Position numbers and translations under genes: made by a program. The notes beneath the pieces are model-generated. The model saw only the letters and a list, made by a program, of their open reading frames with translations, did not search any database and was not told the DNA's origin. Below are positions 1 to 64,000 of a stretch of DNA of 64,000 nt, piece by piece. The stretch is from Citrus sinensis (Eukaryota > Streptophyta > Magnoliopsida > Sapindales > Rutaceae): contig NC_068558.1 of NCBI RefSeq assembly GCF_022201045.2, positions 37,839,501-37,903,500 of the forward strand, in the 5' to 3' direction. The stretch's first letter is position 1. Each line of letters begins with the position of its first letter.

Positions 1-1
1 C

Positions 2-1498
2 TCCGATGGTCTCACCACCAAGAAGAATGAAAAATTTTGGTCAATGCAATTGCCAGTCATTATTGCTGAGATTACCATTGCAGTTTTCTTGATAACTGTT
101 GTGACTTTAATTTCTATTTTATACGTACGATACAGGTTAAGGAACTGTCAATGCTCTGGTAAAGCGTCAAAGTCCCAGAAAACCAATGGTGCTGGTTCTC
201 CATATCAGAAGGATAATGGCAAAATCCGTCCTGATTTCGATGACCTTAAGATAAGGAGAGCTCAGATGTTTACTTACGAGGAACTTGAGAGAGCCACTGG
301 GGGATTCAAAGAAGAAGTGGGAAAGGGAAGTTTCTCCTGTGTGTATAAAGGGGTACTGAAAGATGGGACGGTTGTTGCGGTTAAAAAAGCCATAGCAACT
401 TCAGACAGGCAAAAGAATTCAAAAGAGTTCCATACGGAGTTAGATCTCTTATCAAGACTAAACCATGCTCATTTGCTCAACCTGCTTGGCTATTGTGAAG
501 AAGGTAGAGAAAGGCTTTTGGTTTATGAGTTCATGGCTCATGGCTCCTTGCATCAACATCTTCATGGAAAGAGCAAGGCATTAAAGGAGCAACTGGATTG
601 GGTTAGAAGAGTAACGATTGCAGTTCAAGCAGCTCGTGGTATTGAGTACCTGCACGGTTATGCTTGTCCGCCTGTCATTCATCGAGACATAAAGTCATCA
701 AACATTCTTATTGATGAGGAACACAATGCTCGAGTGGCTGATTTTGGTCTCTCTCTGTTGGGACCTGCAGATAGTAGTTCTCCATTAGCCGAGCTACCAG
801 CTGGTACCCTTGGCTACCTTGATCCCGAGTACTACAGACTTCACTACCTCACAACAAAATCTGATGTCTACAGCTTTGGTGTGCTACTCTTGGAGATCCT
901 TAGTGGTCGAAAAGCCATTGACATGCAATTTGAAGAAGGCAATATAGTTGAATGGGCAGTTCCTTTGATCAAATCAGGAGACATAACTGCAATTTTAGAT
1001 CCGGTCTTGAAGCTTCCTTCTGATCTTGATGCCTTGAAAAGGATTGCAAATGTTGCTTGCAAATGTGTCAGAATGAGAGGTAAGGAGAGGCCATCAATGG
1101 ATAAAGTGACAACAGCGCTTGAACGTGCTCTTGCACAACTGATGGGCAGTCCTTGCAGCGAGCAACCAATTTTGCCAACTGAGGTTGTTTTGGGAAGTAA
1201 CAGAATGCACAAGAAATCCTCACAAAGATCATCGAACCGCTCAACCTCGGAAACTGATGTAGCAGAAGCCGAGGACCAGAGGTTCGAATTTAGGGCTCCA
1301 TCATGGATAACGTTCCCCAGTGTTACTTCTTCCCAAAGGAGAAAGTCCTCAGTCTCAGATGCAGATGTTGATGGGAAAAATTTGGAAGCAAGAAATATGG
1401 GCAATGCCGGAAGCATCGGCGATGGATTAAGGAGTTTGGAGGAAGAAATTGGACCTGCTTCTCCTCAAGAAAACTTGTACTTGCAGCACAATTTCTAG
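2..1498 (+). CDS. ACR4: CRINKLY4/ACR4-like receptor kinase, 3' part (5' end outside window)
   Basis: Membrane receptor-like serine/threonine kinase of the CR4 family, known for roles in epidermal differentiation and asymmetric root-cell division. The frame is open from base 2, and the first ATG at 44 is internal, so the extracellular crinkly repeats and TNFR-like region lie off the window. Visible in order: a hydrophobic membrane segment (about residues 5-28 after that Met), a juxtamembrane stretch, and a full kinase domain with glycine loop GKGSFSCV, VAVKKA lysine, HRDIKSSN catalytic loop, DFG and the activation segment AGTLGYLDPEY. The Ser-rich tail carries the family-typical APSWITFPSVTSSQRRKSS. 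All catalytic residues are present and there is no intron, as is usual for ACR4. It converges on GCN2. The family assignment is firm; orthology to ACR4 rather than a CRR paralogue rests on close resemblance of kinase and tail. Confidence 0.9.
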   Translation, partial: SDGLTTKKNEKFWSMQLPVIIAEITIAVFLITVVTLISILYVRYRLRNCQCSGKASKSQKTNGAGSPYQKDNGKIRPDFDDLKIRRAQMFTYEELERATGGFKEEVGKGSFSCVYKGVLKDGTVVAVKKAIATSDRQKNSKEFHTELDLLSRLNHAHLLNLLGYCEEGRERLLVYEFMAHGSLHQHLHGKSKALKEQLDWVRRVTIAVQAARGIEYLHGYACPPVIHRDIKSSNILIDEEHNARVADFGLSLLGPADSSSPLAELPAGTLGYLDPEYYRLHYLTTKSDVYSFGVLLLEILSGRKAIDMQFEEGNIVEWAVPLIKSGDITAILDPVLKLPSDLDALKRIANVACKCVRMRGKERPSMDKVTTALERALAQLMGSPCSEQPILPTEVVLGSNRMHKKSSQRSSNRSTSETDVAEAEDQRFEFRAPSWITFPSVTSSQRRKSSVSDADVDGKNLEARNMGNAGSIGDGLRSLEEEIGPASPQENLYLQHNF

Positions 1499-2155
1499 GA
1501 TGATCTTAAAATGCATTTTGCATTCTTGATTCAACATGATATTGGTGGTTGGTAAATTAACCCAAAAAAAAAAAAATGTAATTCTCTCCGGTATTTGTGC
1601 AACTACTGCCATCAGTGATATGACTGCCCATCTTATTTTGTGTTAGCGCACATATTGAGACCAGAATCATGCAAAATATAATTCCATATTTAATTATTTC
1701 AAGGAAGACAATAAACAAAAAAGAAAAGAGAAACATAGAAAATTTTAACTCGTGTGATCAAGTGATGACGTATCCATAAACTAGTTGTTCTTTATACACA
1801 GTTATGAACAGAAAAACCAAAAAGAGAACTTTATATACAAATATACATCTGCAAACACTATGTATCCTATCAATTTATGTAGTGAACTCTGCTAAATCTG
1901 GTGGTAAATAAAGATGTCTACAAAAAACCTAAAACTAAAACTGCAAAACTTCATGGCTGGAACTTCGTCTGCCTTTCAAAATGCTTAAACAAACTCTGCT
2001 ACGAGGGAAAACAGTATAGGCGATCTTGTCCCAGAACTTTAATCTTTTTACTGGGTATTTGCTAAGGCAACTCAAGCTACATTATTCTTCCTAATGTGTT
2101 GCAGAGTAGCAATTGGAGCTGTGGCTTACTGAAAACTAATCTTTGATATGAAGGC
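1499..2155. other. Convergent 3' region between the receptor kinase and GCN2
   Basis: No coding potential seen. AT-rich sequence that should hold the two opposing 3' UTRs, with an A-run near 1563-1576 and several poly(A)-signal-like stretches on both strands. No repeat recognised. Confidence 0.6.
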
Positions 2156-19950
<17,795 letters not shown>

Positions 19951-22208
19951 TAAAAAATGAATTGAAGCGGCAACAGCTCCTCCTCTGGCTCTTTCTCGAA
20001 TGCACTCGTTAAACCCAATTCACAAATAAATGCAGAAACAGATGAAACTTGACAAACCCAAGAACCCCTTCTGTTATTTCCCTCCAAAAATGAAACAGCT
20101 TACTCAACGCCGATGATTCACTTTCACATCTCAATGAAGCTGTAGAAATTTCAAGGATCTTGAAACTTGATAGTAAAAAAACGAGAGCGTTATGTTAATA
20201 TTGATTGGATTGATAGTGGAAAACTGGAAATAATAAATGAGAAGAATATTTAAAGTTTGCGTTTAAAATTTCGCTTGGAAAAAAAGAACTTGTCAAGTTG
20301 AAGCTGGTGGCGCACTGTCAAATTGGAAAATAAAATTATTAATATTACGTCAATAATTATTTTAATTTTTGTACGATAGAATGAATAAATAAAGTAATAA
20401 ACCATGTATAAAAATAAAATAAATTTACTACAAAAATTTTGTTCCTCTTTAAATAATATTATGCTTACTTAATTTGAACATTTAGGTAAATTATGCTTAT
20501 AACACCAATCATTTAATACTATGAGTATGATATTAATTAATTTTATTATTAATTTTGTTGATTTACTTGGGACTCAAGCTTCAGCTCATAGACTCCTTTC
20601 TTTATTATTTTCATTTTTGTTTTAATTATGACATACAACTTTGTATGAGTGTCCATATTTAAAAGAAATATATATATATATATATGCTGTTGCTCTACTT
20701 TATTCTATGAAAAAAATAGAATTTCATTGGATTTACTTGGGACTCAAGCTTCAGCTCATAGACTTCTTTCTTTATTATTTTCATTTTTGTTTTAATTATG
20801 ACATACAACTTTGTATGAGTGTCCAAATTTAAAAGAAATATATATATGCTGTTGCTCTACTTTATTCTATGAAAAAAATAGAATTTCATTGGATTGAATT
20901 ATTTAATATTTATTGTGTACTACATGATACAACTTGATTCATTGGCATAGCTTATAAGAAAATTCAAACATCCTAATATTAACTATTAGTTATTTAAAAT
21001 TATTTTTCAAGATAGAAAAAGTTAGTAATTAAAGATTGTATTCAACTTTTATCTATGACATGTCGGTTATTAATTTATCACATAGGTACATGTCGTCATA
21101 GAATATGAAATTTTTATGACAATTCGTTTATATAATCAGAATTGATATGAAATATCGGAGGTAAAAGTACATGACTAGTCGGTTTTAGGTTCATCTTGTA
21201 AATGAATTATCATACACTTTATGAAATCTGTACGGCCTTACATTCATGAGTATTGCTTATTTAATGGTTGAAAGTACCCTCATTCCCAACTCTCGTCGGA
21301 CGGGAAAAGCAAAATCCCTAACCGCTCCCGGTCTCCCACGCCATCGCACCTCGTTGTTCTCACGCCACAGCCGCCGCTGCTCGCACCCTCGCACCTTTTG
21401 CTGGTATATCGAATAATTTCGGTGTTTTTAATGGTGATTACTGCTTTTGTGTTTATTAAGGAAAATGTTATTCAAAGCTACTGAATTTGATGTTTTAATA
21501 GAGATTATTATGCAGAAAAATCGTAAGACGTATTACGAAATAATTTCTGATTAATTGCTGTTCAGAGTTTAGTATGTGGGCAGAATTTTAACCTTGAACT
21601 TATTGTCTAGTGATTGTCATGCAAAAAAATAAATAAATAAATGAAAATCATGATTCTGAAAATAAGATTACATGAAAAGGGTAATGAAAACTTGTTCATT
21701 TGTGACTGATTGATTCTGTTATTGCTAGTTGATTGTAGTTGACAATTGGAGTTCCTCATACTGGAGTGAACGTGAAACAACAAATATTAGCTAGTGGCAT
21801 TGCCACTTTTTTGCGAAATCTGCTTGTGTTAGTATCTATACATACCACTGTAGGTTCATGTTTGGTTTCTATATGGGTCTATGTTTTAGTTGTGTATTGG
21901 TGGTGGGGAAACATAGTAAAACCAATGCCAGAATGTTTGGCGTCATTCAAAGGACCCTATGCTTCTAACTCAATACAACATTGCAAATTTTGAAGGTTTT
22001 GTATTTGAACACTTGCTAAATCATTTAGTTTTCTGTATACTGTATTGTGAGTTATTGTTTGGGATTTTGATGTGGTGGATGGATATCTTTGGTTTCTACT
22101 GATGGATGTATTCAACTTTCTCCGTGGGTTGAAATTTTAAAAACTAGTGACTTATCAGGCTCTTGTTTTTGGGTTTTTTTTTTTTCCAGATTTGTATTCT
22201 TCTCCTAC
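19951..22208. promoter_or_regulatory. Shared divergent promoter region of GCN2 (-) and the RRM gene (+)
   Basis: A 2.26-kb gap between opposed start codons. The part next to GCN2 (19951-20300) and the CG/pyrimidine-rich part at 21280-21400 are the likely two transcription start zones. A 170-base tandem duplication lies in the middle. The RRM gene appears to have a 5' UTR intron: donor at 21404 (CTG/GTATAT) and pyrimidine-rich acceptor at 22189. No open frame here looks genuine; the 84-codon frame at 21739 lies inside that intron. Confidence 0.55.
20560..20893. repeat. Tandem duplication, two units of about 165-170 bases
   Basis: Unit 1 starts near 20560 and unit 2 near 20730. Both begin GATTTACTTGGGACTCAAGC and end in a stretch encoding nothing, with an internal (AT)n of different length (about 20 versus 10 bases). 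Unit identity is nearly complete outside the AT tract, so the event is recent. It lies about 0.6 kb upstream of the GCN2 start. Confidence 0.9.
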
Positions 22209-22943
22209 ATGGGGTCTACAACTGAGGCGGAGTATGCTGCATTTCTTGAGAAGGTGAAGCGGACAGTTTACCTCGACAACCTCTCGCCTCAAGTTACAGA
22301 ACCTGTCATTAGAACCGCACTCGATCAGTTTGGGAATGTCAAAAACGTTCAATTTATCCCAAACTACACAGAGTTCAGGAATATCCCACACTGTGCTTTG
22401 GTGGAGATGGAGAACTTGAAGCAAGCCAAGGATGTGGTCACATCTTTGCACGAGTTTCCATTCATGATGTCAGGAATGCCAAGGCCTGTGAGGGCACGGG
22501 CTGCTGAAGTGGAGATGTTTGATGATCACCCGGCAAAACCTGGTCAAAGAATACAATTCCAATGGTTGGATCCCAATGATCCTGATTTTGAGGTAGCACA
22601 AAGGTTGAAGCGCCTTGCTCGGAAACATGCCGCTGAAGCTTCGTTTGTGCTCAAGGTAAGTCTCGTGTTCTTACAATAACTACTGCAGTCGCTTTTAGTT
22701 ATTCATCGTGCATTTTTCTTTATCGAACTTGTCTCCGAAATTCTGGACCTGCCTTTTTCTCATCTAAGTGGCGATATCCATTTCGTGTAGGAACAACTGG
22801 AGCAGGAAGAGCAGCTCGCAAATCAGCAAGAAGAAACCCTTAAACAAAATTACAAGAAGTATGAGACACTAGAGGGCATTATGTCTGATGGAACTGCACA
22901 TCGTTTGGGACGCCGCTATGATGTGAGAATCCATGATGATTGA
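22209..22943 (+). CDS. AIPP1: RRM RNA-binding protein, AIPP1/EDM3-like, 199 aa, 2 exons
   Basis: Exons 22209-22655 and 22791-22943; the junction AAG/GTAAGT..TGTAG/GAA keeps frame and the stop is TGA. The start is the Met of MGSTTEAEYAAFLEK just after the 5' UTR intron acceptor; the open frame upstream of it is intronic. A single RRM-like fold covers about residues 15-90 (TVYLDNLSPQV, then a FGNVKNVQFIPN strand). A conserved tail DWxDPNDPDFE-like region and a Glu/Gln-rich helix (exon 2) follow, ending in GRRYDVRIHDD. The layout matches, from memory, Arabidopsis At1g05970 (AIPP1/EDM3), which works with ASI1 and EDM2 to allow full-length transcription of genes carrying intronic heterochromatin. 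The RRM call is firm; the orthologue name is an inference. Confidence 0.72.
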
Positions 22944-24513
22944 TAATTTGTGTGAATCTTTTGGTTGGGCTTCTAATGAACATATCTGTAAATTTCAATG
23001 GACTTCAATGCTGGATATACAAATGACTCTAATGTTTTGCCAAAAAGAAAAATGAAAAAAAATGAAAAAAAAAATTGATATACTCAAATATGAACGATGA
23101 ACCTATTCGTTTATTCCATATCAACGTTCAATTTCATATGCGTTATATAAAAATTAAGTATTAGCGTATATCTTAAAATTCATGCTAAGAGGTTCATCAT
23201 CACAAATAATGTCACATATCATGTACCATGTGTATTGAAAATGATAATAATATAATAAGTTATTTTAAAAATTGTGAAAAATCATTGATCACTTGATGAG
23301 CATACCATCTTATTTGAGAAGAACATCTTAGTATATCTAACATTTTGATAAAAGTTTTTCGTTGTTGATTATATACCTAAAATTATTTCCAAAATAAAAA
23401 TATTAAAAATCATAATGAACCATTAACATTTTTCAATCATATTTATTACATCGACACTTTGTTTTTTAATTTTCGATGCTCCCATCTTCCACCCCCGAAA
23501 ATAATTACAAAAAAAATAACAAAATAACAACTTACAAATATTTTAAAGAAGCCCAACTTGTCAATGTGACAGTATCCTTATAATATACCATACTTGTTTT
23601 GAGATAAATGTCTTTTAGTCCCAGAAGATTAAATCGATTAATCATACAATTAGTTACAGTGTTCTTTAAAAATTACCTAAAATTCCATATCCTTTATCTC
23701 TACATTTGATAGTTTACATATTAAAGTCTTAAATTTTAATTATGCCTTATTTTTCATTTATTTGAATTATAGATTATGTCAAACAAAATTTTTATCCAAT
23801 CCTTGGAAAGTTCAATCAAAGTTTTAACAACTACAAAAGTAATGAGCTCTGTGAAAGCTGAGACTTGGTTGAGTCTCGAGTGGTTTTTAGAGAATTTTAT
23901 TTGACGAACTATGTTAGTTCAAATCTTAAAGAAAGTATGAACGTTAAAAATTATTTGGATTTAATCCACACTTTAACGTTTAATATAAAAATAATTTTGA
24001 TAATATTTAAGAATATAAAAATTAACTACAGCAAGACCTCAATGAATTAATAGCACTGGAACAATATACATAAGTTAAACGAATACTAAGTAATCCAATA
24101 ATAATTTAACACGTTTGGCCTCAATTTAAGATTGAAAGAACATTACATAGAGTTGAGATTGAAATTTATCGAGTATTAATTTAGTAATATTTTACTCGAA
24201 AATCATTCACCTATTATTTTCTTGTTTCTTTCCTTCATATATTCAATAGTGGACAAAGTAAGATAGAGAGAGAGAGAGAGAGGATCTTGCCTCACCCACA
24301 TCGAACCAATCAAAATGCTTGCTTGTATTTCTCTTGATGAGCCTACTCGATTCCCCTCCTGACCCCCATCCACAAATACACGCACTCATTAACCCACACC
24401 TTGACATTACACAACGAACAACGCATATCCCCACTCTCTTTTGCCTTCAAGTATTTCATTTCTTCCAAATATAAAAAATAAAAACAAAGAAGTAATAACG
24501 ATAACAAACAATA
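22944..24513. other. Intergenic region upstream of GUN4
   Basis: The RRM gene's 3' UTR runs to about 23050. The rest is AT-rich with no supported gene. A (GA)n run at about 24265-24283 and pyrimidine/CA-rich sequence (24285-24510) immediately precede GUN4 and probably include its core promoter and 5' UTR. The 61-codon frame at 23865 has no recognisable content. Confidence 0.5.
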
Positions 24514-25365
24514 ATGGCCACAAACTCTCTCCAATCCCTCCACCACCATTCCTTCCTCCGGCGCCACCACCCCGACGCCGCTCCGGCAGCCGCTCTCAAA
24601 CCCACCAACCCAAATTCCCTGTCTTTCTCACTGTCTAATAACAACAATACTACTACTACTACAACAACTAGTGCAAATACTATGATCACATTCTCATCAC
24701 TTTCCCCATCTACCACTTCTTCTTCTTCTTCTTCATCACAAACATCTACTACTACTACTACTACAACAACAACAACTTCAGAGCCCATCTCCTTTGACCT
24801 TCTTCACCAACACTTACAAGCCCAAAACTTCCGGCAAGCCGATGAAGAAACCCGCCGCCTGCTCATTGCCCTCGCCGGGGAAGCCTCAGAGAAACGTGGG
24901 TATGTCTTCTTCTCTGAAGTTCAGTTCATTGCAGAAGCCGACTTGAAAGCCATCGACGAGCTCTGGAGACAGTACAGTGACAACAAGTTTGGGTACAGCG
25001 TTCAGAAGAAGATTTGGGAGAAAGTTAACAAAGATTTTACAAATTTTTTCATCAGAGTTGGGTGGATGAAGAAGCTGGACACTGAAATGGAGCAGTACAA
25101 TTACAGGGCTTTTCCTACTGAGTTTATTTGGGAGAACGGGAAGGAAACTCCCGTGGGGCATTTGCCATTAACAAATGCTTTGAGAGGGACACAGTTGCTT
25201 GCTAGTATCTTGAATCATCCTGCTTTTGAAGGCATGCAAGATGATGATGATGATGATAATAAGCAAGAAGAAGAAGTAAGTAAATTTGGTGGTGGTGGTG
25301 ATAATGGAGTTCTGAAGACAAAGCCATTGAGCAAGAGTGTGTTGAAGACAGATTACAGCTTTTAG
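24514..25365 (+). CDS. GUN4: GUN4, chloroplast tetrapyrrole-binding protein, 283 aa
   Basis: Binds protoporphyrin IX and Mg-protoporphyrin IX, stimulates magnesium chelatase and takes part in plastid-to-nucleus signalling. Single exon, as is usual. Residues 1 to about 90 form a Ser/Thr-rich plastid transit region. The GUN4 domain covers about 92-235, with FRQADEETRRLL, the LWRQYSDNKFGYSVQKKIW core and FPTEFIWENGKETPVGHLP. The C-terminal tail has six consecutive Asp and a Gly run, then ends SVLKTDYSF. Three trinucleotide tracts (Thr and Ser runs in the transit region, Asp run in the tail) are likely length-polymorphic. The start fits because the transit region begins directly at MATNSLQSLHHHS and no earlier in-frame Met is needed. 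Confidence 0.95.
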   Translation: MATNSLQSLHHHSFLRRHHPDAAPAAALKPTNPNSLSFSLSNNNNTTTTTTTSANTMITFSSLSPSTTSSSSSSSQTSTTTTTTTTTTSEPISFDLLHQHLQAQNFRQADEETRRLLIALAGEASEKRGYVFFSEVQFIAEADLKAIDELWRQYSDNKFGYSVQKKIWEKVNKDFTNFFIRVGWMKKLDTEMEQYNYRAFPTEFIWENGKETPVGHLPLTNALRGTQLLASILNHPAFEGMQDDDDDDNKQEEEVSKFGGGGDNGVLKTKPLSKSVLKTDYSF

Positions 25366-26271
25366 AGTTTGTGAATTCTACCTTTTTTAGCACATACCCA
25401 CAACACAAGACATGGTTAAAAAATGGGAATTGGGTTTTCTTTTAATTTTTTAAATTATTTTGTAATTGTAGTGGGAAGTAATTATGAGAGTGATCAATTG
25501 AATATTGATGGTTTTTAATCTTTCTTGTATCTACTTTTCTCAACCTTTTATGTAATGTTGAGAATAAACAAATATATCGTATGTTATTACTTTTAAGGAT
25601 TGGAATGAATGGTGACAAAGCAGGACTGGTCCACTTTTTTTTTTTTTGTTGGTTTAATTGGTCTTTTTTGTGACCCTTGATATACATTCTCCTTTGCGAA
25701 CAAGATTCACTCACCTATTAATATGAAACAAAAAAAAAAAAAAAACTAAGATATAATTATTATGCCCTTTCATAATCACAAGAATTCTAAAGTTATTATC
25801 AAGATTTGAGATTTTCTTCCGTCTGTTTCTGTTGGCAAATACCTCTCAACTTTGTTGTTATTTGTCTCTACTCCGCTATCTTCGAAAGATTTTGGGCCGA
25901 CTGTTGCTTTTGTGATTTGAATATTACCAGAATGCAACAAGCACTTATTTATTTTTTATTAGTACTTCGAGAGAGCTTAAATCAGCATTAATGATTAATA
26001 TACCAAACAATCCTTTAATATTCCAATGGGTTCGGTGCTCCCCAGGGCATTACTGAAACAACAATATCATAGTTTTAAATCTCTCTTCTTTCATTTATAA
26101 AATTCTTCAATAAGTTTCTTCGGTTACAAGTTATATTTTTCAAGTTGCTCAACAATTAAAATGATAATGCATTAAGCGAACATTTTAATAAAACTTTATA
26201 GACTATAATAGCAAAAATACTTGAATTTTGTAACGGCGCCATCACTATAAATTAACTTGGGAATAACAATG

Positions 26272-26656
26272 AACCAATGGGCCTTTGGTTCAGTGGGAGA
26301 GCCCTTGCACTTAGAATAATGAGTGCAAGGGTTCGAGCCTCCATAAAAGTATTTATGGGGCTTATTTACAATCCTTCCTTAATTATCACATAATTGAGTG
26401 GAGCCAGTCTATTCCTCACGAAATGTGAGTAGAGTAGACAGCCCTTGAATATTTGAGAGGGTTTGAAGAATTTGGGCAGCGCTTCAGAGGAGTAATGTGA
26501 GTAGAGTAGACAGCCCTTGAATATTTGAGAGGGTTTGAAGAATTTGGGCAGCGCTTCAGAGGAGTACATGCCACGATGAAGGTCCCAATTGTAGAATCTG
26601 TGTGTAAATATTAATTGTAATACCTACAGTCCTGTATAAACAGTATTCAAAAAAAA
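26272..26656 (+). mobile_element. tRNA-derived SINE with 18-bp target site duplication
   Basis: Pol III-type promoter boxes are visible: box A-like TTGGTTCAGTGGGAGAGC near 26285 and box B GGTTCGAGCCT at 26330-26340. The element ends in an A-run. It is flanked by the 18-bp direct repeat AACTTGGGAATAACAATG at 26254-26271 and 26657-26674. The paralogous site near 31965 lacks the element, confirming both ends. The body holds a 72-bp tandem duplication. Short frames across it are not genes. Confidence 0.88.
26423..26566. repeat. 72-bp tandem duplication inside the SINE
   Basis: Two units (26423-26494 and 26495-26566), identical or nearly so. Each begins ATGTGAGTAGAGTAGACAGC and ends in GCTTCAGAGGAGTA. 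A sibling SINE copy elsewhere in the genome would show whether this is family-wide or private to this copy. Confidence 0.92.
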
Positions 26657-27298
26657 AACTTGGGAATAACAATGTCACGAGTCCGGGGTGGATACTGGAT
26701 CCCCCGCTCCGGGACCCCTACTCCAGATCCAGATTGTCTCAACTTCATCACATGGGCCTATCCATTTTTTTCCCACATCAGGATCCATAAACAGAAAAAC
26801 AAATAAATAAAAATCGGACTAGACCTGCAAGAAGTTCATTGATTTTTAATAAGATTATAATAAATGAGAAAATAAAAGTAAATGGATCCAAGACAAGAGG
26901 CTTGGTGTTAAGTCTGCAGTAATCACACAAAATTTTTATACAAATAACATTACAAAAACTATGGCCAAAAAGGTTAATATGAATAGAAAATCTTAAACTT
27001 ACAAATGATAAAGAAAATATGGCATTAGATGATGATACGTTACTAGCAACGTGTTCAGCACTAGAACCACAGGCAAGAAATCAAGTGTGTCTAATGCTCT
27101 GGTCCAAAAGGTCCATACACCTTGGACAATACTCATAAAGTTTGAACAGAAGACATCTCTACTCTAGTATTTACCACATTCTGACACAAAACTGAACTGA
27201 GCAGAACTGCAATAAAATAATACCTCCAAGTCTACCATATCCACCAGATTTTTCAGTAGTAAATCTGCTATAAGCTTTGTTGATATTTCAGGTCGTCC

Positions 27299-27531
27299 TC
27301 AAAAGTTTTGGTCATAATCTTCAAAGAAACAAAAAAAAAAATCAGTTGAACAACTTTGAAAGTAATACAATAGCGTTTGGAAGAAACAACAAATATCAGC
27401 TTAGACTTATGTAAAGCCCTTGGATTAGCTTAGACTTATGCAAAGAAGCAATGATACCCTCACCTCCAGGTTGCGCTGCAAAACGGTTCCCAATACTCAA
27501 TGGCTGTATTGTATCATCCCCTTTTTGGACC
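27299..27531 (-). pseudogene. Two exon-like pieces of an unidentified gene
   Basis: Reading the minus strand, a TGCAG acceptor near 27532 opens an exon encoding VQKGDDTIQPLSIGNRFAAQ, ending at GGAG/GTGAGG (27464). This joins in frame to 27318-27299, encoding DYDQNF and a stop. The splice signals and frame continuity suggest the last two exons of a real gene. No upstream exons are recognised, and I cannot name the family. It could be a remnant or the 3' end of a gene whose other exons I missed. Confidence 0.35.
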
Positions 27532-29104
27532 TGCAAAAACCCAAAACTTTTACGCTGTAGTTAGAAAGCAAGGGCACATCCTCATTCCATGCTACATTCA
27601 ATCAGGAAATACTATGATGGGACATCTAGTACATAAGAGGAATATCATCTGTAATTGAGTATTATACAGCCGTAAGACAGAGACAAGAAATATAATGTTT
27701 CCAAAGCAGCAAAGAAATGAGAACATAGTTTGTAACCACATAGCAGGAGAATTAAAGAATTGATGTAATTCGAAACCTCATCATACATCACAAGAAAACA
27801 TCAAAAGCAGCTTCAGTTTAGAAAGCATCAAAGGCAGCTTCAAACTGACATCAAGCACTTGATCATTATATATCAGTATGAAACAGCAAATGCTAAAGAG
27901 GAAATTACAAAAGCGGACAGGAAGGCCACATGGGCAGCTAGAACTAACATATCAAAGTGATAATATATGACTGACTAAAGAGGCCCTTAACCACATAACT
28001 TCCCATAGTCACTTAAGCCGAATCCTCTGATCACAAAAATAAAAGACAATAAAACAATACAATTCACCCCAAACTCCTTCCTGAGAGCAATGAAGAAGAA
28101 TGAAGTGCCTTGAAAGTCAGGCAGTGTTCGGTAGACGGGATTCCTTTCCCCTGACTATTCCTTTGTGGTAATTCGGATTACAATGGAATTATTAATCCTT
28201 CACTTGGAGGATTTAAGGAATCCAAGTTAAGTCATATTACCCTTTTAAGAAGTAAATTTCCTACATTAACCTAAATACAAAATATGTATTTAATGCTTCA
28301 ATTCTTTATATTAGTTAAATCCATTTCTTACCAGCTGTTAAGACATCAATTTGACTGGTGGATGGAAATGGAGTGGGGATGAGTTGGCTTTCTCCATTCC
28401 CTCAATTTTTTATTTTTACCCCATTTTCCACTCCACTATTCTCCAACAGTGAGGCGGGGAGAAATAATCCTCATGTGGGAACAATTTCCCCCTTCTCATC
28501 CCCATTTTCCTGTTTCTTATTACAGTAGGTACTAATACATAAGTATAGTAATATAAAAATGAAAACAACTCAAATAAAACTATCGTTACCATATTGTAAT
28601 AGCATTCAAGGTATTAATAATAACAATAAAAAAGAATCTCTACAAGTTAGAATAAATTTTTGAGCGGTTGGAATTGAAATAAAAGAAAATTTTATCCAAA
28701 AGCTCAACCTCAATCCCACCCCATTAAGAATTTAGGGATTGATTTTTTACCTATTCCCAACCCCATCTTCCGAAAACATCAATTACAACATACAAATAGA
28801 GGCTGCAATCTCACAAAAAAGAACAATAAAAGTACACTTACAGAATTAAAATATTGTAAAATAAAATTTAACACGAACTTGGAACTGTTTAGTCCAGCTG
28901 AAACTAGATTGAGTTTAACAAGTGAAATAGGCTAAGATGCTCTTTTTTTCTTGTCAAGCTGCAACAACCTCTCAGTCACTAGTTTTCACCCGGCTTTTTC
29001 TTCCAATGCGAAGTTGGTGTTTGTCAACCAGAGAATTAACCCATGTGGCTAGCAGAAAAAAATTGACCAAAGTGATCCCTCCCTCTCCACTTAGAAAATC
29101 TATT

Positions 29105-29510
29105 TACATGCATCAAATGATTCAAAACTTCCAGAACTTCACATCACATTACACATTGATGCATTAAAATTAAATCACATACATGCGCCAAATGATTCAG
29201 AACTTCAAAACTTCACAACATTTCAAAGTGCAGCAGAACTTCACATCACACCACTCGTTAATGCATTAAAATTTAATCACATGAAGAAATAAGAAGCTGA
29301 TAACAGTAGTTTGCATTATCCTTGCATGCATCAAATGATCCAGACCTTCAAAAACTTCACAACATTTAAAAGTGCAGCAGAACTTCACACCACACCACTC
29401 ATTACATCATTTAAAATAGCAGCAAAAACTTCACATCACACTACTTATTAATGCATTAAAATTAAATCACATGAAGAAATAAGAATATGATAACAGTACT
29501 TGTGCATAAT
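29105..29510. repeat. Degenerate tandem repeat, about three units of 150-180 bases
   Basis: Units share CATCAAATGATYCAGAMCTTC, ACTTCACATCACACYACT, AATGCATTAAAATTAAATCAC and GAAATAAGAA in order. They begin near 29105, 29180 and 29330. The units differ by small indels, so the array is old. It lies between exon-like fragments of an unidentified minus-strand gene. Confidence 0.7.
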
Positions 29511-29636
29511 TCTAGTATAAAGAGAGAGGATTTCTGATGATCCAGCGTGACGCTCTGCATTATCATTGAGGACAAGATCCATCACAGGCGCTACCTCTAA
29601 CCACATAATCAATTGGGAAACCATTGCAGAACAAGC
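29505..29636 (-). pseudogene. Exon-like fragment, unidentified
   Basis: On the minus strand an acceptor ATATCAG precedes an open stretch that can be read as MVSQLIMWLEVAPVMDLVLN... in one frame. A shorter Cys-containing reading ends at TGA in another frame. Composition is higher in GC than the surroundings, which is why it stands out. Neither frame is recognised. It may belong with the 27.3-27.5 kb exons. Confidence 0.25.
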
Positions 29637-30299
29637 TGATATATGTGTTCTTTACTGTAAGCTCACAGGGAGAGAAAACTTCAAGGAAGTCATAGAACTA
29701 AAGACAGCTTAAAATGATCAATTCAGTACGGCCAACAACAAACTTCAAATAGTTGCGGTGGAAGCCAAAGAACAAAAAAGAGAAAAAAGTATATTATTAT
29801 GCGCTAGCACAAGTTATCCAATTAAGTTTAGGAAATAACAGGGAATTAATTAATTCTTCAAATTCGTAACAGGTGCCACGTGTAAATGTCAATTTCATAA
29901 ATTCATGATATTTCTCTTTCGATAAGTATCATATCCAGGATCAAGATCTTGGATCTTGTGTAATGCAATTTGTGTTAACACGCATGATATCATTCTATCA
30001 CTCTCATTCCAACAAATTAAAATAAGGGTCGTGGGCAGGGCAGTGACTTTCTAGGCTTCTTCGTGATGTATAGTGCCTGACCTATTTTTTTTTGTATGGC
30101 ATTAAGATATACTAAGTTGTATTGTAATATTTTGTTTGATGAAATATGTAATGTAGTATATGTAATAATATTTTATACTTTTATTTATACTACTATTAAT
30201 TTTAAATTAAAATTATTTAGATTTATTTATTCATATTCAAATATTTATTATTAGTTATATTAACTATAACATAATTAAATAATACATTATTTAGTTATA

Positions 30300-32295
30300 T
30301 TTTAAGCTCTGGGGATCAGAAATTTTCCTTGTCGAAACCTGTAGGTTGATTAGTCTTTCCTTTAAATATTCTCATTTGTATGCTAAATACAGAAAGCAAC
30401 TCGGATTTGTGTTTGAATCAACGTAGGTATTTGTGTGTGTCTGATTCTTTGAATCTTCTCATTCTGTTAATTAAATTACACAAAGCGAGACTAGTGTTTG
30501 GATTTAAATCACCATTATATATGGATTTGCGTGTGTTTGGATGATTGGATCCATGTGATAAACCCATTGAATATAATTAAACCATGCATGTAAGGAAGCG
30601 TATCAATGAATAGTACAGAATGAAGAACAAAGAAGAATGCACAGAGAACATCCAAGTATCGACAGTTTGTAATGATGTGTGATCAAAAATATCAAACATT
30701 CTCCATTATTGCTATCTTTATGTTAAGAGGGTTTCTATAATTCTACCTATTTCCAAAAGTTGTACTGCCGGTTCAGCTTTCTCCACACATGTCAAATGTT
30801 ACATCATATAGAATGGCTCACATCCAAAGAATCAAGTTAAGCAAAGTTTCACAAAAGATATGCCAAACTGACCAATGCAAACATCAAGTAGCCTTCTCTC
30901 AGATAACTTAACTCAATGCAAAAAATCATGTTTCAATCATAAGTTACGTTAATCATTCGGCAGCATTCCAACCCATTCCACTAAGTAACCCATCCAAATT
31001 TTCTTTCCAATAAATAAACAAAGCATCACACAAACATCCAACCCACTTAAATTTGAGTTAAGAATAAAACCTTCATCCAAAGTCATTATCATCAACAGTA
31101 CTAGAAGAATGATCTTTGCTCTGTGCTGTTCCTTTACTCCTCCTCCCACTCCCTCCTCCTTTAAAAAATGGGAATTGGGTTTTTTTTTTAATTTTTTTTT
31201 AAATATTTTGTAATTGTAGTGGGAAGTAATTATGAGAGTGATCGATTGAGTATTGATGGTTTTTAATCTTTTTTTTTATCCACTTTCTCAACCTTTTATG
31301 TAATGTGGAGAATAAACAATTATATCGCATGTTATTCTTTTAAGGATTGGAATGAATGGTGACAAAGCAATGCTGGTCTACTTTTTTTTTTATTGGTTTT
31401 TGGTTAATATACATTCTCCTTTGTGAGCAAGATTCATTCACCTATTAATGCGAAACAAATAATCTAAGATATAATTATTATGCCCTTTGATAATTACAAG
31501 AATTCTAAAAGTTACCATTAAGATTTGAGATTTTCTTGTGTCTGTTTCTGTTGGCAAACACTTTTCAACTTTGTTATTATTTGCCCTCTGCTCCACTATC
31601 TTCCGTAAAATAATCTTGCTAAATGCAACAAGCACTTATTTACTTCTTTTTGGTAGTACTTCGAGAAAATTTAAAACAGCATTAATGATTAATAATATAC
31701 CGACCCCTCCTCCATGTAACAATCCCTTAGTATTCCAATGGGTTCGATGCTCAAGGGAACTGCTGAAACAACACTATCAGAGCTCTAAAACTTTCTTGTT
31801 TCATTTATCAAATTCTTCAATAAGTTTCTCCAGTTACAAGTTATATTTTTCGAGTTTCTCGGCAATAAAAATGATATTGCACTAAGCGAAAAATTTAATA
31901 AAACTTTACAGAGTACCATAGCAAAAATACTTCAATTTTGCAACGTTGCCATCACCATGAATTAAATTAGAGATGACAATGGGCACGAGTTCGGGGTAGA
32001 CACTGTGATCCCACGCTCCGGGAACCCTGCTCCAAATCCCAATTGTCTCAACTTCATCATATGGGCCAACACATTTTTTCCCACGTTGAGATCCATTAAA
32101 AGATAATAAAGATAAAAATAAATAACAATTCAAACTCGAAGGAGACCTGCAGGAAGTTCCTTGATTTTTAATAAGATTATAATAAATAAGAAAATAAAAG
32201 TAAATGGACCAAGAGCTTCGGTGTTAAGTCTGCAGTAATCACACAAAATTTTTGTACAAAGAACATTACAAAAACCATGGCCAAAAATTTTCGTG
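30300..32295. repeat. Composite duplicated segment A'B'
   Basis: 30300-31162 copies 19013-19935 (GCN2 intron 1 and exon 1). 31161-32295 copies 25416-26975 without the SINE. The two parts are joined at CTCCTCCTTT/AAAAAATGGG with only 2-3 bases of microhomology. About 5.5 kb that separates A from B in the source, including the GCN2 promoter, the RRM gene and GUN4, is missing. Orientation is preserved throughout. Confidence 0.88.
31084..31162 (-). pseudogene. Truncated copy of GCN2 exon 1
   Basis: Within block A', codons corresponding to the GCN2 N-terminus (GGGSGRR.. through SSTVDD-like) remain. The start codon side was cut by the A'/B' junction, and the exon 1 splice donor was removed by a small deletion. 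It cannot produce a GCN2 fragment from its own start. Confidence 0.8.
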
Positions 32296-32861
32296 AATAA
32301 CATAATGACTCACAATAAAATATTTTCAACTACAGTTCCTGTTAACAAATAAATTACCAGTATTATATAGCTTATCACCATTCATGCCTACAACCCTGAC
32401 AAAAATTTCCTGCAAATATATGTTGAGAATATACATATCATTGAATTTGTGAAAGACTCTTTCAGTTGGTATAGCAGCCAAGGACAGGCTTGGTATTGGT
32501 TTCAAAGATGAATTTTCTTTTACCAGTTCGATGCTGCAATTGAGATTGAAGAATTCTAAAATTTATTATCTGAAAGCTACCAACTCAAAATTGACTCAAA
32601 ACACTTGTTTATGTATGCTCGTAAAACAATATTAGAAAACATATAAAATAAAGACGGCCCAACTTCACCGCCAAAGGAAGAGCTGAATGAATCATAGAAA
32701 AGACTCAAGAATGAATTTGACTCTTATGTCCAACAGTGAACCACGGCCACTAAAGGAAAGGCAAAACATTTTGATGTGGTAGGAGATCGTATTGACATGT
32801 ATAAAGAGATTCAAACATCTGATATGCAAATGAAGGAAGCCAAGACTTACCAAGCATTGTA

Positions 32862-35800
32862 TTATGCACAGGGGCAAAGTCTCCTGGTATGCCGATGAGA
32901 ACCATCACAAGAGAGCATTGATTGTATTCGCGTGTACAAGCATGCTGTGGGATTCTGAGAAACACAAAAGCAAATATTTAAAAATCAAGTTTAGTTCTAC
33001 AACTCATTGATATAATTATCACTAATGGGCATAACCTTATTTCCTAATCACTAGTTTTGGAGTCCAACACTGTTTTATCTAGTTGGGGGTTGTTCCATGA
33101 AATCAACAGCAGTATTTTTACAATACCAGACATGAGAAAGAAGTTTGCGAGCTCAGTGGAATGAGTGCATTACTTGGAAATATATTTGGATGAAATATAT
33201 CATACAAAAATCTGCATTAACATATATGAAAGCAGGATGTTTTGATTTGTGGTAAGAAGCAGATGCAAAAGTTCTAGACCTTGAAAGGGGGAAAAAAAAA
33301 GTCCCTCAATTTCTCATTATTACAAATTCCTGTAATGATCAATTTCTGCAAGATTCCAATTCCTGTGGTGTTTCCCAAGGAGCCATTCACCCTTAACACT
33401 CCACTTTCCTCTTAAGATTGTGGAATTTCAAGTTAAATACGTTGTTATCCATCATAATTTTACTCTGTTCATCATAATGGCATTTCCTAATTTATAAATA
33501 GACAGTGTATTGTCTCCAAAAATCTCTAAGGCTCTAAGCTCAGTTACATGAAGCATCAAAGAGAACAAGCATCAAGAAAAATTGGAAATGCTTTTTGGAG
33601 GAAGAGGTAATTACGAGATCAGAAAATTAGATGCAGATTGTGGTTGTATAAGTGGTCCAAATATCTTAGAACAGAAACAAGGTGAGACTCATTGTGAAAT
33701 CATGGTCCATAATTTTCTTGTAAACACAATACAAGATCTTGATGCAAAAGAGTAAATATACCAAATTGCTGGGAGCATCATCAGCAACTTCAGCAGGTTG
33801 ATCTGCTCCCATGCTTGCCAGACATCCTCTTTTACAGCTCATATACTTTTGAATACTATTCGAGAAAAAAGCAAGAAAAAGAATAATCAATAAGAGGAGT
33901 CAGATCCAAACAAGAAATACTACATTACCACTAAAAGATTTTAAAAAAATAAATAAATAATAAATTTCTAAATAAATTCAATGAAGCCATAATTGCATTA
34001 TATTCTAACCCATGCAGTGTATTTTTTAATCAGATAATTAACGGGTTATCAACTAAACAAAACTAATCTCCTGCATCATTAAAATATTCCAAAGCATTTG
34101 ATGAAAAAGCTGCATCCAGAATTGAATCAAAATGAAAAATTGTTGAGACTTCAACACTGCTGGTAATAGGTTAACAAATCCTATATATGATCAAACTTGT
34201 GCAATAATTTAATCCCTTTAGAATGCACCCTTATGGCATTTATCAGACACAAGTAAAATACAACCAATTCTACCGACATGTCAAATTAGAAAAGTTATTA
34301 GGGGGGAACAAAATGGCCATGTAAAACAAATCTATCAGGACAAAGCTATTCAAATACAATAAATCAACTATTCCAATCATTCATGCTGAACAACCACCCA
34401 AAAAAAATTGTAAAAGAAAATCAATTTTAGAGGGGAGAATAACAAGACAAGAAGAGAACTCACATCTCACATTGATTAAGCAGAATAAGCTTATTTAGTA
34501 CACATGATTGTCCACTTGACTTACAGACTGAATCACAAGACTCGCCTAGCCTATCAACCATGAAAAAGGAAGTTGAAGAGGATTAGTTATGACATATATT
34601 CAAATCAAGAAATAAAAATTATCTGCAAACTGACCCACCTTCCAATAATAACACTAATTCCAGACAGTCTGCCTTCCAGCTGAGTAACGCCAGCCCCTGT
34701 GGAAGTGAACATTCAACCAATACCATTTATTCTTTAAAAAGATAATTAACATGCATTCAAACAGCAGAACTATACAAAATAATGAATCAATTTAAAGACG
34801 CAGTTATGCAAGTAGATAGTTCCACTGAGCTTGGGTTAACAACTTAAAAGATTCTTTTGTGTTAATAATCTATAAACTTCATTCTCATATTTATTTAGTT
34901 AATTACAGCTTAGGTTCAAACTAGTCAATTTTTATGTACAATAATATATCAGGTTATAACTTGATCAAGAGCTTAAGATGATGGGTAAGAGCCCAATAAT
35001 AATACATTTAAGCTCTAATTTACTAACTAGGATACAGAATAACAAAGATTCATACCCAGACTGACCTGAAGCATTTGATGGCATTGAAAAGCAATGATGA
35101 AAATCACTAAGATAAGCATTTTCATGAACCTGAAATATTCAAACTCAGGTTAAACATAAGTATCCAAGCTCATAAGATGCAGTTTGACCAATGACTTCTA
35201 AAGTTTTAGTTCCATTCATTTTGCTAATAATATACTCCACGAAGTTATATTTTCAATGATCATTACGATTTTGGCCACAAGTCATTCCTGAATCCACATA
35301 TTTAAATTATTCGATCAAGAACAGTTCTTTAACACAAAGAAACAGCTTTGCAAAAAATAGTTAGATGCTCTTACCACACTCTCAGAATTATGACGACACC
35401 TCCCAGCACAGAAATCAAAAACACTTCCATATGTTCCTATCAGAATGACATAAAGAACAGATAATGAAAGAACTGCTACAGTGGTGCTGGAAGAGCAACC
35501 CTAGAAGCTAATACCTTCTGAAGAAAATGCAGAATTGTGTAGACCCCAAAGTAAGAATTTACCTGCAGTTGTTGGCTTCGCAATCTTCACGTTCAGTACT
35601 TGTTCTTTTAGAGTCTGTAGGATAGCGCCCAACAATAAGTTACATTTTGCATATTATATGATTGAATATCAGGAAAGTAATAACTAAAATCAATTAAGCA
35701 GTTAAGGAAATACTCTTGCAGGATTAACACAGCATGAAACACAATATTCATATGAGTTGCAGCACTGTGAAAGAAGATTGCATCCCCTGCAAACATATTT

Positions 35801-37755
35801 TTTCGAGGTTATCTTGTATTCATGGTCATGGTAAACGTTTATCTGGCCTGCTTAAGAAAACTCACTGACAAGAGAATTTCTCTCCTTTCTCTGGGCAGCA
35901 TCGGGATTGTGGATCCATTGACACAGCATCACATACATATCCTACAATGTAAATAATAATTATGCAACTAAGGCAATCAAAAGAACCAATGCAATACGGT
36001 AGTCTCGTAAGTGCAACTTCTATGAAAAACTGAAGGGAAAGTGAGAATCCTATGGATAATTGGAATCTGTCGCACCTGTTTTACAGCAATTCAAGGGACT
36101 GGTTTCATAGACATATAATGAAGCAACAAACTATCCCCTTATAAAAGAATTAGACATTGAATTCACAATCACTTGACAAAAGATCCTCTCAAATCATAAA
36201 TATTACAATTATGAAATTCTTTTAACAGGGTAATTATAGCAATTTATATGGCACTAGTTCCATAGAAATTTCAAACAAATAAATGTTAAGAGACATAAAT
36301 ATGAAATGGAAAAATATAGGCATCTAGAATTATGTAATTCCACTGTTTTGTTGAACTAAACACCGGCATGACTGCAGTGCAATAAGTGTAATATTGTGAG
36401 GTACAATATTTTAACCTGGAAAAGAAACCCTATGAAGCAGCAGTCTACTCACATGTCTACGCATATTACAGTGAAATTCCTAGGATATTAGTTACATGAA
36501 AGGATGTGCATCAATAGTGACCATGAACTACAGACGATTATTTAGTCAAAAGGCTAAAAGCAACCAAACACTAAAAACGTGAAAAGAAATAAAGTAAACG
36601 TAGATTCATTTTCCCTCTTCAATTCAAAACCGTTCTTCCAGTGTCCGGAATTTTGCCAGCATAACCAACTCAGGTTCACCTATGATAGCATAATGGCACT
36701 GAGATTTCACTCAACAACTACTATATCCACAAATCATAAATAAAAATTACGTTCCATGAAAGAAAATCATTAAAGCAAGACAAGGGTACACAAGAAGCAC
36801 GTGAAAGATTAACCAAGGAAACCAAAAACCATATAAAACTCACAACTCTACATTAAATACTGCACTCACAAACGAAAAGATATTTCCATAGGATACAAGC
36901 TGAAACCAAAAACCGTATAAATCTCACAACTCTATACTTAAATACTGCAGTCACGAAACAAAAGATATTTTCCATAGGATACAAGCTGACTGTAGAATGT
37001 CATCAACGCACAAAATATTAGACAGTTGGATTAAAGACTCATTAAGTGAAGGATACAAATAAGGAAAAGGAAAACACTAACCGTTATCATCGGATAATAA
37101 ATATCTTCCTTGGACTGTAGTTTTACAGAAAGGTGTTTCTTGAAAGCCAATATCTTTCCTATATAATGCAAAAATAGAGAAAAAGCACAAAATAATAAAT
37201 AAACAGATAAATAAATGGGTTCCATATACCCCAAACAAAAAAAAAAAAGAATTACAAATAGGGATATGAAAACATAAAGGATAGTCAATAGCAGATTACA
37301 TAACAGGATATTACTTTGCTATCAATTTGCACAATTATCCAACAATAAAAACGATTACAAGATTTAAAACGTTTAAATTCTGAAGTATCAAGTTAATGTA
37401 AAATCCAGTGATTTAATTGAATATACTAATTTCGTCATCTTTACTCTTAAGTTACAGTAACATGTAAAATGAATTTGAAATCTTTTAATAAATGAACAAA
37501 ACATATTTTTTATATATAAAATGGTAAGTAAGCTACCACTTACAATACAAAGACAACCACATTCAAATTTCTAATGCATTAAAATCAAATTATTAACTTC
37601 GAAATGGAGCTAAATATTTGGTGCATTAATGAAATTAAGGATTAGAATCATAAGCATAAAGATCAAAATTACCTGATGGCTGATATTATTGATAGAAACT
37701 GGAGGGTGAGTAATTGAAAGAATAAAAATAATAAATTTAACCTAGATTTCGGCAT
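32862..37755 (-). CDS. SPRING/C12orf49-like cysteine-rich protein with MGAT5-like C-terminal domain, 272 aa
   Basis: Eleven exons, all in frame: 37755-37673, 37158-37082, 35941-35866, 35786-35714, 35614-35563, 35436-35375, 35129-35066, 34696-34639, 34550-34464, 33855-33762, 32954-32862. Residues 1-26 are a basic-then-hydrophobic signal or anchor (MPKSRLNLLFLFFQLL). About 35-165 match the SPRING (SREBP-regulating gene, DUF2054) pattern: CKTTVQGRYLLSDDNGYVCD, paired Cys CCPEKG, NSYEYCVSCC, CAGRCRHNSESVVHENAY. About 183-272 form a second Cys-rich domain, GESCDSVCKSSGQSC to the end SCDGSHRHTRRLCPCA. This resembles the C-terminal region of animal MGAT5 (pattern C..C..C...RRLCPC). No MGAT5 glycosyltransferase domain is present. 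Predicted location is the ER/Golgi lumen. A donor after the stop suggests a 3' UTR intron. The role in plants is inferred only. Confidence 0.85.
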
Positions 37756-38202
37756 TCTCGTCTTGGATTTTGAATTTTGAAATCTTTGATTAGATTTTCT
37801 TCGATTTTATTACTGCCCCATTGGAGATTGGACTGTCTATCGGACGGGTAAATAAATCTGGGCATGGATCAGAAGTTCAGAATCGACCCGGCCCAAGCTC
37901 AATGTATGGAAATAATTAAATCCCAAATGATTTTCGATCACGGATGACTTCTTTTATTTCATCATTCATGGGATGCCAAAATTTTTAAAATTTTTATCAT
38001 ACGAAATTCACTGTTATTTTAACTATAGCATTTTTGTTAATTATTAATATTACAAACAAAATTGATTCCATTTGTTTGCCATTTCATACACTTTTTCATT
38101 ATATAACAATGTTTTTTCTTCACTTGTAATTTTTATTTCATCTTTACTTAGAGATGAGCCAGTTTGATAATACTATAGTTTTGAAAATAATTACTATTAC
38201 TT

Positions 38203-38335
38203 TTTTAAAAAAAGGTAAGGGGGGTGGGCAAGCCTAAATACAGTTTTTATCTCTTTACCATCCCCAAGAATCGAACATAGGTTTTAGTAGAGGATACAGC
38301 TGCACTGCAACTAACCCGACCACGCTCTTGGGAGC
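38203..38335 (-). mobile_element. Short tRNA-derived SINE, antisense, 15-bp target duplication
   Basis: On the minus strand: GTGGTCGGGTTAGTTGCAG (box A-like), then TGTTCGATTCTTGG (box B-like), then a G/C-rich tail and A/T run. Direct repeats TAATTACTATTACTT (38188-38202) and TAATTATTGTTACTT (38336-38350) differ at two positions and flank it. About 133 bp long. It lies upstream of the SPRING-like gene. Confidence 0.75.
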
Positions 38336-38706
38336 TAATTATTGTTACTTATATTGTAAAAATAATCAATTGTAAAGATAATAAGTTAAACATTTAGCAA
38401 AATTTATTTTTAAAAGTGATTTGAGGTTTAAAAACAGTAACATATGATTGGTAAATCTTACTACTAAACTGCCATTATAATGTATATGATTAAGTTGGAA
38501 CATAATATTGGATAAAATTTATTTACATATTTATAAACACATATAATAAAATATTTTTTATTGAGTATATATAATAATTGATAACTAAAATAAATATTTG
38601 TATATTATTAATTTATTTTTTATTTTGTTATCTTAATATAATTGGCCATAATAATAATCTCTTTAAAATTAATGATTTTATTTCCTAGTTAATAAGGATA
38701 ATTTAT

Positions 38707-39319
38707 TAGGATGTTAAAAGTTAGAATCCGTGCGGATCCATATCCAGATCTAGATACAAATGATCTGAAAAATCAGATATCCATATATGTATTATTTTTT
38801 AATTAAATTATTTATTAAAATAAAATAATATATGAATTAAATAAAAACATAATAGGATTAACTAAAAAAAATTATAAGTTAAATTAAATTAAAAAATATG
38901 TTAGGATCCGCATTATTTTATCTGGATTTGTGGTATTTTTTTAATTTTATTTGTAGATTTTTTGGTGGTGTTAGACTTGAGTTTATGTTGTTCTTGATTT
39001 TTAATTTATGTTATGGTATTTTTGTATCTGAATTTATGATGTTGTATGTTACTGTAGGCATTGAATTTTTAATTATTGAAATATGATTGGATTTTATTTG
39101 ATATTATTAGGTAAATTGTTAAATTGTTAAATTTAAAATTATTTTTTAAATTGTTATGTTTTAGTTTATGCAGATCCGGATATCCAAGATATCTATCCAC
39201 AATCCATGTAGATATTACCTACATTTGGATCTACATATTTTTTTGCAGATCCTGATGTGGATTCAGATATGAAAATATTAGTGTAAATTCATATTCGGAT
39301 CTGAATTTTGTCATCCCTA
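38707..39319. mobile_element. Non-autonomous DNA-transposon-like element
   Basis: The left end starts TAGGATGTTAAAAGTTAGAA. The right end (GGATCTGAATTTTGTCATCC then CTAG), read in reverse, gives CTAGGGATGACAAAATTCAG. These make imperfect terminal inverted repeats of about 30 bases. The interior is AT-rich and rich in GGATC-type motifs, with no transposase. The right end resembles the termini of the element at 56343. Confidence 0.5.
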
Positions 39320-39330
39320 GTTTAAAGGAT

Positions 39331-41420
39331 ATGTTTGGAATATAATATTACATTGTATTATGTTACTGTTCACATTAATTTATTACTTATCTATGTTTGG
39401 AAGCTTTATAAGTTGAATTGTTGTGCATTATTGTTTATCATCATTATTGTTATTATTATTATAATTAACCACAATGCGCTAAAATGGTCACTACACTAAC
39501 CTGAGTTCCATATTGTAGCCAACTTTTGGCTCAATTGAGGTATTAAATATAAAATTTATTATAATAAATAATATATAAAATAAATTATGTATAATTTAGT
39601 TTTATTTAATAATACTATATTAAAATTCTATGTATTAATTTGTTAAAAAACAAACAATCTCGTACATTTGTTAGAATCATTTGAAATTCACTATATAGAT
39701 GACGAGTTGTTTTAAATAAACCAAAGAGACGCCATGGCATCTAAGCACCAATCCACCGAGTGGCATCACGAATCGTCTAAAATATGTGTCGGCGCATATT
39801 ATTTACGCATATCAACTATGTGAATGACGTAGAAGACACGTCATCTACTTTTTTTTTTCCAGTGAATGTCATGTCGTTTCTTGACCAAACGATAAATGAC
39901 AATGTCATCCAATAGTTGTGTGTCGATTAAAATAGTTTTAATATTTTAGTATTATTAGTATTTTTAATAATAACAAAAATTTTTATTATTATTGTTGTTG
40001 TTATTGTTATGTTATAAAGATAATAACAATACCAAGGGCAATGATTAACTAAGGGTTGTTTAGAACATAATTTTGTATTATATTATGTTTGAAAATTTGG
40101 GAATCTGGATTGTGGTGCATTATTATTGTTACAACTATTATAATGCACACGATGTGCCAAAATGGTCTGTTATACAAATCCAAGTGAAAAACAGCCAACT
40201 TTTGGCTCAATTCAGGAATTGAATATATTCTAATGTTTATTGTAACAAATAAAACGGATTATAATTTTATTTTATTTAATAATACTACATTAAAATTCTG
40301 TGTGACTATTAAAAACAAACAATCTCTTGCATTTATTAAAATCATTTGGAATTTAATTTTACAAATAATATGCTTTCTTTCAAGAAATCATAGAAACGTT
40401 ATGCACCAAACAATCAAGTGGCATGTCATTTTTTGATAAAATATAAACAACGTGTCATCTAAAATATGCACCAGCGCATATTGGTTCAGCGTGTCGACTA
40501 TGTAAACAACTAAGACGACAAGTCTTCTACATGTGTTTCTTTTGACTATCATGTCATTTTTAGACCAAACGATAAATAACAATCTCATCCAATACCAACG
40601 TGCTAGTTAAAATATTTTAAATATTTTATTATTAATGGTATTATTAGTATTTTGAATAATAATAAAATTTTAATTATTATTATTTAATAATTATTATTGT
40701 TAATATTATAATAAATAATAATATTACTAAGGACAATAATTAAATAAGGGTGTGTTCAGATCATAGTATTACATTGTGCTATATTATGTGTGGAAAATTT
40801 TATAGTGTACTGCGTACGCCATAATGGTGCATTACAAACACAAGTGGAATAGCTAATTTTGGCTTAATTGAAGCTTTAAATATATTTTAATTTTTATTGT
40901 AACAAATAAAATATATGATAATAATTTTATTTTATTTAATAACACTATATTAAAATCTCATGTAAACAATCTCTTGCGTTTATTAAAATTATTCAGAATT
41001 CAACTTTACAAATATTGCATCTTTTTTTAAAGAAATCATAGAGACTTCATGGCGTTCGAGCAGTAATAAACCAAATGGCATGTCGTTTTTTCTTAAAACA
41101 TAAACAACGTGTCATCTAGAGTATGAGCCAGTCATTCTGCTTACGGATGTCGGTTGTGTGAAGGTGGGGGACGACAAGGCATCTCTTTGTTTTTTCTTTG
41201 AATATCATGTCATTTTTTTACTAAATAATAAACTACAATGTCATCTAATACCTGTGTGCCAATTATTATTATTATTATTATTATTACTGCTATTATTGTT
41301 GTTATTCTTGTAATACTTTTTCTTTATTATTATTATTTTTTATCATTTCTATACTATTGTAATAGACAATAATAACACTAAGGATAATAATTGATTAAGG
41401 ATCTGTTTGGAACATAGTAT
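39331..41420. repeat. Tandem array of three diverged units, about 650-720 bases each
   Basis: Unit starts near 39331, 40051 and 40746, with the head of a fourth at 41396. Each starts like AAGGRTNTGTTTGGAACATA-TATTAC. Each then carries a CCAACTTTTGGCTCAATTGA-like block, ATTTTATTTAATAATACTA, AACAATCTCTTGC and a TGGCATGTCGTTTTT-like block in the same order. Divergence between units is substantial. No coding capacity; short frames inside are chance. Confidence 0.8.
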
Positions 41421-41795
41421 TACCTTATATTATTTTGCTTAAATATTAATAATTAATTTAGTAATAATAATTTAATAATTATTTTAATTTAATTACTAAT
41501 AAATATATGCAAAATGAATTTTCAAAGCCAGAAATTCGCTAGTTGGTAAGAAGATTGCCTTATTTCTTTTGGATAATTTATAATTACAGTTTTCTGTTTA
41601 AAACATATAATAATGATAAAATTAGGGTGGCATTTAAGGACTATAATTCGAGAATTATCAAATACGTCCCTGAGGTTTGGCATAATATTACGTTAATGGA
41701 ATCATATATTCAGTTGGCAATTCCCACTCATGCAAGTGCGAACGCAACTGAAAACACACAATATAGTGCCAATTTCCCTGCAAAAGTCTTGCAAA

Positions 41796-42242
41796 ATGTC
41801 ATCTTCTACCGTTACGAATAGTCAAAAATATCCCCGGTATCTCCTTCAACTCATCCTCTCATGCCGCAAAATCACAGCCCAAGTGTCCGACACCGCCAGC
41901 GCCGGCTCCTCAACGATCGTCGCCTTGGCCTCTTCGTCCAAACAAGACTTCTACTCACACTACCACTCCAAGCTCAACCCCTTCCCAAAACGCCACCGTT
42001 TCTGGGATTCCAACACCGTCGTGGTCGTCGGCCAGAAACTCGGGTCTCAACTGAGAGAAATCGGTATCGATAACGTTATGATCAATCTCGCCGAAGAGCT
42101 CTCAAGGCCGGCGAATCAGAGGATCATGGTGTTGCCGCTGTTTGATTCCGTGCGCCGCGCTGGTGTCGTAGTTGATGGGTTGGAGAAGTTGGCGGAGGAT
42201 CGAGTGGGTCGCCGGTTAGGATTTTGTCACAATGGACGGTAA
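41796..42242 (+). CDS. uL18 (L18p/L5e) family protein, organellar-type, 148 aa
   Basis: Small protein with the L18p/L5e pattern: an N-terminal segment SQKYPRYLLQLILSCRKIT, a central VVVVGQKLGSQLREIGIDNV strand-helix and a conserved MVLPLFDSVRRAGVVVDGLE. I recall plant L18p/L5e proteins of unknown precise role with this same PLFDSVRRAG element. Start chosen at 41796 (MSSSTVTNSQKYP); the upstream in-frame Met at 41730 would add 22 unlike residues. Single exon, 362 bases from the convergent OXP1 stop. Whether it is a true ribosomal protein or a divergent paralogue cannot be decided here. Confidence 0.72.
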   Translation: MSSSTVTNSQKYPRYLLQLILSCRKITAQVSDTASAGSSTIVALASSSKQDFYSHYHSKLNPFPKRHRFWDSNTVVVVGQKLGSQLREIGIDNVMINLAEELSRPANQRIMVLPLFDSVRRAGVVVDGLEKLAEDRVGRRLGFCHNGR

Positions 42243-42604
42243 GGATTGTGAGTGCCCACAAAATGTTGACGAATATATATATTTTTTTTGAACTTTAGTT
42301 TTAGTTTTCTTGTTATGTCATATAAATCAACAACGCATAGGAATGTTGAAACCAAAATGATAATATAAGCACTTAAAGTTACCAAAATGCAATGCTTGCA
42401 ATCTTGGATTTTCATGTGATTAGAACAAATGGAATCAGTAAAATTATATTGCCAAATAAATTAAAAAGAAAGCAGGAGCATGAGTTGATCTTTTTATTCA
42501 GTAGAAAAGAGAATTATCTCTTGCTAATTTGTAACTGTACCCCATATGCTCCATCACATTCAACATGAAAATTCATTCAAACCCACCAAGCAACACTTAA
42601 GAAA
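42243..42604. other. Convergent 3' region between uL18-type gene and OXP1
   Basis: No coding signal. AT-rich, expected to contain both 3' UTRs. No repeat seen. Confidence 0.6.
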
Positions 42605-45600
42605 TCAAAGAGAACCCCATCCGCCGCCAGCAGGAGTTAAAATCTGAAGAATTTCTCCGGGTTGTACCTGAACTGTGTTCTTACCTCCGAGATAAACTTT
42701 CCGTTTGTCTTTTGTAATAAGATAGTTAGCTCCACGAGCTCCGTCCTTTCCTCCTTTCAATCCTCTCGGTGCATGAACACGTCTCTCGGAAAGAATGCTC
42801 ACCACGACAGGACGCCTGAACTCTATCTCCCTCACAAGCCCATCACCACCTCTATGAAGTCCAGCACCACCACTTTTCTCTCTAAGTCCGAATTTATGCA
42901 AAAAGACCGGATACCTCTGCTCAAATATCTCTGGATCAGTCATGCGAGTGTTGGTCATATGGCATTGAACCCCACTTGTACCATCCCATGTAGGACCAGC
43001 ACCACTTCCACCTCCGATTGTTTCATAGTATCCAAAAGTACTATCTCCAAATGTGAGATTATTCATACAGCCCTGAGAACAAGCACAAGCCTGAAATGCT
43101 GTAAGCACTACATCAGTTATTCTCTGAGATGTCAGAACGTTACCACCTACTACAGCAGCCTTTTCACTTGGAGAGAGAAATGAGCCTGGGGGGATGTGGA
43201 TTTTAACAGGCGCCAAGCAACCCTGATTAAGAGGAATTTCGACATCCACTAAACAGCGAAGGCAGTATATGACTGCTGCAGCTGTTACTGCTTCCGGTGC
43301 ATTCCAATTCCCAAGAACTTCTGAGCTGGTTCCACTAAAATCGAAAAATGCTTCCCCTTTATCAGAGTCAATTGTCAGTTTCAAATGAATAACGGATCCA
43401 TCATCCATATAGTCCTCTTCTTCTATTGTTACAAAATTTCTCTCTCCATCCTTGGCAGACTCAGATGATACTTTAGCAGCAACAGACTTCAACATCTCTC
43501 TTACAGCTTCTTCTGCATTAAGCTGCACATAAGTCATGTAAGCCTGAACTGTCTTCAAACCATACTGCTCAATAAGCTCCTTAATGAGGGAAATCCCTCT
43601 CTGATTAGCGGCTACTTGTGCCCGAAGATCTGATAAATTATCTTGAAGCCGGCGTGTCCCTGGAATTTTATGAGCAGAATCTTCAGAACTAGGGTCGAGG
43701 AGAAGCTTGGTAATTCCTTCTTCTTGAAAAATCCCTTTCTCCACAAGCTTAAATGCTTTTATTGCAGCTCCTTCTTCCCATATTGACTTTGAAAATGGAG
43801 GCATACTTCCAGGAGTGATACCCCCTATCTCTGCATGATGCCCTCTACTTGCCACAAAAAATACTAGTTTACCATTATCAAAAACAGGTGTGATAACAGT
43901 TATATCAGGAAGGTGGCTACCCCCAGCACATGGATGATTAGATACCAAGACATCACCCTCATTCAAATTATGCCTCCAGTACTTTAGCTGCCAACGAACA
44001 GTACTGGACATAGCTCCCAAATGTACTGGGACATGGGGGGCATTAGCAACTAGTCCTCCATCAGGACCAAAGAGAGCACATGAGAAATCCAGCCGTTCCT
44101 TGATATTTGTTGATATGGAAGTTCTTTGCAGTGTTCGTCCCATCTGCTCTGCTATACCCATAAACCTGTGATTGAAGATTGACAGCTGCACAACATCTGC
44201 AATGTTTTCTGCTATATTAATGGTGCTTGAAATAGACTCGATTTCAATTTTTATGTTGCCATATTTAGTTATCACGGCTTTGCAGTTAGGTTCTACTATC
44301 ACAGTACTATTCCCATTCATGATGATTGCAGGGCCAGGCATGACATGCCCATACCCAAGATTTTCAAGCTTGTATAGAGGAGCATCATGCCATCCATTAA
44401 AGAAAACCTTGTAGTGGCCTTCAACTTTAGGAGTACCAGAAGTAGGTTCGATGGCCTGTGGCTTCAATATATTTGTAACTCCAATACCACGAACTCTAAC
44501 ATCACATACAACGATATTCCTATTCTGTAGTTTAAATCCATACTCCTGCTGGAACAGCTTTTCGAAATCCACAGCATAGCCACATCCTGAACCATCTTCA
44601 GCAATTTGTTTCTTCACCATGATGGCAGTATCAGTACCTTCATACCTCAAATTCAAATATGTCTCAGTTGTAATGCTTTCCTCTCTGAACCCTTGCTCTT
44701 GCAGCTTCTGCTTTACCTGCTTTGATAGTATGCCTTCTCTACGAGAGACCTCCAAAACAGATTCAGGACCATATACAGCAGAATAGGGTTCCTGTGCCTC
44801 TTCAACAACATCTGCCAATCCCATCCCATATGCACTTAAAATTCCACAAAATCTGTGAATGAGTACTTCTCTCATACCCAATGACCTAGCAATAGCACAA
44901 GCATGTTGAGGCCCAGCACCTCCAAAGCAAGCAAGCGCATGGTTCCTTGTTTCATGGCCCTTCATTTCAGTTAACTGCCGTATTGGACGACACATAGTCT
45001 CATTAGCAACATTGACAAACCCTAGTGCAATGTCTTCCACTGTCATATCCTTTACAGATGGATCCTGGCTCTTTCTGTAGGAATTAATTTCACTTGCTAG
45101 CTTCTGAAATTTTTCTCTGGTTGCATTAATATCTAAAGGCTGGTCTTCATTGGGACCAAAGATGGATGGAAAATAATCAGGAATAACAAAACCTAGAATC
45201 AAGTTTGCATCCGTAACTGCCAAATCCCCTCCTTTCCTGTAACACACAGGACCGGGGTGGGCGCCAACTGATTCCGGTCCCACACGGAAAGCCCCCAATT
45301 GGAACATTAAATTTGATCCCCCACCGGCAGCAACAGTATTTATGTCAAGTTGAGGTGCTTGTATTATGGCACCAGCAATCTGGGTTTCTAAGACTTGTTC
45401 GTAACTCCCAGCATATCGGCTCACATCTGTGGATGTACCACCCATGTCAAAGCCAATGAGGGGCTTCTCTGTTTCAAGCCCAAAAAGAGTCTGTGAGTAA
45501 CCAACAACTCCTCCAGCAGGACCAGACAATACTGCTTTGTGCCCTGAAAATCTACTTTCTGGTGCAAGTCCTCCATCTGATTGCATAAATAATACATTAA

Positions 45601-46399
45601 CCTTTGCTAGCCCTTCATCAAATTTGGACATGAACCCTGATAAGTACTCTTTAATGACAGGGGTCAGGTATGCATCAACACTAGCTGTTAGACCCCGAGG
45701 AACAGCACGAACCATGGGAGTCAAAGCTGAAGATAATGACACATGTCTGAAGCCCAAGCCAAGGGCTAACTTCTCCACAGCCATTTCATGTTGTGGGAAG
45801 GTATAGGAATGCATTAGCACAACAGCCAAACAGCTTATCCCTTTCTCCAACAAACCTTTCAGTAAGGGCTCAAGAGTCTTTTCATTGACCGGCTTCACAA
45901 CCCTAACAAGCTCACCCGATACTCCTTTAACTAATGATTCTTGATTCTCTTTCTCATTTTCAAGAACAAGCTCAACTCTCTCATCAACCTCTATAACCTC
46001 CTCATAAAGATTTGATGGTGTTGATACGGTGAGATCAAATATTTGGGGACGTGCCTGGTTACCAATTTGCAGCAAATCCTTAAAGCCTCGAGTCACACAG
46101 AGAGCAATCCTTTCTCCTTTTCTCTCTAAAAGAGCATTTGTTGCCACAGTTGTACCCATCCTTATCCATTCTATCTTATCGGTGGGGATTTTTGAAGTTC
46201 GTGGAATCTTCTCGCCTGTATATTCTTCAAGAATCCTCCGAATTCCCTCAACTGGCGCATCATCATAGTTTGTTGGATCAACAGACAAAAGTTTCAAAAC
46301 TTGACCTTCAAGCTGACCCGGAATCTCAGCATAAACATCAGTGAACGTGCCCCCTCTGTCAATACAAAACCTGAGCTTCTCTTCTTTTACACTTCCCAT
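42605..46399 (-). CDS. OXP1: 5-oxoprolinase (ATP-hydrolysing), 1264 aa
   Basis: Cytosolic enzyme that opens 5-oxoproline to glutamate using ATP, the main route for recycling glutathione breakdown product in plants. One uninterrupted exon. The HyuA-type N-terminal half begins [18 protein letters not shown], with further signature stretches [50 protein letters not shown] and [20 protein letters not shown]. The HyuB-type C-terminal half begins near residue 770 ([20 protein letters not shown]) and includes [19 protein letters not shown], then ends with [11 protein letters not shown]. Start placed at MGSVKEEK (46399), the usual N-terminus; the frame allows a Met six codons earlier, which is probably 5' UTR. 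Length is as expected for the family. Confidence 0.96.
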
Positions 46400-47080
46400 G
46401 TTACACTCAAACTTCAAAAATCAGAAAATTTCAAAACCTGGAATTCAAGTTAACAGCCAAAAAAAAAAAAAAAGAGAAAAAAAGTTAGTCGATTTTAACA
46501 ACCACGCCAAGCAGACAATTACAAAGCTCTAGCTGCATCCACACAGTTTCAGACTTTGCTTTAATATTGTAGTTCTGAATTCATACAACTAACTTCCATT
46601 TTGCACTCTTGATTGAAATAGCACACCAACTCAGAACCAAGATGATAGAATCTACTTCCAAAAAAAATTAAAATGAAGTCACTCTCATAAATAGCACACA
46701 GATTCAGGCTTTGCTTTAATATTCCAGTTCTGAATTCATTCAACTAACTTCCATTTTGCATTCTTGATTGAAATAGCACACCGACTCAGAACCAAGATGA
46801 TAGAATCTACTTCCACAAAAGATAAAATGACGTCACTCTCATAAATTGCTGCTTAAATCGCTTCAATTAGCAATCTCCCATTTCAATTGATATGGCGGAG
46901 GGAAAAAAAAACAGAACAAAATTGCAAGCTAATAAGACTACAGTTGCAAATGAATAATGAAAATTCTGTAAAAATTTGAATTAGTCACAAAGAAGTGAAG
47001 AATATATGCATATACCTTCAAGTTCCGTTAACCGGCTTCGGAGGAGTGGCCGCCGGCGTCGATCTGTCGTCGCGTAATTT
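46400..47080 (-). promoter_or_regulatory. OXP1 5' UTR with intron and internal duplication
   Basis: A GC-richer stretch at about 47017-47080 ends in TTGAAG/GTATAT (donor at 47015), consistent with a non-coding first exon. The acceptor lies just upstream of the ATG at 46399. The proposed intron holds a direct duplication: 46541-46690 and 46697-46846 are nearly identical units of about 150 bases, period about 156. No gene is present. Confidence 0.6.
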
Positions 47081-48523
47081 TGAGTTGTTAATGACTTCTT
47101 ATATTTGCCTTGTAATTTGGATTAGTGTGGGATACGTGTCCAAATACATAATAATGTCTACAGAATGTTATTTGTATATAAAAAAAAAAATTATAAAAAT
47201 GCAGTTATTTCCAATATATATATGCGTGCGCGCGCGTGTGTGTGTGTGTATAGGCTTGTCCTTGTACGGCGTTAGTGTTAGTGTTTGAGTGGTTAGTCAT
47301 TTTGGTTAAGAATAGTCTAAAGCAAAGTAAGTGGAGTTGGCTCTATGATGGAGTTAGTTTGCAAGAGTTTTATAAGATTAATAATGTTATACTTATTTAA
47401 TTTAAATACTTAGTTTATATCTTAACTTATGTGATAAATAATATGTTATTATCTGATTGGTTCAAGTTATAGATAATTAAATCTTATTATTTTTAATTAA
47501 AATAGTAAATCTCGATTGAAAGTATAATATTACAATTAAAGAAGTAAAATATTGCTCTTATAAGATTTAATGATTGTATGATAATGTATTTATTTTGGTA
47601 GTACAATGTTGTAAAAGCCCGATAACTAAATTGGTTATAGTGGATGTGATCCAACTAAATAATTTATTAGGCAATAGCTCCAAGGTCAAATGTACTATGT
47701 TAATACGATTTTTAGAAATCTTAATTTCTCTAGTTTAAACAAGACCCATGTATTCATTTTATCAATTAAAGAGATAATTGATGTTAGATGTAAAGAATAC
47801 AAAGAGTGTAGAAAAACTACATAATGTTGTAACTTATAACAATTTAATAGTTGTACCAATCAAAACAAGTGTAAATTTAGTCATGTAATAGTTTTGAATT
47901 ATTAAATACATCTCTAACATTATGAAATTTAGCTAAGGTAAACCAAAAAAAAAAATTACTCAAATTAATCTGTAGTTGCACCTACTCGATCGTTTAAAAA
48001 CATCACAAAGATGCTGCAGTTTTGAAATAATTTAAACGTAAATAGGCTAACAAAGTTTTGATGGTTGGTGAAAATCAAGAATTATCAGACTAGAAAGTAA
48101 GAGGTGACGAGTAACGGAGTAAGGATGACGCGTGCCATATCCATTTCGCGGGTGGGGCATTTAGTTCCGATTATGGAAGTGTAATTGGTTGGTGAAAATC
48201 AAGAATTATCAGACTAGAAAGTAAGAGGTGACGAGTAACGGAGTAAGAGGTGACGCGTGCCATATCCATTTCGCGGGTAGGGCATTTAGTTCCATTTAAG
48301 TGCATCAACGGCTGGATGCAACTGTAACATAATTCTACAATTACACCATAACCGGACCCGTAAAATATTTATTTATCCAACATTATGAACACCCTTTGTT
48401 GATAAGTCAAGGCTCGTGACATCTTTTCAACCAGGCGTCGCTTTCTTCAGCATTAATTTCCTCTCATTTCTCTGGAATCTCCTCTGAGAAACAGAAACCA
48501 ACAGCGTATAGATAATTTCTGTA
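47081..48523. promoter_or_regulatory. Upstream region of PRISE copy 1, with tandem duplication
   Basis: Contains a (GT)n/(GC)n tract near 47224-47250. From about 47640 onward it shares sequence with the upstream regions of copies 2 and 3. A direct duplication lies at 48063-48172 and 48187-48296 (units start GGTTGGTGAAAATCAAGAAT and end GCATTTAGTTCC). Copies 2 and 3 carry one version of this unit. It ends 227 bases before the ATG, so it may affect promoter strength. Confidence 0.7.
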
Positions 48524-50072
48524 ATGGAAAAGCAAGATCAGAACCCTAAATATCTCTCCTCCTCAGTTGCCCTAATCGTTGGTGTGACGGGCATTTCAGG
48601 CTTGAGCTTGGCAGAAGCTCTAAAGAACCCAACCTCGCAGGGCATCCCCTGGAAAGTGTACGGCGCCGCCCGCCGGCCTCCGCCTGGCTGGTTCCCGACT
48701 GCTCTCGTCGATCGTTATATAACCTTCGATGCTCTGGACTCCGCTGACACAGCCCTAAAACTCTCTCTGATTTCTCAAGAAATCACTCATCTTTTTTGGG
48801 TCCCTTTGCACGCTCAGGAAAGCGAAGAAGTAAACATATTGAAGAACTCGACGATGTTGAAGAATGTGCTCTCCGCTCTTGTAAATTCGAGCAGCGGACG
48901 TTCTTGTCTCCGACATGTGGCTTTGCTGACGGGGACGAAACACTACATGGGTCCGATATTTGATCCGTCGCTTGCAGGTCGACTTACGCCTTACGACGTT
49001 CCTTTTAAGGAGGACTCGCCCAGACTGCCTTTTCCCAACTTCTACTACGCGTTGGAAGACGTTGCCGCATCGTATTCACCTGCTATAACGTACTCCGTGC
49101 ATCGTTCGTCGGTCATAATCGGTGCATCTCCAAGAAGCCTGTACAATTCGTTGCTCACTTTAGCGGTGTATGCCACCATTTGCAAGTACCAGGGGTTGCC
49201 GTTTCGATACTTTGGTAAGTCCTTAATTATCTCCAGCTTATTTTCTATGTCTAAGTTAATTATAAAATTACTATGGAAAAGTTTGCTGGGTCTTATTAAT
49301 CAAAGACAAAGTTAAAAACTAGTCAACATGTTCGTTCAATGGCAAATTTCAATAATCTATTTGAGATTTTTTCAAATCACAAGCTAGATATAGCTCTATT
49401 ACTTTCTACCGTTTATAGGATATGATAAGTTTTATAAAAGTTAATTTAAGGAGCATATATGAGGAATTTTTATAGATAAGTTTATGATTAATATGAGGAA
49501 TTTTCATAGATAATTTATGGTTAATTATCTTATCAACTCTCCAGCTTAGCAAAATTTTTTTTTCCCTAATCTTCGTCCGAATAGCAATTCTTGAATCTTC
49601 CCTTTCAGGTAACAAATACACATGGGAGCATTTTTTCGACGTGTCAGACAGCCGATTGCTAGCAGAGCAACAGATATGGGCAGCAACGACGGATAAGGCC
49701 AAGAACCAAGCATTTAACTGCACAAACGGCGACGTTTTTATGTGGAAGAGCTTATGGAAACTGTTGTCAGAAATCTTTGACGTTGAGTTTGTGCCGTTTG
49801 ATGATGAGAAAAATGAAAAATTTGATGTGGTTGAGATGATGAAGGAGAAAGGAGAAATATGGGATGAGATAGTTGAGAAACATGAGCTGTATAAGACCAA
49901 ATTGGAGGAGATAACTTGTTTTGAGGCAATGAAACTTGTCTTGCATTTTGAGTTTCAGCATGTCAGTAGCATGAACAAGAGCAGAGAATTTGGGTTCTTT
50001 GGGTTTGTTGATACCATGAAGAGTATTAGAATGTGGGTGGGGAAGTTACGAGAGATGAAGATCATACCATGA
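48524..50072 (+). CDS. PRISE reductase copy 1 (5-beta-reductase/iridoid-synthase-like), 384 aa
   Basis: Short-chain dehydrogenase of the VEP1/PRISE family: NADPH-dependent reduction of activated C=C bonds in enones, including progesterone-type steroids and, in some plants, 8-oxogeranial. Exon 1 48524-49214 and exon 2 49609-50072, joined TTTG/GTAAGT..TTCAG/GTAAC in frame. Rossmann motif VGVTGISGLSLAEAL (about 19-33) and the cofactor-binding YGAARRPPPGW. Catalytic Lys139 lies in TGTKHYMGP and Tyr174/175 in NFYYALEDV. Length matches the family. No signal peptide, so cytosolic. First of an array in the same orientation; substrate unknown. Confidence 0.92.
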
Positions 50073-50382
50073 GATTGAAGAACGTAAATATAGCTGGGCA
50101 ACTGGGCTTGAAGTTCTGGTTCGGTCTTGTTTTGCCAACCCACATTAGAGTATTGGCCGAAACTCACTCAGTCTAGCCCACCAATGGGTCATATCAATAA
50201 GGTAAATGAAGATTAAACAAAATTTGGCCGGAAACAATGGCATGACTAAGCATAATTAGATTGGATGCAAGTTCACGTGTATAGCTGTGGTAGCCATATG
50301 TGACCTCTTTTAATCTAAATACCAAGACACATAAATAACCAGCTATACAACTGTACAAGTCAACATGTTTATGTCTCTCATT

Positions 50383-50420
<38 letters not shown>

Positions 50421-50554
50421 TTCTCAGTTGCGGCCGCCCTTATTTTTTTAAATGAGAAAATATGTTGTTAAATTGTGTAGTTTAATAAAGTTATTTTCGA
50501 ATATACTATAAAGTCGTGTGGTTTAATAACATTAAAATCTTTATATATAAAGTA

Positions 50555-50882
50555 GTGAAGGTATCATCACCTCATTAAAATGAGGATATTAATAAAAAAT
50601 AAAAAGTACAAATTTCAATACATTAGATACTATATTTTTCTATCTATTAGTATATTGGAAGTGTTTTTCTTTGGGTATTTTACTAGCATCCTCACATTAA
50701 AAAAATGAGGATATCCTCACTAAAGAATGATTATATATTAGTAAAAAATTAAATGAACACATAATTCAATACATTGGAGATTCTATTTTTTTTATATGTT
50801 AGTGTATTAAAATTTATATTTTTTTTTGTATTTTACTATCACCCTCATATTAACAAAGTGAGAATATCGGCACTAAAGAATG

Positions 50883-50921
<39 letters not shown>

Positions 50922-51062
50922 TCTATAGTAAAGGCATACTCATTTTAATAAAGCGAAGAAACAAGAAAACACAGCTTCTAATATATTAGAATCTATATTT
51001 TTTTGTATTTTTTGTGCATCCTCACTTTAGCAAAAGTAAAGATGCCCTTACTAGAGAAGGAT
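50555..51062. repeat. Degenerate tandem repeat with internal palindrome and (CA)n
   Basis: Four units begin near 50555, 50685, 50832 and 51005. Each has a CCTCA..TGAGG palindrome (clearest CCTCATTAAAATGAGG at 50570), then ACTAAAGAATGAT, then AATTCAATACATT and a TTTTTGTATTTT spacer. The third unit has a (CA)n run at about 50886-50919. Each unit could fold into a short hairpin. Confidence 0.65.
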
Positions 51063-51309
51063 TTTCAATCAAGAACTCTAATCATATTAAAATCAAGCAT
51101 AAGCGCAAAGATAAAAAAAACTACATATTTTAAAATATTATAGGAAAAAATATATTGTACTAAAGTCTTATTTTTTTGTTATTTATCTTATGTCTAATTT
51201 TAATATAGTCAGAGATTTCTGATTGGATTATCAAAACACAATGATGATTTTAAAAATATTAACGAAACCTTTCTCTTAAATTTGTGATTATGTTTTGATT
51301 TTGACTTTT

Positions 51310-52360
51310 TTTCATTTCGGAACATGTAAATATTCTACCCAAGTAACACAAATTTATTCTAAAATTTTAACATAGAGTAATGATATGTAACCAACTCAAG
51401 TTATCTCACTAACTTCTATTTTTCAATTTTATCTTACTATTTTTTAAAATTACCCTTATTAAGACTAAAAAATATAATTTTTATTTTATTTTATTCTCTC
51501 TCTTTCTGTTCTCTCTAGCATAACCATCATGCTCACCACTTCATCTACAACGAGTTCATCATCATCATCAAACCGCCACCACATATTTTCTTCACCATCA
51601 ATACATCAGCTCCATCAATAAATAATGAGTTTTAATGTTTAGATTTTGTTAAATTTTATGAACAAATGATGGGTTTTTTTTTTGTTATTGATAGTATTTG
51701 TTTTGATTTTGCATGATAACGTAGAATTTTGTTTAATTTTAATTTGACAACTGATTAAGAGTTAGTATTTGATTCAAATCGTGAATCAATTTAAAAAAAT
51801 AAGAGAGATGTAAAAGATAGAGATAAGAAGTTAATGTATTAAGAGCTTGAGAGAGAAGAAAAAATATTAAATTTTAATTAATTAATTAATTAATTAATTA
51901 TTTTTCACTATAAGCGATTCTAAAATAAACAATATTAATTTGAAAATAATGGTTGGTGAGATAAGTTTGAGGAGACAAATATCACCGCTCTTTAACAGAT
52001 TCTTTGCATGTGACTAGTCCATGGAATTGGTCATATTTCATGTGGGCCTTTTTGTCTACATCAAACGTGATCTTGACTCAAATTTTTAAAAATAGTCTAA
52101 TCTTAATCTTTTTATCCTTCTAACAAACGCACTTGTAAGGTTATCTCCATTAATAATACATAACCGATGTATATGTTATTCATCCTATTATTTTGATTTA
52201 GTTATTATCTTTTTGATATTTTAAGTTGTTATTGTCTCTTATCTTATTTGAATTTAATTAGAATTAGTATTTGAACTCCACGTGCCCGTCGTGGGTGCCA
52301 ATTAGTAGGCAACTAACTTAGTGAAAATAAATTCTTGGGTTAAAATGATGAGGTAATGGC
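51310..52360. repeat. Dispersed repeat R, copy 1 (direct)
   Basis: Starts near AACATGTAAATATTCTACCC and continues through ACATTTTCTTCACCATCAAT-like sequence to TGAACTCCACGTGCC. A shortened direct copy is at 55020-56110 and an inverted copy at 60990-62430. No transposase or clear terminal repeat was found, so the class is unknown. Confidence 0.75.
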
Positions 52361-53260
52361 CTATTACTGCTTACGTTAATATAATTAACAAAATCTTGTT
52401 TATATTTGAACTTCTTAAAATTATTGGGTTAAAACAAAAATTCTAAGATATATTGGAACCACGCTTGCTGTCTGGGTAAAGAGAGAATTCAACTTAATTT
52501 TATTCCCCTTACTTTTTGTATGCATAAAATAAACTTGAAGTTTACTTGAATATACCATGAAATTAAGGGAAAGTGGCCCATCGCTCCTCAGATTCTAAGA
52601 CATACCATTTTTAGAAATGCTAGATTCTCTGGTCTTAACAGAACTTGTGTATTCATTCTATTAATTAAAGAGATAGGTGGTGTTAGATAAAAAGAATAAA
52701 AAAGGTTAAGTTACATAATGTTTTAACTTACAAAAATTTAAAGAGTTGCATCAGTTAAGTCAAGTGTAATTTAGTTATTAAATATTTTTTGAATTATTAG
52801 ATACAACTCTTTGATTGTTATAATTAATTACAACATTATGTAATTTAACTAAGGTGCAAAAAAAAAATTAAATAAATTAATTTGTGGTTTTGTCTATCGA
52901 TCGTTTGAAAATATCACAAAGACCCTGCAGTTTTGAAATAAATTAAATGTAAACAGGTTAATAAAATACCACTTGTTAGAAAAAAACAAGAGTTATCCTG
53001 CAAGAAGATAAGCATAAAAAAGGAAAGGTGGCGAGTAATGGAGTAAGGACCATGCACGCATTATCTTTTTAGCTGCTTCGCAATTTAATACGAAATAATA
53101 ATGGTAGTACGTTATTGATTTGTAGATCCCCTCTATGGTTAGGTCAAAGGTCATGACATTTTTTCCACCAGGCCGAGCTTTCTTCAACATTAATTTCCTC
53201 TCATTTCTCTGATATCTCCACTGCGAAGCAGAAATTACCAGCATATGTATAATTTGTGTC

Positions 53261-53943
53261 ATGGAAAAGCAAGATCAAAACCCTAAATCAGTTGCCCTAA
53301 TCATTGGGGTGACTGGCATTTCAGGCTTGAGCTTAGCAGAAGCTCTAAAGAACCCAACCGCGCAGGGCAGCCCCTGGAAAGTGTACGGCGCGGCCCGCCG
53401 GCCTCCGCCTAGCTGGTTCCCGACTGCTCTCGTCGATCGTTATATAACCTTCGATGCTCTGGACTCCGCTGACACAGCCCTAAAACTCTCTCTGATTTCT
53501 CAAGAAATCACTCATCTTTTTTCGGTCCCTTTGCACGCTCAGGAAAGCGAAGAAGTAAACATATTCAAGAACTCGACGATGTTGAAGAATGTGCTCTCCG
53601 TTCTTGTAAGTTCGAACAGCGGACGTTCTTGTCTCTGACATGTGGCTTTGCTGACGGGGACGAAACACTACATGGGTCCGATATTTGATCCGTCGCTTGC
53701 AGGTCAACTTATGCCTTACGCGCGAAGTTCCTTTTAAGGAGGACTCGCCCAGACTGCCTTTCCCCAACTTTTACTACGAATTGGAAGACGTTGCCGCATC
53801 GTATTCGCCAGCTATAACGTACTCCGTGCATCGTTCGTCGGTCATAATCGGTGCATCTCCAAGAAGCGTATACAATTCGTTGCTCACTTTAGCGGTGTAT
53901 GCTACCATTTGCAAGTACCAAGGGTTGCCGTTTCGATACTTTG
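53261..53943 (+). pseudogene. PRISE copy 2, broken, exon 1 only
   Basis: Closely related to exon 1 of copies 1 and 3. Three lesions: codon CGA changed to TGA at 53636-53638; a 4-base insertion CGCG at about 53720 that shifts frame; and no exon 2 anywhere before copy 3. Its intron start (TTTG/GTAAGT, 53943) and following sequence align with the copy-3 intron as far as a truncated TRIM element, after which repeat R follows. The N-terminal 125 codons could still be translated, but without the catalytic Lys and Tyr. Confidence 0.93.
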
Positions 53944-54596
53944 GTAAGTCCTTAATTATCTCCAATTTAATTATAAAATTACTATAAAAAAATTTGTTGG
54001 GTCGTATTAAATATTAATCAAAGATAAAGTTAAAAACCAGTCAACATGCTCGTTCAATGGCAGATTTCACTGATCACTTTGAGATTTATTCAAATTACAA
54101 GCTAGATATAACTCTATTAGTTTCCAACGTTTGTAGGATACGATAAACTTTATAGAAGTTAATTTAAGGAGAATATATGAGGAATTTTTATAGATAAGTT
54201 TATAATTATTTTCAAAATCAAATCTAACATGGTAAAGCTAATTTATTTGTGATCCCTCTTATCCCTTTTCGGTGACAGGCGTGCTTAATTTCTTAAGATT
54301 CCAAGGTTGTACAAAGATTTACCGAAAGACGAAAATTACAGATTTAATTTAAGACATTATTTATACTGTAAAATTCGTTCTTTTACAAATCTTTGTATAA
54401 GGTGTTGGATGTCAGTATTTAAAAAACGTGTAGATCCATGACTGGAAATTTTCATTTGTATGTGTGTAGAACTATCAGTTGCAGCAAAAATAAATAAATA
54501 CATAACAAAAATAATTCACAGGTAAGGGCATTTCCACGAAGTTGAAACTCAAACTGTACTATCTAACTATAATTTAAGACTAGCCGTATTAAAATT

Positions 54597-54690
54597 ATGG
54601 TACCAACTAGTTGAGTTGGTAAAAGCAAGAGGTTTATAAATCATACTGCACTCACATGAGTGGAACGGGATTGAGTTCTTGTTAAGCTAA
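54597..54690 (+). mobile_element. SINE-like insertion in PRISE copy 2 intron
   Basis: TAGTTGAGTTGGTAAAAGC resembles Pol III box A, and GGGATTGAGTTCTTG a decayed box B. The same sequence is at 59307-59400 in copy 3. The corresponding place in copy 4 (near 63435) lacks it, which fits an insertion before copies 2 and 3 separated. The target duplication is not clear. Confidence 0.5.
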
Positions 54691-54799
54691 ATAATAAAAG
54701 AGGTATTATAATCGCACCACACAATCTAGTTGTGCAAAGTAGTGACGTTGAGACTATGACCATGACAGTTTACTGGGGCAATTCATCGAACAGCGGATT

Positions 54800-55016
54800 T
54801 GTTGAGTTATGTTCTACATTGACTAGAAAAGGAGAGATACTTGGATTTGTAAGGAGGTAGGTCACTTCACCTAAAAGGCTAGTTTTTTTAGGTTGGATTC
54901 CAAGAAATCTTATGCTTAGTCTCCCAGCAAGTGGTATCACAGCTAGATCCTGTATCTGGAATGTGGTGGTGGAACAACTCATGTGTGTCGGACGAAAGTA
55001 CCGGAGTCCGGTGGTA
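54800..55016 (+). mobile_element. Truncated TRIM: one LTR plus part of the internal region
   Basis: LTR 54800-54929 starts TGTTGAGTTATG and ends at CAGCA. It is followed after two bases by the primer-binding site TGGTATCACAGC (one change from the initiator-Met type TGGTATCAGAGC). The internal part stops at about 55016, where repeat R begins. It sits at the same intron position as the TRIM of copy 3, preceded by GGATT in place of TGATT. Confidence 0.85.
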
Positions 55017-55019
55017 ACA

Positions 55020-56110
55020 CAAATTTATTTTTTATTTTTCATTTCCAAACATGTAAATATTCTACCCAAGTAACACAAATTTGTTTTAAAATTTTAATAT
55101 AGAGTAATGATATTTGACCAACTCAAAATTTCTTACTAACTTCCATTTTTTAATTTATCTTACTCTTTTTTCAAAATTACCCTCATTAAAATAAAAAAAT
55201 TTATTTTTATTTTATTTTATTCTCTCTCCTCCCGCTCTCTATAGCATAACTACCACCCCCACAACTTCGTCTACAACGAGTTTATCGTCCTCATCATCAA
55301 ATCACTACCGCATATTTTCTTCACCATCAATACATCATCTCCCTCAACATATGATGAGTTTTAATGTTTGAATTTTTTTAAACTTTATGAAGAAATAATT
55401 AAGGTTATTTTAATAATACATAACCGATGTATGTGTGATTCATTCTGTTAATTTGATTTATTTGTTATCTTTTTTGTATTTTAACTCGTTATTATCTCTT
55501 ATCTTATTTGAATTTAATTAGAATTAGTAACTTTGAACTCCACATGCATTTTGTGGGTGCCAACTAGGCAACTAGTTCAATGAAATAAATTCTTCGGTTA
55601 AAATGATAAAATAATGACCCATTACTTCTTACATTAATATAATTAACAAAATCTCTAAGTCTTTAGTCAAACATCAAGTTGTGTGTTTCATTCTATCAGT
55701 TCAAGATATAATCGGTGATTAGAGAGAGTAAAACAGCAATATATAGATATTATTCTATTAAATACTTGTAGTATTTTTTTTAATAACTAACTTTATGAAA
55801 TTTTTCAAAATAAAAATTTTATGTGACGTGTTCCAATATTAATGTACCTACATGTTTTTGGAAAAAAGAACGACAAAGATCTCCCCCCCCCCCCCCCCAA
55901 AAAAAGGTAGGTGACCCACGTGCATTATTCCTGTTGTTGTTTTTCAAACAAATGGCCAAATCAAAAAGGGAAAAACTACTAAAGGCCAAGACTATTCGAG
56001 TCTTTCAAATAATAATATTTATTTAATATCTTTTCATTTTCTAATAATTAGATGCAGACGAATAAATGGTATTGGCAAAAATAATTAAAAACTATTTATT
56101 CAAACTCTGA
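55020..56110. repeat. Dispersed repeat R, copy 2 (direct, partly deleted)
   Basis: Follows the truncated TRIM directly. Homologous to 51310-52360 over its first part, and inverted relative to 60990-62430 over its whole length. Contains a C-run (about 16) at 55883-55898. The junction with the TRIM explains the missing downstream half of PRISE copy 2. Confidence 0.78.
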
Positions 56111-56342
56111 ATTATCTCTACTAAAACTACGTAACTCACATGTGAACCATCTAATTAAGGTTATGTATCCTATTAATTTGATTTATTTGGCATCTTGTTT
56201 GTATTTTAAGTTCTTAAAATTATTGGGTTAAAATAAAAATTCTGAGATATATTGGAACCACACTTGCTGTTTGGGTAAAGAGAGAGTTTTACTTAATTTA
56301 TTCCTCTTACTTTTTGTATGCATAAAATAAACTCGAAATTAT

Positions 56343-57256
56343 TAGGGATGACAATGGGCACGGCCCGCAAGCGGGTTTGTCATTACTAAATCCGCACCCA
56401 CACAAAATTTAAATTACCAAACCCACTTGTAACCCGTTGACGGTTTTAATTTTTTTAAGAAAACTTACCTACTACGGATTTTGACAATTACCAAACCTGC
56501 AATGATACTCGGTGTATTTTTCGTCGATTTTCATATTTAAAATCACAAGTGTTCAATATAAAAATTTATAATAATAATCTAAAATTCTACATAACATATT
56601 CAATTCTAAATTGAATCAATGTAAATGAAAAATTAAAATTTCAACATCAATCTAACACAAATTCTTGAATTTAAATATAAAATACACAAGTTCAAAAAAA
56701 AAAAACCGCTAACTGGTATCTAAAACTAACAATTATTATTTCATATTATTATTCAACACAAGTTCTAAGAGAAGATTTTCATTTCATTCAACATCATTAG
56801 CACACATCCAACACGATTCCTACAATAATAATTAAGATTAATATTTTTTAAATGCTAGTCCAAAGAATAAAATTATAATAATGAAATAATCTATACACTA
56901 AGTTAAAGAATAATAGTCTACACAAAATTATTATAAGTATAAAATAATCGATGCATTAAGTTAAAGAAACTTAGTTTCTTACCTCATAAACAATATCGTC
57001 ATCTTTGGAGAATATCATCAACAATATCTACATGCGTTAGGTTTAAATATTTTTAAATTAAACCTTTAAAAAATATTTAAAAAAAGTTTTGGGTTTGATG
57101 GATACCCATGTGGGTATCCACTAGATATTTTACAAACACCAAACCCACCTGCAACAAGCGCGGATTTTGATTTGTGATACCAAATCCGTCCACAACCCAC
57201 AAAATTACCCACAGTGAGTGCGTTTATGTGGATTTACGGGTACCATTGCTATCCTA
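56343..57256. mobile_element. Non-autonomous TIR element, about 0.91 kb
   Basis: Ends TAGGGATGACAATGG and, inverted, TAGGATAGCAATGG. The interior is AT-rich without a transposase and has GGGTATCCA-type motifs near the right end. The upstream region of copy 2 (about 52535-52560) shows the uninterrupted sequence AAACTTGAAGTTTACTTG, i.e. an empty site. A target duplication is not obvious, so hAT-like membership is only a guess from the end sequence. Confidence 0.7.
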
Positions 57257-57979
57257 CTCGAATATACCATGAAATTAAGGGATAATGGCCCATCACTCCT
57301 CAAGATTAGTATCATTCTAGAAATCCTAGATTCTCTGGTCTTAACAAAACCCGTGTATTCATGCTATTAATTCAAGAGATAGGTGGTGTTAGATAAAAAG
57401 AACAAAAAAGGTATGGTGAAGTTGCATAGTGTTGTAACTTACAATAACTTAATTGATGCATCAATTAAGTCAAGTGTAATTTAGTTATTAAATATTTTTT
57501 ACATTATTAAATACAACTCTTAGATTGTTATAAATTACAACATTGTGTAATTTAGCTAAGGCATTAAAAAAATTACAAAAATTAATTTGTAGTTCTGTCT
57601 GCTCGATCGTTTGAAAATATCACAAAGACCCTGCAGTTTGAAATAAATTAAATGTAAATGGGTTGACGAAATATCAGTGGTTAGATAAAAACGAGAATTA
57701 TCCGACAAGAAGATAAACATAAATTAAAAAAAAAAAAAACGTTAGGTGGCGACTGGCGAGTAATGGGGTACCATGCATACATTATCTTTTTGCTGTTTCG
57801 CATTTAGTTCGAACTAATAATGGTAGTACATTATTGATTTATAGATACCCTTTATTGTTAAGTCAAAGGTCGTGACATTTTTTCCACTAGGCCGAGCTTT
57901 CTTCAACAGTAATTCCCTCTTGTTTCTCTGATATCTCCACTGAGAAACAGCAATTAACAGCGTATATGTAATTTGTGAC

Positions 57980-60730
57980 ATGGAAAAGCAAGATCAAAAC
58001 CCTAAATCAGTCGCCCTAATCATTGGGGTGACGGGCATTTCAGGCTTGAGCTTAGCGGAAGCTCTAAAGAACCCAACTACCCCTGGCAGCCCCTGGAAAG
58101 TGTACGGCGCCGCCCGCCGGCCTCCGCCCGGCTGGTTCCCGACTGCTCTCGTCGATCGTTATATAACCTTCGATGCCCTAGATCCCACTGACACAGCCCT
58201 AAAACTCTCTCTGATTTCCCAAGAAATCACTAACCTTTTTTGGGTCCCTTTGCAGGTTCAGGAAAGCGAAGAAGTAAACATATTCAAGAACTCGACGATG
58301 TTGAAGAATGTGCTCTCCGTTCTTGTAAGTTCGAACAGCGGACGTTCTCGTCTCCGACATGTGGCTTTGCTGACGGGGACGAAACACTACATGGGTCCGA
58401 TATTTGATCCTTCGCTTGCAGGTCAACTTATGCCTTACGAAGTTCCTTTTAAGGAGGACTCGTCCAGACTGCCTTTCCCCAACTTTTACTACGAATTGGA
58501 AGACGTTTCCGCATCGTATTCGCCGGCTATAACGTACTCCGTGCATCGTTCGTCGGTCATAATCGGTGCATCTCCAAGAAGCCTGTACAATTCGTTGCTC
58601 ACTTTAGCGGTGTATGCTACCATTTGTAAGTACCAAGGGTTGCCGTTTCGATACTTTGGTAAGTCCTTAATTATCTCCAAGTTAATTATAAAGTTACCAT
58701 ACAAAAGTTTGCTGAGTCGTATTAATCGAAGACAAAGTTAAAAACCAGTCAACATGTTCGTTCAGAGGCAAATTTCATTGATCTCTTTGAGATTTATTCA
58801 AATTAAGAGCTAGATATAGCTCTATTAGTTTCGAGCGTTTATAGGATACGATTAACTTTATAGAAGTTAATTCAAGGAGGATATATGAGGAATTTTTATA
58901 GATAAGTTTATGATTATTTTCAAAATCAAATCTGACATGGTAAAGCTAATTTATTTGTGATCCCTCTTATCCCTTTTCGGTGACAGGCGTGCTTAATTTC
59001 TTAAGATTCCAAGGTTGTACACAAGATTTATCGAAAGATGAAAATTATAGATTTAATTTAAGACATTATTTATACACTAAAATTCGTTCTTTTACAAATC
59101 TTTGTATAAGGGGTTGTATGTCTGTATTTAAAAAACGTGTAAATCCATGACTCGAATTTTTCATTTGTATGTGTGTAGAACTATCAGTTGCAGCAAAAAT
59201 AAATAAATATATAACAAAAATAATTCACAGGTAAGGGCATTTCCACGAAGTTGAAACTCAAACTCTACTATCTAACTATAATTTAAGACTAGCCGTATTA
59301 AAATTATGGTACCAACTAGTTGAGTTGGTAAAAGCAAGAGGTTTATAAATCATACTGCACTCACATGAGTGGGACGGGATTGAGTTCTTGTTAAGCTAAA
59401 TAATAAAAGAAGTATTATAATCGCACCACACAATCTAGCTGTGCAAAGTAGTGACACTGAGACTATAACCATGACAGTTTACTGGGGCAATTCGTCGCAC
59501 AGCTGATTTGTTGAGTTGTGTCTCACATTAGTTAGAAAAGGAGAGATACTTGGGTTTATAAGGAGGTAGGTCACTCCACCTAAAAGACTAGTCTTTTTGG
59601 ATTGGATACCTAAAAATCTTATACTAAGTTCCCCTAACAAGTGGTATCAGAGCTAGACTCTACAGTAAGAATGTGGTGGTGGAACAACTCACGTGTGTCA
59701 GACGAAAGGACCGGAGTTTGGCGGTGGTTTCTTCCGAGGGAGGATTGTTGAATTGTGTCCCACATTAGCTAGTAAATGTGAGATACATGGGTTTATAAGG
59801 AGGATATGTCACTCCATCCAATAGACTAGTCTTTTGGGTTGGATACCTAAAAATTTTATGTTAAGTCCCACAACAAGTGGTATCAGGGCTAGATCTTAGT
59901 AGCCGGAATGTGATGGTGGAACAACTCAAATGTGTCAGACAAAAGGTCCGGCAGTGGTTTCGTCTGAAAGGGGATTGTTGAGTTGTGTCAATGTGAGATA
60001 CTTGGGTTTATAAAGAGGTAGATCACTCCACCTAAAAGACTAGTCTTTTGGATTAGATAACTATAAATCTTATGATAAGTCTCCCCAACATGATTCATTT
60101 ACTCAAACACTTGCCTCATAGTATAAAACACAAAGGAAACATTTCTGTTAATTATCCTAACACAAAGGAAACATTTCTGTTAATTATCCTATCAAATCTC
60201 CAGTTCAGCAATTTTTTTTTTCCCTAAACTTCGTCCTAATTGCAATTCTTGAATATTCCCTTTCAGGTAACAAATACACATGGGAGCATTTTTTCGACGT
60301 GTCAGACAGCCGATTGCTAGCAGAGCAACAGATATGGGCAGCAACGACGGATAAGGCCAAGAACCAAGCATTTAACTGCACAAACGGCGACGTTTTTATG
60401 TGGAAGAGCTTATGGAAACTGTTGTCAGAAATCTTTGACATTGAGTTTGTGCCGTTTGATGATGTGAAAAATGAAAAATTTGATGTGGTTGAGATGATGA
60501 AGGAGAAAGGAGAAATATGGGATGAGATAGTTGAGAAACATGGGCTGTATAAGACCAAATTGGAGGAGATAACTTGTTTTGAGGCAATGAAACTTGTCTT
60601 GCATTTTGAGTTTCAGCATGTCAGTAGCATGAACAAGAGCAGAGAATTTGGGTTCTTTGGGTTTGTTGATACCATGAAGAGTATTAGAATGTGGGTCGGC
60701 AAATTGAGAGAGATGAAGATCATACCATGA
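57980..60730 (+). CDS. PRISE reductase copy 3, 380 aa, intact
   Basis: Exon 1 57980-58658 and exon 2 60267-60730, with the same phase and splice bases as copy 1. The only length difference is four missing residues near the N-terminus. Rossmann VGVTGISGLSLAEAL, catalytic Lys in TGTKHYMGP and Tyr in NFYYELEDV are all present. Exon 2 differs from copy 1 by only about three residues, which suggests recent duplication or gene conversion. The 1.6-kb intron is four times longer than that of copy 1 because it carries a SINE-like piece and a TRIM doublet. Upstream sequence resembles copies 1 and 2 but is interrupted by a TIR element at 56343. Confidence 0.93.
59307..59400 (+). mobile_element. SINE-like insertion in PRISE copy 3 intron
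   Basis: Same element as at 54597-54690, in the same intron position, with box A-like TAGTTGAGTTGGTAAAAGC. Shared by copies 2 and 3, absent from copies 1 and 4. Confidence 0.5.
59509..60090 (+). mobile_element. TRIM retrotransposon doublet: three LTRs, two internal regions
   Basis: LTRs at 59509-59639, 59746-59875 and 59976-60090. They begin TGTTGA and end in ACA, and the third has lost about 15 bases near its start. After LTR1 and LTR2 comes AG then the primer-binding site TGGTATCAGAGC (59642) or TGGTATCAGGGC (59878), matching initiator-Met tRNA. Before LTR2 and LTR3 lie purine-rich tracts (GAGGGAGGAT, AAAGGGGAT). The internal regions are only about 100 bases, with no protein. Target duplication TGATT at 59504-59508 and 60091-60095. 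Copy 4 keeps the empty site near 63510. Confidence 0.92.
60127..60190. repeat. 32-bp tandem duplication before PRISE copy 3 exon 2
   Basis: AACACAAAGGAAACATTTCT followed by GTTAATTATCCT occurs twice in a row, about 80 bases upstream of the exon 2 acceptor. Copy 1 has a single version of the TTAATTATC part. Confidence 0.8.
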
Positions 60731-60989
60731 GATTCAAGATTCAAGATCATAGTTGTAGCAAGTAAATATAGCTGGGCTTGATGTTTTGGTTCGGTCATGT
60801 TTTAGCCAACCCACATTACCAATTTGAAAATGTTGTAAACTCAACTATTTTTTTACTTGTCATTGTACCACGGGCATAAAAAAGTATGATATCGATGAAC
60901 TGGTTTTAGATATTCTTAATAATTTTGTTTCAAATAGTATTCTCATCTTCACAATTTTATTTATATCTTTCTAAAAAATTTGTGAACTT

Positions 60990-62430
60990 GCAGTTTCCAA
61001 GTAATTATTTTGCTAATACCATTTATTCGTCTATATTTAATTATTACAAAATGGAAGGTTCTTAAATAAATAATTTTATTTCAAAAGTTCGAATTAGTCT
61101 TGGCCTTTAGTAGTTTTTTCTTTTTAATTTGGCCATTTGTTTAGGAACTAAAACGCAAGACGGCAAAAGAAATAATGCGCGTGGTAGTTACCCACCCCAC
61201 CTTTTTTTTTTTGGGTATCTCCGTCATTTTTTTTTATGCACGTGGGTATATTAATGTTGGAACTCGTTACATAAATTTTTTATTTTGAAAAAATTTCATA
61301 GGTTAGTTATTAAAAAAAAATTTGTAAGTGTTTAATGGAATAATACGTATGTATTTCTGTTTTACTCTCTCTCTAAACAGCAATTAGCTCTTGAATTGAT
61401 AGAATGAAATATACAACTTGATGTTTACGTAAGAAGTGATGGGTTATTGTCTCATCATTTTAACCCAAAAATTTATTTCATTGAACTCCTTGGCATCCAC
61501 GACGCACGAGTTCATAGTTACTAGTTCTAATTAAATTCAAATAAGATAAGAGATAATAACAAGTTAAAATATAAATAAGATGATTAATAAATCAAATTAA
61601 TAGAATGAATCACATTTAGGTAGACCTTATAAGTGCATTTGGTAGAAGGATAAAAAGATTGAGATTAGATTATTTTAAAAAATTTGAATCCAAGATCAAG
61701 TTTGCTGTAGACAAAAACGCCCACATAAAACATTACCAATTCCATTGACTAATTACAAAAAAAGAATATGTTAAAGAAAAATGATATTTGATCCCGCTAA
61801 TTTATCTCGTCAACCATCACTTTTTAAATTAATATTATTCATATTGCTATGACAAAAATTAAAAATTTATTTTTTTCTTCTCTCTCAAGCTCTCAATACA
61901 GTAACTTCTCATCTCTTCATCTCTCTCATGTCTCTCTCCCTCTCTCTCTTTTAACTGATTCATAGTTTGAATCAAATATTAACTTACAATTAGTTCCCAT
62001 ATTGAAATTAGACAAATTTTACCACGCAAAATCAAAACTAATATTTTCAATAATAATAAAAACCATCATTTGTTCATAAAATTTAACAAAATCCAACACC
62101 AAAACTCATCATATGGTGGTAGAAGTGATGGATTGATGGTGAAGAAAATATGTGATGGTCATTTGATGATGAACTCATTGTAGATGCAGTGGTGGGGGTA
62201 ATGGTTATGCTAGAGAGAAGATGAAGAGGAGGGAAAATAAAATAAAATTAATAATAATAATTTTTTATTTTAATAATGGTAATTCTGAAAAGTAGTAAAA
62301 TAAGTTGAAAATAGGAGTTAATGTGATAACTTGAGGCGGTCAAATAACATTACGTTAAAATTTTAGAAGAAATTTATGTTACTTGGGCAGAATATTTACA
62401 TGTTTGGAAATAAACAAAGAAAAAATCCGA
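60990..62430. repeat. Dispersed repeat R, copy 3 (inverted)
   Basis: Reverse-complement of 55020-56110 and, in its right half, of 51310-52090. For example, the stretch around 62385 read on the minus strand gives AACATGTAAATATTCTGCCC. About 1.45 kb, the most complete copy. Together with copy 2 it forms an inverted pair with PRISE copy 3 between the arms. Confidence 0.8.
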
Positions 62431-62534
62431 ACATCAAGAGAATTTTAATAGAAGTGTTTCATTAATACTTTTAAAATTATCATCGTGTCTTTGATTATAC
62501 ACACACACATAAATACACAGACACAAACCGGTGT

Positions 62535-63799
62535 GAAATCCACTACACGGGTCCGATATCTGATCCCTCACTTACCGGTCAACTTACACGATATTTGATC
62601 CACAACTTTTTGCTGCATCGTGCTCACCGGCTATAACGTACTCTGTGCATCATCCGTCGATCATAGTCGGTGCATCTTCAAGAAGCCTACACAATTCGTT
62701 GCTCCCTTTGGCTGTGCATACTAACATTTGCAAGTACCAAGGGTTGCCGTTTCGATACTTTGGTAAGAGGCCTTAATTATCTCTTAACTTTTTTTAAAAA
62801 AATTTTGTTATTCAACATAATTGTGAGAATTACTATAGAAAAGTTTGAAAAGTGTCGTAAATAATGAAAGAAAAAGTGAAAAATAGTCCACATATATATG
62901 CGTTTAATGGCAAATATCATTAATCTCTTTGAGATTTGTCCATATTACGAGCAAGCTCGATCTCTTGGTTTGGATCGTTTAATGGATATTTGATAAATTT
63001 TATAAATGTTTAAGGAGGTATATATGAGTAATTATTTTATGGATGTTTTTATATGATTGTTTTCAAAATCAAACGTGACATGGTAAAGCCAATTAATTTT
63101 GTAATCTGTAATTTTATATCCAATGAAATTAAGCAAGCATGCATCCTTTTTTTGGTGCAGAAAATAATCGCCATTTTTTAGAAATTCCGATGTTGTACAA
63201 AGAATTAATAAATGATGAAAAAAAAAATTTAACTTGAGACATTATTTGTACAATAACATATATGATTTTGCAACCTTTTACACAAATAGTTGGATATCAG
63301 CACTTTATACGAGTTTTGATTATGTGCGTAAAACTACTAATTACAGCACAAATAAATAAATACATGACAAAAATAATTCTTAGGTAGGACATTCACACGA
63401 AACTGAGGTCGAATTCTACTATTTGACTATGATTTAGGACTGTAATAATATTACACCTCCACAATCTTGCTTGGCAAAAGAGTCACGTTGAGACTATGGC
63501 AATTCATCGAACAGTTGATTCATTTAATCAAACACTTGCCTCAAACTATAGAGCAAAATGAATTTTCTTTTTTTTTTTTTAATCAAATCTCAATATTCAC
63601 ATTTTTTTTCCCCGGAATCCTCATTAATTCTAATATGGCAATTAATAAATATCGTTCCTTGAAGGTAACAAATACACATGGGAGCATTTTTGCGACGTGT
63701 TAGACAGCCGATTGCTAGCTAGCAGAGCAACAAATATGGGCAGCGACAACTGAGAAGGCCAAGAACCAAGCCTTTAACTACATAAACGGCGGCGTTTTT
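62535..63799 (+). pseudogene. PRISE copy 4, decayed fragment
   Basis: 62535-62765 matches the 3' third of exon 1 (from the Lys-motif region to TTTG/GTAAGA) with internal deletions and many changes. 63665-63799 matches the first third of exon 2 (NKYTWEHF to the NGDVF region), with an in-frame TAG from GCTAGCTAGCAG duplication and an abrupt end. The intron between is homologous to other copies but has neither the SINE-like piece nor the TRIM. It is therefore older than, or split before, copies 2 and 3. Confidence 0.9.
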
Positions 63800-64000
63800 A
63801 CCACAGTGATTCGGGCTTCCCAATATAATTTCATAATATCGTGTCCATACTACCTTAATTAAGTATCGTGTTAATATATTATTAATGTAGAGTTGTACCT
63901 ACTCCATTAAACAGATGACAAACAACTGAAACAAGGTACTGCTGTTTTGAAATAAATGAAATAGATTAACAAAATATTAAATATTAAATATTAATGGTTC
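63800..64000. other. Possible upstream region of a fifth PRISE copy
   Basis: After unrelated sequence to about 63885, the final 110 bases (TTGTACCTACTCCATTAAAC, then CTGTTTTGAAATAAATGAAA) resemble the regions about 340 bases upstream of copies 2 and 3 (near 52890 and 57595). If so, another ATG should lie roughly 290-350 bases beyond the window. Confidence 0.45.

Follow-up and report, generated by a model that had tools for sequence, protein, structure and literature searches.

A predicted SPRING-domain protein of Citrus sinensis with an MGAT5-like tail is a candidate S1P-licensing factor

The window analysed here, a 64-kb stretch of Citrus sinensis DNA, carries on its minus strand (37755..32862) a gene predicted to encode a protein that joins a SPRING (CREST) domain to a cysteine-rich tail resembling the C-terminal part of MGAT5. 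The most likely reading, to which we give somewhat more than even credence, is that this plant counterpart of SPRING serves as an S1P-licensing factor, the SPRING half displacing the pro-domain of S1P. What the sequence demonstrates is the gene model, homology for each of the two halves, the kept contacts and the presence of the partner gene.

The gene was rebuilt independently from the raw sequence. Eleven exons join into 819 nt that end with a TAA stop and encode 272 aa, including 24 cysteines. All ten introns are of the GT-AG type, and the reading frame and phases are consistent across every join. The original prediction of a 272-aa protein from 11 exons is thus borne out by the rebuilt model. 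Exon 1 (37673..37755, minus strand like all the others; aa 1-28) supplies the start codon, a basic n-region and a hydrophobic segment that may be a signal peptide or a signal anchor. Its frame has an in-frame stop upstream, and M1 is the first Met past that stop. The SPRING half corresponds to exons 2-7. Exon 2 (37082..37158, aa 28-54) contains a short linker and the start of the SPRING domain, exon 3 (35866..35941, aa 54-79) includes A59, the equivalent of the human contact R95, and exon 4 (35714..35786, aa 79-103) encodes the domain core with the motif YEYCVSCC. Exon 5 (35563..35614, aa 104-121) aligns with a loop for which human SPRING has no resolved structure. It is followed by exon 6 (35375..35436, aa 121-141), with R135 and V141 as the equivalents of the human contacts R174 and V180, and by exon 7 (35066..35129, aa 142-163), which ends the domain and holds the single N-glycosylation motif (N160). 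The boundary between the two halves, at about aa 163, coincides with an intron. The MGAT5-like tail starts in exon 8 (34639..34696, aa 163-182) and continues through exon 9 (34464..34550, aa 182-211; C187-x3-C191-x6-C198 and C209) and exon 10 (33762..33855, aa 211-242; C218 and C222). Exon 11 (32862..32954, aa 243-272) encodes C247-x10-C258-x10-C269-x-C271, within the ending RRLCPCA, and the stop codon. With 14 cysteines in the SPRING half and ten in the tail, all 24 could pair.

The N-terminus consists of two basic residues followed by one hydrophobic segment at about aa 6-27, and the best 19-residue hydropathy of the protein is 2.11, from aa 9. This segment agrees with secretory targeting, whether the luminal protein stays anchored or is cleaved. 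An S1P-like motif, RTLK (aa 103-106), is formed across the exon 4/5 join (35714 / 35614, minus strand) in the region of the unresolved loop. The stricter motif pattern also found RYLL at 46, and a looser pattern found four motifs. None of seven ER-stress or G-box patterns was found in the 2 kb 5' of the start codon, which counts against the S1P-licensing reading. Rfam and tRNA scans of the whole window found nothing.

The first half of the protein had been likened to SPRING in the original prediction, with residues 35-165 as the relevant part. A profile search agreed with this assignment: residues 37-155 match Pfam PF10218 (SPRING1) with an E-value of 2.9e-36 and 124.9 bits, against a cut-off of 22, and cover positions 4-131 of the 131 in the model. 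The protein also matched PDB chain 8uw8_B (E 4e-17), which is human SPRING (PMC11231238). In a two-sequence alignment, the plant SPRING half and human SPRING are 36% identical. For human residues we used the numbering of the construct described in PMC11231238 (chain position = residue minus 14), under which positions 95, 174 and 180 come out as R, R and V, as named there. A genome-wide search with the SPRING1 model (default limit) returned one match among the three candidates scored, and this match was the present gene. The genome searched comprised 299.7 Mb in 11 contigs and was scored exon by exon, so that a poorly conserved second copy could escape.

Cysteines of the CREST domain are well kept, with 14 of 15 matched in the aligned human stretch (73-195). 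The unmatched human cysteine is C115, aligned with S77, or its neighbour C116, between which the alignment cannot decide. The published account of human SPRING places 15 cysteines within 95 modelled residues (76-138 and 165-196) and predicts seven disulfides (PMC11231238). In our numbering 14 human cysteines lie within these segments and C75 lies just outside, a small mismatch with that account. Since seven disulfides are predicted for a human domain with 15 cysteines, 14 cysteines would suffice. The S1P contacts of human SPRING that were tested by mutation are R95, R174 and V180, of which R174 is the centre of the interface (PMC11231238). Two of the three are kept in the plant protein (R174 as R135 and V180 as V141). 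R95 is replaced by Ala59, and this loss of one of three tested contacts counts against the S1P-licensing reading.

By segment, identity to human SPRING is 24/63 over residues 76-138, 5/26 over the unresolved loop (139-164) and 12/31 over 165-195. The higher identity of the S1P-side segments than of the loop may reflect only the fold. When cysteines are left out, the corresponding values are 14/52, 5/26 and 9/28, and the resolved parts together (23/80) do not differ significantly from the loop (5/26; one-sided Fisher P = 0.25). Because the contrast is largely due to cysteines and is not significant once they are removed, it does not by itself demonstrate selection for S1P contact. For this reason we slightly lowered our confidence in S1P licensing and slightly raised that in a different luminal partner.

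The same genome encodes the putative partner. A search with the S1P-specific Pfam model MBTPS1_3rd gave one match among two candidates scored (E 3.2e-55), and a hand-joined 589-aa piece of the plant S1P matched human S1P with an E-value of 1.1e-252. On the S1P side, the contacts tested by mutation are P317, N328 and W556 (PMC11231238). All three are kept in the plant S1P, as counted by eye in the alignment with the numbering anchored on two residues given in PMC11231238, N338 (oxyanion) and N515 (glycosylated), both at chain position minus 6. Over both partners, five of the six tested contacts are thus kept. Together with the S1P gene itself, they lend indirect support to the plant S1P maturation factor proposed in the original prediction. 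The kept S1P residues are consistent with a conserved SPRING epitope. However, the same epitope also binds the A-domain (pro-domain) of S1P itself (PMC11231238), and its conservation therefore does not need SPRING.

For the second half, the original prediction was a tail of MGAT5 type without a glycosyltransferase domain. Profile, PDB and shuffle tests all bear this out, although the profile scores stay below the Pfam cut-off. The whole protein matched positions 468-557 of the 557 in PF15024 (GT18/MGAT5) with an E-value of 9.5e-5 and 21.6 bits, and the tail alone matched positions 469-557 with an E-value of 8.9e-6 and 25.0 bits, both below the cut-off of 28. The plant residues that match the end of the model are 175-271. 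No GT-B catalytic domain was found in the plant protein, and the PF15024 match is confined to the C-terminal positions of the model. MGAT5 chains in the PDB were matched with E-values of 0.016-0.021 by the whole protein and 0.0037-0.0043 by the tail alone. The tail and an MGAT5 fragment gave a Smith-Waterman score of 96 (BLOSUM62 local alignment), attained by none of 5000 shuffled tails (mean 26.9, sd 4.7, maximum 56). The pattern C-x3-C-x6-C followed by C-x10-C-x10-C-x-C occurred in only 4 of 500000 shuffles. In the printed MGAT5 fragment, all eight cysteines meet plant cysteines, with spacings of 4 and 7 towards one end of the fragment and of 11, 11 and 2 towards the other. These shuffle tests support homology between the tail and MGAT5. 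The SPRING half also showed a weak similarity to the MGAT5 fragment (36 of 2000 shuffles attained the score), on which we do not rely.

We take the disulfides of the MGAT5 C-terminal domain to be 649-724, 653-726, 660-713, 681-702 and 737-740. If these pairs hold, the tail would keep C187-C269, C191-C271, C198-C258 and C218-C247, and the fifth would be missing, since the tail ends at CPCA. C209 and C222 could possibly replace the missing disulfide. In GnT-V, the C-terminal domain spans G628-L741, holds five of the eight disulfides and sits outside the GT-B fold (PMC6107550). The plant tail may be an accessory luminal module for Golgi retention, oligomerisation or client docking. When the last tail exon was searched in its own genome by exon-by-exon scoring, the only match was this gene. 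The full GT18 profile gave no match in this genome, yet it also gave none in any of 14 control genomes, and exons were scored singly, so that a true MGAT5 in this genome could escape.

Other origins and relatives were also considered. An internal duplication was rejected, as 499 of 2000 shuffles attained the score of the tail against its own SPRING half and 731 of 2000 its score against human SPRING. Relatives in the viral and prokaryotic collections were rejected as well. A peptide-pattern scan of viral contigs gave two stretches, neither of which was related. The degenerate pattern YEYCVxCC occurred in one viral and nine prokaryotic contigs. The best tblastn E-value of the model against these was 0.68, two of the ten had no tblastn hit at all, and the motif lay in stretches with nearby stops; this prokaryote search covered exact matches to one pattern and could miss divergent relatives. 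Profiles built from two sequences retrieved from the PDB their own members and two phage proteins, one of them an anti-CRISPR, with E-values of 0.14-0.15 that we took as chance.

Plant members of PF10218 are very probably already labelled in public databases. Judged by titles and abstract beginnings, our searches of the openly licensed PMC literature turned up neither a study of plant SPRING, under the names SPRING, C12ORF49, DUF2054 and UPF0454, nor a plant partner that frees S1P from its pro-domain. Within the main text of the SPRING papers searched by term, the word "plant" does not occur.

The pathway that the protein would serve is that of bZIP17/28. Plant S1P (SBT6.1) is active early in the Golgi, and its substrates include transcription factors anchored in membranes as well as precursors, among them CLEL6 (PMC7162652). 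Animal SPRING acts as a competitor of the A-domain of S1P and frees the protease, enabling SREBP2 cleavage (PMC11231238); in human cells it resides in the Golgi and has its C-terminus in the lumen (PMC7048761). This animal mechanism, the location of SBT6.1 in the Golgi and the secretory-type N-terminus of the plant protein are among the grounds on which we judge a role in S1P licensing most likely. The plant protein would reside in the lumen of the ER or Golgi, where its SPRING half would dock on SBT6.1 and outcompete the inhibitory pro-domain, which would then be released. The freed S1P would cut its clients, bZIP17/28 and others. The tail encoded by exons 8-11 would act as a separate cysteine-rich module with an accessory luminal role.

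The SPRING fold may instead have been kept for another luminal partner, plant S1P being freed by pH or by self-cleavage as in other subtilases. The replaced R95, the fact that outside the cysteines the S1P-side segments are not significantly more identical than the loop, and the added tail, which suggests an altered role, all speak for such a change of partner, and pro-domain release is known to be pH-dependent in other subtilases (PMC7162652). We nevertheless regard it as rather unlikely, given that R174 and V180 are kept, that S1P is present and that its three tested contacts are all retained. Another proposal makes the tail the main actor: having arisen from the C-terminal domain of MGAT5, it would be a lectin-like or glycosylation-related Golgi cofactor, and the SPRING half only its scaffold. 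The homology and the matching cysteines of the tail agree with this proposal. It is improbable in view of the position of the MGAT5 domain outside the GT-B fold and the absence of a detected catalytic domain from the plant protein; moreover, the passages of PMC6107550 that concern the domain name no glycan-binding role for it.

The two halves might also come from different transcripts, or retention of intron 7 might be the rule and give a SPRING-only protein. The gene model was drawn from genomic sequence alone, and read-through from exon 7 into intron 7 would add about 35 residues before a stop (frame 34965-35138). Against such an artefact stand the GT-AG borders of every intron, a frame kept throughout, the exon 7/8 join included, and the cysteine-rich, luminal character of both modules, and we hold it to be very improbable. 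S1P licensing by a two-module protein is the reading that we prefer among these.

If it is true, SPRING turns from a factor of the cholesterol pathway into a general S1P switch. The SPRING-domain protein is a named and testable candidate for the partner that frees plant S1P, and the tail, as a naturally discrete module, lends itself to deletion. Tentatively, and with somewhat less than even confidence, SPRING may be regarded as an ancestral eukaryotic S1P activator and not as an SREBP regulator. Plants would then have a two-module form of it, with a tail for Golgi retention or client choice, and this protein would be a switch, so far overlooked, that controls the stress and peptide signals depending on S1P in plants.

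Several other genes lie in the window. About 5 kb from the SPRING gene, an unbroken 1271-aa frame (42608-46420, minus strand) with four hydantoinase/oxoprolinase domains is apparently an intron-free 5-oxoprolinase gene. Three tandem reductase copies on the plus strand (48512-49312, 53213-53984 and 57944-58738), closely similar by eye, are presumably PRISE-like (progesterone 5-beta-reductase / iridoid synthase type). The middle copy was read in two ORF pieces, and the Pfam assignment was made on the first copy only (E 7.8e-7). A single open frame at 24505-25362 (plus strand) encodes a GUN4 domain (PF05419, E 3.8e-50) behind a low-complexity N-terminal part rich in Ser, Thr and Asn. Exon pieces at about 7780-16773 (minus strand) seem to resemble the eIF2-alpha kinase GCN2; Pfam scans of two of them, 7780-8136 and 16303-16773, gave no match.

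Compared with animal SPRING (C12ORF49, POST1; PF10218; PDB 8UW8), the plant protein has a near-complete CREST profile, 14 of the 15 cysteines in the compared stretch, the R174 and V180 contacts and a hydrophobic N-terminal segment ahead of the cysteine-rich domain. It differs in having Ala in place of R95 and in adding about 110 residues of MGAT5-like tail. To our knowledge, its plant context is free of SREBP. The N-glycosylation motif is at N160 in the plant protein, whereas it is at N67 in human SPRING (PMC7048761). The human ectodomain starts at residue 36 (PMC11231238), and in the aligned part of human SPRING no cysteine comes before residue 75. About 39 residues thus precede that cysteine in the human ectodomain, whereas only about 11 separate the hydrophobic segment from the first cysteine (C39) in the plant protein, and this short spacer counts against the S1P-licensing reading. 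With the C-terminal domain of MGAT5/GnT-V (GT18, PF15024; 5ZIB, 5ZIC and 6YJQ), the tail shares 32% identity in a two-sequence alignment, the exact spacing of both cysteine patterns and an end in R-x-C-P-C. The last cysteine pair of MGAT5 is presumably missing from the plant tail, which stops just past CPC. The tail, which scores under the curated cut-off of Pfam, has C209 and C222 of its own, and unlike MGAT5 the plant protein joins this module to a SPRING domain rather than to a detected GT-B catalytic domain.
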